From contig NZ_CALWJM010000005.1 of the NCBI RefSeq assembly GCF_944381005.1, positions 1 through 64,000 on the forward strand: DNA of 64,000 nucleotides. Reading direction: 5' to 3'. This DNA comes from an uncultured Butyricicoccus sp. GTDB taxonomy: Bacteria; Bacillota; Clostridia; Oscillospirales; Butyricicoccaceae. Positions 1 to 64,000 of this stretch are shown here, in pieces; position 1 is the first letter of the stretch; every line of letters begins with the position of its first letter. The position numbers and the translations under genes were made by a program. The notes beneath the pieces were generated by a model, which saw only the letters and a program-made list of their open reading frames with translations, was not told where the DNA came from and made no database searches.

Positions 1-528
1 GGTATGCCGGTCGTGCGCCGTATCGTAACCGTTTCGGGTTCGGCTATCGCAGAGCCCAAAAACCTCGAAGTGCGCATCGGCACCCCGGTTGAAAAGCTGA
101 TTGACGCTTGTGGCGGCTTTAAGTCTGCCCCCAACAAGCTGCTGATGGGCGGCCCGATGATGGGTGTTGCCCAGTTCTCGCTGGAAATCCCGGTGTTCAA
201 GGGCACCAATGCGTTCCTTGCTTTCTGTGAAGATGAGGACAAGCGCGTTGCTGACCCGCAGTGCATCCGCTGCGGTAAGTGCATTGAGGCGTGCCCGATG
301 CACCTGCTCCCCATTTACATGAATGTATACGGCAAGGCCGGTGACCTCGACGAAAGCGTAAAGTGCGGCGCGATGGACTGCATTGAATGTGGTTCGTGTG
401 CCTATGTCTGCCCGGCGCGTATTCCGCTTGTGGCACAGTTCCGCCTGACCAAGGGCAAGATTCAGGCCAAGCGTGCGGCCGAAAAAGCCAAGGCTGAGGC
501 GGAAAAGGCCAAGGCCGAAAAGAAGTAA
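1..528 (+). CDS. rnfC: RnfC, electron transport complex subunit C (C-terminal part)
   Basis: The reading frame is open from the window edge, so the N-terminal part lies upstream. RnfC is the peripheral Fe-S and NADH/FMN-binding subunit of the Rnf complex, which couples ferredoxin oxidation and NAD+ reduction to ion export. The visible part holds two ferredoxin-type [4Fe-4S] motifs, CIRCGKC followed by CP (about residue 88 of the visible frame) and CIECGSC followed by CP (about residue 126). It ends in a Lys/Ala/Glu-rich tail, common in RnfC. The next gene, rnfD, starts 14 bases after the stop, and the order C-D-G-E-A-B is the usual clostridial operon. Confidence 0.95.
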   Translation, partial: GMPVVRRIVTVSGSAIAEPKNLEVRIGTPVEKLIDACGGFKSAPNKLLMGGPMMGVAQFSLEIPVFKGTNAFLAFCEDEDKRVADPQCIRCGKCIEACPMHLLPIYMNVYGKAGDLDESVKCGAMDCIECGSCAYVCPARIPLVAQFRLTKGKIQAKRAAEKAKAEAEKAKAEKK

Positions 529-542
529 GGGGGCAAAAACTG

Positions 543-1544
543 ATGTATGATTTAAGCAAAGTCGTTGTCACCTCCTCGCCTCATATCAAGGCGGCTGACG
601 ACACCAGAAGCCTGATGGCTGACGTGTGCCTTGCACTGCTGCCCGCGCTGGTTGTATCGGTGCTCACATTCGGTATGCGTGCGCTGGTCATCACGGTGGC
701 AACCGTTATTTCCTGTGTATTTTTTGAGTGGCTGTACAATAAGCTGCTTCACAAACCGACCACTATCGGCGACCTGTCTGCCGTGGTTACTGGTATTTTG
801 CTGGCATTCAACGTGCCGGTTGCGGCTCCTATCTGGATGCCGGTCATTGGTGGCGCATTCTCGGTCATCATTGTTAAGATGCTGTTTGGCGGCATCGGCA
901 AGAACTTTATGAACCCGGCGCTGGCTGGCCGTGCCTTTATGATGGCTTCCTGGCCGGCATTCATGACCACATGGACGCGCCCTGGCGCCGAAATCCCGCT
1001 GTTCGGTAACGTGACCGTGACCGACGCCATTTCGACTGCAACCCCGCTGGCACAGCTCAAAACGGGCGCTCTGCCGGACGCAACCAACATTCAGCTGTTT
1101 TTGGGTCAGACCGGCGGCGTTATCGGTGAGACTTCGGCGCTGGCGCTGCTCATCGGCGGCGTTTACCTCATTTATCGCAAGGTCATCGCCATCAACATTC
1201 CGGCTGCGTACATTCTGACTGTTGCTGTTCTGACCTTCCTGTTCCCGATGGGCGGTCAGGGTCACTTTGAGTGGATGCTCAGTCAGGTGCTGTCGGGCGG
1301 TCTGATGCTGGGTGCCATCTTCATGGCAACCGACTATGTTACCAGCCCGGTTACCCCCAAGGGTCAGATTGTTTTCGGCATTGGCTGCGGTCTGCTGACC
1401 GTGTTTATCCGCTATTTCGGCGGTCTGCCCGAAGGCGTATCGTATTCCATCCTGCTGATGAACACGCTGGCATGGGTTATCGACAAAAAGACCCATCCGC
1501 GCAAGTTCGGCTATGAACTGGATAAGAAGAAGGAGGCCAAGTAA
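543..1544 (+). CDS. rnfD: RnfD, membrane subunit of Rnf complex
   Basis: A 333-residue polytopic membrane protein, normal in length for RnfD. It carries one covalently bound FMN in characterised Rnf and Nqr complexes. The segment STATPLAQ near residue 162 matches the site where a Thr binds FMN through a phosphoester. Several hydrophobic helices are evident, including those near residues 20-65 and 195-260. The start is ATG at 543, soon after an AAGGGGG element that overlaps the end of rnfC. The stop lies two bases before rnfG, so the two are probably translationally coupled. Confidence 0.95.
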   Translation: MYDLSKVVVTSSPHIKAADDTRSLMADVCLALLPALVVSVLTFGMRALVITVATVISCVFFEWLYNKLLHKPTTIGDLSAVVTGILLAFNVPVAAPIWMPVIGGAFSVIIVKMLFGGIGKNFMNPALAGRAFMMASWPAFMTTWTRPGAEIPLFGNVTVTDAISTATPLAQLKTGALPDATNIQLFLGQTGGVIGETSALALLIGGVYLIYRKVIAINIPAAYILTVAVLTFLFPMGGQGHFEWMLSQVLSGGLMLGAIFMATDYVTSPVTPKGQIVFGIGCGLLTVFIRYFGGLPEGVSYSILLMNTLAWVIDKKTHPRKFGYELDKKKEAK

Positions 1545-1546
1545 AG

Positions 1547-2152
1547 ATGAGCGAAACCAAAAAGGAAGGCATTGGCCGCCTGATTGTTGTGCTCGGCCTG
1601 ATTACCTTTGTGTGTGCGCTGCTGCTGGGATTTGTCAACCAGGTCACCGCACCGCTGATTGAACAGAACGAAATCGACACCCGTAACGCTGCAATGGAAG
1701 AAATCATTCCGGGTGCAACGTTCGAGGACTTAAACACCGTACTGAGCGCGGAAGAAGTTGCAGCCGCAGGCGTTACCCTGCCCGCAGGCCGCACGGCTGC
1801 CGCGATTTCGGGCGTTTACAAGGCGACCGTTGACGGTCAGGACGGCGGTTACTGTGTACAGGTCAATCCCAAGGGCTTCGGCGGCGAATTGACCCTGATT
1901 GTCGGTATTGGCGCGGACGGCACGGTTGCCGGTGCCAAAGTGACCGCACACGGCGAGACCCCCGGCCTTGGCGCAAAGGCACAGACCGATTCCGAGTGGA
2001 TTACCCAGTATCAGGGTCAGCCCGCTGACGGTCAGCTTCAGGTCACCAAGGACGGCGGCACCATCAACGCCATCACCGGTTCAACCATCACCTCGCGCGC
2101 CGTGACCGACGGTGTCAACACCGCGGCTGCTTACGTCGCAACGCTGGGTTAA
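1547..2152 (+). CDS. rnfG: RnfG, FMN-binding subunit of Rnf complex
   Basis: A 201-residue protein with one N-terminal membrane helix (about residues 11-32) followed by an extracytoplasmic FMN-binding domain. The motif ITGSTITSRAV near residue 176 is the family signature; its second Thr carries covalent FMN in relatives. The upstream AAGGAGG sits inside the end of rnfD. It is the third gene of the operon and is probably exposed on the outer face of the membrane, passing electrons between RnfD and the other subunits. Length and composition are ordinary. Confidence 0.95.
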   Translation: MSETKKEGIGRLIVVLGLITFVCALLLGFVNQVTAPLIEQNEIDTRNAAMEEIIPGATFEDLNTVLSAEEVAAAGVTLPAGRTAAAISGVYKATVDGQDGGYCVQVNPKGFGGELTLIVGIGADGTVAGAKVTAHGETPGLGAKAQTDSEWITQYQGQPADGQLQVTKDGGTINAITGSTITSRAVTDGVNTAAAYVATLG

Positions 2153-2171
2153 GAAGGAGGGCCAAACAATT

Positions 2172-2792
2172 ATGAAATTCAGTGAACGCCTGAAAGCCGG
2201 TGTCCTGCTGGACAACCCGGTATTTATGCAGACCATTGGTTTGTGTCCCTCGCTGGCGACCACAACTTCGCTGTCCAATGCGGTCGGCATGGGTGTGGCT
2301 GCAACCGTCGTTCTGATTTGCTCGAACGTCGTTATCTCGCTGCTGCGCAAGTTTATCCCAGATAAAATCCGTATTGCAGCCTTTATTTCCATTATCGCAA
2401 CCTTCGTTACCTTGATTCAGATGCTGCTCAATGCGTACATCCCGTCCTTGGCTGCATCGCTCGGCTTGTTCCTGCCGCTTATCGTTGTAAACTGTATTAT
2501 TCTGGGCCGCGCCGAAGCATATGCTTCTAAGAACAAGGTTCTGCCTTCGGCACTCGACGGCGTGTGCATGGGTCTGGGCTTTACCTTTGCGCTGGTACTC
2601 ATGGGCTTCTTCCGTGAACTGCTGGGTGCAGGCACCATCGCGGCTGGCATCATCAGCGAAAAAGGCATCCAGATTCCCGGTCTGGTTGACAACCCGGCAA
2701 CCATGATGATTCTGCCGGCGGGCGGCTTCCTGATGATGGGCTTCATTCTGGCGGCTATCCAGAAGATTATGTCTGGAAAGGAGGGCAAGTAA
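2172..2792 (+). CDS. rnfE: RnfE, membrane subunit of Rnf complex
   Basis: A 206-residue polytopic protein of the RnfE/NqrD family. I place the start at ATG 2172 because AAGGAGGG lies just upstream; an in-frame GTG at 2112 would overlap rnfG and has no ribosome binding site. The protein is related to RnfA, encoded next. In known structures this pair forms an inverted-topology dimer around a membrane [2Fe-2S] centre, and a Cys (in LCPSLA, about residue 26) is placed to fit that role. The stop TAA abuts the ATG of rnfA. Confidence 0.94.
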   Translation: MKFSERLKAGVLLDNPVFMQTIGLCPSLATTTSLSNAVGMGVAATVVLICSNVVISLLRKFIPDKIRIAAFISIIATFVTLIQMLLNAYIPSLAASLGLFLPLIVVNCIILGRAEAYASKNKVLPSALDGVCMGLGFTFALVLMGFFRELLGAGTIAAGIISEKGIQIPGLVDNPATMMILPAGGFLMMGFILAAIQKIMSGKEGK

Positions 2793-3410
2793 ATGTCTTT
2801 TGCATTACCTGCTTCTATGGGCTTGACCGATATCCTGTCGCTGGCCATCGCCGCGATTCTGGTCAATAACTACATTCTGGTGCAGTTCCTTGGGTGCTGC
2901 TCGTTCTTCGGTGTATCCAAAAAGACCGATACTGCGGTCGGCATGGGCATGGCGGTTATCTTCGTCATGGCGCTGGCTTCCGCTGTGTCGTGGGCGGTGC
3001 AGTATTTCATTCTGGTACCGCTCAAGCTGGAATATATGCAGACCATCGCATTTATTCTGGTTATCGCAACGCTCGTACAGTTTGTTGAAATGTTTATGAA
3101 GAAGTCCATGCCGGCTCTATACTCGGCACTGGGCATTTTCCTGCCGCTGATTACCACCAACTGCGCGGTACTCGGCGCGGCCATCAGCAACATCGACAAC
3201 GGTAACTCCTTCATCGGTTCGGTCGTTTACGGCGTTGCTGCCGGTATCGGCTATACCCTTGCAATCGTCCTGTTTGCGTCCGTCCGTGAGCGCCTCGACC
3301 TGACCTCCAACTGCCCCAAGTGCTTTGAAGGCTTCCCGATTGCGCTGGTTTCCGCTGCCCTGCTCGCGATGTCCTTTATGGGCTTCTCCGGCTTGCAGGT
3401 GTTCAAGTAA
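2793..3410 (+). CDS. rnfA: RnfA, membrane subunit of Rnf complex
   Basis: A 205-residue polytopic protein with the very conserved RnfA N-terminus containing NNYILVQFLGCC, and a second conserved stretch TTNCAVLG around residue 112. These Cys residues are candidate ligands for the intramembrane Fe-S cluster shared with RnfE. The ribosome binding site AAAGGAGGGC lies in the end of rnfE. The gene is followed after 20 bases by rnfB. It looks like a complete, normal family member. Confidence 0.96.
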   Translation: MSFALPASMGLTDILSLAIAAILVNNYILVQFLGCCSFFGVSKKTDTAVGMGMAVIFVMALASAVSWAVQYFILVPLKLEYMQTIAFILVIATLVQFVEMFMKKSMPALYSALGIFLPLITTNCAVLGAAISNIDNGNSFIGSVVYGVAAGIGYTLAIVLFASVRERLDLTSNCPKCFEGFPIALVSAALLAMSFMGFSGLQVFK

Positions 3411-3430
3411 CCGAGGAGGAATGATAAAAA

Positions 3431-4348
3431 ATGGATATCATGAATATTGTTTCGGCGGTGCTCGTGCTGTTTATCATGGGCGTCGTGTTCGCGCTGCTGC
3501 TGGGCATCGCGGCAAAGGTGTTTGCCGTCGAGGTCGATGAGCGCGTACCGCTGGTGCGCGAATGTCTGCCGGGCGCAAACTGCGGCGGCTGCGGCTATCC
3601 GGGCTGTGACGGTCTGGCGGCTGCCATCGTAGAGGGCAAAGCACCGGTCAACGGCTGTCCGGTCGGCGGCGCTGCCGCTGCGGCTAAGATTGCCGAAGTC
3701 ATGGGCGTTGAGGTCGACACCAGTGAACCCAAGGTTGCACATGTTTACTGTAACGGCGGCTGCAATGCGGTCGATAAGGCCAAGTATGAGGGCCTTCAGG
3801 ACTGCAACGCGGCAATGCGTGTGGCAAGCGGCCCGAAGGAATGTGCATACGGCTGCATGGGTCTGGGCTCCTGTGTAAAAGAATGTGCATTTGATGCGCT
3901 GCATATCGTGGACGGCAAAGCGGTCGTTGACCCGGAAAAGTGTGTTGCATGCGGTAAGTGTGTAGCGGCTTGTCCCAAGAAACTCATCGACCTGGTTCCC
4001 AAGTCCAAGAAGGTTCACGTCAATTGCATGAACCGCGACAAGGGCGCACAGGCCATGAAGGTTTGCACCAATTCGTGCATTGGCTGCATGAAGTGCGAAA
4101 AGACTTGTAAGTTTGATGCCATCCATGTGGTGAACAATGTCGCAGTCATCGACTATGACAAGTGCAAAAACTGCAAGATGTGCACCAAGGCGTGCCCGAA
4201 GGGGGCTATCGAACCGGTTCCGACCAAGGAAGAAAAGGAAAAGTTTGAAGCCATGATGAAGGCACAGGCCGAAAAGGCCAAGGCAGCAGCACAGGCGGCT
4301 GCCCAAGAAAAGGCTGCTGAAAGCGCACCGGCTGAAGCAGGCGAATAA
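3431..4348 (+). CDS. rnfB: RnfB, ferredoxin-type Fe-S subunit of Rnf complex
   Basis: A 305-residue protein with one N-terminal membrane helix (about 5-28), then the Fe-S motif CGGCGYPGCDG near residue 54. Three further ferredoxin-type motifs follow: CVACGKC-CP (about 172), CIGCMKC-C (about 217) and CKNCKMC-CP (about 247). It is the entry point for electrons from reduced ferredoxin. The C-terminus is an Ala/Lys/Glu-rich tail, as in RnfC. The start is ATG 3431 behind GAGGAATGATAAAAA. It is the last gene of the operon, with a terminator 21 bases downstream. Confidence 0.96.
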   Translation: MDIMNIVSAVLVLFIMGVVFALLLGIAAKVFAVEVDERVPLVRECLPGANCGGCGYPGCDGLAAAIVEGKAPVNGCPVGGAAAAAKIAEVMGVEVDTSEPKVAHVYCNGGCNAVDKAKYEGLQDCNAAMRVASGPKECAYGCMGLGSCVKECAFDALHIVDGKAVVDPEKCVACGKCVAACPKKLIDLVPKSKKVHVNCMNRDKGAQAMKVCTNSCIGCMKCEKTCKFDAIHVVNNVAVIDYDKCKNCKMCTKACPKGAIEPVPTKEEKEKFEAMMKAQAEKAKAAAQAAAQEKAAESAPAEAGE

Positions 4349-4369
4349 ATAAAATCAAATCTGCAAAGC

Positions 4370-4404
4370 GAAAAGAGGTCTGCCAAGTGGCTGACCTCTT
4401 TTCT
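4370..4404 (+). terminator. Rho-independent terminator of the rnf operon
   Basis: Stem GAAAAGAGGTC (4370-4380) pairs with GACCTCTTTTC (4393-4403) around a 12-base loop, and a T-rich tract follows. The -10-like TATAAT at 4422-4427 just downstream probably serves the next gene. Confidence 0.9.
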
Positions 4405-4454
4405 TTTGCGGCGCAATCCGGTATAATGGAAGTGACCCAAAGGAGGGCTTTTAT

Positions 4455-4865
4455 TTGAAGGATTATCTGCATTTTACCATGAATGATGCCGAGATTGGCC
4501 AGTTATCCAGCCTTGCGCTGGCGCATGTCGGCGACTGCGTATATGAATTGCTCACGCGCGGCAACCTCGTATGTAAAGGGTTGACCACCGCGCGCAACCT
4601 GCACAGCCATACCGTGCAGCTTGTACGCGCGTCGGCGCAGTATGCGGCGGCACAAACGATTTTGCCCTTGCTGGATGACGAGGAGCAAAGCGTATTTCGC
4701 CGGGCACGCAACACCAAGGTACATGGTGTCCCCAAGGCCGCATCAAAAGCCGAATACGCTTACGCGACCGCGCTCGAAGCGCTGTTCGGTTGGCTGTATC
4801 TCAAGGGACGGTATGAGCGCATCAACACGCTTTATGATGTGATTTGCAACGCGCAGACCGATTAA
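4455..4865 (+). CDS. mrnC: Mini-ribonuclease 3 (MrnC)
   Basis: A 136-residue protein made of the catalytic RNase III domain without a double-stranded-RNA-binding domain, the hallmark of Mini-III. Mini-III matures 23S rRNA in Bacillus by trimming its termini. The motif LALAHVGDCVYELL (about residues 16-29) matches the RNase III signature with the catalytic Asp, and a second acidic region, ALEALFGWLYL, lies near residue 105. The start is TTG 4455 behind AAAGGAGGGC. A TATAAT box at 4422-4427 suggests its own promoter overlapping the rnf terminator. Confidence 0.93.
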   Translation: MKDYLHFTMNDAEIGQLSSLALAHVGDCVYELLTRGNLVCKGLTTARNLHSHTVQLVRASAQYAAAQTILPLLDDEEQSVFRRARNTKVHGVPKAASKAEYAYATALEALFGWLYLKGRYERINTLYDVICNAQTD

Positions 4866-4934
4866 GTAGGGAGCGTCCGAGCGGTTTGCATGGGTGCACA
4901 CCGTTCGGGCACTCTATTTCGTTTGACCGAGCCG

Positions 4935-5045
4935 TTAGCGGCAGTTGCTCATGCCGTTGCTGGTCTGGTCGGTGCAGGATTCAGACTTCTTCTGCTGAGC
5001 CTGCTGGCTCTGCTTCTGATTGGCTGCCTTCGGATTCTTAGACAT
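4935..5045 (-). CDS. Small Gln/Ser-rich protein, 36 residues
   Basis: This short frame starts MSKNPKAANQKQ and ends TSNGMSNCR. It is preceded by AGAGGTGATTTTG, a good ribosome binding site at proper spacing, which is the main reason to accept it. It is hydrophilic, rich in Gln, Ser, Lys and Asn, contains two Cys, and has no predicted membrane segment. I recognise no family. It lies between mrnC and yebC on the opposite strand, with a hairpin (about 4877-4913) downstream. Function unknown; the size fits a small spore or stress protein, but nothing in the sequence proves that. Confidence 0.6.
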   Translation of the reverse strand: MSKNPKAANQKQSQQAQQKKSESCTDQTSNGMSNCR

Positions 5046-5127
5046 CAAAATCACCTCTTTTCGATTGGTTCACGCCTAGTATGGACGGGTTTGCGCACGA
5101 TTATGCAATAAATTTTTGTGCCAGCCC

Positions 5128-5156
5128 TTGCACAGTTTTCAAATATTTGATAAAAT
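5128..5156 (+). promoter_or_regulatory. Sigma-A promoter of yebC
   Basis: TTGCAC (5128-5133) and TAAAAT (5151-5156) are separated by 17 bases, 45 bases before the yebC ATG. Confidence 0.75.
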
Positions 5157-5200
5157 CCTAAAGGATAGCATGATAATATTGCAAAGGAGCGTATCAATTT

Positions 5201-5950
5201 ATGTCCGGACATTCCAAGTGGCATAATATAGCCAAGCGCAAGGGCGCAAACGATGCCAAGAAGGCAAAGATTTTTACAAAAATTGGACGAGAAATGGCGA
5301 TTGCCATTAAAGAGGGCGGTTCGCCCAATCCTGATATCAACGGCCGTCTGCGCGATGTCATCGCAAAGGCAAAGGCCAACAATATGCCCAACGACAACAT
5401 CAAGCGCATGTTGGACAAGTATTCGGGCGCAAATGGCGGCGTGGATTACGAAGCCATCAACTATGAAGGCTACGGCGTGGGCGGCGTTGCCGTTATCGTC
5501 GAGACGCTGACCGACAACCGCAACCGTACCGCCGCTGACGTGCGCCATCTGCTCGACAAGTTCGGCGCAGGCATGGGCGCGACCGGCTGTGTGGGCTGGC
5601 AGTTCGACCAGAAGGGCGTTATGATTGTTGACCGTGAGGAGCTGGACAAGGACGAAGATGAAGTGATGATGCTGGCGCTGGACGCAGGTGCAGAGGACTT
5701 CCAGGCCGATGAGCAGACCTTCACGATTTATACCGCGCCCGCAGACTTCGGTACTGTGCGCGAAGCGCTCGAAGCACAGGGCCTTTCCTTTGTCGAAGCC
5801 GAGGTCGAAATGGTGCCGCAGAACTATGTGCGGTTGGAGTCTGCCGAAGATATGGAGAAAATGCGCAAGCTGCTCGACAATCTGGAAGATAACGACGATG
5901 TACAGAGCGTTTGGCATAACTGGGAAAACGAGGACGAATACGAAGGATAA
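5201..5950 (+). CDS. yebC: YebC/PmpR family DNA-binding or translation-linked regulator
   Basis: A 249-residue cytoplasmic protein with the hallmark N-terminus MSGHSKWHNI and the conserved block RDVIAKAKANNMPNDNI. The length is standard for the family. Members have been described as transcriptional regulators, and more recently as factors helping ribosomes through proline-rich stretches; which role applies here cannot be read from sequence. It starts at ATG 5201 behind AAAGGAGCG and has its own promoter. Acidic C-terminal half, no unusual features. Confidence 0.95.
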   Translation: MSGHSKWHNIAKRKGANDAKKAKIFTKIGREMAIAIKEGGSPNPDINGRLRDVIAKAKANNMPNDNIKRMLDKYSGANGGVDYEAINYEGYGVGGVAVIVETLTDNRNRTAADVRHLLDKFGAGMGATGCVGWQFDQKGVMIVDREELDKDEDEVMMLALDAGAEDFQADEQTFTIYTAPADFGTVREALEAQGLSFVEAEVEMVPQNYVRLESAEDMEKMRKLLDNLEDNDDVQSVWHNWENEDEYEG

Positions 5951-6187
5951 TATATCGCAATTTGCGCAGGGGACACTGCGCGGGATTGCGGCTGTTTGGA
6001 GTCGGGTATGCACCATGTTGTATACTCGGCTTTTTTTTTGCTAAGTTGTTCGCGCAATTTGTCAAGTTGTTCGCGTGACAAGAACAATTGTCCGAACTGT
6101 CCAAGAGTTATTCAAATAGAGCAATTTCAGTGAGAAAATTTTGTATATATTTGTTTACAAATTAGGTTTGGAGTATTGCTGTTCATA

Positions 6188-6216
6188 TTGACAAGACAAA
6201 AAATATTATCTAAAAT
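6188..6216 (+). promoter_or_regulatory. Sigma-A promoter of chemoreceptor 1
   Basis: TTGACA (6188-6193) and TAAAAT (6211-6216) with a 17-base spacer. The transcript would start near 6224. Confidence 0.8.
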
Positions 6217-6240
6217 AAAAAAGAGTGTAAGGATATGGAA

Positions 6241-6258
6241 ACATGGATAAATCCATGT
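6241..6258. repeat. Perfect palindrome in leader of chemoreceptor 1
   Basis: ACATGGAT and ATCCATGT flank two A residues. A further imperfect copy (ATAAATCCATCAGGATG) follows immediately. It lies about 20 bases after the predicted transcription start, so it may be an operator or an mRNA hairpin. Confidence 0.6.
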
Positions 6259-6324
6259 AGATAAATCCATCAGGATGAATAAATAATTTCATCGTTGGTG
6301 AGTAATCAGAAAAGGGGAATGAAT

Positions 6325-8448
6325 ATGAAACCAAAAAGCAAACCTTCCAACCGGCATACCAGCATTAAAACACAAATTATCGCGCTCACACTTGGCATGA
6401 CGATATTGGCATCGCTCATCATTGGGATTTTTGCCGCAGTTTTCACCAAGAGAAGTGCGCAGGATGTGCTGAATGTTTCTATGCAGGAAACTGCAACGGT
6501 TGCGGCAAACAGTGTCAGCGCATGGCTGGATAAATACGCAACGTTGGCAGAGGGGATTGGCCTGCGCGCGAGCTTGACAGACCCCGCAACCCCTGACGCG
6601 GAAAAACAGCAGGTTTTGCAGCAATATGCTCAGCAAAATAACCTGATTACGGCTAACCTGCTCAACAGTGCGGGATATAGTGTTTTTGAGAACCTGAGCG
6701 TAGCCGACCGTCCCTATTTCCAGGAAGCCATGAAAGGGAATACTTATGTATCAGACCCAGTTGTCCGCAAAGATAAGGGCGATATTGTGTTTGTCATGGC
6801 TGCTCCTCTGTGGCAGGACGGCGAGTATGGCGGTTCGGTTGTCGGCGCAATTTCCATCGTGCCGGAAGCAAACTGGCTCAATGATATCGTCAGCTCTATC
6901 CAAATCGGAAGCGGCGGCAGCGCTTACATCCTCAATTCTAGTGGCGATGTGATTGCAAGCAAGAATACAAGCGATGTTTTGAACGTCAATTTGCAGGATT
7001 CTGCACAGGTCACCAAGCAAAATCAGCAGCAGGCTGACATGGAAAAGAAGATGATTGCAGGCGAAAGCGGCGTTGCACAGATAAAATCCAGCACCGGCTC
7101 GAACCTCATTGCTGCTTATACGCCCATTCCGGACACAAATGGATGGAGCATCGCCATTTACGCCGAGCAGAATGACTTCATGACGGCGGTTACCCAGTCC
7201 ATTATCATTACCATAATCATTGTCATTATCTTCATTGTACTGGCAAGCTTTGGCGGCATCAAGTTTGGCAGAACCATTTCTAACACGATTCATATGTGTG
7301 TCAGCCGTCTGCAAAAGCTGGCACAGGGCGACCTCAAAAGCCCGGTTCCGCAGATTCAGCGAAACGATGAACTCGGTATGTTGGCGCAGGCCACAGCAAG
7401 TATCGTTCACGATTTGAATGTGGTCATAGCGGACGAACAGCGTATTTTGGGTGCGCTGGCAGATGGTAATTTCCAAGTACAATTGCACAACGGAGCAGAA
7501 AAGAGTTATACAGGCGATTTCTCGGTATTGCTTGAGTCCATGACCGTTTTGAGGCATCACCTGAATGATACACTGGTTCAGATTGACCAGGCGGCAGCAG
7601 AAGTTGCACGCGGCGCAGACCAAGTCAGCGGCGGTGCACAGGAGCTCAGTCAAGGCGCAACCGAACAGGCAAGTTCGGTTCAGGAATTGGCCGCAACCAT
7701 GCTCAACATCTCCAAACAGGTTGAAGAAAATGCCGATAATGCGCATGAGGCAAGCCAGAAGTCCAAGGAAACCAGTGAAGAACTGCTGCTCGGCAAGGAA
7801 AAAATGCAAAATCTGGTCAGCGCAATGGACGAAATTGACCGTTCTTCGAGCGAGATTGGAAAAATCATCAAGGCCATCGAGGACATCGCATTCCAGACCA
7901 ATATCTTGGCACTCAATGCAGCGGTAGAGGCCGCACGCGCAGGTGCAGCCGGCAAGGGCTTTGCCGTTGTCGCAGATGAAGTGCGCAATCTGGCAAGCAA
8001 GTCGGCAGAGGCCAGCAAGAGCACGACCGAACTGGTCGAAAACTCCATCCGTGCCGTGAAGCAGGGTACCGACATGGCGCGCGAAACATCGGAATCTCTG
8101 GATAAAATTGTACAGACTTCCGAGCAGGCAAGCCAACTGGTACATAAAATTTCCGATGCTTCCAGAACACAGGCAGAAGCGGTTGAACAGGTAAATATTG
8201 GCTTGGATCAGATTAGCTCGGTTGTCAGCACGAACAGCGCGACGGCTGAACAGAGCGCCGCAACCAGTCAGGAATTAAGCGGTCAGTCGCAGATGCTCAA
8301 AAATCTGATTAGTCAATTCCAGCTCAATCAACAGGATGCGTTCAACAGCAATCCGGTGAATACCGATTTTTCGGCAAGCTCCTCTTATAGTGTCCCGGAT
8401 ACGACCATGCCGATGGATTGGGACAGCGGCAGCGATTCTAAGTATTAA
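6325..8448 (+). CDS. Methyl-accepting chemotaxis protein with Cache sensor
   Basis: A 707-residue transmembrane chemoreceptor. The order is a short basic N-terminus, membrane helix 1 (about residues 14-37), an extracytoplasmic Cache-type sensor region (about 40-285), membrane helix 2 (about 292-316), a HAMP linker and a long cytoplasmic signalling coiled coil. The hairpin tip that contacts CheA and CheW is seen in [19 protein letters not shown] followed by [11 protein letters not shown] choose ATG 6325, which sits behind AAAGGGGAATGA; the frame also has an upstream TTG at 6295 and ATG at 6319. The ligand is unknown. It shares its signalling-domain and tail pattern with the receptor at 31731-34034. 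Confidence 0.93.
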
Positions 8449-8463
8449 TAAACAAATTTCCGA

Positions 8464-8495
8464 CTGCGGACGTGTCACACGTCCGCAGTTTTTTC
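8464..8495 (+). terminator. Rho-independent terminator after chemoreceptor 1
   Basis: CTGCGGACGTG (8464-8474) pairs perfectly with CACGTCCGCAG (8478-8488) over a three-base loop, followed by TTTTTTC. Confidence 0.95.
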
Positions 8496-8526
8496 TATCT
8501 TTGCGATAATGTTCAAAAAATATCGC

Positions 8527-8555
8527 TTGATTTTATTAAAGAGGATTGTTATACT
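8527..8555 (+). promoter_or_regulatory. Sigma-A promoter of flavodoxin gene
   Basis: TTGATT (8527-8532) and TATACT (8550-8555) with a 17-base spacer. Confidence 0.75.
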
Positions 8556-8584
8556 GACACAATCAAAATTTAGGAGGTATCGCC

Positions 8585-9085
8585 ATGAAAACAGCGATTT
8601 TATATGACAGTGCGACCGGGAATACAGCCTATTTAGCGCAGGCGCTGAAACAGGAATACCCGCAAGCGGTGTACTGTACTCCGCAGGATTGCGATATCGA
8701 ACAGGCTGAACGTGTTTTTTTCGGTTTTTGGACGGATAAGGGCACTTGTTCCGAGCGATTGCAAGCAGTTTTGCCTAAGCTCGCGGGCAAAGAGGTCTTT
8801 TTGTTCGGCACGGCTGGATTCGGTACATCACAGGAATATTTTGCACAGATTATTGCGCGTGTAAGCGAAAAATTACCCGATTCCTGCCGCGTCATCGGGT
8901 GGTATATGTGCACTGGGCGCATGGGCGAAGGCGTGCGCAAACGCTATGAAGCAATGTGTCAGGTGTCCGAAACCCGTGAGAAAGGTGAAATGCTGCTGCG
9001 CAACTTTGAACTTGCAGCAGCCCACCCAAATGAACAGGATGTCGCCGCCCTGCTCGAACAGGTTCGCACTAAAGTCCGGTCGTAA
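8585..9085 (+). CDS. Short flavodoxin-family protein (possibly BilS-like)
   Basis: A 166-residue flavodoxin-like protein. The N-terminal loop YDSATGNTAYLAQAL (about residues 8-22) matches the phosphate-binding loop for FMN. A second loop GTAGFGTS near residue 79 and GWYMCTGRMGEG near 104 fit the isoalloxazine-side loops. It starts at ATG 8585 behind TTAGGAGGTATCGCC and stands alone between two terminators. Small flavodoxins of this type include BilS, described as an accessory of the gut bilirubin reductase BilR. No BilR-like gene is visible here, so that link is only a suggestion. Confidence 0.85.
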   Translation: MKTAILYDSATGNTAYLAQALKQEYPQAVYCTPQDCDIEQAERVFFGFWTDKGTCSERLQAVLPKLAGKEVFLFGTAGFGTSQEYFAQIIARVSEKLPDSCRVIGWYMCTGRMGEGVRKRYEAMCQVSETREKGEMLLRNFELAAAHPNEQDVAALLEQVRTKVRS

Positions 9086-9101
9086 GCCTTGTATGAAAAA
9101 T

Positions 9102-9145
9102 CGCCCCAACACCTGCAAGATTTTGGCAGGTGTTGGGGCGATTGC
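9102..9145. terminator. Bidirectional Rho-independent terminator
   Basis: CGCCCCAACACCTGC (9102-9116) pairs perfectly with GCAGGTGTTGGGGCG (9126-9140). A T-rich stretch follows on the plus strand and TTTTTC follows on the minus strand, so it ends both the flavodoxin gene and the converging alaX gene. Confidence 0.92.
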
Positions 9146-9153
9146 TTTTTGTT

Positions 9154-10305
9154 TTAAGTCCACGCAGAGCAAAATTGTTCTAACGCTGCTTGGGTCGTCT
9201 GCACGGCGCCTTGTGTCACAGCCGCCTTGCCGCCGCCATGTCCATCAAGTGCCGCGTTCAGCGACTGGCACAGCGGGCGCACATCTAGGGAATGGCTGCA
9301 AATGGCGTATTGAAACCCGCCGCTCTCTGATGGGGTGAATACAGCCGCCCATTGGGCTTGTTCGGCAAGAATATCGGCAAAACGGCGAATTTCGACCGGA
9401 GATAATCCGGGTTGTATCACCCATAACCTTTGTGTGTTCTGCGGCAAAAGCTGAGCTTTCAGGCGGAAAATCTGCTCGTGCAGCGCGATGACCTGTGCTT
9501 TGTACTGGTCATTGCGCTCGGCCATTTTTTCCACAGCCTGTGCAATTTCATGCGGCTTGGCAGATAAGGTGTGTGATATCGCGGTGACGCTTTTCTGTTT
9601 GCCGTCATAGTCGCGCACCGCGTCCCAGCCGATGAACAGAGTCAGGCGGACACCGCCGCGGTGAGGTGTTTGCGTGCCCACCTTAATACAGCCTACTGCA
9701 CCGCTTCGCGTCACATGTAGGCCGCAGCAGGCGCACACATCCCGACCGCCCGCTTGCACAATGCGCACTTGACCGGTCAATTCCTTTTTGCTTCGATAGT
9801 CCAGTCGGCGCAAGGTATCGGCATCTGGATAGGATACCACGGTGGGGATATCGGCGAACACCGCTTCATTGGTCTGCCGTTCGACTTCTGCCAACTGTTC
9901 GGCAGTCAGCGGACGGTCGAAGTCAATGGTCACGCAGTCGCGGCTCATGTGAAATCCTACATTGTTGCAGCCGTAGAGCGCGTGCGCAATGCCCGAAAAA
10001 ATATGTTCTCCGGTATGGCACTGCATGTGCCGAAATCGGCGTGCCCAATCGAGAACACCATGTACCGCCGTGCCCACGGGTATAGAGCTTGCACACAGGT
10101 GTATGATTTGACCGTCCTGTTGACGGGTATCGCACACAGCAATACCGTTTAATGTGCCGGTGTCGCCCGGCTGTCCGCCGCCTTCGGGATAAAAGGCGGT
10201 ATCCGAAAGCGTGACCGCGTACTGGGTACCGGCTGGAGAACAGCCGGTCACAATGGCATCAAACGATTGTAGATAGGGGTCTTGGTAGTATAACGTGTCC
10301 TGCAT
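9154..10305 (-). CDS. Alanyl-tRNA editing protein, AlaX-L type
   Basis: A 383-residue protein related to the editing half of alanyl-tRNA synthetase. It would hydrolyse Ser-tRNA(Ala) or Gly-tRNA(Ala) in trans. The zinc site of the editing domain is complete: HTGEH around residue 97 and CCGLH around residue 193. A region with predicted coiled coil (about 250-290) leads to a DHHA1-type end with the motif GHGGGKAAVTQGA near residue 355. This full architecture distinguishes it from the short AlaX forms. It starts with ATG at 10305 and is probably monocistronic. Confidence 0.9.
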   Translation of the reverse strand: MQDTLYYQDPYLQSFDAIVTGCSPAGTQYAVTLSDTAFYPEGGGQPGDTGTLNGIAVCDTRQQDGQIIHLCASSIPVGTAVHGVLDWARRFRHMQCHTGEHIFSGIAHALYGCNNVGFHMSRDCVTIDFDRPLTAEQLAEVERQTNEAVFADIPTVVSYPDADTLRRLDYRSKKELTGQVRIVQAGGRDVCACCGLHVTRSGAVGCIKVGTQTPHRGGVRLTLFIGWDAVRDYDGKQKSVTAISHTLSAKPHEIAQAVEKMAERNDQYKAQVIALHEQIFRLKAQLLPQNTQRLWVIQPGLSPVEIRRFADILAEQAQWAAVFTPSESGGFQYAICSHSLDVRPLCQSLNAALDGHGGGKAAVTQGAVQTTQAALEQFCSAWT

Positions 10306-10392
10306 GACCGTGTCGCCTCACATATTGAAAATTTTATCCTTTTCAGTATATCAGAAAATACATCGGTCTGCCAGATGGGGAGATACGGGTTT

Positions 10393-11451
10393 TTACAAGG
10401 CAATCGTAGGCCCTAAGACCACATCGCCGCCGCCTGTGCCGCCACCGGAAGGGATACTGACTTCGGGAAGTGGGGGTGTACTTAAAACGGCACTGGTTAG
10501 ATAGTTGTTATATGGGTTTTTGCAGCGCCGACTTGGCAGCGGGCGCTGGGTAATACCACCAGTCGCCGTGGCTTGGTCGGCACGTCTGCGTTTGCGGTGC
10601 TGCTTGCTGTACAACTGGCGCAGCATATTTGCTTTTTCCTGATGTTGCTCTTGTTCTGCGCGCTTTTTCTTGGCTTTGAGCAGTTGTTCTGCTTGCAGAT
10701 AGCTGATTTTGCGGGTTGCACGCATGACCAGTGTACGAAGTGAACGGATGGCGCGGCGCGCCTGTGCCGCTTCCTTGTTTGAGCCGCTCATAGCCACGCC
10801 TTGCAAGTCGTTGATGGCGCCCTGAATGTCGGAAATGATGAGGTTGACCTGGCTGACGCTGGTTGCGCGTGCGACACGAGCGTACTTTGATTTTGTGGAA
10901 TAGTTGCGCGGCATTTCCTGAAGCCACGGGCATTTTTTTTCTTCCTTGGGTGCGTTCATCTCGGCAAACCAGCGCAGCAGTTTTTGTGCCTGTTCCATGC
11001 GCTCTTCAGCCGAGGACTTGGGGCTGTATGTCCAGCTGGTCGCCGTTTTTTCACCGACATAGATGCCGGTGGCATCGGACGCGCGCAGTGAGCGCAGCAG
11101 ATGCAGGAGCGTTTGACAGCCTTTTTCAAACGCTTCCGGCCCCTGTGACATTTGTTCGACCCATTCGGGAGACAGCACCAGATGCTTACCCGAACCGAGC
11201 GATTGGGCGAGTGCTTGCAAAGAAGCCGAATCGGATGCGCTGCCCTGCACGATGGAGATATCGGGAAACGTTTTCTGCAAGCTCTCCAACATATCATAGG
11301 TCGCTTGCCGCCAATCGGTGTCAGTCCAATCGGCGCGGTGTTCTATCTGGTCAAAACAGGCGTTTGCGGTTGTGGGATGGGAGATGGGGGCAGATGTGTC
11401 CGGATATTCGACCGGCTGACGGTGTTGACCGGGCAAAATTGGAGAAATCAA
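10393..11451 (-). CDS. Hypothetical protein with basic coiled-coil C-terminal half
   Basis: A 352-residue protein I cannot assign. I accept a TTG start at 11451 because GGAGGG lies seven bases upstream; the ATG directly after that element is out of frame and has no spacing. There is no signal peptide. The N-terminal half (about 30-160) is mixed alpha/beta, followed by a Lys/Arg/Gln-rich helical region (about 230-290) that probably forms a coiled coil, and a Gly/Pro-rich tail (SGGGTGGGDVV). It may bind nucleic acid or act as scaffold, but no motif proves that. Confidence 0.7.
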   Translation of the reverse strand: MISPILPGQHRQPVEYPDTSAPISHPTTANACFDQIEHRADWTDTDWRQATYDMLESLQKTFPDISIVQGSASDSASLQALAQSLGSGKHLVLSPEWVEQMSQGPEAFEKGCQTLLHLLRSLRASDATGIYVGEKTATSWTYSPKSSAEERMEQAQKLLRWFAEMNAPKEEKKCPWLQEMPRNYSTKSKYARVARATSVSQVNLIISDIQGAINDLQGVAMSGSNKEAAQARRAIRSLRTLVMRATRKISYLQAEQLLKAKKKRAEQEQHQEKANMLRQLYSKQHRKRRRADQATATGGITQRPLPSRRCKNPYNNYLTSAVLSTPPLPEVSIPSGGGTGGGDVVLGPTIAL

Positions 11452-11561
11452 GCGGCATCCCTCCTAACAATTGATGCAGTCCAATCAGTGCCTATATGAT
11501 ATATTCCGGCAAATGGGCGATAAAACTAATGGGCATATTGTCTAAATTGTCGGGCAAAATT

Positions 11562-11591
11562 TTGACAATCCCGATGGGAACTTGGTATAAT
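11562..11591 (+). promoter_or_regulatory. Sigma-A promoter of DUF1653 gene
   Basis: TTGACA (11562-11567) and TATAAT (11586-11591) are separated by 18 bases, close to consensus. Confidence 0.85.
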
Positions 11592-11632
11592 ATCAAGCAA
11601 GTAGTTTCAATCAAAACAATGGGGGAATCAAT

Positions 11633-11863
11633 ATGAGACAGATTTATCCGGGCAGACGCTACCGGCATTTTAAAGACCGGCTCTATCAGGTGATTGTGAT
11701 TGCGCGACATTCGGAGACTGGTGAAAAAATGGTCGTATATCAGGCGCTTTATGGCGATTATGGGTTTTATGTGCGGCCGTATGACATGTTCGCCAGTGAA
11801 GTAGACCGGGAGAAGTACCCGGAGGTCAAGCAGCGTTACCGGTTTGAACTGGTGGAAGGGTAA
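11633..11863 (+). CDS. DUF1653 domain protein
   Basis: A 76-residue protein that consists of one DUF1653 domain. It begins [17 protein letters not shown] and includes the conserved segments [14 protein letters not shown] and [12 protein letters not shown]. The fold is a small SH3-like barrel in this family, often found alone or with other domains, and the biochemical role is unknown. The start is ATG 11633 behind GGGGGAATCAAT. It has a strong promoter of its own. Confidence 0.9.
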
Positions 11864-11870
11864 AAGAACG

Positions 11871-11897
11871 CCGGAACCTGAAACCAGGCTCCGGCGG
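11871..11897. terminator. Probable shared terminator hairpin
   Basis: CGCCGGAACCTG pairs with CAGGCTCCGGCG with one wobble, between converging genes. The T-rich tract is weak on the plus strand and better (TTCTTTTA) on the minus strand. Confidence 0.6.
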
Positions 11898-11902
11898 GAA
11901 AA

Positions 11903-12364
11903 TCAATTGTCCAGCTCGTCGATGGCGATTTCTTCCTTTTCTTCGGGGACGATATCGGGTTCAGGCGGCTGAGGCGGCTGCTCTGCATCCAACGGTTGTG
12001 CGTCGCCAACAATGTGGGGCGGCTGGGGGCCGTTTGCATGTGGCGGCATAGGCGGTTCGGGCGCGGCAGAATTTTTCATCTCGGCCAGCCGCAGATTGTT
12101 TTCGGCAATCCGGCGCTTGCACGCGCAAATGCGGTCGCACTCGACGGCAAAAGCGGGGTCGGGGTGCTCGCCGTGCAATTCAAAATACATTTTGCCAATC
12201 GCCAGATAGGCGCGCCGCATGGCATCTTCTTCGGCAATGTTATCGGTTTTGAGTTTTGCAATCGTGACGCCACTCTGCATCATCTCGGTGGCTTTATCCA
12301 CGCCGGTTTGTACCATTTCGGTCGCTTTGCCATACAGGTCATCTAATTTATCACGCAATGCCAT
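11903..12364 (-). CDS. Hypothetical protein, helical N-terminus and Pro-rich acidic tail
   Basis: A 153-residue protein. Residues 1-95 are helical, with an amphipathic start (MALRDKLDDLYGKATEMVQ) and a CDRICACKRRIAENNLRLAEM segment near 75-95 that has three Cys. Residues 100-153 are rich in Pro, Gln and Glu and probably disordered, ending EEIAIDELDN. ATG 12364 lies behind GGAGGGCTACCCCT. No family is recognised. It resembles small cytoplasmic proteins of Firmicutes that sometimes carry a C-terminal zinc ribbon, but that ribbon is absent. Confidence 0.8.
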   Translation of the reverse strand: MALRDKLDDLYGKATEMVQTGVDKATEMMQSGVTIAKLKTDNIAEEDAMRRAYLAIGKMYFELHGEHPDPAFAVECDRICACKRRIAENNLRLAEMKNSAAPEPPMPPHANGPQPPHIVGDAQPLDAEQPPQPPEPDIVPEEKEEIAIDELDN

Positions 12365-12462
12365 AGGGGTAGCCCTCCAATCGGTGTTCTATATGAGTAT
12401 TGTACCTGAGTTTGTGGAAAACGTCAAACAAAAAGCGCGAGTGTACATAGAAAATTAACAAA

Positions 12463-12491
12463 TTGTCCAAACAAATTTGATATACTATAAA
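12463..12491 (+). promoter_or_regulatory. Sigma-A promoter of ndk
   Basis: TTGTCC (12463-12468) and TATAAA (12486-12491) with a 17-base spacer; a TATACT at 12481-12486 is an overlapping alternative -10. Confidence 0.65.
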
Positions 12492-12538
12492 TAGACTGCC
12501 GTTCTTTCGGTGAAATATGCAACAGGAGGAAATTGGAA

Positions 12539-12952
12539 ATGGCAAAGGAGCGCACTTATATTATGCTCAAACCGGACGCGCTGGAGCGCGGCTTGATTGG
12601 GGAAATCATCGCGCGGATTGAGCGAAAAGGGTATCGCGTGGAGCGGATGCAGACCATGCAGTTGGATGAAAAAATCTTGCGGGAGCATTATGCACATATT
12701 GTGGACAAGCCATTTTTCCCGGATACCGTGGCATATATGACCCGTGGCCCAGTATTGGCGATGATTGTAAGCGGTGAAAATGCCGTGCGCGGGATGCGTA
12801 TTTTGATGGGTGCGACGCGATTCGAGGAAGCCACGGCGGGCACCATTCGCGGGGATTTTGCGCACTCCACAACCGAAAACATTATTCATGGTTCGGATTC
12901 GGTGGAAAATGCAGCGATTGAAATTGCAAGATTTTTCCCGGACGACCAATAA
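12539..12952 (+). CDS. ndk: Nucleoside diphosphate kinase
   Basis: A 137-residue enzyme that transfers the gamma phosphate between nucleoside triphosphates and diphosphates through a phospho-His. The N-terminus ERTYIMLKPDALERG and the active-site segment ENIIHGSDSVENA are canonical, with the catalytic His in NIIHGSDS. I use ATG 12539, seven bases after AGGAGG; an in-frame TTG at 12533 is too close to that element. Length is standard. An operator-like palindrome follows seven bases after the stop. Confidence 0.97.
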   Translation: MAKERTYIMLKPDALERGLIGEIIARIERKGYRVERMQTMQLDEKILREHYAHIVDKPFFPDTVAYMTRGPVLAMIVSGENAVRGMRILMGATRFEEATAGTIRGDFAHSTTENIIHGSDSVENAAIEIARFFPDDQ

Positions 12953-12958
12953 AACGGA

Positions 12959-12976
12959 TTTGTGTGCGCGCACAAG
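12959..12976. promoter_or_regulatory. Operator-like palindrome 1 (upstream of the LacI-family gene)
   Basis: TTTGTGTGCGCGCACAAG, with a central CG typical of LacI-family operators. It resembles the two sites upstream of the symporter (14126-14143 and 14225-14242), which suggests autoregulation. The assignment is by pattern only. Confidence 0.6.
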
Positions 12977-13049
12977 TTAAAAAATCAAAAAAAGGTTTTG
13001 TGCGAGGTTTGTGCCGCACAGGCACCGAAATAAGAAAGAGGGGGAGAAT

Positions 13050-14069
13050 ATGCCAGTCACGTTGCGGCAAATCGCAGAGCTTGCTGGTGTTTCACGCGGT
13101 ACGGTTGACCGTGTTATCAATAACCGTGGCCATGTCAATGAGATGGTGGAAGCGCGTGTGAGAAAAATTGCCGAGGAATTGGGATATGAGCCAAATCAGG
13201 TTGGCCGTGCGCTTGCGCGCAGCAAAATGAATTTGAAAATTGGCTTTTTGGTGCAGTCAGCCGAAACCCCTACCATGCAGATATTGATGGAAGGGGTGGA
13301 GCAGGCGGCCGCCAAGCTCAAAGCGCAGGGGGTAGAGGTCATTCTGCGGCGGCTGGAGTCGCTCGGAGAACAGCAAGAACTGGATGCGATTGACCAGTTG
13401 GTGCAGCAGGGCATTAAAGGTTTGGCGCTGACTCCAAGCGATTCGCCCGAAGTGTGCGCAGCGCTTGACCGGGTAGTAGATAGCGGGATTCCCGTGGTCA
13501 CGGTCAACGGCGATGCCCCCCGCTCTAAACGGATGTGTTTTGTGGGCATGGACAACAACCGCGGCGGGCAGACGGCCGCCGGATTGGTACATTCCATGCT
13601 GCCCGCTGGCGGCAAGGTGCTGTCGCTTTCGGCCTATCCCAATAACCACGGGCATCGGGCACGCTACGTCAGTTTTGCGCAGGAATTGGGCAAAATTGCG
13701 CCTGAAATCACCTTGCTCCCTATGTAGTATTGCTTTAATCGGGATGATTATGCGTATGAACTGACACTGCGCGCACTGGAAGAAAATGCCGATTTAGATG
13801 TCATTTATGTGACGGCAAATGGACAGCAGGGCGTGTGCGATGCGATTGAAAAAATGGGACGCGCGGTGCGCGTGGTGGCTTATGACCTTTCGCCGCTCAA
13901 CTGCATCGCACTCGAACAGGGGCGCATTGAATTTTTGATTGACCAGAATGCGCGTGTGCAAGGCACGCTTCCGCCGGAATTGCTATATGATTATCTGATA
14001 TCGGGCAAACGGCCGGAAACACCAGAAGTATACACAGATATTCTCATAAAAACCCGATATAACATATAA
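13050..14069 (+). pseudogene. LacI-family transcriptional repressor interrupted by an amber codon
   Basis: The frame from ATG 13050 (behind AGAGGGGGAGAAT) codes for a LacI-type regulator: helix-turn-helix with VSRGTVDRVINNRG (about residues 14-27), then a periplasmic-binding-protein-like sensor domain. Codon 226 is TAG at 13725-13727. The same frame continues without other stops for 113 codons and encodes the expected rest of the sensor domain (YCFNRDDYAYELTLRALEE and later EQGRIEFLIDQNA). So this is one nonsense change, most simply CAG to TAG, and not a frameshift. A 225-residue product lacking half its sensor domain would probably not dimerise or respond to ligand. A base-calling error is possible. 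Confidence 0.88.
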
Positions 14070-14087
14070 AGTTAATCAAAATTCACA

Positions 14088-14119
14088 AGGTCTTCCGCGG
14101 TGGGGGACCTATTTTTTTG
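14088..14119 (+). terminator. Terminator after the LacI-family gene
   Basis: AGGTCTTCC (14088-14096) pairs with GGGGGACCT (14102-14110), including two G-T pairs, followed by ATTTTTTTG. Confidence 0.8.
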
Positions 14120-14125
14120 TGCATA

Positions 14126-14143
14126 TTTGTTCACGGGCACATG
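14126..14143. promoter_or_regulatory. Operator-like palindrome 2 (upstream of symporter)
   Basis: TTTGTTCACGGGCACATG with central CG at 14134-14135. It is centred 99 bases upstream of operator 3, a distance compatible with DNA looping. Confidence 0.6.
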
Positions 14144-14223
14144 GAATATAGGTAAAGTATACAAAATATCCCCGGAATATTTTGGTAAATTATATGAAAA
14201 TGGGGTAAAATGGTTAGTTTTTG

Positions 14224-14252
14224 TTGCGTTCACGAGCACAAATTAGTATAAT
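14224..14252 (+). promoter_or_regulatory. Symporter promoter with an operator between -35 and -10
   Basis: TTGCGT (14224-14229) and TATAAT (14247-14252) are 17 bases apart. The palindrome TGCGTTCACGAGCACAAA (14225-14242, central CG) fills the spacer, a classic position for repression by a LacI-family protein. Confidence 0.75.
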
Positions 14253-14259
14253 ACACTTG

Positions 14260-14471
14260 TTACCGAAATATGTCGAATAGATGAAAAGAATGTAAAAAAA
14301 GAAGGGTTCTGTGCGGATATCGCGCCGGAACGTCCGATTTTTGGTAAGGCAACAGGCACAAGGCCTGTTTATATTCTGCACCAGCACTGGGGAGTGGGCG
14401 CGGAAGATGATAGAAACAGCCGTTCAGGAGCCTGACTGGATGGTAACTACGAGTAGAAAGAGGATGAAAGC
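14260..14471 (+). ncRNA. Structured 5' leader of the symporter mRNA (class unknown)
   Basis: The transcript would have about 210 untranslated bases. CGCGCC (near 14321) can pair with GGCGCG (near 14398) and enclose smaller hairpins, including AACAGGC/GCCTGTT with a five-base loop near 14350-14368 and CACT/AGTG. CAGGAGCCTG follows near 14427. I could not match it to a known riboswitch class. The hairpins are seen; a regulatory role is inference. Confidence 0.4.
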
Positions 14472-16130
14472 ATGAATCTAATGTTCACTGCCGTGACATT
14501 CGTGGCCTTCACCGCGCTTGTCGCAGTCATCTCTTGGTGGAAAACCAGAGGGGACAATTTGGGCACGCAAGAGGGATATTACCTCGCAGGCCGCAACCTG
14601 ACCGGCCCGGTTATCGCCGGTTCGCTGCTGATGACCAATCTATCTGCCGAACAGCTCGTCGGCAACAACGGTCAAGCCGTGCGTATCGGTATGAGCCCGA
14701 TGGGCTGGGAAGTGACTTCGGCGATTGCGCTGGTCATTCTGGCCTTTGTGTTGATGCCGAGATACCTGAAAACCGGTCTGACCACGATTCCCGAATTTTT
14801 TGAACAGCGCTATGATGCTGGAACCCGTCGTCTGGTTTCGTTTATTGTGCTTCTGTCCTACATCCTGATTATGCTGCCCAATGTCCTGTATGCGGGCGCA
14901 CAGGTTTTTGTCAACATCTTTGGAATTGACCAGATTTTTGCACAGCAGTTTGGACTGGCAGACGGTCAGGCACGTTTCTGGGCGATTGCAGCCGTGTGTG
15001 TTGCGACCGCGTTTGTCGGCTCTATCTATGCGATTTTTGGCGGCTTGAAAGCCATCGCGCTTTCGGACTCTATCAACGGTTTGGGTCTGATTGTGGGCGG
15101 CTTGCTCGTACCGGTGTTTGGCCTGATAGCACTGGGCGCCGCACATGGCGGCGGCTTTATGGAAGGTCTGGACGCATTCCTGAACACCGATAAGACTTTG
15201 CTCAATGCGATTGACGCGCCCAACCTCAATGAACCTTATCTGCCGTGGCCGCTGCTTTTGACCGGTCTGCTGGTCAATAACATGTACTTCTGGGCAACCA
15301 ACCAGTCCATTATTCAGCGCGCATTCGGCGCAAGAAATCTGGCGGAGGCGCAGAAGGGCGCCGTTCTGGCAGGCTTCTTCAAAATCCTGACCCCGCTGAT
15401 TATCGTTGTACCCGGTGTTATCGCACGTTTGCTGTACACCGAGGTCACCGATTGGGGCAACGGTGACACCGCTTACCCGATGCTGGTTGCTGACGTGATG
15501 CCCAAGTGGCTGCTGGGCTTCTTTGCCGCGGTTATGTTTGGCGCAATCCTGTCGTCGTTTAACTCCATTCTGAATTCTGCATCCACCATCTATGCACTGG
15601 ACATTCACCGCCCGATGTTCAACCCCGGCGCAAGCGATGCGCACATGGTTAAGGTCGGTCAGAACTTCGGCACGGTCGTTGCGATTATCTCGACCATCAT
15701 GTCTCCGTTCTTTATGTACGCGGTTGGCGTCACCACGGTGGTAAACTCGGCGTTCGCTGCGTTCAACACCCCGTTGTTTGTCTGCCTGCTGTGCGGCTTC
15801 TTCTGGAAGAAGGTGCCCAGCATTGCGGCAAAAATCGTCATCCCGATTCACGTTGTACTGTATCTGCTGCTGCAATTTGTTTTGCGCAACATCATTCCCG
15901 CGCTTGCAAATGTACATTACCTGTACTTTACCGCCGCGCTGTTCGTCTTTGACATGATTCTGATGTGCATTATTGTCAAGACCCATCCGCGCGAAACCGA
16001 TTTTGTGCTGCATGATGCCCAGGTGGTTGACCTGACCCCGTGGAAAAATGGCAAGTATGTAGCCGCTGTTGTGCTGGCTGTCATGTGTCTGGCGTATATC
16101 GTATTCTCCCCCCTTGGCGTCGGCGCGTGA
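14472..16130 (+). CDS. Sodium:solute symporter family (SSS) transporter
   Basis: A 552-residue polytopic inner-membrane protein with about 14 helices, of the SSS/SLC5 family that includes sodium-sugar symporters. Conserved stretches are EGYYLAGRNLTGPVIAGSLLMTNLSAEQLVGNNGQA (about 34-69, core helix 1 and its sodium-site region), YAIFGGLKAIALSDSING and WATNQSIIQRAFGA. The subtype resembles sugar transporters such as YidK more than proline carriers, but the substrate is not certain. It starts at ATG 14472 behind AAGAGGATGAAAGC. Neighbouring operators suggest control by the damaged LacI-type gene upstream. Confidence 0.88.
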   Translation: MNLMFTAVTFVAFTALVAVISWWKTRGDNLGTQEGYYLAGRNLTGPVIAGSLLMTNLSAEQLVGNNGQAVRIGMSPMGWEVTSAIALVILAFVLMPRYLKTGLTTIPEFFEQRYDAGTRRLVSFIVLLSYILIMLPNVLYAGAQVFVNIFGIDQIFAQQFGLADGQARFWAIAAVCVATAFVGSIYAIFGGLKAIALSDSINGLGLIVGGLLVPVFGLIALGAAHGGGFMEGLDAFLNTDKTLLNAIDAPNLNEPYLPWPLLLTGLLVNNMYFWATNQSIIQRAFGARNLAEAQKGAVLAGFFKILTPLIIVVPGVIARLLYTEVTDWGNGDTAYPMLVADVMPKWLLGFFAAVMFGAILSSFNSILNSASTIYALDIHRPMFNPGASDAHMVKVGQNFGTVVAIISTIMSPFFMYAVGVTTVVNSAFAAFNTPLFVCLLCGFFWKKVPSIAAKIVIPIHVVLYLLLQFVLRNIIPALANVHYLYFTAALFVFDMILMCIIVKTHPRETDFVLHDAQVVDLTPWKNGKYVAAVVLAVMCLAYIVFSPLGVGA

Positions 16131-16155
16131 TTTCCTGATACTCTCTCTCTTTTCA

Positions 16156-16186
16156 AAACCCTGCCGGATATCTGGCAGGGTTTTTT
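16156..16186 (+). terminator. Terminator of the symporter gene
   Basis: AAAACCCTGCC pairs with GGCAGGGTTTT around GGATATCT, with a T tract (16181-16186). Confidence 0.95.
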
Positions 16187-16252
16187 GCCGAAAAAAAGGA
16201 AAAAAATGGCACTTAGCTTGTGCGTGTTAACCGAAATTTAACCAAAATTTGC

Positions 16253-16281
16253 TGGACAGATAGAAGCTTACAGCCTATAAT
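16253..16281 (+). promoter_or_regulatory. Sigma-A promoter of surface protein 1
   Basis: TGGACA (16253-16258) and TATAAT (16276-16281), 17-base spacer. Confidence 0.7.
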
Positions 16282-16373
16282 AAGGGTACATAAAGATATA
16301 AAACCCAAGGGATATTTGTATACAAACCATACCGTTTTTATCCCCGCGATTTGAACCATAAGGAGGAGATTTT

Positions 16374-19300
16374 ATGAAAACGTCGTATAGCAAACGCGTG
16401 CTGGCTTTTTGGCTGGCGGTCGCGATGTTGGCGACTGGAGCGCCGATGGCTCTGGCATTGGAGCCGGATACAACGCAGCCTGTTGTTTGGGCAGGTACAC
16501 CGGGCGAGGGCGGCGAAGGAGGCGGAATCACTTCGTTAAGCGCAGCAGACATAAAGAAGGTTACCATTACGCCATCAGAAGTTACCGTAGACGGAAAAAC
16601 TTCACCACAAGGTATTACAGTTCAGGCATTCTCGGACGAGGATGGAAAGGTCGAGATTGCTGAAAATCTTACATGGGAGGTTACCACAACAAACGGAGAG
16701 GAAAGCCATGTAACAGTAGGTGCAGGTGGTGTTGTAACGGTTAATGAGAAAGCTAAGGCAGGAACATATACAATTACACCTAATATAAGTAATACGCCAG
16801 CTTCTCAGAATACTACTTTGGAAGTGAAACGCACAGGAGAAAATGTTGCGGCCAAGGTAACGGTTTCGGGCGGTCAATCAGAACTGACCATTCCAGAAAG
16901 CGATACAGCGAAAACATCTGCTTTTACCACAGAAATTAAAAACGCATTTGATGAGGTCATTACACCAGCGGTTAGTTGGGATGTAGAGCCGAAACAAGAT
17001 GGTAAGGTGTCCATTGGTACAGATGGCGTTGTGACGGTTCAGGCGGGTGCAACGGAAGATACTGTCACGGTGAAAGCGACAGCCGGTGGAAAATCGGGAG
17101 AAGCAAAACTTCAACTGAAAAAGGCCGCAGCTACGGTTACCGAGGTAAAGAAAGTTGAACTTTCTCAATCAACGGTCACGGTAGACGGAAGCACAGCGAC
17201 ACCAAGTAATGTTATAGTCAAAGCATATTCTGACGAAGAAAAGAAGCATGACATTACAAGTCAGGTTGCATGGACTGTTGAGACAACAGACGGAGAGCAA
17301 GGAGATGTAACGGTATCACAGGATGGTAAAGTAACCGTTAGTGCGAAAGCCAAAGCGGGTACTTATACCATTAAGGCTGGAGCAAAAGATTCACTTACCA
17401 CAGGTGGAGCTGAAGCTGAGTTAAAAGTCGAGCGTCAAGGAGAAAATGTTGCAGCCGAAGTAACAGTTTCGGGCGGTCAATCAGAACTGACCATTCCAGA
17501 AAATGGTAGCGCGAAAACATCCGCTTTTACAGCCCAAGTTTTGAACGCATTTGATGAGGATATCACACAAGCATCAACAGTTAGTTGGGAAGTAATCCCG
17601 ACAAAAGAAGTAAACAAAACTGGTAATAAGGTAATCATTGATAAAGGTGTTGTAACTGTTCAGGCGGATGCCGTAGAAGATACCATCACGGTGAAAGCGA
17701 CAGCCGATGGAAAATCGGGAGAAGCAACGCTTGAACTGAAAAAGGCCGTAGCTACGGCTACCGAAATACAGGCAGTTGAACTTTCTCAATCAACGGTCAC
17801 GGTAGACGGAAGCACAGCGACACCAAGTAATGTTATAGTCAAAGCATATTCTGACGAAGAAAAGAAGCATGACATTACAAGTCAGGTTGCATGGACTGTT
17901 GAGACAACAGACGGAGAGCAAGGAGATGTAACGGTATCACAGGATGGTAAAGTAACCGTTAGTGCGAAAGCCAAAGCAGGTACTTATACCATTAAAGCGG
18001 GCGCGAAAGGTTCTATTACAGGAAGCGGCTCTGCTACCTTGACCGTTTCGTGTGCGGTGAAGCCGCTGAACCGTCTGGATTTCAGCGTCAGCAAAATCGG
18101 CAGCAGCGCGAATGATAATTCGAGTGAGTACACCTATTCGACCTCCACAGGTGCCAATTATTTCCGCATTGATGTCGATGGAAAGGACGACATGGTTTCG
18201 TTTCGTCCGCACAGCGGCGTTAGTTCGGCATACTGGATTGGATTCAATTTGACGGCTAACCTAAACGGTGCATCACAGAGTGAGTTGTATTACAGAACTT
18301 CGGTAAATGGTACTTGGACAAAGCTGAAAGATAAAGATTGTATTGATACCAGTTCGTTCCATATGGATTTTACTGGAAACACGATTGAGCTGTGGTTTGA
18401 CACCGATGGCGACACTGATACCAGAGATAGTATTTACTTTTCAACCAACGGTTCGGGTTCGGGTGCAAACGCAGTCGAATTGATTGTCGATTTTGATGCG
18501 TATAGTGGTTCGTCTTCGTCCTCCGGCAGCAGTTCGTCCTCGTCCAGCACATCCAAAAAGGATGGCGACCGCGTTTCCACTACGACCGTGGACAGAACGC
18601 CCACCGTCAAGAGCCGCAGCGCGTCCACAACGTTCAGCACTTCGACTTTGGAAAATGCGCTCAGCGCCAACAAGCGCGAAGCACGTCGCGAAGATGCCGA
18701 CAAGACCTTTATTGAACTGGATGTCAAGACCTCCAAGACCGTAGACGATACGACCGTGACCATACCGCGCAAGATGCTGGACACGATTGCCGATGAAGAT
18801 ACCGGTATCCAGCTCACTACCAATCAGGGTACGATTACCTTTGATTATCGCGCATTGTCGCAGATTTACAGCGCAAGCAGCAAGACCAATGTAGAGTTCT
18901 ATGTTGAGGAGGACGACGACCAGTACACCCTGCTCGTTCGTGACGGCAGCAATGATGTCATTGATTTGGGTTCGGGCGAAGCCGAAATCACTTTTGAGTA
19001 CAAACTCAAGAGCGGCGAGAAGTCCTCGGACGTCAAGGTATATCGCGTTGGTGACGGCAATCATACCTGGCTGGCTTCCTATGGCGGCAGCACGGTTTAT
19101 GGCGGTACAGGCGCCTATGCAGCAACGACAACCTATGTCACCGACATGAAGGCAAGTTATTCGTCGTCCAAGCGTCAGGCAACCTTTACCACCGATGAAC
19201 TGGGCACCTTCCTTGTGACAACCGATACGCTGACCACCGGTTCTTCAGGCACAACGACAACACCCACCTATCCGAATTATCCGACCACAAGCACGTTCAT

Positions 19301-19847
19301 TGATGTACCGTCCTCTCGTTGGAGTGCGGGCTATATCAATAAGCTGGCGGCATTGGGCATCATCAACGGCACGGGCGGAGGTTACTTTGAACCGACCGTT
19401 TATGTGACCCGTGAAGAATTTGTCAAGATGCTGGCGGGTGTTGCGGGCGCAAATGTAGCAGGCTACACTTCGTCCCGATTCCCCGATGTCTCGTTGTCCC
19501 GCTGGAGTGCGCCGTATATCGCATGGGCAGCCGACCGCGGTATCACAACCGGTACCGATGGCGGACGCTTTGCCCCGACCATGAGCATTACCCGCGAAGA
19601 AATGGCAACGATGATTTACCGCTATGTACAGTCGGCTGGTAAAACGTTACCGTCGCGCAATGCACCGGTTACCTTTGCCGATGTCTCGAAGATTGACAAC
19701 TGGGCATTGACCGCTGTTTCTGTGATGCAGCAGGCAGGTATTATTGACGGCAATGTGACCAACGGCCGTTACACCTTTGACCCATTCATTCCGGCAACCC
19801 GTGAAGAATGTGCCAAAATGCTGTCTATCCTGTATGATTTGATTTAA
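16374..19847 (+). CDS. S-layer-homology surface protein with repeated Ig-like domains
   Basis: A 1157-residue secreted protein. A signal peptide (about 1-29, ending LALA) is followed by about six alternating Ig-like (Big-type) units between residues 50 and 560. Each unit has a beta-rich pattern such as VTVDGSTATPSNVIVKAY. Residues about 710-730 form a Ser/Gly linker, then comes a beta-rich region, and three SLH domains fill the C-terminus (about 975-1157; for example FIDVPSSRWSAGYINKLAALG). SLH domains hold proteins to secondary cell-wall polymer. The start is ATG 16374 behind AAGGAGGAG. The Ig part is more AT-rich than the rest and contains an exact 204-base repeat, a sign of domain duplication or recombination. 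Role: adhesion or S-layer component, inferred. Confidence 0.9.
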   Translation: MKTSYSKRVLAFWLAVAMLATGAPMALALEPDTTQPVVWAGTPGEGGEGGGITSLSAADIKKVTITPSEVTVDGKTSPQGITVQAFSDEDGKVEIAENLTWEVTTTNGEESHVTVGAGGVVTVNEKAKAGTYTITPNISNTPASQNTTLEVKRTGENVAAKVTVSGGQSELTIPESDTAKTSAFTTEIKNAFDEVITPAVSWDVEPKQDGKVSIGTDGVVTVQAGATEDTVTVKATAGGKSGEAKLQLKKAAATVTEVKKVELSQSTVTVDGSTATPSNVIVKAYSDEEKKHDITSQVAWTVETTDGEQGDVTVSQDGKVTVSAKAKAGTYTIKAGAKDSLTTGGAEAELKVERQGENVAAEVTVSGGQSELTIPENGSAKTSAFTAQVLNAFDEDITQASTVSWEVIPTKEVNKTGNKVIIDKGVVTVQADAVEDTITVKATADGKSGEATLELKKAVATATEIQAVELSQSTVTVDGSTATPSNVIVKAYSDEEKKHDITSQVAWTVETTDGEQGDVTVSQDGKVTVSAKAKAGTYTIKAGAKGSITGSGSATLTVSCAVKPLNRLDFSVSKIGSSANDNSSEYTYSTSTGANYFRIDVDGKDDMVSFRPHSGVSSAYWIGFNLTANLNGASQSELYYRTSVNGTWTKLKDKDCIDTSSFHMDFTGNTIELWFDTDGDTDTRDSIYFSTNGSGSGANAVELIVDFDAYSGSSSSSGSSSSSSSTSKKDGDRVSTTTVDRTPTVKSRSASTTFSTSTLENALSANKREARREDADKTFIELDVKTSKTVDDTTVTIPRKMLDTIADEDTGIQLTTNQGTITFDYRALSQIYSASSKTNVEFYVEEDDDQYTLLVRDGSNDVIDLGSGEAEITFEYKLKSGEKSSDVKVYRVGDGNHTWLASYGGSTVYGGTGAYAATTTYVTDMKASYSSSKRQATFTTDELGTFLVTTDTLTTGSSGTTTTPTYPNYPTTSTFIDVPSSRWSAGYINKLAALGIINGTGGGYFEPTVYVTREEFVKMLAGVAGANVAGYTSSRFPDVSLSRWSAPYIAWAADRGITTGTDGGRFAPTMSITREEMATMIYRYVQSAGKTLPSRNAPVTFADVSKIDNWALTAVSVMQQAGIIDGNVTNGRYTFDPFIPATREECAKMLSILYDLI
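17153..17356 (+). repeat. 204-base direct repeat, copy 1
   Basis: This stretch, encoding most of one Ig-like unit, is identical to 17774-17977. The offset of 621 bases is exactly 207 codons, so reading frame is kept. Confidence 0.9.
17774..17977 (+). repeat. 204-base direct repeat, copy 2
   Basis: Identical to 17153-17356. After it, similarity continues with single-base differences for about 20 more bases. Confidence 0.9.
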
Positions 19848-19867
19848 TCGGCTCATAGCGATTCAAA

Positions 19868-19903
19868 AGCCCCGCAGCCCGGATTTGGGCTGCGGGGCTT
19901 GCT
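19868..19903 (+). terminator. Terminator hairpin of surface protein 1
   Basis: AGCCCCGCAGCCC (19868-19880) pairs perfectly with GGGCTGCGGGGCT (19887-19899), followed by TTGCTTG. Confidence 0.8.
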
Positions 19904-19923
19904 TGTGCATTAAGGGCATAAGA

Positions 19924-19960
19924 AAACGTCCTGCCAACAAGTGGCAGGACGTTTGTTTTG
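19924..19960. terminator. Bidirectional terminator between the surface-protein genes
   Basis: AAACGTCCTGCCA (19924-19936) pairs perfectly with TGGCAGGACGTTT (19942-19954). GTTTTGG follows on plus and TTTTCTT on minus. Confidence 0.88.
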
Positions 19961-19966
19961 GTGGAC

Positions 19967-22258
19967 TTAGGAAACGGCAATCAGACAGATTTGACCGCCA
20001 TCGTCCAGCGTGGCATCGGCATACAGCGTGAAGCCGTCATAATCGGCTTTTGCCTGCCGCAGGGTGATGAAGCTGTTACTGCTCTTGACCCATACCGGAA
20101 CGTCCTCAGATACCGGATAAATGCCCTTATCGGTTTTAACGCTCTGATAGCCCTCGAACGCGGTCAGGCCGACCGAGCCGATGTAAATGGGCTTTTTAGA
20201 GGTCAGGTGCATTTCACCTGTGTTGGACAGTGCCGCACGCGGCAGACCCAACGGGGTGGGACGGCCAATCAGGTCATCGACCTGTTCGGCAACGTCGATG
20301 GTATAAGTTTTCTGTTCGCCGTTCTCCAAAGTGGTGATTTTTACCTTATAATCGTAAACGACGATTTTCTTGTAATCAGGGGTGCCGGGTTCTCCGATTT
20401 CGCGTTCATAGGCGACCGTAGATGCGCCTTCCACAAGACCCCATACCCAGCCTTCGCCGGTTGCATCGCGCACAATCATCGCAATGACCGTGCCCGACGG
20501 GTCGGTGACAACGGTTTCAATCTTCTTACCGGAGATGACCTCCTGACCAATGTTGTTCACGTCAATCTGATACAGCGGGGCGTTGTCCGAGACGCGCTCA
20601 AATACTTGTACATCAGGCGCAACCGGCTTGCTGCCCAGTACGCCGCGCGATACAATCCAGTCGCCCGGATTGCTCGATGTATGGGTGTTTTCGGTCACGC
20701 GCAGATTGCCGTTTAGGTCTTGGGTCAGGCGCACCATTTGCCCGACCGCTACATTGTTGACCGCCTTTTCAATCGGCCCCTTGATGGTCAGGCCGTTAAA
20801 CAGCTGAACGGTGACTTCGCTTTCGGTGCAGGCGGTCACAATGCCGCTCATGTTGACCGACAATTCACTTTCAGGCACTGCCGCGCGTACCTGTCCGTTG
20901 ACATCGAACAACAGCGTGATGCGCTTGCCCAACTCGGCCTTGTCGAAGGTGGGGGCAGCCGTCTCGGATACCGCAAATTCGGTTGCCAGTACCTTGATTT
21001 TCTCCGGGAAGCGGAACGAGGGCGAAGCCTCTTGATATAGACCGGTAATGCGAGTGTTGGATACCAGTGCGGTTTGTGCCTTGGGGTTGAGCGTCACGAC
21101 ATCATATTTTTGAATGTCGCCCGACTGGATGGTCACGCCGTTGCGCTCGATGCGGTAGCCGCTGGGGATGGCAACCGAATCCACGCCCCAAATATAGCTG
21201 TCGCTGCTTGCAAAGGAGTGGTCAACCGCGATAAGTTCCAGATTGTGGTCGTTGTCGTAGTATAGGCTGACCGTCTCGCCCTCGCGCAGGTCGTACCATG
21301 CTTCAATGTAATCATGCAGTTCGCCCTGTACCACCACAGGCACCTTGCGTCCAACCGAAATCGAGCCGCCGTCCTTGGTGACAATTTGCTGACGCTCGGC
21401 GCGCACAATCGTGTAGCTTTCGCGCTGAGAGACTTCGGGCAGGAAAGATTTCACCTTGTTGGTGGCGGTCTTGTCGAAGATGACAATGCCGCGGGCACCG
21501 ACCAGCGCACTGTCAAGGGTGTTGGCTGCCGGACGGTTGACGATTTCACCGCCCTCATAGAAGCGGAGCTGACCGGCGGACAGCGAAGAATCGGTTTCAG
21601 GTGTTGCCAGCAGGATGGAGTTTTCCACCGGCGTGGAGCCGCTCAGAGCGGTGTATAGCTTTTCACCGCCCTTGGTGGGGGTGCGCAGTGTGTTGCGCAG
21701 CATAACGGCTGCATCTGCGCGTGTAATGGGGTCATTCTCGCCGCGCGTGGTTGCGCCCTTGGTGATGCCTAGCGACTGCGCTTTGGCGACGTAGTCGGTG
21801 GGCCAGATGGGGCCGACATCGGCGGTGGTGTAGTCCAGCATACGAAGCAGCATGGTGCAGGCTTCGCCGTAAGTGACCGGCTTTTCCGGTGTGAACGTGC
21901 CGTCGGCATTGCCGCGGATGATTTGTTTTTTGGCGAGGTCGGGCGATTTGACCATCGCCGCGATGTAGCCCGATGCCCAGTGCGTGTACAGCACATCAGG
22001 GAACAACGTGTAACTGCGGTAGGCGGTGGCTTCGGACACACCTAGAGAGGCGGCCGCCAGTTTGGTAAATTCGGCGCGGGTCAGGCTGCGGTTTGGCTCA
22101 AAATTGCCCGCCCCATCGCCCTGCATAATCGCCAGCGCATCCAGCGAAGCGGCTGCCTGTGCAAGGTCGGTGTCGGTGATGTCGCGGAAAGATGCGCCGG
22201 CCGAACCTGCAAGCAGCGCCAGCGAGAGCGACAAACAGGTAAAGGAACGCTTTATCAT
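19967..22258 (-). CDS. S-layer-homology surface protein 2
   Basis: A 763-residue secreted protein. The signal peptide (about 1-23) is followed directly by three SLH domains (about residues 24-205): FRDITDTDLAQAAASLDALAI, then a copy with FPDVLYTHWASGYI, and one with WPTDYVAKAQSLGITKG. The remaining 550 residues are beta-rich with no motif I recognise and may form several barrel-like domains. ATG 22258 follows AAAGGAGGATACC. The gene is the fourth of an export operon, 14 bases after the permease, so it may work with that exporter at the cell surface. This is inference from position. Confidence 0.88.
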   Translation of the reverse strand: MIKRSFTCLSLSLALLAGSAGASFRDITDTDLAQAAASLDALAIMQGDGAGNFEPNRSLTRAEFTKLAAASLGVSEATAYRSYTLFPDVLYTHWASGYIAAMVKSPDLAKKQIIRGNADGTFTPEKPVTYGEACTMLLRMLDYTTADVGPIWPTDYVAKAQSLGITKGATTRGENDPITRADAAVMLRNTLRTPTKGGEKLYTALSGSTPVENSILLATPETDSSLSAGQLRFYEGGEIVNRPAANTLDSALVGARGIVIFDKTATNKVKSFLPEVSQRESYTIVRAERQQIVTKDGGSISVGRKVPVVVQGELHDYIEAWYDLREGETVSLYYDNDHNLELIAVDHSFASSDSYIWGVDSVAIPSGYRIERNGVTIQSGDIQKYDVVTLNPKAQTALVSNTRITGLYQEASPSFRFPEKIKVLATEFAVSETAAPTFDKAELGKRITLLFDVNGQVRAAVPESELSVNMSGIVTACTESEVTVQLFNGLTIKGPIEKAVNNVAVGQMVRLTQDLNGNLRVTENTHTSSNPGDWIVSRGVLGSKPVAPDVQVFERVSDNAPLYQIDVNNIGQEVISGKKIETVVTDPSGTVIAMIVRDATGEGWVWGLVEGASTVAYEREIGEPGTPDYKKIVVYDYKVKITTLENGEQKTYTIDVAEQVDDLIGRPTPLGLPRAALSNTGEMHLTSKKPIYIGSVGLTAFEGYQSVKTDKGIYPVSEDVPVWVKSSNSFITLRQAKADYDGFTLYADATLDDGGQICLIAVS

Positions 22259-22272
22259 GGTATCCTCCTTTG

Positions 22273-23520
22273 TTATTGCGTGCGCAGCGCGTCAACCGGC
22301 TGCAATTTGGCCGCCTTGTTGGCGGGGTACAGTCCAAAAATAATGCCCAGAAGTGCGGAGAACAGGAACGCGCCGATGACCAGCGGCGGTGAGGGCAGTA
22401 CGGTAAAGTGCTCGATATCGGGCATATAGCCGGACATGTTGGAGGTTTGTTGGGCAATCAGCAGGTTGCCGATGACCGCCGAGCCAAAACAGCCCAGCGC
22501 AATGCCCAAAATACCGCCACAGCACGAAACCGCTGCCGATTCGACCAAGAACTGACCGATGATATCGCGGCGGCGTGCGCCGATGGCCATGCGGATACCG
22601 ATTTCGCGGGTACGTTCGGTGACCGACACCAGCATGATATTCATAATGCCGATGCCGCCGACCAGAAGCGAAATGGCTGCGACACCGCCGCCCAGCAAAG
22701 CAAGCTGATTGCTGGAAGCCTGTGCCTGCTCCTGCCATTGTGCATCCGACTCACAGTAGAAATAGCCGTTGTCACCGGCAAGCGGCTGGAATGTGTTGGT
22801 GATGTAGTCTACAATGGGCTGAATGTCGTCCTTCGTCCGTGCTTGTACGATGTAAGTCCGGCTATCAAAGGGGCTAATATTCATCATAAGCGGCTGCAAG
22901 GTGTAGGGCAGTACAATGAGCTGGTCGCCGCTGTTGAGTTTACCGCCGTATTTGCCCGCATATACGCCGATGATTTCAAAACTCTTGCCGCCAATGCGGA
23001 TATGTTGACCAAGCGGGCTCATAGCACCAAAGAAGTATTTGCGCACGGCTTCGCCAATGATACATACACGCGAAGCGTAGGCGCAGTCGGTGGTAGAGAT
23101 ATCGCGGCCGGACACAATCGACATATTGGTGACGGTGCTGTAATCCTGATTGCCGAAGTAAATTCTGGTGTTGGTCTCATTGGACAGGATTTTCGAGCGA
23201 TATTGTACGCCTTTGGATTGCCAGTCGTAGTAACTGCTTTGCGGAGACCAGCCTTTGACCCGTTCCTTCATGTCAATGCTCAGCGTATCTTCTAGCTTAT
23301 ACCAATCTGCCTGCTTTAAGCCCCAGCCCGAAATCGTGATTTTATTGGTGCCCATCGCCTCATATTGCAGGCGGGTCAGCGTTGCCATGCCCTGAATGGA
23401 GGCGACGAGCGAGATGACCGCGCCGACACCAATGATAATACCCAGCATGGTCAGGAACGAGCGCACTTTGTTGTTGGAGATGGACTTGAGCGCCATGCGG
23501 ATGGTTTGCAGCCAGTTCAT
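22273..23520 (-). CDS. MacB-like ABC transporter permease
   Basis: A 415-residue membrane protein of the MacB/FtsX class. There is an N-terminal helix (about residues 20-42, SFLTMLGIIIGVGAVISLVA), a large extracytoplasmic domain (about 45-285), and three C-terminal helices. The region GIMNIMLVSVTERTREIGIRMAIGA is the characteristic segment after helix 2 that contacts the ATPase. MacB-type permeases transmit ATP hydrolysis to extracytoplasmic conformational work rather than moving a substrate through the membrane. The start overlaps the ATPase stop by four bases (ATGA). Substrate unknown. Confidence 0.92.
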   Translation of the reverse strand: MNWLQTIRMALKSISNNKVRSFLTMLGIIIGVGAVISLVASIQGMATLTRLQYEAMGTNKITISGWGLKQADWYKLEDTLSIDMKERVKGWSPQSSYYDWQSKGVQYRSKILSNETNTRIYFGNQDYSTVTNMSIVSGRDISTTDCAYASRVCIIGEAVRKYFFGAMSPLGQHIRIGGKSFEIIGVYAGKYGGKLNSGDQLIVLPYTLQPLMMNISPFDSRTYIVQARTKDDIQPIVDYITNTFQPLAGDNGYFYCESDAQWQEQAQASSNQLALLGGGVAAISLLVGGIGIMNIMLVSVTERTREIGIRMAIGARRRDIIGQFLVESAAVSCCGGILGIALGCFGSAVIGNLLIAQQTSNMSGYMPDIEHFTVLPSPPLVIGAFLFSALLGIIFGLYPANKAAKLQPVDALRTQ

Positions 23521-24260
23521 AGCAGTCCTCCTTTTCCGCGTCGGTCAGAGATGATGCGACCGTCCTGAATGGTGACAATCCGCTGCGCCATTTCGGCAAG
23601 ATGATTGTCATGGGTGATGAGAATGATAGATGTACCGGCGCGGTTGAGCGTCGCCAGTTGTTCCATGATTTCACGACCGGAAGCCGAATCCAGATTACCA
23701 GTCGGTTCGTCGGCCATGATAATGGGGGGCTTGGCTGCGACAGCGCGCGCAATGGCGACGCGCTGCTGCTGGCCGCCCGACATTTCAGAGGGTCGATGGT
23801 GCAGGCGGTGCGCCAGTCCGACTTGTTCCAGAGCTGCAATCGACAGGGCGCGCCGTTGGGATTTGGGCATTCCGCGGTAGATTAAGGGAAGTTCGACGTT
23901 TTCCAGCGCCGTGAGCGCAGGAATGAGGTTAAAGCCCTGAAAGATAAAGCCGATTTCGCGGTTACGGATGCCCGACAGGGTGGACGGGCGCATTTCGTTG
24001 ACTGCCTGCCCGCCCAGCCGATAAATACCATAAGTAGGGATATCCAAGCAGCCCAAAATGTTCATCAGGGTAGATTTACCTGAACCGGACTGACCAAGGA
24101 TACATAGGAATTGCCCCCAAGGCACCGACAGGGAAATGTCGTCGAGTGCGCGCACTTCGTTTTCCCTGCCTTCGTGGTAGATTTTGCTCAGATGCTGCAC
24201 GTCAATCAACAGGGAGTGATTGACCGGAGGCGGTGCGGCACTGCGTTTGCGGAAGAACAT
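23517..24260 (-). CDS. ABC transporter ATP-binding protein (MacB/LolD class)
   Basis: A 247-residue ATPase with Walker [10 protein letters not shown] (about residue 56), signature [14 protein letters not shown] (about 160), Walker [14 protein letters not shown] (about 182) and H-loop ITHDNHLAE. The GNLDS ending of Walker B is typical of the LolD/MacB export group. ATG 24260 lies behind AAAGGAGGGC. It is encoded between the adaptor and permease, which it should energise. Confidence 0.95.
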
Positions 24261-24277
24261 AACCGTTTTGCCCTCCT

Positions 24278-26200
24278 TTAACCGACCATGACAGCACCGC
24301 CAGACGTTTCCATATCACTGTAAAGGTCTTGCGGCCCAGCTAGGAATACCGTTGTGCCTTCCTCCAAGCCGGAAATGATTTCGGTGTTTTCAGCATCGGC
24401 AATGCCGATTTCAACCGGCAGCAGTACGAACCCTTCGGGCACGTCGGCACCTTCGGGAATGGGCTGCGCGTTTTCAAAGGTCTGCCCCTCGGCGGGCTGA
24501 GCGAATACGGCCACGCCGTCCATCGTATTGACCACGGCAGACGAGGGAACCATGATGCAGTCGGGCGATTGTGCGGTGGTGATACGGTATTCTACCGAGA
24601 AGTCGGGGCGCAGGGTTTGCCCTTCGACCGGGTCAACTGCGATGACAGCCGGGAAAGTGGGCATAGAGCCTTGACTGTTGTTGTCGCTCTTGTTTGCCTC
24701 CAGTCCCACCGATTGCACCGTGCCAGTAAAGCTCAGGGTGTCCGTGCCCAGATTCATCGTGATGGAAGCTATCTGACCGGGCTGCACGCTGGCAACATCG
24801 CTCATGGAGATATCAGCGTTGATGACAATGTTATCGGTGTCCGCGACCACGCAGGGCGCAGCATCGCCCAGCAGGTTTTCACCCTCTACGGCACTCATGG
24901 ACATGACCACGCCGTCGATGGGCGATACGACCGTACACTGATTGATGCGCTGGGTCAGTTCGGCGACTGTCTCCTGACGACTCTTGACCAGTTGCTGTGC
25001 GGTTTGCAATGCGTTGGTGGCATCCGGGCTGGACAGGGACAGAATCGTTTGACCAGCACTGAATTTTTGATAGCTGGGCGCACAGTTGGCAGTTGCTGTG
25101 CCAGCCGCCTTGGTGGTCAGCTGTACTTCGCGGCTGTATGCCAGCTTACCCGAACCGGTCGGGGCAATGTTCAAGCCGTCGGCGGCGATGGTTGCGGTGG
25201 CATCCATACCGGCTTTGAGCGTACCCGGATTGCGGAAAGTGACCGTTGCACGGAACAGGCGGCCGCCCTCGTCCGAAATCTTTTCAATCCGGTCGATTTT
25301 GTCCACCGTACCGGTGACCGTGCCCATAGTTTGCGGAATGGATACGGTAGCCGACTGGCCGACTTTCAATTTGTCAATGTACGCATAGCTGTAATACAGT
25401 TCCAGACGCATGTTGGTGTCATCGACCAGCGTGCCCAGCACGGTGCCCGATGCCACGTCCTCACCCTTTTGGATTTTGACTTCCTCAGGGGTCGAAGAGG
25501 TGGTGACCGTCTCGCCGTCGGCATTTGTGCTGGTGGTAGTGCCGGTCAATTCACCGGGCGGCAACAGGCGACCGGTAAACGGCGCTGTCACGGTCAATTC
25601 ACTCAGCGTTTTGTTGGCATCCGATACACTTTTCTGTGCCTCGTTGAGCGCGGTCTGCGCTTCTTCCAACTCCTTACGGGTGTCGGTGGGGTCGATGGTC
25701 AACAGTACCTGACCGGCTTTGACCGTGTCGCCGGTCGCCACATTGACTTTCAGCACCTTGCCTTTGATGTCCTTGCCCAGCTCGGCGCGGGTTTTGGCAG
25801 CCGTGTAGCCGCTGCCCTCGATGTAGGTTTCCAGATAGCCGCGCGAAGCGACAGCCGTTTGGATGGTTTCGGTTTCGGTGGTCTGCTGGGTTTTGCGCAC
25901 GACGTAGACCGCACCGCCGACCAGTCCGGCGATGATGGCAAGCCCCAAAATCACGCGCACAGGCTTGGGCAGACGGCGCCGCCGTTTGTTCATCGTGTCG
26001 GCATAGCGGTTGCGCACCAAAGTTGCGGCAGCGTTTTCGCTGTCGGCAGATTGGTCGGTGGTGGTATCGGGGGTATCTGCGACGGCGATGGGCGCGGCAT
26101 CGCTCTCCAGCTCCTCAGCCGGTGCCGTATCATCGGCGGGTGGCTCAGGGAGGTTGGTCTCCGGTTCCATGACCGGTAGGTTTTCATCTAATTTAGGCAT
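24278..26200 (-). CDS. HlyD/MacA-type efflux adaptor protein
   Basis: A 640-residue membrane-fusion-like protein, longer than usual for the family (about 350-450) mainly because of an acidic, Pro-rich cytoplasmic N-terminus (about 1-70). A single membrane helix follows (about residues 84-106). Then come a split biotinyl-lipoyl-like domain, with GKVLKVNVATGDTVKAGQVLLTI near 150, a helical hairpin, beta-barrel parts and a C-terminal domain. A second lipoyl-like half lies near 375-440 (SPIDGVVMSMSAVEGENL). It is the first gene of the operon, with a strong promoter upstream. It would link the ATPase and permease to the outside. Confidence 0.9.
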   Translation of the reverse strand: MPKLDENLPVMEPETNLPEPPADDTAPAEELESDAAPIAVADTPDTTTDQSADSENAAATLVRNRYADTMNKRRRRLPKPVRVILGLAIIAGLVGGAVYVVRKTQQTTETETIQTAVASRGYLETYIEGSGYTAAKTRAELGKDIKGKVLKVNVATGDTVKAGQVLLTIDPTDTRKELEEAQTALNEAQKSVSDANKTLSELTVTAPFTGRLLPPGELTGTTTSTNADGETVTTSSTPEEVKIQKGEDVASGTVLGTLVDDTNMRLELYYSYAYIDKLKVGQSATVSIPQTMGTVTGTVDKIDRIEKISDEGGRLFRATVTFRNPGTLKAGMDATATIAADGLNIAPTGSGKLAYSREVQLTTKAAGTATANCAPSYQKFSAGQTILSLSSPDATNALQTAQQLVKSRQETVAELTQRINQCTVVSPIDGVVMSMSAVEGENLLGDAAPCVVADTDNIVINADISMSDVASVQPGQIASITMNLGTDTLSFTGTVQSVGLEANKSDNNSQGSMPTFPAVIAVDPVEGQTLRPDFSVEYRITTAQSPDCIMVPSSAVVNTMDGVAVFAQPAEGQTFENAQPIPEGADVPEGFVLLPVEIGIADAENTEIISGLEEGTTVFLAGPQDLYSDMETSGGAVMVG

Positions 26201-26264
26201 AAATGGCGCTCCTCTCGCTTTTTTTATTGGTCAAAAACTGTATGAACGGTTTTAGTACAGTGAC

Positions 26265-26293
26265 AGTATAGGGGCAAGGTAGAGGCTTGTCAA
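26265..26293 (-). promoter_or_regulatory. Strong promoter of the export operon
   Basis: Read on the minus strand, TTGACA (26293-26288) and TATACT (26270-26265) are 17 bases apart. Confidence 0.85.
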
Positions 26294-26332
26294 GAAAGGT
26301 AACTAGATTGTAATGAAAGGTGCAAAATACAA

Positions 26333-26357
26333 CGGGGGCGGCGCAGCGCCGCCCCCG
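26333..26357 (-). terminator. Probable terminator of glgA
   Basis: CGGGGGCGGCGC and GCGCCGCCCCCG form a nearly perfect GC-rich stem around one A. On the minus strand it is followed by TTGTATTTTG. Confidence 0.7.
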
Positions 26358-26409
26358 CAAAAGGGAAGGGAAATGATTGCGAAAAAAGACAAACCCAATG
26401 TCTTTTTTA

Positions 26410-27858
26410 TTACAGGTTACACAGCTCATCGTAGAGTGCTTCGTACTTATGCGCCGAACTGTTCCACGAGAAGTCCTGCTGCATACCGCGCTTCACGATG
26501 TTGTTCCAAGCCTTGCGGTCGTCGTAATAGGTTTGTTCGGCGTAATAGATGGTGCGCAGCATTTCGTCGGCATTGTAGTTGCAGAACGAGAAGCCGGTAC
26601 CGGTCTGTTCATATTCGTTATAGGGCTGTACGGTGTCGCGCAAACCACCAGTTTCGCGGACAATCGGCACCGTGCCATAGCGCAAGGAAATGAGCTGGGT
26701 CAGGCCGCAAGGCTCAAACAGCGACGGCATCAGCATAGCATCTGCGCCCGCATAGACCTTGTGAGCAAAGCCTTCGTTAAAGGCGATGTAAGCGCGTACC
26801 TTGTCGGGCTGAACCTCCTGCATATGGCGGAACAGACCTTCATAGCGCGGGTCGCCGGTGCCGACGACAACGAGCTGCACGCGCGACTCGACCAAACGGC
26901 CGATAATCCAGTTGACCAAATCCAAGCCTTTCTGGTCGGTCAAACGGGTGACCATTGCAATCATCATGGTGTCGGGGTCTTCGGGCAGTCCGAGTTCTTG
27001 CTGCAATGCGGCCTTGTTGGCTGCTTTGCCCTTTAAGTAGTTGCGGGTGGAATACTGTGCTGCAATATTGGCATCGGTTGCAGGGTTATATACATCGTAG
27101 TCGATACCGTTTACAATGCCCGACAGCGTGCCGCTCTTGGCGCGTAGCAGACCATCCAAGCCTTCGCCATAGAAGCCGCACTGAATTTCACCGGCATAGG
27201 TTTCGGATACCGTGGTGATACGGTCGGCAAAGACCAAGCCGCCCTTGAGCATGTTTGCATCTTTCTGGTATTCCATGCGGTCGGGGGTAAAGACCCAATC
27301 GGGCAAACCAGTGTACAGCTTCAAGGTGGGGATGTCCCAGATACCTTGGAAACGCAGGTTGTGAATGGTCATGATGGTGCGAATGCCGTGATAGAACGGA
27401 TTGTCTTTAAAGATGGTGTGCAGGAACACCGGGACAATACCGGTCTGCCAGTCATGGCAATGGATGACATCAGGATGGAAGCCAACGGTTGGTAGAATGG
27501 ACAGCGCGGCTTTGGAGAAGAAGCAGAACTTTTCGATGTCCCAATGAATGTCGCCATAGGGCTTGGGGCCACCAAAATAGTACTGGTTATCAATGAAGTA
27601 ATAGGTCACGCCGTCAAGCTGATAGGTCAGGATGCCGACATAAACCGAACCAAGTCCGCCAAGGTCCATATAGAAATGGGAGACGTATTCAAAGTCATTG
27701 CGATAGCGTTCGGGGATGGCCATATAATTGGGCACAATCACGCGAACGTCATATTGTTCCCGGTCAAGCGATTTGGGCAGCGCGCCGACTACATCGGCCA
27801 GGCCGCCGGTCTTGATAAACGGGACGCATTCCGATGCGACAAACAAGATGTTTTTCAT
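26410..27858 (-). CDS. glgA: Glycogen synthase (ADP-glucose type)
   Basis: A 482-residue GT5 glycosyltransferase that extends alpha-1,4-glucan from ADP-glucose. The N-terminus ends in the substrate-binding signature KTGGLADVVGALPK (about residues 17-30), and a second conserved part, ADAMLMPSLFEPCGLTQL (about 370-387), holds the catalytic glutamate region. Length is standard. No other glg genes are next to it, which is a little unusual since glgC, glgD and glgB often cluster with it. ATG 27858 follows GGAGGGGTTCTCTT. Confidence 0.96.
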   Translation of the reverse strand: MKNILFVASECVPFIKTGGLADVVGALPKSLDREQYDVRVIVPNYMAIPERYRNDFEYVSHFYMDLGGLGSVYVGILTYQLDGVTYYFIDNQYYFGGPKPYGDIHWDIEKFCFFSKAALSILPTVGFHPDVIHCHDWQTGIVPVFLHTIFKDNPFYHGIRTIMTIHNLRFQGIWDIPTLKLYTGLPDWVFTPDRMEYQKDANMLKGGLVFADRITTVSETYAGEIQCGFYGEGLDGLLRAKSGTLSGIVNGIDYDVYNPATDANIAAQYSTRNYLKGKAANKAALQQELGLPEDPDTMMIAMVTRLTDQKGLDLVNWIIGRLVESRVQLVVVGTGDPRYEGLFRHMQEVQPDKVRAYIAFNEGFAHKVYAGADAMLMPSLFEPCGLTQLISLRYGTVPIVRETGGLRDTVQPYNEYEQTGTGFSFCNYNADEMLRTIYYAEQTYYDDRKAWNNIVKRGMQQDFSWNSSAHKYEALYDELCNL

Positions 27859-27951
27859 AAGAGAACCCCTCCATTAGACTTCCAGAAATATCCGACGCGC
27901 ATCACGCAGCCGGCAAACGGCCTGGCGGCCGTAAACAATTATCTTAACTTT

Positions 27952-27980
27952 ATTATAGCAATCCTATATCAGTAATTCAA
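27952..27980 (-). promoter_or_regulatory. Sigma-A promoter of glgA
   Basis: On the minus strand, TTGAAT (27980-27975) and TATAAT (27957-27952) are 17 bases apart. A hairpin ACGGCC/GGCCGT (27917-27932) lies in the leader. Confidence 0.8.
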
Positions 27981-28005
27981 GGCAGAATGCCGAAAAAAAC
28001 CGATT

Positions 28006-28692
28006 TTATTCCGAGGTGTACGGTGAAATTTTACAAAAATCGTCCTTGGAAAAGGGATGAATCTGGATGGTGGGCGGGATGGTGCCGGGGACGCTGACCA
28101 GCAAGACAGCGCCGGACGGCAGCACCGCGCGGGTCAGTGCGTGCGGGTTCCCGAACGCATCGGCGTGCGAGCAATCGCCCAGCGATACAGACACTTGGCG
28201 CAGATTGCCCGCGATACCGCAACCGATTTCTTTCAAAACGGCTTCTTTTGCCATCCATAGGTCAAAAAAACGGTCAGGTTCACGGCGCACAAGGGCTTGT
28301 TCCTGCGGCGTAAAGAAGCGTTCGACAAGTCCGGAGCGCACCGGGCGGGGCAATTCCAAATCAATGCCGACCGGCACATTGGAAAGCGCACACACAATCG
28401 TTTGCCCGCTGTGTGTCAGCGACAGGTGAACGTCGGGCAGGTCGGGCAGATACGGCTTGCCGCCCGGCGCGGCGGCGCGCACAGGCGGCAGAGAGACTCC
28501 CGGTAACAGGTCACGCACGGCGGCATATAATAACAAATCCCCGGTCAGCGAACAGGCACGCGCCTGTGGGTGCGTGATACGCGCCAGAGCCTGCTGGCGG
28601 GCGGGGCACAACCATTGCGCCGCATGGGAAAGGGGCAATGGTTGTGCTTGTGCTTCGAGCAGCGTGACCGCTGGTGTGGGGGAAGCACTCAT
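28006..28692 (-). CDS. 4'-phosphopantetheinyl transferase, Sfp type
   Basis: A 228-residue enzyme that transfers phosphopantetheine from CoA to carrier proteins. The magnesium-binding motif VGIDLE (about residue 111) and WMAKEAVLKEIG (about 146) are both intact, and HLSLTHSG near 89 matches the third family motif. The GTG/ATG region at 28692 overlaps the kinase stop by four bases, so it is the third gene of the two-component operon. The partner carrier protein is not in this window. It could serve a peptide or polyketide synthase, or act as the general fatty-acid synthase activator. Confidence 0.88.
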   Translation of the reverse strand: MSASPTPAVTLLEAQAQPLPLSHAAQWLCPARQQALARITHPQARACSLTGDLLLYAAVRDLLPGVSLPPVRAAAPGGKPYLPDLPDVHLSLTHSGQTIVCALSNVPVGIDLELPRPVRSGLVERFFTPQEQALVRREPDRFFDLWMAKEAVLKEIGCGIAGNLRQVSVSLGDCSHADAFGNPHALTRAVLPSGAVLLVSVPGTIPPTIQIHPFSKDDFCKISPYTSE

Positions 28693-30365
28693 AGCACAGC
28701 CCCCGGGTCAGATGGCCATTGAATGGTGAAGGCGGTGCAGTCCTCCTCGGACGTGACCGAGATAGATGCCCTGTGAATTTCGCAGATGTGTTTGACAATG
28801 GACAGCCCCAGACCGGTGCCCGGTACTTCTTTGGAACGCGACGCATCGGCGCGGTAAAAGCGCTCAAACACATGGGGCAGCGCGTCGGCGGGAATGGCAG
28901 CGCCGGTGTTGGCAATGCGCAACGTAACACCCGCCTTGTTCTTTTTCAGACTGATATCTACCGTACCGTCTGGACGGTTGTATTTAATCGCGTTGTCGCA
29001 CAGGTTGGACAGCACTTCATCCACCATCGTGGGAATGGCGCGGATGACGCAGGGCGCGCCGTGCATGGCGATTTTGACTTGGAATTTGTTGGCTTTGTCC
29101 GCCATGCGCGTGCATACCGAGTCTGCCAAGTGATACAGGTCAATATCTTCAAAGTTCAGACTGCCGCGCCCCTCATCCAGACGGGATAATTTCATGATAT
29201 CATCTACCAGCGTCAGCAGGCGGGCGGCTTCGTCATGGATGCGTGCGGCAAAGCTGGGCACATCTTCGGGCTTTGCCAGACCATAGCGAATCATTTCGGC
29301 ATAGCCCAACACCGAGGTCAGCGGCGTTTTTAACTCGTGTGTGACGTTAGCCGTGAACATGCGGCGCGACTGTTCGGCCGCATATTGAGAGGAGATGTCA
29401 AGTACCAGCATGACAACACCGCGGATGCCGTCATCGACATGTACTGGACTGAACGACAGGCGCAGATGATGACCAGCGCGTTCGAGCGTGTTGACCGAGG
29501 ATTCCCCGGACAGTGCGGTTTGTGCGGCGTGAATCACATCGGGGTTGCACTCGAAGGAATCCAGCGGCAAACCGGGCGCGGCAGGCGCGTCGAGCAGCCG
29601 CCGTGCGGCACGGCTGCATGTGAGCACGGTCAGGCGCTCGTCGAGCAGCACCAAGCCTTCATCCATTCCGGCGGTGATGGCATCAAATTCAATCTGTTTG
29701 CGGTGCAGGGCGGCAATTTGCAGCGAGATTTGTTTGTTTTGTGCGCTTAACCGGTGCAACAGCGGTGCAAGCTCATCATATACATCGTTTTCCAGCGGCT
29801 TGGTTGGGTCGATGGCGTTGATGGGGCGCACAAGCTGTTCGGTCAGACGTGCGGACAACAGGGCAGACAACAAAAAGATGATGACGATAACTGCCAGCAT
29901 CGCCGGAATGGTGTCCACGACCGAACGCATGACCAAATCGGTCGTGTTTGCCACGCGCAGCACATCACCTGACGGCAGCCGCAATGCAACATAGCAGGTC
30001 AGTTCGTCCAATGTCGAGGAAATGCGCACGCCCTCTCCCGTACCGGTTTTGCGCGCCTGCTCAAATTCCGGCCGTTGGGCATGGTTTTCCATCTGGCTGA
30101 TATCAGCGTTGGAATCATAGAGTACCGTGCCGTCCTGCGCAATCAGTGTCACACGCGAACGGTCAGATTCACCGATATCAGATAAGGTGGCCATCTGGTC
30201 GGCCGCACCCAGATAACCGGCAGCCGCAATCGCAGCTTGCCTGGAGGTCTGCTCGGTCAGCTCGTGCAGACCGTCACGCCAGCGCAGCGCCAACATGGCT
30301 CCGCTGGTCAACAGCGCAACCAATGTTGCAAGTGCTAACATGCGCTGGTAAATCCGTTTTTTCAT
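28689..30365 (-). CDS. Membrane sensor histidine kinase (PhoR-like)
   Basis: A 558-residue kinase. Order: membrane helix 1 (about residues 9-28), an extracytoplasmic sensor region (about 30-150), helix 2 (about 152-174), a HAMP-like linker, a PAS-like domain (about 215-325), the H-box NVTHELKTPLTSVLGYAEMI (about 337-356) and a HATPase_c domain with LCDNAIKYNR (N-box, about 452) and GTGLGLSIVKHICEIH (about 517). The layout matches PhoR and WalK relatives. It is coupled to the response regulator by an ATGA overlap. The signal is not known. Confidence 0.94.
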   Translation of the reverse strand: MKKRIYQRMLALATLVALLTSGAMLALRWRDGLHELTEQTSRQAAIAAAGYLGAADQMATLSDIGESDRSRVTLIAQDGTVLYDSNADISQMENHAQRPEFEQARKTGTGEGVRISSTLDELTCYVALRLPSGDVLRVANTTDLVMRSVVDTIPAMLAVIVIIFLLSALLSARLTEQLVRPINAIDPTKPLENDVYDELAPLLHRLSAQNKQISLQIAALHRKQIEFDAITAGMDEGLVLLDERLTVLTCSRAARRLLDAPAAPGLPLDSFECNPDVIHAAQTALSGESSVNTLERAGHHLRLSFSPVHVDDGIRGVVMLVLDISSQYAAEQSRRMFTANVTHELKTPLTSVLGYAEMIRYGLAKPEDVPSFAARIHDEAARLLTLVDDIMKLSRLDEGRGSLNFEDIDLYHLADSVCTRMADKANKFQVKIAMHGAPCVIRAIPTMVDEVLSNLCDNAIKYNRPDGTVDISLKKNKAGVTLRIANTGAAIPADALPHVFERFYRADASRSKEVPGTGLGLSIVKHICEIHRASISVTSEEDCTAFTIQWPSDPGAVL

Positions 30366-31048
30366 TTTGGTTCCGCTCCGATTTTATAGCCCACACCGCG
30401 TACCGTTTGAATCTGCGCACTGGGAGTGCCCAGTTTTTGGCGCAGGGTCTTAATGTGCATGTCAACCGTGCGGCTTTCGCCCTCGAACCCAAAGCCCCAT
30501 ACCGCTTCCATGATTTTTTCACGGGTCAATACAATATCTGCATTTTCCATCAGATAGTGCAGCAGGTCAAATTCTTTGAGCGTCAGCACGACCGGCTGAC
30601 CAGCCGCTTCCACGGTATGGCGTGCCGTGTCCAATGTAATGTCGCCGAGGGTCAGCGCGTTTGTGACCGGCTGGGCACGCTGTACACGGCGCAAAACCGC
30701 CTTGATGCGCGACATCAGTTCCATCACACCGAACGGCTTGCACAAATAGTCGTCGGCACCGTCGTCCAGACCGCGCACCTTATCGTATTCCGCTGTCTTT
30801 GCCGTCAGCAGGATGACCGGCAATGCCGCTGTGCGCGGCGTTTCACGCAGCGTGTGCAGGATGGTCAAACCGTCCATACCCGGCAGCATAATGTCGAGCA
30901 ATACAAGGTCGGGGCAAGCGGTTTCCAGACGCTCGAAAAAAGGTCCGGCACTGTCAAATCCTTCGGCATCGAATCCGGATGCGCGCAGCGCATATAAAAC
31001 CAGTTCTCGAATGTTTACATCATCTTCTACACAATAAATCATAGACAT
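30362..31048 (-). CDS. OmpR/PhoB-family response regulator
   Basis: A 228-residue transcription regulator. The receiver has acidic residues EDD near residue 7, the phospho-acceptor Asp in LVLLDIMLPGMDG (about 50) and the conserved Lys in LCKPFG. The winged-helix DNA-binding end includes SRTVDMHIKTLRQKLG. I place the start at ATG 31048 (MSMIYCVEDD), behind AAGAGG; a longer frame upstream gives 27 residues foreign to the family. It is the first gene of the operon with the kinase and the phosphopantetheinyl transferase. Confidence 0.94.
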   Translation of the reverse strand: MSMIYCVEDDVNIRELVLYALRASGFDAEGFDSAGPFFERLETACPDLVLLDIMLPGMDGLTILHTLRETPRTAALPVILLTAKTAEYDKVRGLDDGADDYLCKPFGVMELMSRIKAVLRRVQRAQPVTNALTLGDITLDTARHTVEAAGQPVVLTLKEFDLLHYLMENADIVLTREKIMEAVWGFGFEGESRTVDMHIKTLRQKLGTPSAQIQTVRGVGYKIGAEPK

Positions 31049-31100
31049 GGTTCGCGTTCCTCTTTTTGCAATCAAATAATATGAGACAAGTGTTTCTTTT

Positions 31101-31129
31101 AGTATATCGGGTTTCTTTGGAAGCGGCAA
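31101..31129 (-). promoter_or_regulatory. Sigma-A promoter of the two-component operon
   Basis: On the minus strand, TTGCCG (31129-31124) and TATACT (31106-31101) with 17-base spacing. Confidence 0.75.
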
Positions 31130-31278
31130 GCGCGTACCAAAAATATTTTATCAAATTAGAACGGGGATAATTGCACAATAATCTATCTAGTATGACAAAT
31201 TCACCCAAATTACAATACCAAAAGTTTGTAAAGCGTCGCATGGGAAAAAAGTAAAATATAAGTAAATGAAAAAAAGGG

Positions 31279-31307
31279 TTGACAAGTACCAAACTACATG
31301 CTAGAAT
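31279..31307 (+). promoter_or_regulatory. Promoter of the tRNA-Ser pair
   Basis: TTGACA (31279-31284) and TAGAAT (31302-31307), 17-base spacer, 28 bases before the first tRNA. Confidence 0.85.
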
Positions 31308-31334
31308 AATAACTGCTTATCGGGCACATGATAC

Positions 31335-31430
<96 letters not shown>

Positions 31431-31467
31431 TTCATCTGGCGGTTGAAACCAATAAAATAGCGTTTTT

Positions 31468-31557
31468 GGAGAACTACCCAAGTGGTGAAGGGGCTCCCCT
31501 GCTAAGGGAGTAGGGCGCGAAAGCGTCGCGAGGGTTCAAATCCCTCGTTCTCCGCCA
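31468..31557 (+). tRNA. tRNA-Ser (anticodon GCT)
   Basis: The acceptor stem GGAGAAC pairs with GTTCTCC, followed by G and encoded CCA. The anticodon loop CCCTGCTAAGGG gives GCT. The variable arm includes GGCGCGAAAGCGTC and the T arm is AGGGTTCAAATCCCT. It probably shares the upstream promoter. Confidence 0.97.
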
Positions 31558-31560
31558 GAA

Positions 31561-31596
31561 AAACCGGAACATTTTGTTCCGGTTTTCTTTTTTTGA
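31561..31596 (+). terminator. Terminator of the tRNA-Ser pair
   Basis: AAACCGGAAC (31561-31570) pairs with GTTCCGGTTT (31576-31585), then TTCTTTTTTTG. Confidence 0.93.
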
Positions 31597-31683
31597 ACGA
31601 GGGATTAAAAAACAGTACGTGACAATTTTTTTTGGCAGCCTTGTCACACAGTTATCAAAAGGAATACTCTGTTATGCGCATGA

Positions 31684-31722
31684 AAAAGCACCGGAAATCA
31701 ATTCTTTCCGGTGCTTTTTCTG
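31684..31722. terminator. Terminator of chemoreceptor 2
   Basis: AAAAGCACCGGAAA pairs with TTTCCGGTGCTTTT around an eight-base loop; T-rich on both sides, so it ends the minus-strand receptor transcript. Confidence 0.9.
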
Positions 31723-31730
31723 GTTTTCAG

Positions 31731-34034
31731 TTAATATTTCCCATCAAATCCGCCGAATGTGTCAAAATTTGAGGTATCGTATGACGGTGTCGAAGCGGTA
31801 TTTGCTGACGGTGTGGTATAGGAGAAATTAGATTGCATGGTGCCCAAATCGGTTTCGGAAAGTACGCTTTGGTCGAGCTGGAAGCCAAGAATCAGCTTTT
31901 TCAGGATTTGAGACTGTGCAGTCAATTCTTCGCTGGCAGCAGCACCTTCCTGTGCCGTTGCCGAGTTGGTCTGAATGACGCTGGAAATCTGGTCGATACC
32001 GGTTGTGATTTGCGAAATAGAATTTGCCTGTTCATCCGAAGCGATAGAGATTTGCTGAATGGAGTCGGTAATGGTGCGGGCGCCCTCGACCACCTTTTCG
32101 AGCGAACGAGCGGTTGCCTCCATGCTGGAAGTGCCCTGTTCGATAGATTGCAGCGAACGTTCAATTAGGGCAGTGGTTTCCTTGGAAGCGTCAGCAGTTT
32201 TGCCGGCAAGGTTGCGCACTTCGTCTGCAACAACGGAAAATCCACGACCAGCAGCGCCAGCGCGTGCGGCCTCGATGGCGGCGTTGAGCGCCAGAATATT
32301 GGTCTGGAATGCGATGTCTTCAATGGTTTTGATGATTTTACCAATTTCACTGGAGCTATCGCGGATTTCGTTCATTGCGCTCACGGTATTCTGCATCATT
32401 TGATTGCTTTCGGTCATCTGCTGGTTGACCGTTATAACCTTCTGGCTAACCGACTGGGCATTTTCGGCATTGTGTTTGACATGAGCGGAGATATCATTGA
32501 TGGTGGCAGCCAGTTCTTCGATGGAAGAAGCCTGTTCGGTCGCACCTTGGGATAGTGCCTGGGAGCCGTTGGAGACTTGTTCGGAGCTGGAAGCGACCTG
32601 TTCGGCGGCACCATTGATGCGGTACAAGGTCTGGCTTAGCGTTTGCATAATGCGGTGCATTGCCGAATAAATTTCTTTATATTCACCGACATAGCGGTCG
32701 CGTTCACGGCTCTTGACACAGAAGTTGCCGTTTCCGAGTTCGTTCAGGCAGTAATCGACATCGAAAATGATGGCCTTGAGGTTTTCGGTCATTTGCAGGA
32801 ATGCGCGGGAAAGCTGGCCGATTTCATCTTCTGAGTGTACTTGCAGGTCGATGTCAAGATTGCCGGCAACGATACATTCGGCAGCCGAAACGATATCGTT
32901 GATGGGGCGATGCAGACGCTTGAGCACAAAAATGATGGTGATAACAATGACAATCAATGCAACGACACAGATAAGGAGCAGGAACAAAGTGGCCTGCGTC
33001 GTGGTGCGTTGAATATCGACGGTGTTGAGTGCGGTCATAGACCACCAAGTTTGTTCAGCGACCGAGATAGGGCTGTAAAAACAGGTGATTGACTCACCGG
33101 TTTCACGGCGCATGACGATGGTAAATGCTTCGCCTTTTGCCATCGAGTTTTGAATGTAGGCGAGGTCGTCTGCGTTGGGTGTGAAGTCGGAAATATTGAC
33201 ATGTATGTTGTCCAGACTTTCGCTGTCATAAACAATGGTGCCGGTGCTGTCGTAGATGGTTGCCCACATGGAAGGATAATTTTCGTTGGTGGCATTGATT
33301 TTGTCAAAACGGCTGACGTTGATATCGGCCATGACAACACCTTTCAGCACACCATTGTGGATGATGGGCGAGGAATAGGACATCAGCAAATCGTCCTGAT
33401 AATAGTACGGGGTTGTCACGATAGATGTTCTTGTTGTGGCAGCCTGTTCATAGTAGTCCTCGGTGGAGTAGATTTCGTAAGCACCAAAAGGATAAATTTT
33501 TTCGGTTGCACTGTCGGACTGAACCAAAAAAGAATAATTGCGGATGGTAGATTGGAATGCGTATGGCTCAAACATGACACCTACATTAACAATATCATCA
33601 TTGTTCAGGGCGGTATAGCGTGCGGTTGCGGTTAAAAATTGTTCGGCATCGTACATGGTAGCCGAAAGCGGCGTACCGGTATAGATGGTGCTCATGCACA
33701 TCTCTCTTGCCTCCGGGTCGTCGGGTACACGAGCGCTTTGCGGGTCTGTATCGGTCTTAGCGTAGCATTCTTGTAAGTAGCCTTGGATACCAAGGGCAGC
33801 ATTTTCTGCCGTGTCAAAGACTTGCTGAATTTGTGTACCGTTGTGCTGGGCGATGGAGAGCAACTCTCCATAAGTACGCGATTCCATAGCCGAGCGGGTC
33901 ATGGCCAAAACGGATATAATTAAGATAAGGAAGATGACGGCTAAGACGGAGCCGATGAGCAAGGAGAGTTTGGTAGCTAGTTTCATTTTACCCAAAGAAG
34001 GGCGTTTAAACTGCGTTTTTTTCAGCCGCATCAT
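31731..34034 (-). CDS. Methyl-accepting chemotaxis protein 2 with Cache sensor
   Basis: A 767-residue chemoreceptor: basic N-terminus, membrane helix 1 (about residues 20-42), a large extracytoplasmic double-Cache-like sensor (about 45-350), helix 2 (about 355-380), HAMP, and the signalling coiled coil with [19 protein letters not shown] and [14 protein letters not shown] place the start at ATG 34034 (MMRLKKTQ), behind TTGGAGGT; the open frame runs 72 codons further but that part looks like leader. Its C-terminal tail ([16 protein letters not shown]) echoes receptor 1, suggesting a shared origin. Confidence 0.92.
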
Positions 34035-34152
34035 AGTTTCATATACCTCCAAGAAAAAGTGTGGTCTTGCCGCATGGGGAGGTATCCTCCGGTATGAAAC
34101 GAAAGGTGAGGATGAGCCAGCGCACATGCTTGTGGCATTCAAGGATGTTTTC

Positions 34153-34181
34153 ATCATACCAAAAATATAGTCGCGCGTAAA
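34153..34181 (-). promoter_or_regulatory. Promoter of chemoreceptor 2
   Basis: On the minus strand, TTTACG (34181-34176) and TATGAT (34158-34153), 17-base spacing. This gives a leader of about 110 bases. Confidence 0.6.
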
Positions 34182-34255
34182 GGGGTTATTTGGTAATATA
34201 CACAAAAACTGGAAATATTGGTTTGACCTATGAGGCGGTCTGTATAACAAGGAAA

Positions 34256-36853
34256 CTATTGCTGTTTCAGGAAGGTTTGTATTTGTTCATTGGCCTGTTC
34301 GACCTCCCATAACAGGTCGTTGGCAGACATGCGTTCGGCACCGTGTCCCAGAATGATAGCCTGTTCAAGTGCATCTGACGTGGCGACTTTGACGCGATGG
34401 GCGCGGGACAGGTCATAAGAGGCTTTTTCAATATACATATCAGCGGTTTCGGCGGTCTTGGTGTAAACAATGTGAATCCCATGCCGCTTTTCAATCGAGC
34501 CGGGATTGTCTTTGACGCGGTAGGCATCGAATACCAATATTAAATGACAGCGTTTGACCCCTTGATAGTTGCTCAGTAAATGGATAAGGGTAGAGCGGGC
34601 AGCGTCTAAGTCATCGGCGGCTAAGGCTTTGAGAGAATCCCATGCAAAAATAATATTGTAGCCATCTACTAGTAAATAGTCATCGGGCTTGACCCGCGAG
34701 AGCGGTTCGGATACCGTAGCCAATGCGCGTTTCTGACTTTGGCGGAAAGCGTCCAGTCCACGGTTTTTGATGGGGCCATAGGTGCGCACGAAGATTTCTT
34801 CCAGTTCAGCATCCAGCCCGCTGCCGCCCGACCAAACTGCCGCCCGGCGCGGGGTATCATTCGTTGGAATGGGCGAGGGCTGTAAGGTGCGCCCAGAATC
34901 TACATGAGCATGGGCGGGCACTTCATCCCATTTGACCGTATAGCCTGCACCGTGGGCACAAAAGACCGAATCGGGTGGGTTTTCGGTGTCTCGTTCGGGG
35001 TCGTAGCCGCAAGCGGCAATGATTTCATCAGCATTGTGACAAGGCCGATAGCCCGCAAGCACACAGGATAATTGCCCGCGCCCACCTGTATAGGCGGTCA
35101 CATCGGCGGCATAGCCGCGCATGGTGGCAACTGGTGCCTGTCCGGTCAGCACCGAAAAATCCCCTTGCATCGTGGGGGCTTCAAACGAACCGTTCATGCG
35201 CTGAATGTCGGTCATCGCGCGTCCAACCGCAGTTTGTGGTACGCGCAGGGTAAAGTTGTACCACGGTTCAAGTAGCACACTTTGTGCCTGCATCAGTCCT
35301 TGCCGCACGGCGCGATAAGTGGCTTGACGAAAATCACCGCCTTCGGTGTGCTTGACGTGGGCACGTCCTGCCAAAACGGTTATTTTTACATCGGTCAGCG
35401 GGGCACCAGTTAGTACACCGACGTGCGTTTTTTCGGCTAGATGGGTGAGCACCAACCGCTGATAAGCCGGGTCAAGCTGCTCAGTTGGGCAGGCGGTGTC
35501 CAGTTCGATACCGCTGCCGCGTTCGTTCGGCTCCAGTAGCAGATGCACTTCGGCATAATGGCGCAACGGTTCAAAATGTCCAATACCGATAACCGGCGCT
35601 TCAATCGTTTCTTTATAGACAATGCCGCCTTGGTCGAAGGTGACGGCCAGCCCGAAGCGTTCGTCCAGCAAACGGGTGAGCACTTCGAGTTGCACTTGTC
35701 CCATGAGCTGTACATGCAGTTCGCCCAGCGCTTCACGCCACACCACCCGAAGCAGCGGGTCTTGCTCCTCAACGCGGCGCAGTGCTTGCAATAGGGTGTG
35801 TGGGTCGCAGCCCGCAGGCGGAAGTACGCGGTAGGTTAGCACCGGTTCGAGAACAGACGGGCTGCCGCCGGGGTCATCCCCCAAGGGCTGTCCTGCGTAA
35901 GTGTGGGTTAGACCGGTTACCGCGCACACCATACCAGCATCTGCACGGTCGGTGGTCTGGAAGCGTGCGCCCGAATAAATGCGGATTTGATTGACTTTTT
36001 CCTGCCAGTCGGTGCCGTCGGTCTGTCCGGTCACAAGTGTGCGCACGGGCAGACTACCACCAGTAATTTTGAGGTGAGTCAGGCGCACGCCTTGTTCGTC
36101 GTGAGTGATTTTGAACACGCGCGCGCCGAAAGTATCCGGATAGGAAGGCGGTGCGGCAAACCGTTCCAGACCATCCAGAAATTCGCGCACACCGGTCAAA
36201 GACAGCGCCGCGCCAAAGTAGCACGGAAAGACTTTACGGGCGCGGATAAGCGCACAGATGTCGGCATCTGTGGGCGGCTGTCCATTTAAATAGCGGTCAA
36301 GTAAGGTTTCGTCGGTCAGGGCAACCGCTTCGTGCAGCGCATCGGGCGGTGCACCGAAGTCAATGCAGCCGTCTGAAAGCTGGCGGTGCAGTTCGTCTAG
36401 CAACGCTTCCCGTGATGCACCCGGCAAATCCATCTTGTTGACAAATACAAACACGGGGATGTGGTAGCGTTCCAATAGCTGCCACACGGTCAGTGTGTGT
36501 CCTTGCACGCCGTCCGTGCCGCTGATGACCAGAATAGCACAGTCAAGCACTTGTAATGTGCGCTCCATCTCGGCGGAAAAGTCTACATGACCGGGCGTGT
36601 CCAGCAAGGTCACTTCGACCGAATCGCCCAGACCAAACACAGCCTGTTTGGAAAAGATGGTGATGCCGCGCGCGCGTTCAATGGTGTCGGTATCCAAAAA
36701 GGCGTTTTTGTGGTCAACGCGACCCAGCTTGCGCACCGCGCCGGTTTCATACAGGATTGCTTCAGATAGCGTGGTTTTACCCGCATCAACATGGGCCAAC
36801 AGACCCGCACAAATATATTTTTTTTGTTTCATTTTTTCTGTCTGTTCTCCCAT
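34256..36853 (-). CDS. EF-G/Tet(M)-like GTPase fused to an NYN (Rae1/YacP-like) nuclease domain
   Basis: An 865-residue protein. Residues 1-650 follow the ribosomal-protection GTPase plan: P-loop [10 protein letters not shown] (about 20-29), switch 1 [17 protein letters not shown] (about 85), NKMD (about 139), then beta-barrel and EF-G-like domains. Tet(M), Tet(O) and Tet(W) are about 640 residues, so about 170 residues are extra. That end has [13 protein letters not shown] (about 697), [10 protein letters not shown] and [10 protein letters not shown], the acidic pattern of NYN domains as in Rae1 (YacP), a nuclease that cleaves mRNA in the ribosomal A site. The predicted protein would bind the A site and might also cut RNA there. 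The start ATG 36853 follows GAGG by eight bases. Resistance function is not shown. Confidence 0.9.
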
Positions 36854-36889
36854 TCAAAAAACCTCATCTCGTAACAATATCGCGCACAT

Positions 36890-36898
36890 ATTATACCA
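36890..36898 (-). promoter_or_regulatory. Extended -10 promoter of the GTPase-NYN gene
   Basis: On the minus strand the sequence reads TGGTATAAT, an extended -10 element, with no clear -35. Confidence 0.55.
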
Positions 36899-37283
36899 CA
36901 AGTGGGGAATATCGTCGAGATGTTGCGATACAATGCGGCAGGTGTGTTGGCAAATTGTTACAAATAATGTGGAAGAAATATAAATAATTCACAGCAAATT
37001 GTAAAGAGTGTCCAAAATATTTGGTTATATATTTTTTAAAATTTCAATAAAAATATTGATAAAATAATAAATTGGGTTTATCCGGAGAACGGGAAATTAC
37101 AGTAAAACAAAGCAAAGTTGACCGCGCGAGCGGGACTTTTTACGGTATACTGCGAAAAAATTATCTTACTATGGACAAAAAGAAGGCGAATTATCCCCAA
37201 TAAACAAAAGATACGCTCTTTGTTTGAAAATGAAAAAGTAATTAGAATCGGGTACATATGGACATTTTTCACAGATATATTAC

Positions 37284-37319
37284 TTGCACTTGTGTATGGT
37301 TATGAGTATAATAACCATA
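37284..37319 (+). promoter_or_regulatory. fapA promoter with an inverted repeat over the -10 box
   Basis: TTGCAC (37284-37289) and TATAAT (37307-37312), 17-base spacer. TATGGTTAT (37295-37303) and ATAACCATA (37311-37319) are perfect inverted 9-mers flanking and touching the -10. A third half-site ATAACCATA lies at 37333-37341. Confidence 0.75.
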
Positions 37320-37479
37320 GATAGAGACTGCCATAACCATAAAATGGTAAGCACAGAACGGGGCGATATGCGCAAGCATCGGCGTGTTCTTGACAATAGT
37401 TGACCAAAGCTGGAAACCAATCGTAAGAGGGATGAAGATTGGAGGAAAGCTGTGAAAATGGAAGGAGTGGGGGGACTGC

Positions 37480-39168
37480 ATGGCAGGATGGAAAGGATTA
37501 TTTTCAAGAAAGCAAAATGATGTGCCCGAAAACCAATCGGACAGCAACAAAAATGCAACAGCATTTGAGGTTGTAATGGCGCCTACCTGTAAGATTTCTT
37601 CACTTTATGAGTTGAGTCATACAAGACAAAGCCAAAAATCATTTCGGATTCCAGTGATAGCCAGTTCACAGAAGGAAATCGTTTTGTCAAACGAGCAGAT
37701 AAAGATTGAGCAGGCTAAGCTCAAAAATAGTCTGGAAATGGCGGCAAAAAAGCGTTGGATGAAGGCTTTTTCACATGGTATGGACAGACCAGTAGACAGT
37801 TTGGACGAAGATGTTTTCGTGCATATTGCGGATAATAAAATGATGGCGTGGGTGCTGTTGTTTCCGGCGCTTGGCACTGGCAAGCAACTAACTGGTTCCT
37901 ATATCCTTCGTGAGCTGATTAACCAAGGCGTGACCTTTGGCATTGATTATAATTTTCTGTATTCGCTGCATACACAGGAAAAGTTCGATTTTTGTCTATT
38001 TCCTGTGGCCTACGGCAAATTGCCTGTTTCCGGTCAAAACGGCCGTATCGTTGAACTTTATCCGCGCGATGTTGATTTAAAAAATGAACACTGCGAACTC
38101 AGTCATGTGGATTATGCGTGGCTCAACCTCAGGCGCAAGGTACAGAAAGGCGGCGTTATCTGTGAAATCATTCCGCCTATGCCGGGTATCTCAGGGATTA
38201 CGGTAACACGCGAACTGATTTTGCCCGAACTACTGGAGGGGCAAGCGGTGGAAGTACCGCAGGGCCGAAACACCTGCCTCTCGGAAGATGGCCGGTATCT
38301 GGTCGCGGAAAAAGAGGGCAATGTTGGTTATTCGGGTAAGAATTTTCAGGTCAAGCCGATTTTGGAAATTTTTAATGGCATTGGGCCAAAAGATGAACAC
38401 AACATCAATTTTTTGGGTGATGTACATATTCATGGGGATGTATGCCCGAATGTCGTCATTCGTGCCACCGGCGATGTACAGATTGACGGCGTGATAGAAG
38501 CGTGTACGATTGAAGCCGGTGAAAATGTTGTGGTGTCCGACGGCATCCAAGGTCAGCACGGTGCAACCGTTCGGGCGCACAAAAGTGTATATGCGCGCTA
38601 TCTGGAAAACTGTGATGTGTATGCCCAAGGCGTGGTGCAGGCCGACTGCATCATTGACTGCAACATTTACAGCAACGGTACGGTGACAGCGCGAACCGGA
38701 AAGGGCATTATTCTGCGCGGAACCATTCGCAGTTCTCAGGGCGTGTTTGCCAAGGTGATTGGCTCGCGGGCTGACCAAGAAACGCATATTGTGCTGGGCG
38801 GTCTGCCCTGTGATGAGGAAGAACAGGATAAGATTGCCGAAGAACTGCAAAAAGCGACCGATGAAATCAACCGTATATCGGCAATGCCCAAAACGCGCGA
38901 AAATGACAGTATATTGTCTAAGATGCGGCTGAACCAGTGCGTGGCGAAGATGAAATTGGAACGCTTTCAGAAGGATTTGGAAGCGTATAACGCCAGTATC
39001 CGTGGAAACGACCCACGCAAGTTGATATCTAATCACATATATCCGGGTACCGAAGTTACGATACTGGATAAGGTGTTTACTGTTCAGTATTTGCAGGCAA
39101 ACTGCACCATTGGTATCAGAGATGACGGAAGACTTGGATATATTTCGAGTGAGGAGGCTATTTCGTGA
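37480..39168 (+). CDS. FapA-domain (DUF342) protein
   Basis: A 562-residue cytoplasmic protein. The first 250 residues are a mixed domain; the middle (about 260-420) is Gly/Val-rich and repetitive, as expected for the beta-helix of FapA (DUF342), with phrases such as DVHIHGDVCPNVVIRATGDVQIDGVIEAC. A coiled-coil segment (about 445-500) and a small C-terminal domain follow. Vibrio FapA affects polar flagellar assembly; most clostridial relatives are uncharacterised. ATG 37480 lies behind GTGGGGGGACTGC. Its stop overlaps the start of cheX by four bases. Confidence 0.85.
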   Translation: MAGWKGLFSRKQNDVPENQSDSNKNATAFEVVMAPTCKISSLYELSHTRQSQKSFRIPVIASSQKEIVLSNEQIKIEQAKLKNSLEMAAKKRWMKAFSHGMDRPVDSLDEDVFVHIADNKMMAWVLLFPALGTGKQLTGSYILRELINQGVTFGIDYNFLYSLHTQEKFDFCLFPVAYGKLPVSGQNGRIVELYPRDVDLKNEHCELSHVDYAWLNLRRKVQKGGVICEIIPPMPGISGITVTRELILPELLEGQAVEVPQGRNTCLSEDGRYLVAEKEGNVGYSGKNFQVKPILEIFNGIGPKDEHNINFLGDVHIHGDVCPNVVIRATGDVQIDGVIEACTIEAGENVVVSDGIQGQHGATVRAHKSVYARYLENCDVYAQGVVQADCIIDCNIYSNGTVTARTGKGIILRGTIRSSQGVFAKVIGSRADQETHIVLGGLPCDEEEQDKIAEELQKATDEINRISAMPKTRENDSILSKMRLNQCVAKMKLERFQKDLEAYNASIRGNDPRKLISNHIYPGTEVTILDKVFTVQYLQANCTIGIRDDGRLGYISSEEAIS

Positions 39169-39632
39169 ATTCGCTCACACATGAACAAATGCAGAGTATC
39201 TTAAATAATGTAATGATAGGTACCACGTCCCAAATGGCAAACATTGACCTGAAAAATCAGGAGTTTTCGCTTTCGGATGACCTGTGCACGGTCAATATGA
39301 TGTTTGCCGGCAACTGTGAAGTGACCATTTCTTTATATGCCGATAAATCGTTCTTGGTGCGGTTGACACAGGAAGTGCTTCAAGAACAAGAGGTCACCGC
39401 AGAGGATGTGGAGGACACGGCAAAGGAATATCTGAATGTAATCTGCGGCCATCTGACACGGGAGCTGTTTCCGCTGGTCAACAAGCCGACCAAGCTCAGT
39501 TTTCCCAGTTTCCAGAATGGACGGCACACGTTGGATAAAGAAACGCAATACTCCTGCGAACTTTATTATATTAACAAGGATAAAGACGGTGTTTTGCTCG
39601 TTTTGGAGCTTTCTATGCATCCAAATGAGTGA
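39165..39632 (+). CDS. CheX-like phosphatase-domain protein
   Basis: A 155-residue protein of the CheX/CheC-like fold; family members dephosphorylate CheY. It begins at GTG 39165 inside the fapA stop (TCGTGA), behind GAGGAGG. The region EDVEDTAKEYLNVICGHLTRELFP (about residues 79-102) resembles the conserved helix ExxxN...NxxxG..: E near 82 and N near 91 could be the catalytic pair. It sits between FapA and a lone CheY-like receiver, so the pair may form a phosphatase-receiver module. Confidence 0.75.
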   Translation: MNSLTHEQMQSILNNVMIGTTSQMANIDLKNQEFSLSDDLCTVNMMFAGNCEVTISLYADKSFLVRLTQEVLQEQEVTAEDVEDTAKEYLNVICGHLTRELFPLVNKPTKLSFPSFQNGRHTLDKETQYSCELYYINKDKDGVLLVLELSMHPNE

Positions 39633-39692
39633 ATGTATGATAATTGCATCATCGCCGGGACAAACCAAAAATGAAAAAGGAGCAAAAATCAT

Positions 39693-40064
39693 ATGTCTAA
39701 GAGAATTATGGTTGTAGATGATTCCAGAATCGTACAGTTACAGATGCAGAAGGTACTAGCGGATTCGCAATATGAAGTAGCAGTATGCTGTAAAAACGGA
39801 CAGGAAGCCATCGAGAAGTACGAAACGGAAAAACCCGATTTGATTACAATGGATATTTTAATGCCCGGAATCGATGGCTTGGAAGCTGCGCGCCAGATTA
39901 TAGAGAAGCATCCGGACGCCAAAATATTGATGGTTTCTTCGCTGGCATATGATGATACCATGCAGGAAGCCAATAAGATTGGCGCCAAGGGATTTATCTA
40001 TAAGCCATTTGACAGAGAACAGGTTCTGAAATGTCTGGATGATATTTTTGCAGAGAATGAATAA
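39693..40064 (+). CDS. Single-domain response regulator (CheY-like)
   Basis: A 123-residue receiver with no output domain. Key residues are present: acidic pair VVDDSR (9-10), phospho-acceptor Asp in TMDILMPGIDG (about 54), Ser in MVSSLAY (about 82) and Lys in IYKPFD (about 106). It begins ATG 39693 behind AAAGGAGCAAAAATCAT. It should be the substrate of the CheX-like protein before it. A matching kinase is not visible in this window. Confidence 0.92.
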   Translation: MSKRIMVVDDSRIVQLQMQKVLADSQYEVAVCCKNGQEAIEKYETEKPDLITMDILMPGIDGLEAARQIIEKHPDAKILMVSSLAYDDTMQEANKIGAKGFIYKPFDREQVLKCLDDIFAENE

Positions 40065-40153
40065 AGAAAATCCAACTGGATGATATCGCCGCCAGTCCAT
40101 GACAGGTATGGATTGGCGGCTTTTGTCTGCACAGGAAAGGAAGAAGAAAAAGC

Positions 40154-41113
40154 ATGGATAAAATCAAAACGGTCGCGTTGATAGGATTGGGTGCAATCGG
40201 TTGTTCGGTGGCGCGTGAGCTGTGTCAGGCGGTGGGCGAGGAACACTTTCGTGTCATCGCGGGCGGGGCGCGTCGAGCGCGATTGGAGCGCGACGGCGTG
40301 ATTATCAACGGCCAGCCCTGCAAGTTTCCAATCATTGACCCCGAACAGACGGTGGAACCGGCTGATTTGGTGGTGGTGACGGTTAAGTATGGCGGACTGG
40401 AACAGGCTATACGAGATATCGCGGGACAGGTGGGGCCGAATACCACCATTATTTCTTTTTTAAACGGCATTTCATCTGAACAGATGTTGGCCGAAGCGTA
40501 TGGCTGGGAGCGCGTGCTGTATGGCATGGTGCGCCGTGCGGTGGTCATGGAGGGCAACCGCTGTACTTATGACCAATCGCGGGGCACTTACTATTTCGGA
40601 GAAGCCAAAAATCCGACGCGCACACCGCGCGTGCAGCGGGTGTGCGAACTGTTTGAGCGGGCGGGGCTGAACTATCAGGTGCCGCCCGATATGGTGCGCG
40701 AACAGTGGGTAAAATTTATGGGCAACGTCAGCGAAAACCAGTCGGCGGCAATTTTGGGGATTCCGTATGCGGCATGGTATGAGGATGGAAACGATGCCAA
40801 CTGGATTCGGGAGACTGCCTGCCGGGAGGTCATCGCGGTCGCCAATCGGTTGGGCATTGACCTTGGAGAACAAGACCTGATACGTCAGCGCACCTTGGCA
40901 AAATGCGTGCCATCTTGGGGCAAGCCTTCGACCTTACAGGACATAGAAGCAGGTCGCCCGACCGAGGTAGAGTTGTTTTCAGGGACGCTGTGCCGATTGG
41001 GGCGTGAAGTGGGTGTTCCCACGCCGGTCAGTGATTTGTTTTATCATATGATTCGCGTGTTGGAGCAGAAAAACGCCGGTGCATTCGACACAGAACCGGA
41101 TACGGGTGCATAA
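40154..41113 (+). CDS. Ketopantoate reductase family protein
   Basis: A 319-residue NAD(P)-dependent dehydrogenase. It has the Rossmann motif GLGAIGCSVARELC (about residues 11-24) and the conserved VREQWVKFMGNVSENQSAAI (about 179-198), where the Lys would be catalytic. PanE reduces ketopantoate to pantoate for CoA synthesis. The C-terminal helical domain is complete. No other pantothenate genes are near, so another ketoacid substrate is possible. ATG 40154 follows AGGAAAGGAAGAAGAAAAAGC. Confidence 0.85.
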   Translation: MDKIKTVALIGLGAIGCSVARELCQAVGEEHFRVIAGGARRARLERDGVIINGQPCKFPIIDPEQTVEPADLVVVTVKYGGLEQAIRDIAGQVGPNTTIISFLNGISSEQMLAEAYGWERVLYGMVRRAVVMEGNRCTYDQSRGTYYFGEAKNPTRTPRVQRVCELFERAGLNYQVPPDMVREQWVKFMGNVSENQSAAILGIPYAAWYEDGNDANWIRETACREVIAVANRLGIDLGEQDLIRQRTLAKCVPSWGKPSTLQDIEAGRPTEVELFSGTLCRLGREVGVPTPVSDLFYHMIRVLEQKNAGAFDTEPDTGA

Positions 41114-41119
41114 GCCGAA

Positions 41120-41160
41120 CAAAAAACGCCCGCATGGTGAAAAACCATGCGGGCGTTTTG
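41120..41160. terminator. Bidirectional terminator
   Basis: AAAACGCCCGCATGGT pairs perfectly with ACCATGCGGGCGTTTT around GAAAA, with T-rich flanks, between converging genes. Confidence 0.95.
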
Positions 41161-41170
41161 GTGTCAGTCA

Positions 41171-42007
41171 TTAGTAACAGATAATCATGCCCTGTTCTTC
41201 GGCATAGTAGCTGGTTAGTCCGTGGGTGGGAAGAATGGTCACACGCACGCCGGGTGCCTGTGCTTCCAGCAGATTTTGCAGGGTGAGTGCCAGCTTTAAA
41301 TTAAAACAGTGCGTGATAACCACATGTCGGGTGGATAGGTCACAGTCGGCTTTCATATCTTTAACCAGTGTCAGCAAGGTGTTGCGTTCCCCGCGGCACT
41401 TGTGGGCAATGGCAATGCGGCCGTGGTCGGAAGTGCCAATTAAGCGCATCCCCAATTTTTTGGCGAGTACACCGACGATTTTTGGCATTCGACCGGCCTT
41501 GGCCAGATTGTCGAACGAGCACAGGGTGTAATAGATGTGCAGCGTTTGGTTATAGTCCTCGGCTTGATGGATGATTTCTTCAAAGGAAAGCCCTTGTGCA
41601 ATCAGTTCATTGATTTTTTGCGCCAGTAAAATCATTTGCCCCGAAGTGGCACACGAGTTGATGACGGCAATTTTTTTATCCGGGTATTCATCCATCACTA
41701 GGTCACGGGCGGTCATGGCCGAGTTGTATGAGCCGCTCAAACCGGCAGAGATGGTCACAGCGAACGTCCAGTCAGCCGATTCAAAGACCTTTGCCCATGC
41801 AGCCGGAGAAGGGCAAGAAGAGCCGGTCGCACCGGAGGAAGCGCGCATGGTATCCATCATGACACGCACATCCATGCCCGGTTCATCTACAAAACTCATG
41901 CCATCCACTTGCAGCGTAAGCGGTACGATGGCAAGTGATACATTGGGGGCGCAGTCCATGCCCTCATGCAGGTCGCTGGAGCTGTCAACAGCAATCATAA
42001 TTTTCAT
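41171..42007 (-). CDS. DegV/FakB family fatty-acid-binding protein
   Basis: A 278-residue protein of the DegV family, whose FakB members present fatty acids to the kinase FakA. The N-terminus VDSSSDLHEG and the region GSSCPSPAAW (about 60-70, ligand-head contact) are conserved, as is TISAGLSGSYNSA near 82. The start is ATG 42007 (MKIMIAVDS), behind AGGATG; the open frame goes on upstream but without a site. FakA is not in the window. Confidence 0.92.
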   Translation of the reverse strand: MKIMIAVDSSSDLHEGMDCAPNVSLAIVPLTLQVDGMSFVDEPGMDVRVMMDTMRASSGATGSSCPSPAAWAKVFESADWTFAVTISAGLSGSYNSAMTARDLVMDEYPDKKIAVINSCATSGQMILLAQKINELIAQGLSFEEIIHQAEDYNQTLHIYYTLCSFDNLAKAGRMPKIVGVLAKKLGMRLIGTSDHGRIAIAHKCRGERNTLLTLVKDMKADCDLSTRHVVITHCFNLKLALTLQNLLEAQAPGVRVTILPTHGLTSYYAEEQGMIICY

Positions 42008-42104
42008 AAAAACACATCCTAAAAACGCAGCCCGCAGCGCAAAACGCACGCGGGAGGGAATTCTCTTTTTGATGTAGTATTCAAAACTATATAGGGATGG
42101 GACT

Positions 42105-42133
42105 AGTATAGCAAGTCAGCCGTCAAATGTCAA
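42105..42133 (-). promoter_or_regulatory. Promoter of the DegV gene
   Basis: On the minus strand, TTGACA (42133-42128) and TATACT (42110-42105), 17-base spacing. Confidence 0.85.
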
Positions 42134-42156
42134 TGGCACAGATATGTAAAAACTGC

Positions 42157-42185
42157 TTGCCAAATGGTGTAAAATCAAGGATAAT
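42157..42185 (+). promoter_or_regulatory. Promoter of the EamA transporter gene
   Basis: TTGCCA (42157-42162) and GATAAT (42180-42185), 17-base spacing, divergent from the DegV promoter. Confidence 0.65.
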
Positions 42186-42250
42186 AGAGAAACAGTCGGT
42201 TTGACCGAACAAAGAAAGACCAGATAAAAAAGATAAGGGGATGAAAGAAA

Positions 42251-43168
42251 ATGAAATCGACGGCAACACGTCTGCGTGCAAGTGCCCTTTTACTGCTAAC
42301 GGCAGTCATTTGGGGTGTGGCTTTTGTCGCGCAGTCGGTGGGAATGGATTATGTTGGGCCGTTTACCTTCAGCAGCGTGCGCAATCTGATTGGTGGTGTG
42401 GTACTGCTGCCGTGTATTGCGCTGCTCGACCGTTTAAATGGTGGGGCACAGCGCGTGCCCTCCAGCGGTAAGCGCACGATGTGGCCGGTATTGGGCGGTG
42501 TGTGTTGCGGCGCTGCGTTGGCGGTGTCCGAGGTGCTCCAACAGTTCGGCATTGCGCGTACCAGCGTGGGCAAGGCGGGATTTTTGACCGCGATGTATAT
42601 TTTAATCGTGCCGCTGCTGGGGTTGTTTGTCGGCAAGCGGGTCGGGGCTAAGATTTGGGCAGCCGTTGCGCTGGCTGTTTTCGGCATGTATCTGTTGTGT
42701 ATGACCGAATCCTTTCAGATTGCGCTGGGCGATTGGCTGGTATTGCTTGCCGCCGTGGGCTTTTCGCTGCATATTCTGATTATTGACCATTTTTCACCCG
42801 GTGTAGACGGAGTGCGCATGTCCTGTATCCAGTTTTTTACCGCCGGATTGCTGTGTCTCGTACCGACCTTGATTTGGGAACAACCCACTTGGGGCGCATT
42901 GTTGTCGGCATGGGCGCCCATTTTGTACGCTGGTGTGTTGAGCAGCGCAGTAGCTTATACCTTGCAGGTCATTGGGCAGCGCGATACCGAGCCGACGGTA
43001 GCTTCTCTGATTTTGTCGTTGGAATCGGTTGTGGCGGCGCTTGCAGGCTGGGCGATTTTGGGAGAACGACTGTCCACACGCGAATTGCTGGGGTGTGTGC
43101 TGGCGTTTGCCGCAATCGTGCTGGCACAGCTGCCGGAAAAACGGGTTTGTGCACCAAACAGGCAATGA
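42251..43168 (+). CDS. EamA-family (DMT) transporter
   Basis: A 305-residue membrane protein with ten predicted helices formed by two EamA repeats. The first has TAVIWGVAFVAQSVG (about residues 17-31) and the second ends with SLILSLESVVAALAGW (about 250-265), both typical. It belongs to the drug/metabolite transporter superfamily; substrates range from amino acids to nucleotide sugars and cannot be told from sequence. ATG 42251 follows AAGGGGATGAAAGAAA. Confidence 0.9.
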   Translation: MKSTATRLRASALLLLTAVIWGVAFVAQSVGMDYVGPFTFSSVRNLIGGVVLLPCIALLDRLNGGAQRVPSSGKRTMWPVLGGVCCGAALAVSEVLQQFGIARTSVGKAGFLTAMYILIVPLLGLFVGKRVGAKIWAAVALAVFGMYLLCMTESFQIALGDWLVLLAAVGFSLHILIIDHFSPGVDGVRMSCIQFFTAGLLCLVPTLIWEQPTWGALLSAWAPILYAGVLSSAVAYTLQVIGQRDTEPTVASLILSLESVVAALAGWAILGERLSTRELLGCVLAFAAIVLAQLPEKRVCAPNRQ

Positions 43169-43287
43169 AATTGGTATTGGCATATAAAAAGCGCAGCATA
43201 GGGAAACAGAATGAAAATGTAACCGAAAGATAGGAATCCTTGTCACAATGCTCAAAAACAGAAGAAATAGGTCGTGAAAAATGTCCA

Positions 43288-43317
43288 TTGCGAGAATGAG
43301 CACCAAAGGGGTATAAT
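43288..43317 (+). promoter_or_regulatory. Promoter of the candidate small RNA
   Basis: TTGCGA (43288-43293) and TATAAT (43312-43317), 18-base spacing, with no open reading frame following. Confidence 0.6.
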
Positions 43318-43324
43318 AAAACCA

Positions 43325-43458
43325 AACCACAAGAATTTTACTGGAAACAGTAGATGGTCCCATATCCCAAATTGTTCTTTTTACTTCTCATACCTTGATT
43401 GCGCTGGCACCCCGAATGAGTCTCCCTCCCGTTCGGGGCGCTGGCTCTTTCTTTTTTT
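43325..43458 (+). ncRNA. Candidate small RNA with C-rich loop
   Basis: About 134 bases run from the predicted start to a strong terminator. An internal hairpin TTACTG/CAGTAG with a GAAA loop lies near 43339-43352. The terminal hairpin pairs CTGGCACCCCGAA (43404-43416) with TTCGGGGCGCTGG (43432-43444) around a 15-base loop containing CTCCCTCCC, complementary to purine-rich ribosome binding sites. A T tract follows (43452-43458). No coding frame with a ribosome binding site is seen. The hairpin could instead be only the terminator of the EamA gene. Confidence 0.5.
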
Positions 43459-43466
43459 GCCGCCCA

Positions 43467-44681
43467 TTAACGCGACAGGCTATCGCCCTGCTTGCCGAGA
43501 ATGGCGTGGCAGTCCTCTACACATTTTTGTAATTTTTTGTAGGTGGATGTTGTAACCAAGTCGGTTTTTCCGGCTTCATAGTCGCGTATGGCGCGGTGTG
43601 CGTCAAGCAAAATATAGCGTTCACCGTTGACCTGCTGTTCACGGTCAAGCATATACATAGGGACATATTGCACATTCGTCACCTGACTGATACCGGTGTT
43701 GGGATTTTTGGTCAGCTCCAGTTGCAGCACGACTGTTGTGTCGGTGTATTCGTCGTTTTGTGCTGAAATGAAGTTGCCCAGCGACCAGCACACAAAACCG
43801 GTGCGGGTCGTGCCATCTTCATTTTGTAGCTCGCGTGTTTCCATCGGTTGCAATACATGGGGGTGCCCGCCTAAAATGATATCTGCGCCAAGCGAGAACA
43901 GGTAGTCGGCGATTTCTTCCTGATGGTCGTTTTGGGTGGTCTGATATTCGGTGCCCCAATGCACCATGACCGCGATGAGGTCGGGGGAAAGCGCCTTTGC
44001 CGCTTTGAAATCGCGCCAAAGTAGGCTGGTGGAAAGCGTTTGCGCGTCGTCCAGATAGTCCGTGTGCAAGATATTGACCGTTCCGGAGTGCGATTTGCTG
44101 ACCGGAATCCCGTTGGTGCCGTAGGTGTAGGACAGGAACGCCATGCGGATACCGCCCACATCGGCCAGATAAACGCCGCGGTCATTGTCATTGCGTTCCT
44201 CTGCCGAACGGTAGGTGCCGACATGTGCCAGCCCTACGCCGTCAAGCACGTCCAGCGTGCGCGCCAGCCCGTCATAGCCGCGGTCAAGACAATGGTTGTT
44301 TGCCGTGCTCACAAGGTCGAAACCGGCATCGGCCAGCGCTGCGCCCAGTGCGTCGGGCGAGTTGAACGCCGGAAAGCCCGAATAGTCCGGCCCACCAGCA
44401 AAGGTGGTTTCCAGATTGACCACGGCATAGTCGGCGGCCGACACCCAAGGCTTGGCAAAGCGAATCATGGGCTTATAGTCATAGCCCTGTGCCGCCTCGT
44501 CATAGGCATCGCGTGTCTGCGGCATGTGGCTCATTGTGTCGCCGCACACAGCGAGCGTAGCGACAATGTTGGGTTGTTCGGTCGCAGCCGGGTCGGCTGG
44601 CTCAGAAGGGGAATCAGGTTCGGCACCACAGCCCGCCAACAGTGTGCAAATCACCAAAAGCGCAAGCAATCGTTTGCCCAT
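43467..44681 (-). CDS. CapA-family lipoprotein
   Basis: A 404-residue protein with a lipoprotein signal (lipobox LLAGC near residue 17) and a Ser/Pro/Glu-rich spacer. The calcineurin-like CapA domain follows: AVCGDTMSHMP (about 50), DYAVVNLETTFAGG (about 90), STANNHCLDRG (about 133), VMVHWGTEY (about 240) and GADIILGGHPHVLQ. These motifs supply the metal ligands. CapA is linked to poly-gamma-glutamate or capsule, but many relatives stand alone and are unassigned. ATG 44681 follows AAAGGAGGCTGTT. Confidence 0.92.
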   Translation of the reverse strand: MGKRLLALLVICTLLAGCGAEPDSPSEPADPAATEQPNIVATLAVCGDTMSHMPQTRDAYDEAAQGYDYKPMIRFAKPWVSAADYAVVNLETTFAGGPDYSGFPAFNSPDALGAALADAGFDLVSTANNHCLDRGYDGLARTLDVLDGVGLAHVGTYRSAEERNDNDRGVYLADVGGIRMAFLSYTYGTNGIPVSKSHSGTVNILHTDYLDDAQTLSTSLLWRDFKAAKALSPDLIAVMVHWGTEYQTTQNDHQEEIADYLFSLGADIILGGHPHVLQPMETRELQNEDGTTRTGFVCWSLGNFISAQNDEYTDTTVVLQLELTKNPNTGISQVTNVQYVPMYMLDREQQVNGERYILLDAHRAIRDYEAGKTDLVTTSTYKKLQKCVEDCHAILGKQGDSLSR

Positions 44682-44778
44682 AACAGCCTCCTTTGTTGAC
44701 AAAAATTGACATTTTTTCCATTATATCACAGTCAATGACGGGAGAAATGAAAAAATTATAAAAAATTTGTGACACTGC

Positions 44779-44807
44779 TTGCAGTTTGCCCACAAAACGC
44801 ATACAAT
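44779..44807 (+). promoter_or_regulatory. Promoter of the HD-domain gene
   Basis: TTGCAG (44779-44784) and TACAAT (44802-44807), 17-base spacing. Confidence 0.75.
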
Positions 44808-44837
44808 AAAGGTGGAACAAGAGAGGAGGCGTTTCCA

Positions 44838-45359
44838 ATGGACTTATCCTTTGAGGCTGCGACCTCAGATATTCTTGCCCATCCGCTGTTTGAGCAGACC
44901 CGTGAGTTTACACACCACGGCATTGATAATTCGGTGTATGACCATTCGGTTGCAGTTGCGCGTCTGGCGTATCGCATGGCGCTTGCGCTCAACCTGACCG
45001 AAGCCGAAGTGATTTCGGTCACACGCGCAGCGTTGCTGCATGACTTCTTTGGCTATGACTGGCATGACGAATGGTTTAAGCGCTTCTTGCGTCATTACCG
45101 CGGTGTGCGTCGGTTGACCCATATGCACGCCTTTGTGCATGGCGCACTGGCGGCCAAGCGTGCTTCGCGCTATTTTGCGCTGACCGACCGACAGCGTGAT
45201 GCGATTGCGGCGCATATGTTCCCGCTTGCACCTATGGTGCCGCGCTCCAAGGAAGGCTGGATTGTCACCGCAGCGGATAAAATCGTTGCAGCGGCTGAGA
45301 TGAGCCGATGCGTTTCGCGAGCTGCCCGACGTACCGTGCGCCGCGTAGTATTGGACTAA
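44838..45359 (+). CDS. HD-domain phosphohydrolase
   Basis: A 173-residue protein with an HD domain. The metal ligands are visible: HHGIDNSVYDHSVAVA (His near residues 25 and 35), ALLHDFFGYDWHDE (His-Asp near 65) and a later HAFVHG. The family hydrolyses phosphate esters, often nucleotides. The substrate cannot be inferred. The start is ATG 44838 behind GAGGAGGCGTTTCCA. It ends in an Arg-rich tail (RRTVRRVVLD). Confidence 0.88.
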   Translation: MDLSFEAATSDILAHPLFEQTREFTHHGIDNSVYDHSVAVARLAYRMALALNLTEAEVISVTRAALLHDFFGYDWHDEWFKRFLRHYRGVRRLTHMHAFVHGALAAKRASRYFALTDRQRDAIAAHMFPLAPMVPRSKEGWIVTAADKIVAAAEMSRCVSRAARRTVRRVVLD

Positions 45360-45375
45360 AACAAGACAGAGTGCA

Positions 45376-45413
45376 AAAAAAGCCACTGGAACGACCGTTC
45401 CGGTGGCTTTTTC
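45376..45413. terminator. Bidirectional terminator
   Basis: AAAAAGCCAC plus GGAACG pair with CGTTCC plus GTGGCTTTTT, with one mismatch, between converging genes. Confidence 0.9.
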
Positions 45414-45421
45414 CTATGCTG

Positions 45422-45634
45422 TTATAGTTTTCGGAAGAGCGGCTGGAATAATCCGCCGAATGCGCCGCCGTTCTGCTGTGAAATCAGAAGCAGAATCAAG
45501 CACAGCAAAATCGCTGCTGTGATTGCGGACAGCTTGGAATAGGATGGTTCGCGGCTGACCGAAACAAAACACCGGACAATTACGCCAAGTGAGCCGGCAA
45601 GTACGAAAATGAGCAGGCAATAGACAAGAAACAT
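45422..45634 (-). CDS. Small membrane protein, 70 residues
   Basis: Two hydrophobic helices (about residues 2-22 and 36-52) are joined by a short polar loop with Arg and Ser. The gene is supported by AAGGAGGTACGAT directly before ATG 45634. No family is recognised. It is transcribed after the acetyltransferase gene, 24 bases upstream, so the two may share an mRNA. Confidence 0.75.
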   Translation of the reverse strand: MFLVYCLLIFVLAGSLGVIVRCFVSVSREPSYSKLSAITAAILLCLILLLISQQNGGAFGGLFQPLFRKL

Positions 45635-45658
45635 ATCGTACCTCCTTGTGTTTGGTGT

Positions 45659-46111
45659 TTAAGCGTCACAGTCCATCGTCATTTGACGGTAAGGCAGGTC
45701 TTGGAAGCCGAGTGCGCGGTAAAGCGCAGCCGCACGGGGGTTTTCGTCGGTCACTTCCAGACGGAAGCGCGCGGCATGGGGATACTTTTGGTGTACAGCG
45801 GCAATCAGCTTGCGCCCAATGCCCATAGAGCGGCAATCCGCGTTCACCATCAGTTCTTCCAGCCAGACGCACAGTCCGCCCGCCTCATTCGACCAAGTTA
45901 GCCCAAGCAGACAATAGCCGACCGGTTTGCCGTCGTCGGTCTGTGCAATCAGACAGTCGGCATAGGGCGTGCCCTGTACAAGCTGGTCAAAGGTGCGTTC
46001 GGCGTGGTGCGGGGGGATGGCGTGGCAGACCGCAGGGGACTGATAGAACGTGCGCACGGCGTCGCAGAAAAAGGCGCGGTCATCAGCACGAATGGAACGG
46101 ATGAGCAACAA
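45659..46111 (-). CDS. GNAT-family N-acetyltransferase
   Basis: A 150-residue acetyltransferase. The acetyl-CoA loop is MVNADCRSMGIGRKLI (about residues 90-105, Q/RxxGxG/A type) and the end has ALYRALGF. The acceptor is unknown. The start is TTG: two adjacent TTG codons (46111 and 46108) lie five and eight bases after AGGAGG, and the second has the better spacing. It probably forms a unit with the small membrane protein downstream. Confidence 0.88.
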   Translation of the reverse strand: MLLIRSIRADDRAFFCDAVRTFYQSPAVCHAIPPHHAERTFDQLVQGTPYADCLIAQTDDGKPVGYCLLGLTWSNEAGGLCVWLEELMVNADCRSMGIGRKLIAAVHQKYPHAARFRLEVTDENPRAAALYRALGFQDLPYRQMTMDCDA

Positions 46112-46149
46112 AGATACCTCCTAGAACGATGAACTGTAATGTGAGCGAA

Positions 46150-47415
46150 TCAGAGCTGGGCAAGTGCTTGGTCGAGGTCGGCAATGATATCGTCAACGTG
46201 CTCCAGACCAACCGACAGACGTACCAGACCAGGCTCAATGCCAGCGGCAACCAACTGTTCGTCGGTAAGCTGGCGATGGGTTTCCGAAGCCGGATGCAGG
46301 ACACAGGTGCGGATATCGGCTACATGCACTTCGTTGGAAGCCAGCTTGAGCGAGTCCATAAACTTCATGGCAGTTTCACGACCGCCTTTGATGTCGATGG
46401 ACATAACGCCCGATGTGCCGAGCGGCAAATACTTGCAAGCGCGTGCGTGATGGGGGTCGGATTCCAGACCGGGGTAGCGCACATGCGCAATCTTGTCCGA
46501 GGCTTGCAGATGCTTGGCAATGGTCAGCGCGTTTTGGCAGTAGCGCTGCATACGCACGGGCAGCGTTTCCAAGCCAAGATTGAGCAGGAATGCCGAATGT
46601 GCAGCCGGATAGCAGCCGAAATCGCGCATGAGCTGCATACGCGCCTTGATGATGTAAGCGAGGTTGCCGAAGTCGCGGGTATATACCACGCCATGATAGC
46701 TTTCATCCGGCTCGGTGAAGTCGGGGAACTTGCCCGAAGCAGCCCAGTCGAACTTGCCGCTGTCTACAATGACACCGCCGCCCTGCACCGCATGACCGTC
46801 CATGTACTTGGTGGTCGAGTGGATGACGATATCTGCGCCGAACTCGATGGGGCGGCACAGGTAGGGGGTGGCAAAGGTGTTGTCGATGATGAGCGGCACG
46901 CCGTTTTTGTGTGCGATGTTTGCCCATTTTTCGATATCGAATACGGTCAAAGCCGGGTTTGCCAGCGTTTCACCAAAGACTGCTTTGGTGTTGGGCTTGA
47001 ACAGCTTTTGGATTTCTGCTTCATCGGCTTCAGCATCTGCCCAGATGCACTCAATGCCCAGCTTTTTGAGCGTCACGCCAAACAGGTTAATGGTGCCGCC
47101 GTAGATGGTGGAGGCGGCAATAAAGCTGTCACCAGCCGAGCACAGGTTCAAGATGGACAAGAGCGAAGCGGCCTGACCGGACGAGGTCAGCATAGCACCG
47201 GCACCGCCCTCCATAGCGGCAATTTTCTTTTCCACTGCGTCACAGGTGGGGTTTGCAAAACGGGAGTACATGTACTCGGTGGGCATGTCAAATAGACCAG
47301 CGATATGTGCGGTGGAATCAAAACGGTAGGTGGTAGACTGCACGATAGGCAGGGCACTGGGGCCACCATTCTCGGGCTTGTATCCTTCGTGCAGGCATTG
47401 GGTTTCGATTTTCAT
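46150..47415 (-). CDS. metY: O-acetylhomoserine sulfhydrylase (Cys/Met metabolism PLP enzyme)
   Basis: A 421-residue PLP-dependent enzyme that makes homocysteine from O-acetylhomoserine and sulfide. Key segments are EYMYSRFANPT (about 58), MLTSSGQAASL (about 85) and VIHSTTKYMDGH (about 202) with the PLP-binding Lys. The start is ATG 47415 (MKIETQCLHEGY), behind GGAGGGATTCTCGC; 23 codons of open frame upstream are not family-like. No SAM riboswitch is visible in the short leader. Related enzymes such as methionine gamma-lyase share this plan, so exact activity is likely but not certain. Confidence 0.92.
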   Translation of the reverse strand: MKIETQCLHEGYKPENGGPSALPIVQSTTYRFDSTAHIAGLFDMPTEYMYSRFANPTCDAVEKKIAAMEGGAGAMLTSSGQAASLLSILNLCSAGDSFIAASTIYGGTINLFGVTLKKLGIECIWADAEADEAEIQKLFKPNTKAVFGETLANPALTVFDIEKWANIAHKNGVPLIIDNTFATPYLCRPIEFGADIVIHSTTKYMDGHAVQGGGVIVDSGKFDWAASGKFPDFTEPDESYHGVVYTRDFGNLAYIIKARMQLMRDFGCYPAAHSAFLLNLGLETLPVRMQRYCQNALTIAKHLQASDKIAHVRYPGLESDPHHARACKYLPLGTSGVMSIDIKGGRETAMKFMDSLKLASNEVHVADIRTCVLHPASETHRQLTDEQLVAAGIEPGLVRLSVGLEHVDDIIADLDQALAQL

Positions 47416-47455
47416 GCGAGAATCCCTCCAAACGTAGAATCGTGAATCTGAATTT

Positions 47456-47484
47456 ATTGTATCATGCGTGCTAGGCGCGGTCAA
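47456..47484 (-). promoter_or_regulatory. Promoter of metY
   Basis: On the minus strand, TTGACC (47484-47479) and TACAAT (47461-47456), 17-base spacing. Confidence 0.8.
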
Positions 47485-47559
47485 GGAGATAGACAGGCAG
47501 GAAGCGGCCTGTTATAATAAAGAAAAACATGTTTACAAGGACAAAAGGAGAGATTGTCT

Positions 47560-47772
47560 ATGACCGATGAAAAAATTGAACGTATCAATGCGTTGGCGCG
47601 CAAGGCGCGTGCCGAGGGCCTGACCGAGGCCGAAAAAGAAGAACAGCGCAAACTGCGGGAAGAATATATTGCAGGCTTTCGCCGTAGTCTGAAAGCACAG
47701 CTTGACAATACCGTTGTGCTCAATCCGGACGGCACTTCTTACCGATTGCGCCAAAAGAGGGAAGGACATTGA
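47560..47772 (+). CDS. DUF896 (YnzC family) protein
   Basis: A 70-residue protein. The N-terminus EKIERINALARKARAEGLTEAEKEEQ and the end LDNTVVLNPDG are the DUF896 signature. It folds as a short helical hairpin. Bacillus YnzC belongs to the SOS-associated yneA operon region, but function is unclear. ATG 47560 lies behind AAAAGGAGAGATTGTCT. The stop abuts the CCA enzyme gene. Confidence 0.94.
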   Translation: MTDEKIERINALARKARAEGLTEAEKEEQRKLREEYIAGFRRSLKAQLDNTVVLNPDGTSYRLRQKREGH

Positions 47773-47774
47773 CG

Positions 47775-49106
47775 ATGCCGGTATTGCCGCCACCAGTGTG
47801 GCAAACCATTGAACGGCTGGAACAGGCTGGGTTTACCGCGTGGGTGGTGGGCGGCTGTGTGCGCGACAGCCTGCGCGGGCAAACGCCGCACGATTGGGAC
47901 TTGACGACCGATGCCCGACCCGAACAAATGCGCACGGTTTTTCCACAGGCAAAGCCGACCGGTTTGCAACACGGTACGGTCACAGTACCCGTGCAGGGCA
48001 TGGCGCTGGAAATCACCACGTTTCGCACCGAAGCGGCATACACCGACGGGCGGCACCCTGACCGCGTACAGTTTGTGCGGCGGGTGGAAGATGACCTCGC
48101 GCGGCGGGATTTTACGGTCAATGCGATGGCATATCACCCGATACGCGGACTGTGTGACCCGTTCGGCGGACAGAACGACTTAAAGCATGGCTTGTTGCGG
48201 GCGGTAGGCGACCCTGATGCCCGCTTTACCGAAGATGCGTTGCGCATTTTGCGCGGGGTGCGATTTGCGGCAAAGACCGGGTTTGTGATAGAGCAAAAAA
48301 CCGGTTATGCCATGCGGCGGCAGCTTGCCAGATTGGACGGCATTGCACCCGAACGGGTGCTGACCGAGCTAAACGGCTTGTTGACCGGGCGCTATGTCGG
48401 GCGGGCGCTGCGCAGCGAACGGCAGATTGTGGCAGCCGTATTGCCCGAATTGACCCCCATGTTTGGACTATGCCAGCATAACCCGCATCATTTGTACGAT
48501 GTATGGGAACACACCGTGCGCGCCGTCGAAGCCGTTCCCGATGATTTGATACTGCGCTGGGTCATGTTGCTGCACGACAGCGGCAAGCCGCACGCTTACA
48601 CCATCGACGCGCAAGGTGTCGGGCATTTCAAGGGGCATCCGCGCATCAGCCGCACGCTGGCTGAACAGGCGTTGACCCGCCTGCGCGCAAGCAACGCGCT
48701 GCGCGAAATGGTCTGTAAGCTGGTCGAGCTGCACGACTATCCGCTGGGACAGGAACAGAAAATCGTACACCGTCGGCTGTCTCGGCTGGGGGAGCGCTGT
48801 GTGCGACAACTGCTGGCAATCAAAAAAGCCGACTGCACCGGACAGAATACCTTTTCCATTCATCTGGCAGAGTTGCAGCAAACCGAACGGCTGGTCAATG
48901 CGCTGTGTGCGCAAAATGCTTGCCTGAGCGTGCGTGACTTGGCGATTGACGGCAACGACCTGTGCGCGATGGGATTTTCCGGCCCGGCAGTGGGGCAGAC
49001 GCTGCGCGGGCTGCTGGCAGCCGTGCTGGATGGTGCCGTAGACAATCAACCAGATGCCTTGCGCGCATGGGCTGCGCGCCAGAAGGAGGACAACCGACAT
49101 GAGTGA
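47775..49106 (+). CDS. cca: CCA-adding tRNA nucleotidyltransferase
   Basis: A 443-residue enzyme of the class II nucleotidyltransferase family. The head domain shows VVGGCVRDSLRG (about 22-33), HDWDLTTDA (about 38) with the catalytic Asp pair, and RRDFTVNAMAYH (about 113). An HD domain is present with LLHDSGKPHAY (about 258). It adds or repairs the 3'-CCA of tRNAs. ATG 47775 follows GGGAAGGACATTGACG; an overlapping TTG at 47769 is an alternative. It leads a unit with the HD protein and YjbQ. Confidence 0.93.
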   Translation: MPVLPPPVWQTIERLEQAGFTAWVVGGCVRDSLRGQTPHDWDLTTDARPEQMRTVFPQAKPTGLQHGTVTVPVQGMALEITTFRTEAAYTDGRHPDRVQFVRRVEDDLARRDFTVNAMAYHPIRGLCDPFGGQNDLKHGLLRAVGDPDARFTEDALRILRGVRFAAKTGFVIEQKTGYAMRRQLARLDGIAPERVLTELNGLLTGRYVGRALRSERQIVAAVLPELTPMFGLCQHNPHHLYDVWEHTVRAVEAVPDDLILRWVMLLHDSGKPHAYTIDAQGVGHFKGHPRISRTLAEQALTRLRASNALREMVCKLVELHDYPLGQEQKIVHRRLSRLGERCVRQLLAIKKADCTGQNTFSIHLAELQQTERLVNALCAQNACLSVRDLAIDGNDLCAMGFSGPAVGQTLRGLLAAVLDGAVDNQPDALRAWAARQKEDNRHE

Positions 49107-49671
49107 CAAAAAAGAACTGTTTTTGGAGCACTTCCGGGCGAATGTGACCCGACGCGGCGCAGATAAATTGCTGGAATGGCTGGAAACCACCGACTTTTTC
49201 ACCGCTCCGGCCTCGACGCGCTTTCATGCGGCATATGCTGGCGGCCTGCTGGAGCACAGCCTCAATGTGTATGATGTGCTGATGGAAAAGCACTATGACC
49301 CGGCACAGGATAATCTGGAAAGCTGCACCATCTGTGCGCTGCTGCATGACCTGTGCAAAGCCGGATTCTATGATGTGGAGTACCGCAACCGCAAAAATGA
49401 TGCAGGTACTTGGGAAAAAGTACCGGTCTATGTGGTCAATGACCGGTTCCCCTATGGGCACGGGGAAAAATCGGTTTTTCTCATCGAGCGGTTTATGAAG
49501 CTGAAGAATGAAGAGGCGGTCGCCATCCGCTGGCATATGGGTGGATTTGATGACAGTGCGCGTGCGGGTTCGTTCGCGATTGCAAACGCATACGAACGCT
49601 ATCCGCTGGCGGTCAAGCTGCATTTGTCCGACCTCGAAGCAACCTATCTGCGCGAATCGCGCAGCGAATAA
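49099..49671 (+). CDS. HD-domain hydrolase
   Basis: A 190-residue protein with AGGLLEHSLNVYDV (about residues 49-62) and CALLHDLCKAGFYD (about 77-90), the metal-binding His and His-Asp of the HD family. These segments resemble those of YhaM-type exoribonucleases, but there is no OB-fold domain. ATG 49099 follows AAGGAGGACAACCGAC and overlaps the cca stop by eight bases. Substrate unknown. Confidence 0.88.
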   Translation: MSDKKELFLEHFRANVTRRGADKLLEWLETTDFFTAPASTRFHAAYAGGLLEHSLNVYDVLMEKHYDPAQDNLESCTICALLHDLCKAGFYDVEYRNRKNDAGTWEKVPVYVVNDRFPYGHGEKSVFLIERFMKLKNEEAVAIRWHMGGFDDSARAGSFAIANAYERYPLAVKLHLSDLEATYLRESRSE

Positions 49672-49685
49672 AGGAGGAATCCGGC

Positions 49686-50087
49686 ATGAAAACCCAGACT
49701 TTTACGTTACACACCGACCGGCAGGGCTATTATAATATCACTGCCGCGGTCAAGAAGTGTGTCAGCGATGCGGGCGTGCAGTCGGGCTTGTGCGTGGTGT
49801 TCTGCCCGCACACAACCGCCGCCATCACCATCAACGAAAATACCGACCCCGATGTACAGCATGATTTGGTGCTGGGCATGGACAGTGCTTTCCCAGACCG
49901 GGCAGGGTTCCGGCATGATGAAGGCAATTCCAATGCGCACTTAAAGTGCATGAACGTGGGCGCAAGTGAAACGCTGCTGATTGAGGATGGACAGGTGCTG
50001 TTGGGCACTTGGCAGGGTGTGTATTTTGCCGAATTTGACGGCCCGCGCACGCGGCAGTATTTTGTCAAGGTGCTGTCGGACGACTGA
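49686..50087 (+). CDS. YjbQ/UPF0047 family protein
   Basis: A 133-residue protein. VVFCPHTTAAITINENTDPDV (about residues 38-58) and GTWQGVYFAEFDGPR (about 102-116) are the family signature, with His residues that probably bind metal. YjbQ proteins have thiamine-phosphate-synthase-like activity in vitro, but the natural role is debated. ATG 49686 lies behind AAGGAGGAATCCGGC. Confidence 0.92.
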   Translation: MKTQTFTLHTDRQGYYNITAAVKKCVSDAGVQSGLCVVFCPHTTAAITINENTDPDVQHDLVLGMDSAFPDRAGFRHDEGNSNAHLKCMNVGASETLLIEDGQVLLGTWQGVYFAEFDGPRTRQYFVKVLSDD

Positions 50088-50307
50088 GACAAAGCGGGCA
50101 CGGACGCAAAAAAAGCCGGTTTGTTCCGGGCAAAACGCCTAAAAAGCCGGTTATATTGTTGGAAAGCGGGGGAATGATTGGAAGTTTCCCCGCTTTTTTG
50201 GCGGATTTTGTCGCATGTGCCGTCCATTTCCATTGCAAAGAGTGGTATCCATTCCGTATGATGGATAAAGCCGAAAGGCAGTACATCTCTTTGGAGGAAG
50301 ATTACCC

Positions 50308-50982
50308 ATGAAAAAGAAGAAAATGTTTTGGGTGTCCACAGCCCTGCTGTGCACGACCCTGATGACCCCGGCAGCACAGGCTGCATCGGTTTCGCAGACC
50401 GCTTCGGTTCCCGCTCATTTTGATACCGCATGGGAACAACTGCTCGAACAGTTCGGCATCAAAAAGCCGACAGGCGGCACGGTGCAGAAACCGGATTCGG
50501 GCAACAATGGCACAACGTCCAAGCCTGAGCAGGGCGGTCAAGGCAGCACACCCGATTCGGGCAGCGGCTCGACCGGCAGCACGGGCGGCTCGACTGGCAA
50601 TACGGGCAGCGCGACGGCAGCACAGGAGGTTTTGCGCTTGGTCAATGCGGCGCGTGCCCAGAATGGTCTGTCGGCGCTGACGTTGGATGCGTCCATGAGC
50701 CGTGCGGCCAATGTGCGTGCATCCGAGCTGGCAAAGAGTTTTTCCCATACCAGACCCAACGGTACACGCGGTTTGACTGCGCTGGCAGAAGCTGGGGTAT
50801 CCTATCGCGCGGCGGGTGAGAACATTGCAGCCGGTCAGCAGACTGCACAGGCGGTCATGTCGGGGTGGATGAATTCGAGCGGGCACCGCGCAAACATTCT
50901 GTCCAGCAAGTATAGCCGGCTGGGCGTGGGTCAGGCCGTCATCAATGGGCGCACCTATTGGGTACAGTTCTTTGCCGATTAA
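50308..50982 (+). CDS. Secreted CAP-domain protein (YkwD type)
   Basis: A 224-residue extracellular protein. A signal peptide (about 1-26, ending AQA) and a Ser/Gly/Thr-rich linker (about 60-100) lead to a CAP domain with NGLSALTLDASMSRAANVRASEL (about 114-136), FSHTRPNG, GENIAAGQ and HRANILSS. Two His and Glu residues at the usual positions are kept. Bacillus YkwD and other CAP proteins occur on spores and cell surfaces; activity is unknown. ATG 50308 follows TTGGAGGAAGATTACCC. Confidence 0.92.
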   Translation: MKKKKMFWVSTALLCTTLMTPAAQAASVSQTASVPAHFDTAWEQLLEQFGIKKPTGGTVQKPDSGNNGTTSKPEQGGQGSTPDSGSGSTGSTGGSTGNTGSATAAQEVLRLVNAARAQNGLSALTLDASMSRAANVRASELAKSFSHTRPNGTRGLTALAEAGVSYRAAGENIAAGQQTAQAVMSGWMNSSGHRANILSSKYSRLGVGQAVINGRTYWVQFFAD

Positions 50983-51006
50983 GACATAATCAAGTATACG
51001 GTGAGA

Positions 51007-51040
51007 TAAAAAATCCCCCTGATAAGGGGGATTTTTTGTG
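51007..51040. terminator. Bidirectional terminator
   Basis: AAAAATCCCCC pairs with GGGGGATTTTT around TGATAA, followed by TTTTTG, between converging genes. Confidence 0.95.
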
Positions 51041-51041
51041 T

Positions 51042-51500
51042 TTATGACAGTTCATCGGGCAGCGTCGCCACTTCGTCTTTTATGGTTTTCAGGACAAAGT
51101 GGGTCTTGGTGGCCGACACACCCGGAATACTTTTGATGGTGCGGTGAATCTGTTCCAGACTGCTGGAAGAATCGGTTACGATTTTCAGCAGGAAATCAAA
51201 TTCACCGGTCAGGTAATGACATTCGGCAACATTGGGGTGCTGGCGAATCATTTCCACAAGGTCATCGTAATATTTGGGGTGTTCCAGACTGACTTCCATC
51301 AGGGCGGTCAAATCGTTGCCGACCTGTTTGGGGTCGATAAGGACGGTATATTGCCGAATGATGCCGTTTGCCTCCATGCGGCGAATACGTTCGATGACGG
51401 CGGACACCGACAGATTTACCTTTTGGCTGATATCGGACGCTTTGCAGCGGGCATTCTGTCGCAGACAGCGCAGGATATCTAAATTCATGCGGTCAATCAT
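51042..51500 (-). CDS. Lrp/AsnC-family transcriptional regulator
   Basis: A 152-residue regulator: helix-turn-helix (about 12-55, CKASDISQKVNLSVSAVIERIRRME) and a RAM ligand domain with VLIDPKQVGNDLTALMEV (about 55-72) and ECHYLTGEFDFLLKIV. Such proteins sense amino acids as octamers. It has no evident partner gene; the neighbour encodes a tRNA modification enzyme. ATG 51500 lies behind TTAGGAGCAACGATTTCACT. Confidence 0.92.
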   Translation of the reverse strand: MIDRMNLDILRCLRQNARCKASDISQKVNLSVSAVIERIRRMEANGIIRQYTVLIDPKQVGNDLTALMEVSLEHPKYYDDLVEMIRQHPNVAECHYLTGEFDFLLKIVTDSSSSLEQIHRTIKSIPGVSATKTHFVLKTIKDEVATLPDELS

Positions 51501-51553
51501 AGTGAAATCGTTGCTCCTAAATTAGACGTTCGGCAAAGCCGAGGGTGGGGAAA

Positions 51554-52498
51554 TCAGAAGAAGTCGGGCGGCAGGCACAAGTCGCCGGTGGGCACACGCG
51601 CCCATGAAAATTGAGCAATGAGAGCGTGCGCCGAAACCGGACGCGGACTGTCCAGCAGTCCGGCGGCATAGGCGAGTGCACCGGTCAATTCTTGTGGGGT
51701 GAAGCGCTGGCGCAGTACACCGAGGTCAAGCGCGGCACCGCGCTTGGACAGGCGTTGTCCGTGGGCGTCGTTCAGTAAAGGAATGTGGACAAAGTGCGGC
51801 GGTTCAAATCCGAGCAGACGGTGCAGCCAGATTTGTCGGGCGGTCGAGCCGAGCAGGTCGCGCCCGCGCACGACTTCAGTGACGCCTTCCAGTGCATCAT
51901 CCACGACGACCGCAAGCTGATAGGCAAACACACCATCCGAACGACGAATGATAAAATCACCACATTCGGTCGGCAGATGTTCGGTGCAGGCGCCTTGTAA
52001 ACCGTCCACAAACGAGATGGTCTGGTCGGGCACGCGCAGACGGGTCGCTGCGCCACGGGTACGGGATTTTTGGGCAATCTGTTCGGGGGTCAGCGTGCGG
52101 CAAGTGCCCGGATAGACCACCCGCCCGTCGGACAGATGGGGGGCAGAGGCGGCGTGCAGGGCTGCCCGCGAGCAAAAACAGGGGTAGAGCAAGCCTTGTG
52201 CGCCGAGCTGGTCGAAGTAGTGTTGATAGATGGCAGTGCGCTCGCTCTGATAATAGGAGCCGTCCGGCCCGCCGGATGACCCGCCCGCATCCCAATCCAG
52301 TCCCAGCCATGCGAGGTCGTCTTCAATCAGGTCGGCGTAGTGGCGGGGGCAGCGGTCGGGGTCTAAGTCCTCAATGCGCAGAATATAACTTCCGTTTTGA
52401 CTGCGTGCGGACAGCCAGGACAACAGGGCGCAAAGCACGTTGCCGAGGTGCATCCGGCCACTGGGAGAGGGCGCGAATCGCCCAACGATTTGTTTCAT
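51554..52498 (-). CDS. gluQ: Glutamyl-Q tRNA(Asp) synthetase (GluQ)
   Basis: A 314-residue truncated glutamyl-tRNA synthetase, without the anticodon-binding domain. GRFAPSPSGRMHLGNV (about 6-21) is the HIGH-type motif, LSKRGAALDL (about 237) is the KMSKS-type motif, and FCSRAALHA (about 112) is part of the zinc region. GluQ charges queuosine of tRNA(Asp) with glutamate. ATG 52498 follows AAAGGAGCTTTGGC; the upstream open frame is overlap with the next gene. Confidence 0.92.
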   Translation of the reverse strand: MKQIVGRFAPSPSGRMHLGNVLCALLSWLSARSQNGSYILRIEDLDPDRCPRHYADLIEDDLAWLGLDWDAGGSSGGPDGSYYQSERTAIYQHYFDQLGAQGLLYPCFCSRAALHAASAPHLSDGRVVYPGTCRTLTPEQIAQKSRTRGAATRLRVPDQTISFVDGLQGACTEHLPTECGDFIIRRSDGVFAYQLAVVVDDALEGVTEVVRGRDLLGSTARQIWLHRLLGFEPPHFVHIPLLNDAHGQRLSKRGAALDLGVLRQRFTPQELTGALAYAAGLLDSPRPVSAHALIAQFSWARVPTGDLCLPPDFF

Positions 52499-52605
52499 GC
52501 CAAAGCTCCTTTGCGGAAATTCTTTTTTTATTATAGCATAGGTGGGGCAATATGGTATCATGAAATTGACAAACCGTGCATACAAGAAAGAGAGGAAGAT
52601 ACAGC

Positions 52606-53340
52606 ATGACAAGAGAACAGACCGCAATCGAGCTGGAACGGGCGCAGGATACCGCGTATCAGGCATTCCAGCGCAAGTTGATACCGGGCGTTGACCATAT
52701 TTTGGGTGTGCGGATGCCCGTGCTTCGCACACTGGCGCGGCAGATTGTCAAAGGGGATTGGCGCGCATGGTTGGACGATAGTATCCCCGACCACTGGTAT
52801 GAGGAAACCATGCTGCGTGGCATTGTGACGGCGACTGCGCCGATGGAGTGGGAAGAACGGTGTATGCGCATAGATACGTTTGTGCCATTGATAGATAACT
52901 GGGCGGTGTGTGACAGCGTGTGTGGTTCCTTTTGTCTGCAAGACCGTCAGGCGTGGTGGCAATTTTTGCAGCCGTACTTGTCCAGCGAGCGGGAATTTTT
53001 TGCGCGATTTGGCGCGGTCATGCTGCTGCATCTGTTGGAGGGACAGGACGATTTACCGCGTACATTGTATGCACTTGTGCGTGTTCCAGCACCGGGGTAT
53101 GCGGCGCGCATGGGCGTTGCGTGGGCATTGTCCGAATGTGGGGTGCGTTATCCGAAGGAGACACTGTGTTTTTTGCGGGAGCAGGATAAACTGGACGCAT
53201 GGACATATATAAAGGCGCTGCAAAAGATGCTGGAGTCGCGGCGGTTGCCTGATGCGTGGCGTACCGCTGTGCGAGAGCAAAAACAGATAAAAAAGAGTGA
53301 GGGCAGCAAGGGGGAATCGCCGGAAGGATACACTTTTTGA
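52606..53340 (+). CDS. AlkD-like DNA alkylation repair protein
   Basis: A 244-residue protein made of HEAT-like helical repeats. IPGVDHILGVRMPVLRTLA (about 28-46) and FVPLIDNWAVCDSVCGSF (about 93-110) match the family, and the WxxD-type and DNW residues are those expected near the DNA. AlkD removes alkylated bases by excision. ATG 52606 follows AGAGGAAGATACAGC. It diverges from gluQ with a short shared intergenic region. Confidence 0.9.
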   Translation: MTREQTAIELERAQDTAYQAFQRKLIPGVDHILGVRMPVLRTLARQIVKGDWRAWLDDSIPDHWYEETMLRGIVTATAPMEWEERCMRIDTFVPLIDNWAVCDSVCGSFCLQDRQAWWQFLQPYLSSEREFFARFGAVMLLHLLEGQDDLPRTLYALVRVPAPGYAARMGVAWALSECGVRYPKETLCFLREQDKLDAWTYIKALQKMLESRRLPDAWRTAVREQKQIKKSEGSKGESPEGYTF

Positions 53341-53746
53341 CTTTCGTGAGAAAACAAGATAAAGCGTGTGTCCGCGAGGGAAAGACAATGTCCGCGCTTT
53401 TTGTGAAAAATAACCAAGTATAAAGCGAGGAAAAACAGGGAAACGGTGGATAGAAGTAAAGAAAAAGGTGGAAAAAGGATAAAATATACCAGATAAGGCA
53501 GTAATAAAGTTCGCGTGCAAATGAGAAAAATGCCGAAAGAACAGGCGACAAAAAACGCAATTTTTGTGCAAAAATTTCTCATAAATTGACGAAAATTTAC
53601 AATTTACGAGATTGATTTTTTGAAAATTAGTAAATTTATACAAATCAAAAATGCAAAAGAACAGATGAAAAGTGCAACTTAATCAAGCATCCCTTCTGCT
53701 ACAATAAGCTATGTAATGACAAACGGTTCACGCCAAAGCTTCCCGG

Positions 53747-53765
53747 AGTGAATCGCTCGTTCACT
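53747..53765. repeat. Inverted repeat in PTS leader
   Basis: AGTGAA and TTCACT flank TCGCTCG. It can pair with itself, or its arms can pair with the other TTCAC/GTGAA units, so alternative hairpins are possible. Confidence 0.6.
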
Positions 53766-53797
53766 ACCGTGAAAGAGAGGGGAAACCATCAAAATCC

Positions 53798-53820
53798 TGC
53801 GCAAAATCTATGATTGCGCA
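53798..53820. repeat. Inverted repeat just before the IIB gene
   Basis: TGCGCAA (53798-53804) and TTGCGCA (53814-53820) are perfect inverted arms around nine bases, 27 bases before the IIB start. Confidence 0.65.
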
Positions 53821-53847
53821 AAGTCCGCAAGAAAGGGGAAATTTTTT

Positions 53848-54324
53848 ATGCCAGATATTGTATTAACAAGAATTGATAACCGTTTGATTCACGGTCAGGT
53901 GGCAACACAATGGTGTGGCGTTGTTGGTGCCAATCTGCTGCTGGTTGCAAACGATAAGGTCGCAACGGATGAGTTCCGTCAGGGCCTGATGAACATGGCG
54001 GCTCCGGCTTATGCACAGACCCGCTTCTTCACCATCGAAAAGACCATCAACATCATTCACAAGGCTTCTGCAAGCCAGCACATCGCCATCATCTGCGAAA
54101 ATCCGCAGGATGTCCTCAAGCTGGTTGAGGGCGGTGTACCGATTAAGAAGGTCAACATTGGCAACATGCACATGGCAGAAGGGAAGCGCCAGGTGGCAAC
54201 GTCCGTTGCGGTAGATGATGCCGACGTTGCAGCGTTCAAGAAAATGCAGGATATGGGTGTAGAACTGGAAATCAAGCGTGTTCCGGATACACCGGCAGAA
54301 AGTATTGATAAGCTGTTCAAATAA
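53848..54324 (+). CDS. PTS mannose-class IIB (GalNAc/galactosamine type)
   Basis: A 158-residue cytoplasmic phosphotransferase. RIDNRLIHGQVATQW (about residues 8-22) includes the phospho-His at the usual position, and the length is standard. It takes phosphate from IIA and passes it to the sugar moving through IIC/IID. ATG 53848 follows AAAGGGGAAATTTTTT. The presence of AgaS, deacetylase and tagatose aldolase genes downstream suggests N-acetylgalactosamine or galactosamine as substrate rather than mannose. Confidence 0.93.
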   Translation: MPDIVLTRIDNRLIHGQVATQWCGVVGANLLLVANDKVATDEFRQGLMNMAAPAYAQTRFFTIEKTINIIHKASASQHIAIICENPQDVLKLVEGGVPIKKVNIGNMHMAEGKRQVATSVAVDDADVAAFKKMQDMGVELEIKRVPDTPAESIDKLFK

Positions 54325-54363
54325 TCCTTTATTTGAACCGGAATGACCTGGAAAGGAGTACAA

Positions 54364-55197
54364 ATGGAACACATTACGATAATCCAGGCGATACTGGTCT
54401 TTGTGGTAGCGTTTATCATGGGTATCGACCAGTTCAGCTTCTTGGAATCTTTGTATCAGCCGATTGTTACTTGCCCGATTATCGGTGCAATCCTCGGCAA
54501 CTTTGAACTTGGTATCGTTGTTGGCGGCGCATACCAGCTTATCCAAATCGGTAGTATGCCTATCGGCGGCGCACAGCCCCCCAACGCAATCTTGGGCGGC
54601 ATCATGGCGACTGTATTTGCGGTTTCGCTCAACATGGAAGCGACTGCGGATGGTGTCGGTGCAGCGATGGGTCTTGCAATTCCGTTCGCCGTATTCGGTC
54701 AGTATGCGGTAACCTTGACCTTCACCATCATGTCTGGTATGATGGCAAAGGCTGACAAGTGCGCAGAAAACGCTGATACGGTTGGTATCCGCAACATCAA
54801 CTTTACTGAAATGGCTATCCTGGGCACCCTGTTCGGTCTGCTTGCAGTCGCTGGTCTGTATGGCGGCTCGGCACTGGGCAACACGCTGAAGGATTTGTCC
54901 TATACATATTCTTGGGTTATGGCTGGTCTGGATGCCGCTGGCGGCGCAATGAAGTTCGTCGGCTTCGCAATCCTGATGAAGGTTATGATGTCCAAGGAGA
55001 TGTGGGGCTTCCTGTTGGCAGGCTTCGTAATGGCTCTGCTGTGCAGCGCCAACAGCTCGACCGCTGGCGCAACTCTGATTCTGTGTGCATTCGTCGGCGT
55101 TGCAATCGCAATCTACGACTTCACCATGCATACCAAAATCCGTGAGAGTGCTGGCATGAGCGCAAGCAATATGGGAGGTGACTCTGATGGCATATAA
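54364..55197 (+). CDS. PTS mannose-class IIC
   Basis: A 277-residue polytopic permease subunit. It has FIMGIDQFSFLESLYQPIVTCPIIGAILGN (about 18-47) and GAYQLIQIGSMPIGGAQPPNA (about 55-75), conserved in EIIC of this class. ATG 54364 lies behind GAAAGGAGTACAA. The stop overlaps the IID start by 11 bases, so translation is coupled. With IID it forms the membrane channel. Confidence 0.94.
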   Translation: MEHITIIQAILVFVVAFIMGIDQFSFLESLYQPIVTCPIIGAILGNFELGIVVGGAYQLIQIGSMPIGGAQPPNAILGGIMATVFAVSLNMEATADGVGAAMGLAIPFAVFGQYAVTLTFTIMSGMMAKADKCAENADTVGIRNINFTEMAILGTLFGLLAVAGLYGGSALGNTLKDLSYTYSWVMAGLDAAGGAMKFVGFAILMKVMMSKEMWGFLLAGFVMALLCSANSSTAGATLILCAFVGVAIAIYDFTMHTKIRESAGMSASNMGGDSDGI

Positions 55198-56188
55198 TAT
55201 TCCGGAAAAATATCAAGACCTGACGCCGGCGCCTCAGCTTGATAATGCGACATTGAATAAAATGGTTTGGATGTCCTGCTTCCTGCAAGCATCGTTCAAC
55301 TATGAAAGAATGCAGGCTTGTGGTTGGTTGTGGGCAATCCTTCCCGGCCTGAAGAAGATTCATACCAATAAGGAAGACCTCAAGGCGTCTATGGCGCACA
55401 ACCTGGACTTCCTCAACACCCACCCGTTCCTCGTAACGTTTGTTATGGGCATCGTGCTGTCGCTCGAACAGAATAAGGCCGATACCCAGACCATCCGTTC
55501 GGTACGTATCTCGGCTGCCGGCCCGCTGGGCGGCATCGGTGACGCACTGTTCTGGCTGACCCTGGTTCCGATTACCGCTGGTTTGACCGCAAACATGGCA
55601 ATGGAAGGCCAGATTATCGGTGCAATCCTCTTCCTGTTAATCTTTAACGTATTCCAGTTTGTGATTCGTTGGTGGCTGATGCACTGGTCTTACGGACTGG
55701 GCACCAAGGCAGTTACCATGCTGACCTCCAATGCAAAGGAATTTACCCGTGCTGCAAGCATTCTGGGTGTATTCGTTGTCGGTGGTCTGATTGCAAACTA
55801 TGGTAACACCACGCTGCGTATCTTTGTCGGCAATCCGGCGATTAACTTGCAGGGACTGCTCGACGGCATCCTGCCCAAGCTGCTTCCGCTGCTGATTACA
55901 CTTGGTATCTACGCTCTGATTAAGAAGGGCTGGACACCGGTTAAGTGCATCCTGCTGATTCTGGTTGTTGGTATCGTAGGCTGTGCATTCGGTATCTGGA
56001 CGGGCGATTCCAAGGCAATGGACGCAGAAGGCAATACCATCCCCGGTGGCTACAATCCGCTGGTATCGTGGTATGAATATCCCGCACCGGCTGCTCCGGA
56101 AAAGACCGGTCAGCAGGCATATGATGCTCTGAATCAGGTTGTCATCGACCTCCAGGAATCTGGTGTCGATGTGGCTATGCCGGAGTAA
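55187..56188 (+). CDS. PTS mannose-class IID
   Basis: A 333-residue membrane subunit. QASFNYERMQACGWLWAILPGLKK (about 35-58) and AAGPLGGIGDALFWLTLVPITAGL (about 108-131) are typical. ATG 55187 follows GGGAGGTGACTCTG inside the IIC gene. The C-terminal stretch after about residue 290 is hydrophilic and ends near FPE-like residues. It completes the sugar-translocating part. Confidence 0.94.
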   Translation: MAYNIPEKYQDLTPAPQLDNATLNKMVWMSCFLQASFNYERMQACGWLWAILPGLKKIHTNKEDLKASMAHNLDFLNTHPFLVTFVMGIVLSLEQNKADTQTIRSVRISAAGPLGGIGDALFWLTLVPITAGLTANMAMEGQIIGAILFLLIFNVFQFVIRWWLMHWSYGLGTKAVTMLTSNAKEFTRAASILGVFVVGGLIANYGNTTLRIFVGNPAINLQGLLDGILPKLLPLLITLGIYALIKKGWTPVKCILLILVVGIVGCAFGIWTGDSKAMDAEGNTIPGGYNPLVSWYEYPAPAAPEKTGQQAYDALNQVVIDLQESGVDVAMPE

Positions 56189-56253
56189 TCGTTTCAAAAA
56201 GTAAATGCTGACGGCTGTTTAGCCGCAGGTTTGATTGAAAACATGAGGGGGAA

Positions 56254-56991
56254 ATGACAATCTGTGCATTTCCCCTCTATGTTTTAAAACGGCAGAAATT
56301 AGGTGTTTGTGTGAGTACCTTGACAGCAATGCTCATCTTTATCGCTTTTCTGGCCTGCGTGGCCTTTCAAGCGGTCAAGAATTTTCAATTGCGGAATTTA
56401 AACGTCAGTCTGCGCAAAAAAGATTATGATATGGTGGAGCGTCTGGCAGGCATGGCAACTTCCCGGCGCTTTTTGGGGGACTATACCTGCGACTTATATC
56501 AACTGCGTGCGCGCTATTTGAAAAAAGAAGCGGCACCGTTTGAGGAAATGTTGCAGCACATGGTCGCCGCACCCTATAAAAATTTGGCAGACAAAAAAAG
56601 CTTTTTGGAGCAGTATTACCACTCGTTTCTCATTCAGGGTAAGCGCACTTATGCCGAGTGGCTGCTCGACGGCATTCGCCAAAATCAGGATGCCGTATAC
56701 ATCAAATACAGTGAACAGGCACTTGCCGTCATGCTCGACCACCGAACCGATTTGATTGATGAAATGATTGACGAAATCAACGGCAAGCAGTATTATGGTT
56801 TTGCCCTTGGCGTGATTCTTTTCATGATTGCCAAGCAGTATGAGGCTTTGGGAAATGGTGAAAAGGCGGCTCTGTACTATCAGAATGCACAGGTGTGCTT
56901 TCATCCGCAGGCAGTGTATGTGCCGCTCCTTCAGAGTAAACTCAAACAGATGGAGGACGCGGGACTACTGAATAAAGAAGCTCATGCTTGA
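56254..56991 (+). CDS. Uncharacterised membrane-anchored helical protein in the PTS operon
   Basis: A 245-residue frame. The start is unclear: ATG 56254 has a poor gap after GAGGGGG, while GTG 56311 has AGGTG seven bases upstream and gives 226 residues. One N-terminal membrane helix (LTAMLIFIAFLACVAFQAV) precedes about 200 residues of helical, TPR-like character (KDYDMVERLAG, QYEALGNGEKAALYYQNA). No family recognised. It lies between IID and IIA, so it is probably co-transcribed and may act at the membrane near the permease. This is inference. Confidence 0.75.
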   Translation: MTICAFPLYVLKRQKLGVCVSTLTAMLIFIAFLACVAFQAVKNFQLRNLNVSLRKKDYDMVERLAGMATSRRFLGDYTCDLYQLRARYLKKEAAPFEEMLQHMVAAPYKNLADKKSFLEQYYHSFLIQGKRTYAEWLLDGIRQNQDAVYIKYSEQALAVMLDHRTDLIDEMIDEINGKQYYGFALGVILFMIAKQYEALGNGEKAALYYQNAQVCFHPQAVYVPLLQSKLKQMEDAGLLNKEAHA

Positions 56992-57031
56992 ACAGAGCAG
57001 GGCATAAAATGAAAGATTGGAGAAAAAGAAA

Positions 57032-57460
57032 ATGATTGGATTATTGGTTACAGGACATGCAAACTTTGCCTCTGGCATCACCAGCTCGGTTAACCTCATT
57101 GCAGGCGAGCAGGAAGCATATCGTTATGTTGATTTCCTTCCGACATACAGCTTGGAAGACCTGTCCCGCGAACTGGGCAAGGCAATGGATGAACTCAAGG
57201 ACTGCGAAAGCATTCTGGTCTTTGCCGACCTCGTAGGCGGTACCCCGTTCCGCACAGCGGTTGAAGTGGGCTATCCCCGCGGCAATGTCACGGTTATCGG
57301 CGGCAGCAACCTGCCCATGCTGCTGGAAGTAGCAATGGCGCGCAAGTTTGAGGAAGATGTGGAAGAACTGACCAAGACCGCACTGGAAACCGGCAAAGAG
57401 CAGGTTCTCAAGTATGAGTTCGAGGCCGTAGAGCAGGAAATTTCCGACGACGGAATCTAA
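57032..57460 (+). CDS. PTS mannose-class IIA
   Basis: A 142-residue cytoplasmic protein. GLLVTGHANFASGITSS (about residues 3-19) contains the phospho-His (near residue 9), and FADLVGGTPFRTAV (about 67) is conserved in the fold. ATG 57032 lies behind TTGGAGAAAAAGAAA. It receives phosphate from HPr and hands it to IIB. Being encoded apart from IIB, with one unknown gene between, is a little unusual. Confidence 0.93.
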   Translation: MIGLLVTGHANFASGITSSVNLIAGEQEAYRYVDFLPTYSLEDLSRELGKAMDELKDCESILVFADLVGGTPFRTAVEVGYPRGNVTVIGGSNLPMLLEVAMARKFEEDVEELTKTALETGKEQVLKYEFEAVEQEISDDGI

Positions 57461-57524
57461 AAAGACGCTTCATACACAAATCGGTGGTGGGCAGTCATGC
57501 CCACCACATAAAAAAGGAGAAACA

Positions 57525-58709
57525 ATGATGAAGACTGTATTTGGAATTGGCGAAGACAAGATGAAGGAAACCTCGTCGGTGTTTACACTGTCCGAGATTT
57601 ATCAGCAGCCGGCAACTTGGGAAAAGACCTGCCGCCAGATTGCAGAACACAAGGATGAACTGAAAAAGTTCATTGACCAGGTTATCACCTGCGATGATTT
57701 TGATGTTGTTCTGACCGGTGCAGGCACCAGTGAGTTTGTCGGAAACGCACTGTTCCCCCATCTGACCCGCCTGCTCAATCATAAAGTAAAGTCTTACGGT
57801 ACGACCGATATCGTGGCAACCCCCGAAGCATATCTGTCGCGCACCAAGCCCACTTTGCTTATCAGCTTCGGCCGTTCGGGCAACTCGCCGGAGTCGGTCG
57901 GCGCGATTGATGCAGCAGAGGCTGTTTGCGACCATGTATACCATCTGTTCGTAACCTGCAACAAGGATGGCGCACTGTCCAAGCGTGCAGCAACCACCGA
58001 TAACTGCTACGCTATCAATCTGACCGACGAGACACATGACCAGAGCTTTGCCATGACCTCCAGCTTCTCGAACATGTATCTGGCAACCTATCTGTGCTTC
58101 CATCTGGACGAGCTGGACGCTGTGACCGCACAGGTCAAGGCCATCATGGAGGCTGGTCAGAACTTCCTGGACAAGCAGTATGATGCTGTACAGAAGATTG
58201 TCAACGAATACGACTTTAATCGCATTGTTTATCTGGGCAGCAACACCCTCAAGGGCACTTCTCAGGAATCCGCCCTCAAGATGCTGGAGCTGAGCGCAGG
58301 CCGCGTGGTTACCATGTATGACACTCCGCTGGGCTTCCGTCATGGCCCCAAGTCCATCATCAACGACGATACCATTACCGTGGTTTATCTGAGCGATGAC
58401 GCTTATACCAGACAGTATGAAGTTGACCTGATTAAGGAAATGAGCGGACAGCGCAAGGGCAATAAGATTGTTGCAGTTATGTCCAAGGCAGATGACGCAG
58501 TATCGGCGCTGGTTGACTATACGATTGTATATGGTCTGGACGGCAACTTTGAAAACGTGCTGCTCGGTCTGGATTACATCCTGTTCGCACAGACACTGGC
58601 CGTGCTCAAGTCGCTGGCACTGGGCATCACGCCGGACAATCCGTGCCCGACTGGTGAAGTCAATCGCGTGGTAAAGGGTGTTACCCTGTATCCGTATACC
58701 CGCGCATAA
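57525..58709 (+). CDS. agaS: AgaS-type SIS-domain sugar isomerase/deaminase
   Basis: A 394-residue protein with two SIS domains. DVVLTGAGTSEFVGN (about 63-77) and LLISFGRSGNSPESVG (about 111-126) are the first domain's phosphosugar sites, and LKMLELSAGRVVTMYDTPLGFRHGPKSII (about 256-284) lies in the second. AgaS converts galactosamine-6-phosphate to tagatose-6-phosphate with release of ammonia. ATG 57525 follows AAGGAGAAACA. It is downstream of the PTS genes and in the same operon. Confidence 0.92.
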   Translation: MMKTVFGIGEDKMKETSSVFTLSEIYQQPATWEKTCRQIAEHKDELKKFIDQVITCDDFDVVLTGAGTSEFVGNALFPHLTRLLNHKVKSYGTTDIVATPEAYLSRTKPTLLISFGRSGNSPESVGAIDAAEAVCDHVYHLFVTCNKDGALSKRAATTDNCYAINLTDETHDQSFAMTSSFSNMYLATYLCFHLDELDAVTAQVKAIMEAGQNFLDKQYDAVQKIVNEYDFNRIVYLGSNTLKGTSQESALKMLELSAGRVVTMYDTPLGFRHGPKSIINDDTITVVYLSDDAYTRQYEVDLIKEMSGQRKGNKIVAVMSKADDAVSALVDYTIVYGLDGNFENVLLGLDYILFAQTLAVLKSLALGITPDNPCPTGEVNRVVKGVTLYPYTRA

Positions 58710-58724
58710 GAGCAAAAGAAAAAA

Positions 58725-58758
58725 TCTGGTCTGCCCGATAGGTTGGGCAGACCAGATT
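58725..58758 (-). terminator. Hairpin after agaS, terminator for the minus strand
   Basis: AATCTGGTCTGCCC pairs with GGGCAGACCAGATT around eight bases. The T-rich tract (TTTTTTCTTTT) follows only when read on the minus strand, so it fits the transcript of the AraC gene that runs antisense through yajC. It may also slow plus-strand transcription. Confidence 0.75.
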
Positions 58759-58839
58759 GGGTGACTGGGTGCAGCCGGTGAGCGTCCGCTCAAAGGTTGC
58801 ACCAAGTTGCATATTCTCAGCAAAAGGAGCAAAGAAAGC

Positions 58840-59118
58840 ATGAATTGGGAAGTTATCCTGTGGGCTTGCGGTACGGTTGGTGTACTGTTTGTTGTCTGTG
58901 CACTGATTGTGTGGATTTTGTCCGCGCGCAACATGAAGCACAGCCGGGAAGCAATGGCAGCATTGCAGCAGGGCATTAAAATCGGGGCAAAAGTGCTGTT
59001 TGCCGGAGGGATTTACGGAAAAATCGTCAAAATCAAGGACGACTTGATTGATGTAGAAGTCAGCAAGGGCACCGTTATTCAGATTTCGCGTTATAGTATT
59101 CAGTCTGTGTTGGAATAA
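58840..59118 (+). CDS. yajC: YajC-type Sec translocase accessory protein
   Basis: A 92-residue protein with one membrane helix (about 5-28) and a cytoplasmic part with GIKIGAKVLFAGGIYGKIVKIKDDLIDVEVSKGTVIQISRYSI (about 48-90), the YajC signature. YajC assists SecDF. The start is ATG 58840 behind AAAAGGAGCAAAGAAAGC. It is unusual that it lies inside a sugar-utilisation locus. Its last 44 bases overlap the AraC gene on the other strand. Confidence 0.9.
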   Translation: MNWEVILWACGTVGVLFVVCALIVWILSARNMKHSREAMAALQQGIKIGAKVLFAGGIYGKIVKIKDDLIDVEVSKGTVIQISRYSIQSVLE

Positions 59119-60295
59119 ATGTTTCAGATTTTTTCATCTCACAAACCTGCTTGGCGTATTCGCTGGGCGAGATGTTAAAATATTTTTTAAATAATCTTGA
59201 AAAATAATGAATGGAACTGAATCCGAGCAGATAGGCGATTTCGCTGATGGTGTGCCGATTTTCCTGAATCAGCTCTTTGCTTTTTTGCAGTTTGATGTTG
59301 ATAAGGTAATTTTTTGGAGAGGTGTGCAGATGCGCCCGGAACAGCGTTTGCAGCGACGAGCGCGAGACAAAAAACTTGTGGCAGATTTCTTCCACGGTCA
59401 TCGGTTCGGCCACTTTCTTATTCATGTAGGATAAGATTTGTTGGAGCAGGTCATTTTGAAAGGTTTGCTGGGTGCTGGGCGCATGATGCAGATGTAATTT
59501 GGAGTCATTGAGCTGTATTAAGTGGATGATGATTTCTTGCAGATAACACAGCATCAACGTTTGCGTGTAATAGGAATTGCACGAACCTTGCACCATCAGC
59601 TTTTCCAGCGCGCTTTGCAGCACTTCGGTGCAGCAGAAGATTTGTCCAAGAAAGTACATTTGCTCGGCGTTTCCCATATCAAACAGAACGGTCAAGTACC
59701 GGCAGGCATCTTCGCTGATGAGCTGGCGCGGGTAAGGCTGATGGGGGCCGCATATCATGAGTTCCTGCGGCGCAAGTAGATAGTTGGTGCCGCCAAGATT
59801 CACGGTCAAAGTTCCATCAATCACATAGAACAGTTCATAGTAATCATGTACCGTGCTGTGAAAATGATAATGGGTCACTTGTGTGACGTAGCAGTCAAAA
59901 ATCTCCAGCACGTTGAACGGAGAGAAAAACGGCTGATACAGATAGGGAACCGAAAGTTTGGCGATTGTGGGCTGAATATTGGGCGCAATCAGGTTATAAA
60001 CAATTTCGTCGGAATGGACGATAAGGTTAAAATAAGTATTGGGATTTAGTTTCACATAATGGTGAATGGGAAAGGTTTTCAGTTCTTCTAGGTGTGTGGA
60101 AGTGCCCACCAGAATGGATGCAACCCCTTGGGTCAGTTCGATATGAATCTCACGGGGAAAAAGAAACAACTGGTCAACCGATTTGGTATGTACCATTTGA
60201 TGGCGAGAGACAATGCTGTTTGGCTCAGCGCTCATAGACTGGTCATAGAACGAGCCGAAAACCCGAAAATTATTGCCGGATATCTTGTGAATCAT
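59075..60295 (-). CDS. AraC-family transcriptional regulator
   Basis: A 406-residue regulator. A cupin-like sugar-binding domain (about 165-250, including VTHYHFHSTVHDYYELFYVIDG) and a double helix-turn-helix at the C-terminus (about 300-390, with ISEIAYLLGFSSIHYFSRLFKKYFNISPSEYAKQVC) are clear. The first 150 residues are an added N-terminal domain. The start is ATG 60295 behind GGGAGATTTTGAT. A 21-residue tail after the HTH overlaps yajC. It most likely controls the amino-sugar genes on either side. Confidence 0.92.
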   Translation of the reverse strand: MIHKISGNNFRVFGSFYDQSMSAEPNSIVSRHQMVHTKSVDQLFLFPREIHIELTQGVASILVGTSTHLEELKTFPIHHYVKLNPNTYFNLIVHSDEIVYNLIAPNIQPTIAKLSVPYLYQPFFSPFNVLEIFDCYVTQVTHYHFHSTVHDYYELFYVIDGTLTVNLGGTNYLLAPQELMICGPHQPYPRQLISEDACRYLTVLFDMGNAEQMYFLGQIFCCTEVLQSALEKLMVQGSCNSYYTQTLMLCYLQEIIIHLIQLNDSKLHLHHAPSTQQTFQNDLLQQILSYMNKKVAEPMTVEEICHKFFVSRSSLQTLFRAHLHTSPKNYLINIKLQKSKELIQENRHTISEIAYLLGFSSIHYFSRLFKKYFNISPSEYAKQVCEMKKSETFIPTQTEYYNAKSE

Positions 60296-60354
60296 ATCAA
60301 AATCTCCCTGTGTCGTCTGTGTGCATGTTTTTTCGATGCATAAACTTGGTTTAT

Positions 60355-60383
60355 ATTGTACTGTATTGGCAGATAAAATGCAA
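60355..60383 (-). promoter_or_regulatory. Promoter of the AraC gene
   Basis: On the minus strand, TTGCAT (60383-60378) and TACAAT (60360-60355), 17-base spacing. Confidence 0.75.
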
Positions 60384-60472
60384 GTAAAAACATCATGTGC
60401 AAGAGCTGAACCAAAAATAAAACGGCTCAAGTGCAAAAGAAATGTAAAAGCAATTTTAGGAGGTCAACCAAA

Positions 60473-61621
60473 ATGATTCTTCAAAGTAAAAAAGTATGGA
60501 TGGCAGACCGTTTTGTTCCAGCGCAGATTGAGACAGAGGACGGTAAAATCTCCAATATTTACCCCTACGGAACCAAAAAAGCCGATGAAGATTACGGCGA
60601 AAACTGGATTTTGCCCGGCTTTATTGATGTGCACTGTCATGGCGCATTCGGCTTTGATACAAACGACGCTGAGCCGGAAGGCCTGCGCAACTGGCTGCGC
60701 AACATTGTAAAGGAAGGCGTTACCAGCCTGCTGCCCACCACCATCACCCAAAGTGAAACCGTTTTGACCAACGCGCTCAACAATGTGGCACAGGTTGTCG
60801 AAGAAGGTTACACCGGTGCCGAAGTATTGGGCGTACACTTTGAAGGCCCGTTCCTGGATATGGTATACAAGGGTGCACAGCCTGAACAGTTTATTGCAAA
60901 GCCGTCGGTCGAGCAGTTCAAGAAGTATCAGGAAGCGGCAAACGGCCTGATTAAGTATATCACAATGGCAACCGAAACCGATGAAGATTTTGAGCTGACA
61001 CGCTACTGCGCAGAACATGGTGTTGTAGTGAGCATCGGTCACTCGGCTGCAACCTTTGAACAGGCAGTCATGGCTTGCGCATACGGTGCGCGCTCGATGA
61101 CCCATGTTTACAACGGCATGTCGCCGTTTAATCACCGCCAAAATGGTTTGGTAGGTGCTGCTTACAACATCAAGAGCATGTATGGCGAAATCATCTGCGA
61201 CGGCAACCACTCTACACCGGCTGCACTTCATCAGTTCTTTGAGCAGAAAGGCCCGCATTACGGCATGATGGTCACCGATGCACTGATGGCGAAGGGTTCG
61301 CCAGTCGGCTCCAAGTTCCTGTTTGGCGGCAATGAAATTGAGATTTACCCGGACGGTAGTGCGCACTTGACTTCTACCAAGGGTCTGGCTGGCTCGACGC
61401 TATGCGTCAACAAGGGTCTGCGCCTGCTGATTGAGGAAGCAATGGTGCCGATTGAAACCGCAATCAATTCCTGCACCAAGAATCCGGCAGAATGTCTGCG
61501 CGTTGCCGACCGCAAGGGCGCTATCAAGGTGGGTCTGGATGCCGATTTGGTTGTACTCAATCGGGATTATGAAGTTTTGCAGACCTATTGCGCAGGAAAA
61601 AGCATGTTGGATGGGGAATAA
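60473..61621 (+). CDS. nagA: N-acetylglucosamine/galactosamine-6-phosphate deacetylase
   Basis: A 382-residue amidohydrolase. GFIDVHCHGAFGFDTND (about residues 49-65) starts the metal site, GVHFEGPFLD (about 122) holds the key Glu, and SIGHSAATFEQA (about 188) and YNGMSPFNHRQNGLVG (about 215) complete it. It removes acetate from the amino-sugar phosphate before AgaS acts. The locus suggests GalNAc-6-phosphate (AgaA role), although NagA and AgaA cannot be told apart by sequence alone. ATG 60473 follows TTAGGAGGTCAACCAAA. Stop and next start overlap as TAATG. Confidence 0.93.
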   Translation: MILQSKKVWMADRFVPAQIETEDGKISNIYPYGTKKADEDYGENWILPGFIDVHCHGAFGFDTNDAEPEGLRNWLRNIVKEGVTSLLPTTITQSETVLTNALNNVAQVVEEGYTGAEVLGVHFEGPFLDMVYKGAQPEQFIAKPSVEQFKKYQEAANGLIKYITMATETDEDFELTRYCAEHGVVVSIGHSAATFEQAVMACAYGARSMTHVYNGMSPFNHRQNGLVGAAYNIKSMYGEIICDGNHSTPAALHQFFEQKGPHYGMMVTDALMAKGSPVGSKFLFGGNEIEIYPDGSAHLTSTKGLAGSTLCVNKGLRLLIEEAMVPIETAINSCTKNPAECLRVADRKGAIKVGLDADLVVLNRDYEVLQTYCAGKSMLDGE

Positions 61622-62160
61622 TGAGCAGAAGCAGAAAAAAAACACCGCATGAAACCATTCGCTTGTCGGGACGCAACATCTATACCGACAAGCGAAAGCG
61701 AACCATTTATTATGACTGGCTGACCAAGCAGGGCTATCTGGTTCAAAAACAGCATGAAAACCGCATGTTATTCTTTAAAAATCGCTTTGTTGTGATTTTG
61801 TTTGCGGCCATTCTGTGCGCAGGCACATTTTTGACCTGGATGCAGGCAATCTTAGCTGGCGTTATCACATTGGTGCTGGTCGAGGTCTACTTCCGTCTAT
61901 CTTACCTGAAAAAGATGGAAGTGGTACAGGATGTGGACTTCGAGCGCCGTGTATCGGCACTGAAATACATTATCGACACCAAAAGCCGCGGAAAGGTGAT
62001 GGCACTTGCGGGTTTGTATCTGGCGTTTTCGGTGCTGATTGTGCTCAACGCCTATCTGGAACAGTATTCACTCGGCATCAATGTCTTGAGCGTCGCGCTC
62101 GGAATTTTGGGGCTGTACTGCTGCATCCTGCATTTGGTTGCGCTATCCAAAATGAAGTGA
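61621..62160 (+). CDS. Uncharacterised four-helix membrane protein coupled to nagA
   Basis: A 179-residue protein that starts at ATG 61621, inside TAATG of the deacetylase stop, so its translation is probably coupled. A basic N-terminus (MSRSRKKTPHETIRLSGRN) is followed by membrane helices at about residues 61-78, 80-98, 139-158 and 163-178, separated by a charged loop (about 105-135). No family recognised. A terminator follows. Confidence 0.8.
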   Translation: MSRSRKKTPHETIRLSGRNIYTDKRKRTIYYDWLTKQGYLVQKQHENRMLFFKNRFVVILFAAILCAGTFLTWMQAILAGVITLVLVEVYFRLSYLKKMEVVQDVDFERRVSALKYIIDTKSRGKVMALAGLYLAFSVLIVLNAYLEQYSLGINVLSVALGILGLYCCILHLVALSKMK

Positions 62161-62167
62161 AAAATAG

Positions 62168-62200
62168 AAAAAACCATCGTAACACACGATGGTTTTTTCT
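62168..62200. terminator. Bidirectional terminator
   Basis: AAAACCATCGT pairs with ACGATGGTTTT around AACAC, with T-rich flanks on both strands, between converging genes. Confidence 0.92.
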
Positions 62201-62212
62201 TAAAAGCTGCGT

Positions 62213-63064
62213 TTACGCCTGACCAGCCGAGCCACAAAGGGCAATCTTTTCCTTGACCAGTGCAACAACGTTGGCACGTCCAACCTTGCTGTACTTCTTG
62301 GGGTCGAATACCTTGGGGTCATCGGCAAGATATTGCTTGACACCGTCGCTGAACGCGATACGCAGTTCGGTTGCAAAGTTGACCTTGCAGATACCGCGGC
62401 GAATGGATTCGCGTACCGCTTCGTCGGGCACACCAGATGCACCGTGCAGTACCAGCGGAATGGAAACCAGCTTGCGGATGGCGCTCAGGCGCTCAAAGTC
62501 CAGCTTGGGCGTGCCCGAATACAGACCGTGTGCGGTGCCAATGGCGACGGCCAGCGAGTTGACGCCGGTGCGCTCGACAAACTCTTTTGCCTGCTGCGGG
62601 TCGGTGAACGGGTTGGCGTCGCCGCCGTCGAGGTCGTCTTCCTTGCCGCCAACCTTGCCCAGCTCGGCTTCTACGCTGATGCCGGAGGGTGCACACGCAT
62701 CGGTTACGCGGCGGGTCAGCGCAATGTTATCTTCAAACGGGTCGTGGGAACCGTCAATCATAATCGAAGTGTAGCCGGTGCGCAGCGCCTGCATTGCAAG
62801 TGCGAAGCTGTCGCCGTGGTCTAAGTGCATCGCAACCGGAACGGTTGCGCGTGCGGCTGCAACCTGTGCCATCGCAAGGTAATAATCCAGACCGGCATAT
62901 TTGACCGTAGACGGGGTGGTTTGCAGGATGACCGGTGAACGGCTTTCTTCGGCAGCTTGTACGACCGCCATGACCATTTCCATGTTCTCAACGTTGAAAG
63001 CGCCGACTGCATAGTGTCCAGCCTGTGCGCGTTCCAGCATTTCTTGTGTTGTAACCAGTGGCAT
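62213..63064 (-). CDS. Tagatose-1,6-bisphosphate aldolase, catalytic subunit (KbaY/GatY type)
   Basis: A 283-residue class II aldolase. VAMHLDHGDSF (about residues 77-87) and GTAHGLYSG (about 178) include zinc-binding His residues, and LVLHGASGVPDE (about 204) a third. The fold also fits fructose-bisphosphate aldolase; the neighbour KbaZ-type gene favours tagatose-bisphosphate. It cleaves the substrate to dihydroxyacetone phosphate and glyceraldehyde-3-phosphate. ATG 63064 follows AGAGGTTCTACATT. It is divergent from kbaZ. Confidence 0.88.
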   Translation of the reverse strand: MPLVTTQEMLERAQAGHYAVGAFNVENMEMVMAVVQAAEESRSPVILQTTPSTVKYAGLDYYLAMAQVAAARATVPVAMHLDHGDSFALAMQALRTGYTSIMIDGSHDPFEDNIALTRRVTDACAPSGISVEAELGKVGGKEDDLDGGDANPFTDPQQAKEFVERTGVNSLAVAIGTAHGLYSGTPKLDFERLSAIRKLVSIPLVLHGASGVPDEAVRESIRRGICKVNFATELRIAFSDGVKQYLADDPKVFDPKKYSKVGRANVVALVKEKIALCGSAGQA

Positions 63065-63235
63065 AATGTAGAACCTCTTTTCTGTAAATTTGAAAAGACA
63101 CAAGGTGATTTTCAACATCAATAGTATAACATAAATTATTTGGGCTGTCTGCGCTTTTGCAGCAGTCTGAATGCAAAAAATCCGAACACACGAGACTGCG
63201 GTTTTGTGTGGGGATAAAAATAGGAAGGAGAGGTT

Positions 63236-64000
63236 ATGATGAATCATAATCCGCTGAAAAAAATCGTAGAACTGCAAAAGCAGGGTAAGAACGTCGGCAT
63301 TTATTCGGTGTGCAGCGCCAATGGCTATGTCATTGAAGCTGCATTGCTGCGCGGTAAGAGCGACGGCTCCTGCGTTCTGATTGAGAGTACAGCTAACCAG
63401 TGCGACCAGAATGGCGGTTATACCGGCATGAAGCCGCTGGATTTCAAGAATTTTGTACTGGACATCGCGAAGAAGGTTGGATTTGACCCCAAGCGCCTGT
63501 TCTTGGGCGGCGACCACCTGGGCCCCTTGACTTTCGCCAGCATGAACGAAGAACAGGCAATGGAGAATGCGGAAGAGCTCATCCGTCACTATGTTGGCGC
63601 GGGCTTTACCAAAATTCACATTGACACCAGCATGAAAGTGGCAGATGACGACCCGAATGTACGCCTGAGCGACGAAATCATCGCAAAGCGCGGTGCGCGT
63701 CTGGCGCGTGTGGCTGAGGAAACCTATCACAAACTGCTCGAAAGCGACCCGGATGCGATTGCACCGGTTTATATCGTGGGCAGTGAAGTGCCGATTCCGG
63801 GCGGCGCAGTCGGCGCGGTTGACCAAGGCGTGCAGGTGACCAAGGTAGAGGATTTTAAAAACACGGTTGCAACCTTTGAAAAGGCTTTCAAAGAACAGGG
63901 CTTGGACGAGGCTTGGAACAATGTTATCGGTGTTGTCGTACAGCCGGGCGTAGAAGAAAAGGACAGCGGCTGCACCGAGTATGACCGTGAAAAGGCAAAA
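63236..64000 (+). CDS. Tagatose-1,6-bisphosphate aldolase, non-catalytic subunit (KbaZ/GatZ type), partial
   Basis: The frame is open to the window edge, giving 255 residues of a protein normally about 430. IYSVCSANGYVIEAALLRGKSDGS (about 23-46), VLIESTANQCDQNGGYTGM (about 48-66) and LFLGGDHLGP (about 88-97) are family signatures. KbaZ and GatZ stabilise the catalytic subunit. Two ATG codons (63236 and 63239) follow GAAGGAGAGGTT; the second has the better spacing. The C-terminal part lies beyond the window. Confidence 0.93.
   Translation, partial: MMNHNPLKKIVELQKQGKNVGIYSVCSANGYVIEAALLRGKSDGSCVLIESTANQCDQNGGYTGMKPLDFKNFVLDIAKKVGFDPKRLFLGGDHLGPLTFASMNEEQAMENAEELIRHYVGAGFTKIHIDTSMKVADDDPNVRLSDEIIAKRGARLARVAEETYHKLLESDPDAIAPVYIVGSEVPIPGGAVGAVDQGVQVTKVEDFKNTVATFEKAFKEQGLDEAWNNVIGVVVQPGVEEKDSGCTEYDREKAK

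Follow-up and report, generated by a model that had tools for sequence, protein, structure and literature searches.

The window, by which we mean the whole 64,000-nucleotide stretch that was analysed, comes from contig C5 of the genome of an uncultured Butyricicoccus sp. (G000) and contains a compact unit of three genes encoding a FapA-domain protein, a CheX-type protein and a CheY-type single receiver. The unit and its flanking elements are as follows:

31731-34250, reverse strand: gene for a methyl-accepting chemotaxis protein (MCP; Pfam), one gene upstream of the operon
37284-37312, forward strand: promoter-like site TTGCAC-N17-TATAAT, upstream of fapA
37480-39168, forward strand: fapA gene (562 aa; Pfam FapA_N and FapA solenoid domains)
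39165-39632, forward strand: cheX gene (155 aa, GTG start; Pfam CheX domain)
39693-40064, forward strand: gene for a CheY-type single receiver (123 aa; Pfam Response_reg domain)
40088-40120, forward strand: terminator-like intrinsic hairpin (14 pairs, T-run) that closes the operon

These three genes are one operon. The first two overlap by four bases (GTGA, a spacing of -4), and cheX is separated from cheY by +60 bases. The tight packing claimed in the original prediction thus agrees with both the Pfam domains and the spacing, and it is right that, locally, the three genes have no flagellar gene, CheA or CheW as neighbours. Downstream, panE starts at 40154, after the terminator-like hairpin. 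The upstream site, whose first base coincides with the start coordinate (37284) given by the original prediction, is a candidate promoter that was read by eye; its -10 box is perfect, its -35 box is weak (3/6), and it is absent from the list of the automatic scan. TATAAT boxes of the vegetative type were found upstream of the operon in several genomes. A sigma-28 consensus scan gave no hit better than chance, either upstream of the window operon or in the flagellar cluster of the same genome, and its failure on the latter renders the scan uninformative. No Rfam elements were found at the operon.

The MCP encoded nearby has a Cache-type sensor domain and lies outside the flagellar cluster, close to the operon. 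It was considered as the cognate receptor and rejected; since this adjacency is absent from the neighbour lists of the other triads, the MCP is probably not part of the unit. A two-component kinase/regulator pair, named from its sequence, is encoded farther from the operon (28689-31129). Two other features of this region are a tandem of tRNA-Ser genes (TGA and GCT anticodons, 31335-31557) and a reverse-strand gene (34256-36853) for one 865-aa protein in which a TetM/EF-G-like translational GTPase is joined, at its C-terminus, to a YacP-type NYN nuclease domain. This protein scores under the curated threshold set for genuine tetracycline-protection proteins.

The FapA protein consists of a short LFSR-type N-terminal segment, a variable linker, a FapA_N domain at residues 114-284 (PF20250; 1.6e-28, 99.8 bits, cut-off 27) and a beta-solenoid domain at residues 308-548 (PF03961; 4.2e-46, 158.2 bits, cut-off 31). 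The hydrophobic-basic LFSR-type segment recurs in most triad FapAs in an N-terminal alignment, and a loose HxLxxLYxLW-like motif precedes their FapA_N domain, the N-terminal position being occupied in some ordinary FapAs by a Jag_N domain instead (L087). A tree built from 64 FapA proteins places the triad-type FapAs in one clade with a support of 1.0. No solved-structure relatives of FapA were found by sequence, and an AlphaFold model built from a two-sequence alignment reached a pLDDT of 45, too poor for a fold search. In one family of Clostridia, the second or third FapA copy is a very long relative of 720-838 aa with an extra N-terminal region (L127, L128, L129).

The second protein is a predicted CheX-type CheY-P phosphatase (Pfam CheX 1.4e-11, 44.7 bits, cut-off 27), as judged from its domain and its residues. 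It carries the motif D84-x3-E88-x2-N91-x22-P114, of which E88, N91 and P114 are invariant in ten CheX orthologues and position 84 is acidic in nine of the ten, and its E and N align with those of CheC-like proteins in the PDB (3h2d). Its structural model (pLDDT 65) has CheX proteins as its best matches (Z 6.8, rmsd 2.8-3.0 over 99-103 residues; these include 1xko, 3hzh_B and 6vpw), a Z-score that barely separates CheX from unrelated folds, which reach 6.7.

The third protein comprises a receiver domain only (Response_reg, 2.1e-28), with the acidic pair D9 and D10, the phospho-acceptor D54, S82 at the T/S position and K104, all invariant in alignments. The solved structures nearest to it are those of chemotaxis CheYs (1tmy and others). 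It is 38% identical to the CheY of the flagellar locus in its own genome, compared with 58-74% to the CheYs of the other modules, and it belongs to a subfamily with a sharp boundary: in 391 genomes of the class, members are confined to G000 (225 bits) and G196 (211 bits), and the next match drops to 123 bits. A feature of this subfamily is the loop after S82, SSLAYDDT. This loop is kept where CheX is present, with one D-to-E change also in a genome without FapA (G034), and the corresponding loop reads TSLDSED in a genome lacking CheX (G030), a hint from one genome of each kind that it may face or contact CheX.

By tblastn and gene reading, the intact FapA-CheX-CheY triad was found in the same order and on the same strand in nine genomes including that of the window, spread over two GTDB families. 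The other carriers are an uncultured Oscillospiraceae MAG (G328, locus L012), G018 (L074), G021 (L075), G025 (L076), G307 (L142), G320 (L143) and G321 (L146), together with G196 (L131) from the other GTDB family; a scan of genome contigs with FapA gave one relative only. Across the carriers, the first gap spans -4 to 69 bases and the second 3 to 158 bases. Conservation is highest for CheY, at the identities given above, and lowest for CheX (19-56% identity to the window protein). In the single pair tested (G320/G321), dN/dS amounted to ~0.25 for FapA, ~0.40 for CheX and ~0.09 for CheY, indicating purifying selection. Given this selection, and with eight other genomes sharing gene order and strand, the triad is more than a chance arrangement. 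Partial forms also occur, namely FapA-CheY without CheX in G030 (L077) and CheX-CheY without FapA in G034 (L080). Most triads lie away from the flagellar cluster amid unrelated housekeeping genes according to the neighbour lists. These neighbours differ between genomes; a mobile island was considered, and no mobile genes were noticed beside the triads. The neighbourhood survey proposed with the original prediction finds the association repeated rather than unique to the window genome, and usually outside a flagellar operon rather than always within one.

Several relatives do tie these genes to flagellar loci. Two genomes (G301 and G302) encode a FapA that belongs to the triad clade yet stands outside a triad, in a ParA-ComFB-FapA-CheW-CheR-CheB-CheA-CheY-CheC-CheD operon by flgK/flgL. 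In G301, which was read in detail, a CheV-like gene follows CheD and the run is divergent from flgK and its neighbours (gene order and sequence served to assign CheA and CheV, and Pfam the remaining genes). In G034, CheX-CheY follows a run of fliD, fliS and genes for an ABC protein, an MCP and a hemerythrin. The flagellar cluster of the window genome has kept the ParA-ComFB pair without FapA, which suggests, without proving it, that FapA moved out of its own flagellar cluster. The pair, a ParA-like ATPase followed by a ComFB protein, is located at L068:8851-10482 (contig C12 of G000), and a similar pair within a flagellar cluster is found at L144:7340-8734; ComFB has been described as a c-di-AMP receptor (PMC12313861). 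In at least 21 flagellated Clostridia, cheC is followed 1.5-2.4 kb downstream by an ordinary FapA gene. A link between FapA and CheC-family phosphatases is therefore widespread, and the triad looks derived.

The absence of flagellar genes from the operon does not extend to the genome. Contig C12 contains a full flagellar and chemotaxis set: CheA, CheW, CheR, CheB, CheV, CheD, CheC and CheY on the chemotaxis side, and FlgN, FlgK, FlgL, FliS, FliD, FliA, FlhA, FlhB, FliR, FliQ and FliP on the flagellar side, along with FliY/N (with CheC domains), FliM, MotA, MotB and basal-body genes. CheR, CheC, CheD, FliA, FliY, CheA, CheV and FliM were named by family searches and the rest by sequence and gene order. 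The genome encodes three CheW-domain proteins (CheA, CheW and CheV), all on C12, and hence one chemotaxis kinase. A separate chemosensory system would have a CheA and CheW of its own; here, the sole CheA, CheW and CheV are those of C12. Two CheY-type proteins are known in the genome, one on C12 and one in the window. A position inside or next to a flagellar locus is frequent in the FapA family, not defining for it, and is not that of the window FapA, which is nonetheless encoded in a flagellated genome.

Co-occurrence points in the same direction. Among 60 sampled genomes of the window's family, 21 have FlhA and 12 have FapA, every one of the latter being among those 21 (hypergeometric p = 2.1e-7). 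At the level of the class (243 genomes), 85 have FapA, 100 have FlhA and 84 have both (Fisher 1.7e-47); as neither p-value is corrected for shared ancestry, both overstate independence. The sole class genome with FapA and without FlhA (G122) has a FapA of the ordinary flagellar-locus clade, making gene loss or an assembly gap likely. Two triad carriers, G328 and G196, are also FlhA-positive, and no triad-type FapA was found in any FlhA-less genome surveyed. The original prediction had looked to non-flagellated carriers as support for a separate system, and none turned up in this survey. The idea that the three genes form a separate, non-flagellar system gains no support: the window genome has the set on C12, and all genomes found with a triad-type FapA are FlhA-positive.

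Signal control of FapA has a precedent in Vibrio. In V. vulnificus and V. cholerae (VCA1085), HubP brings FapA to the flagellated pole, FapA binds EIIA-Glc in its dephosphorylated form, and together EIIA-Glc and HubP set the polar placement of FapA (PMC6877527, PMC12918733). The Vibrio protein is a flagellar protein that shares name and family with the window FapA. In contrast to it, the window FapA is co-transcribed with CheX and CheY, belongs to a Clostridia lineage and has a different N-terminal segment. A hypothetical parallel would be a FapA regulated by a CheY rather than by a PTS protein. For CheX, the closest precedent is Borrelia burgdorferi, where CheX dephosphorylates a CheY (CheX-CheY3; PMC3641820). 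The window CheX belongs to the same CheX family as this protein and the CheX of Thermotoga maritima. In B. burgdorferi, the CheX-CheY3 partners are encoded in a cheA-cheW-cheX-cheY operon, which is not known to include fapA. The canonical Clostridia flagellar locus resembles the window in that FapA lies near a CheC-family phosphatase in flagellated Clostridia. It differs in that the window FapA falls in a separate clade, CheX replaces CheC, a dedicated CheY is present, and the whole lies outside the flagellar locus. A fapA gene has also been described in the flagellar operon of 'Lactobacillus rogosae' (PMC10745875). In the open-access literature, we found no report that links FapA with CheX or CheY; all parts belong to known families, and neither their arrangement nor this FapA subclade seems to have been described.

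We lean, at slightly better than an even bet, towards a detached branch of flagellar chemotaxis, in which CheA signals to the window CheY, CheX resets it and FapA is its flagellum-side partner. The sole CheA, encoded on C12, would phosphorylate the window CheY at D54, and CheX would strip the phosphate off again, keeping the signal short. FapA would most likely be the partner of CheY on the side of the flagellum, a plausible role being that of output or scaffold of the receiver, as originally predicted. The phosphorylation state of CheY could then tune flagellar assembly, placement or working via FapA. We infer all three links, namely CheA as donor, CheX acting on the window CheY and contact between CheY and FapA; the CheA and CheX steps draw on family knowledge (CheX being a CheY phosphatase in Borrelia, PMC3641820), and the FapA step on operon conservation. 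Several observations count against this detached-branch reading: a canonical CheY, CheC and FliY are already encoded on C12, CheX-CheY and FapA each occur without the other (G034, G030, G301), and the operon lies mostly apart from the flagellar cluster, with no sigma-28-type promoter found upstream in the window, although that consensus failed on the flagellar cluster too. The stricter form, in which the single kinase has a dedicated branch whose CheY, reset by CheX, controls FapA directly and FapA constitutes a new class of CheY target, is tentative, and we would sooner bet against it.

The main rival has CheX and CheY serve the main chemotaxis pathway as a phosphate sink or as a pair that terminates its signal; FapA would be a passenger, co-transcribed as a further flagellar gene and making no contact with CheY. 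In its favour, a single CheA would supply both CheYs, the CheX of Borrelia is known to dephosphorylate CheY-P (PMC3641820), and CheX-CheY occurs without FapA in G034 and in other Clostridia (e.g. G201, G203, G279). A passenger, however, sits poorly with the retention of FapA beside CheX-CheY in nine genomes and beside CheY alone in G030, or with the separate clade and own N-terminal segment of the triad FapAs, which suggest specialisation for their partners; we consider this rival rather unlikely, if worth keeping in mind. Alternatively, the window CheY could bind the motor switch (FliM/FliY) as a second ligand, in parallel with the canonical CheY; CheX would then be a phosphatase dedicated to it, and FapA would act elsewhere. 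The solved chemotaxis CheYs closest to it and the presence of FliM and FliY/FliN with CheC domains in its own genome fit this idea, but its 38% identity to the genome's own CheY and its sharply bounded subfamily suggest other contacts, and we regard it as improbable. Least probable by our reckoning, and very much so, is a signalling system that stands by itself and whose output is non-flagellar, for instance pili or the cell surface, which is the broader idea behind the original prediction. Such a system would account for the detachment of the operon from the flagellar cluster in most genomes and for the vegetative-type TATAAT boxes upstream in several of them. It is at odds with the lack of any triad-type FapA in the FlhA-less genomes sampled, the che/fla linkage in G301, G302 and G034, and an operon without a kinase of its own.

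FapA is common in flagellated Clostridia (84 of the 100 FlhA-positive genomes sampled), and among the papers found its role is described only in Vibrio. By joining FapA to a phospho-switch and a phosphatase, the operon leads to the hypothesis that a CheY sets the activity of FapA. Were this so, motor rotation and flagellar assembly or placement would both be governed by a single chemosensory kinase in these bacteria.

CheX domains were also encountered in other arrangements. Tandem matches (two or three) lie beside CheY at G201:C1:2311245-2312491, G203:C11:1869-3625 and G279:C62:245982-247229, sites of other Clostridia at which FapA had no match. G008 encodes a bacteriohemerythrin-CheX fusion of 286 aa (L018:821-1681) adjoining ATP synthase genes, and G033 a GGDEF-hemerythrin-CheX fusion of 596 aa (L035:13-1803). 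Neither genome gave a match to FlhA or CheW, and in both, CheX domains are apparently used outside chemotaxis, perhaps in oxygen-dependent signalling.
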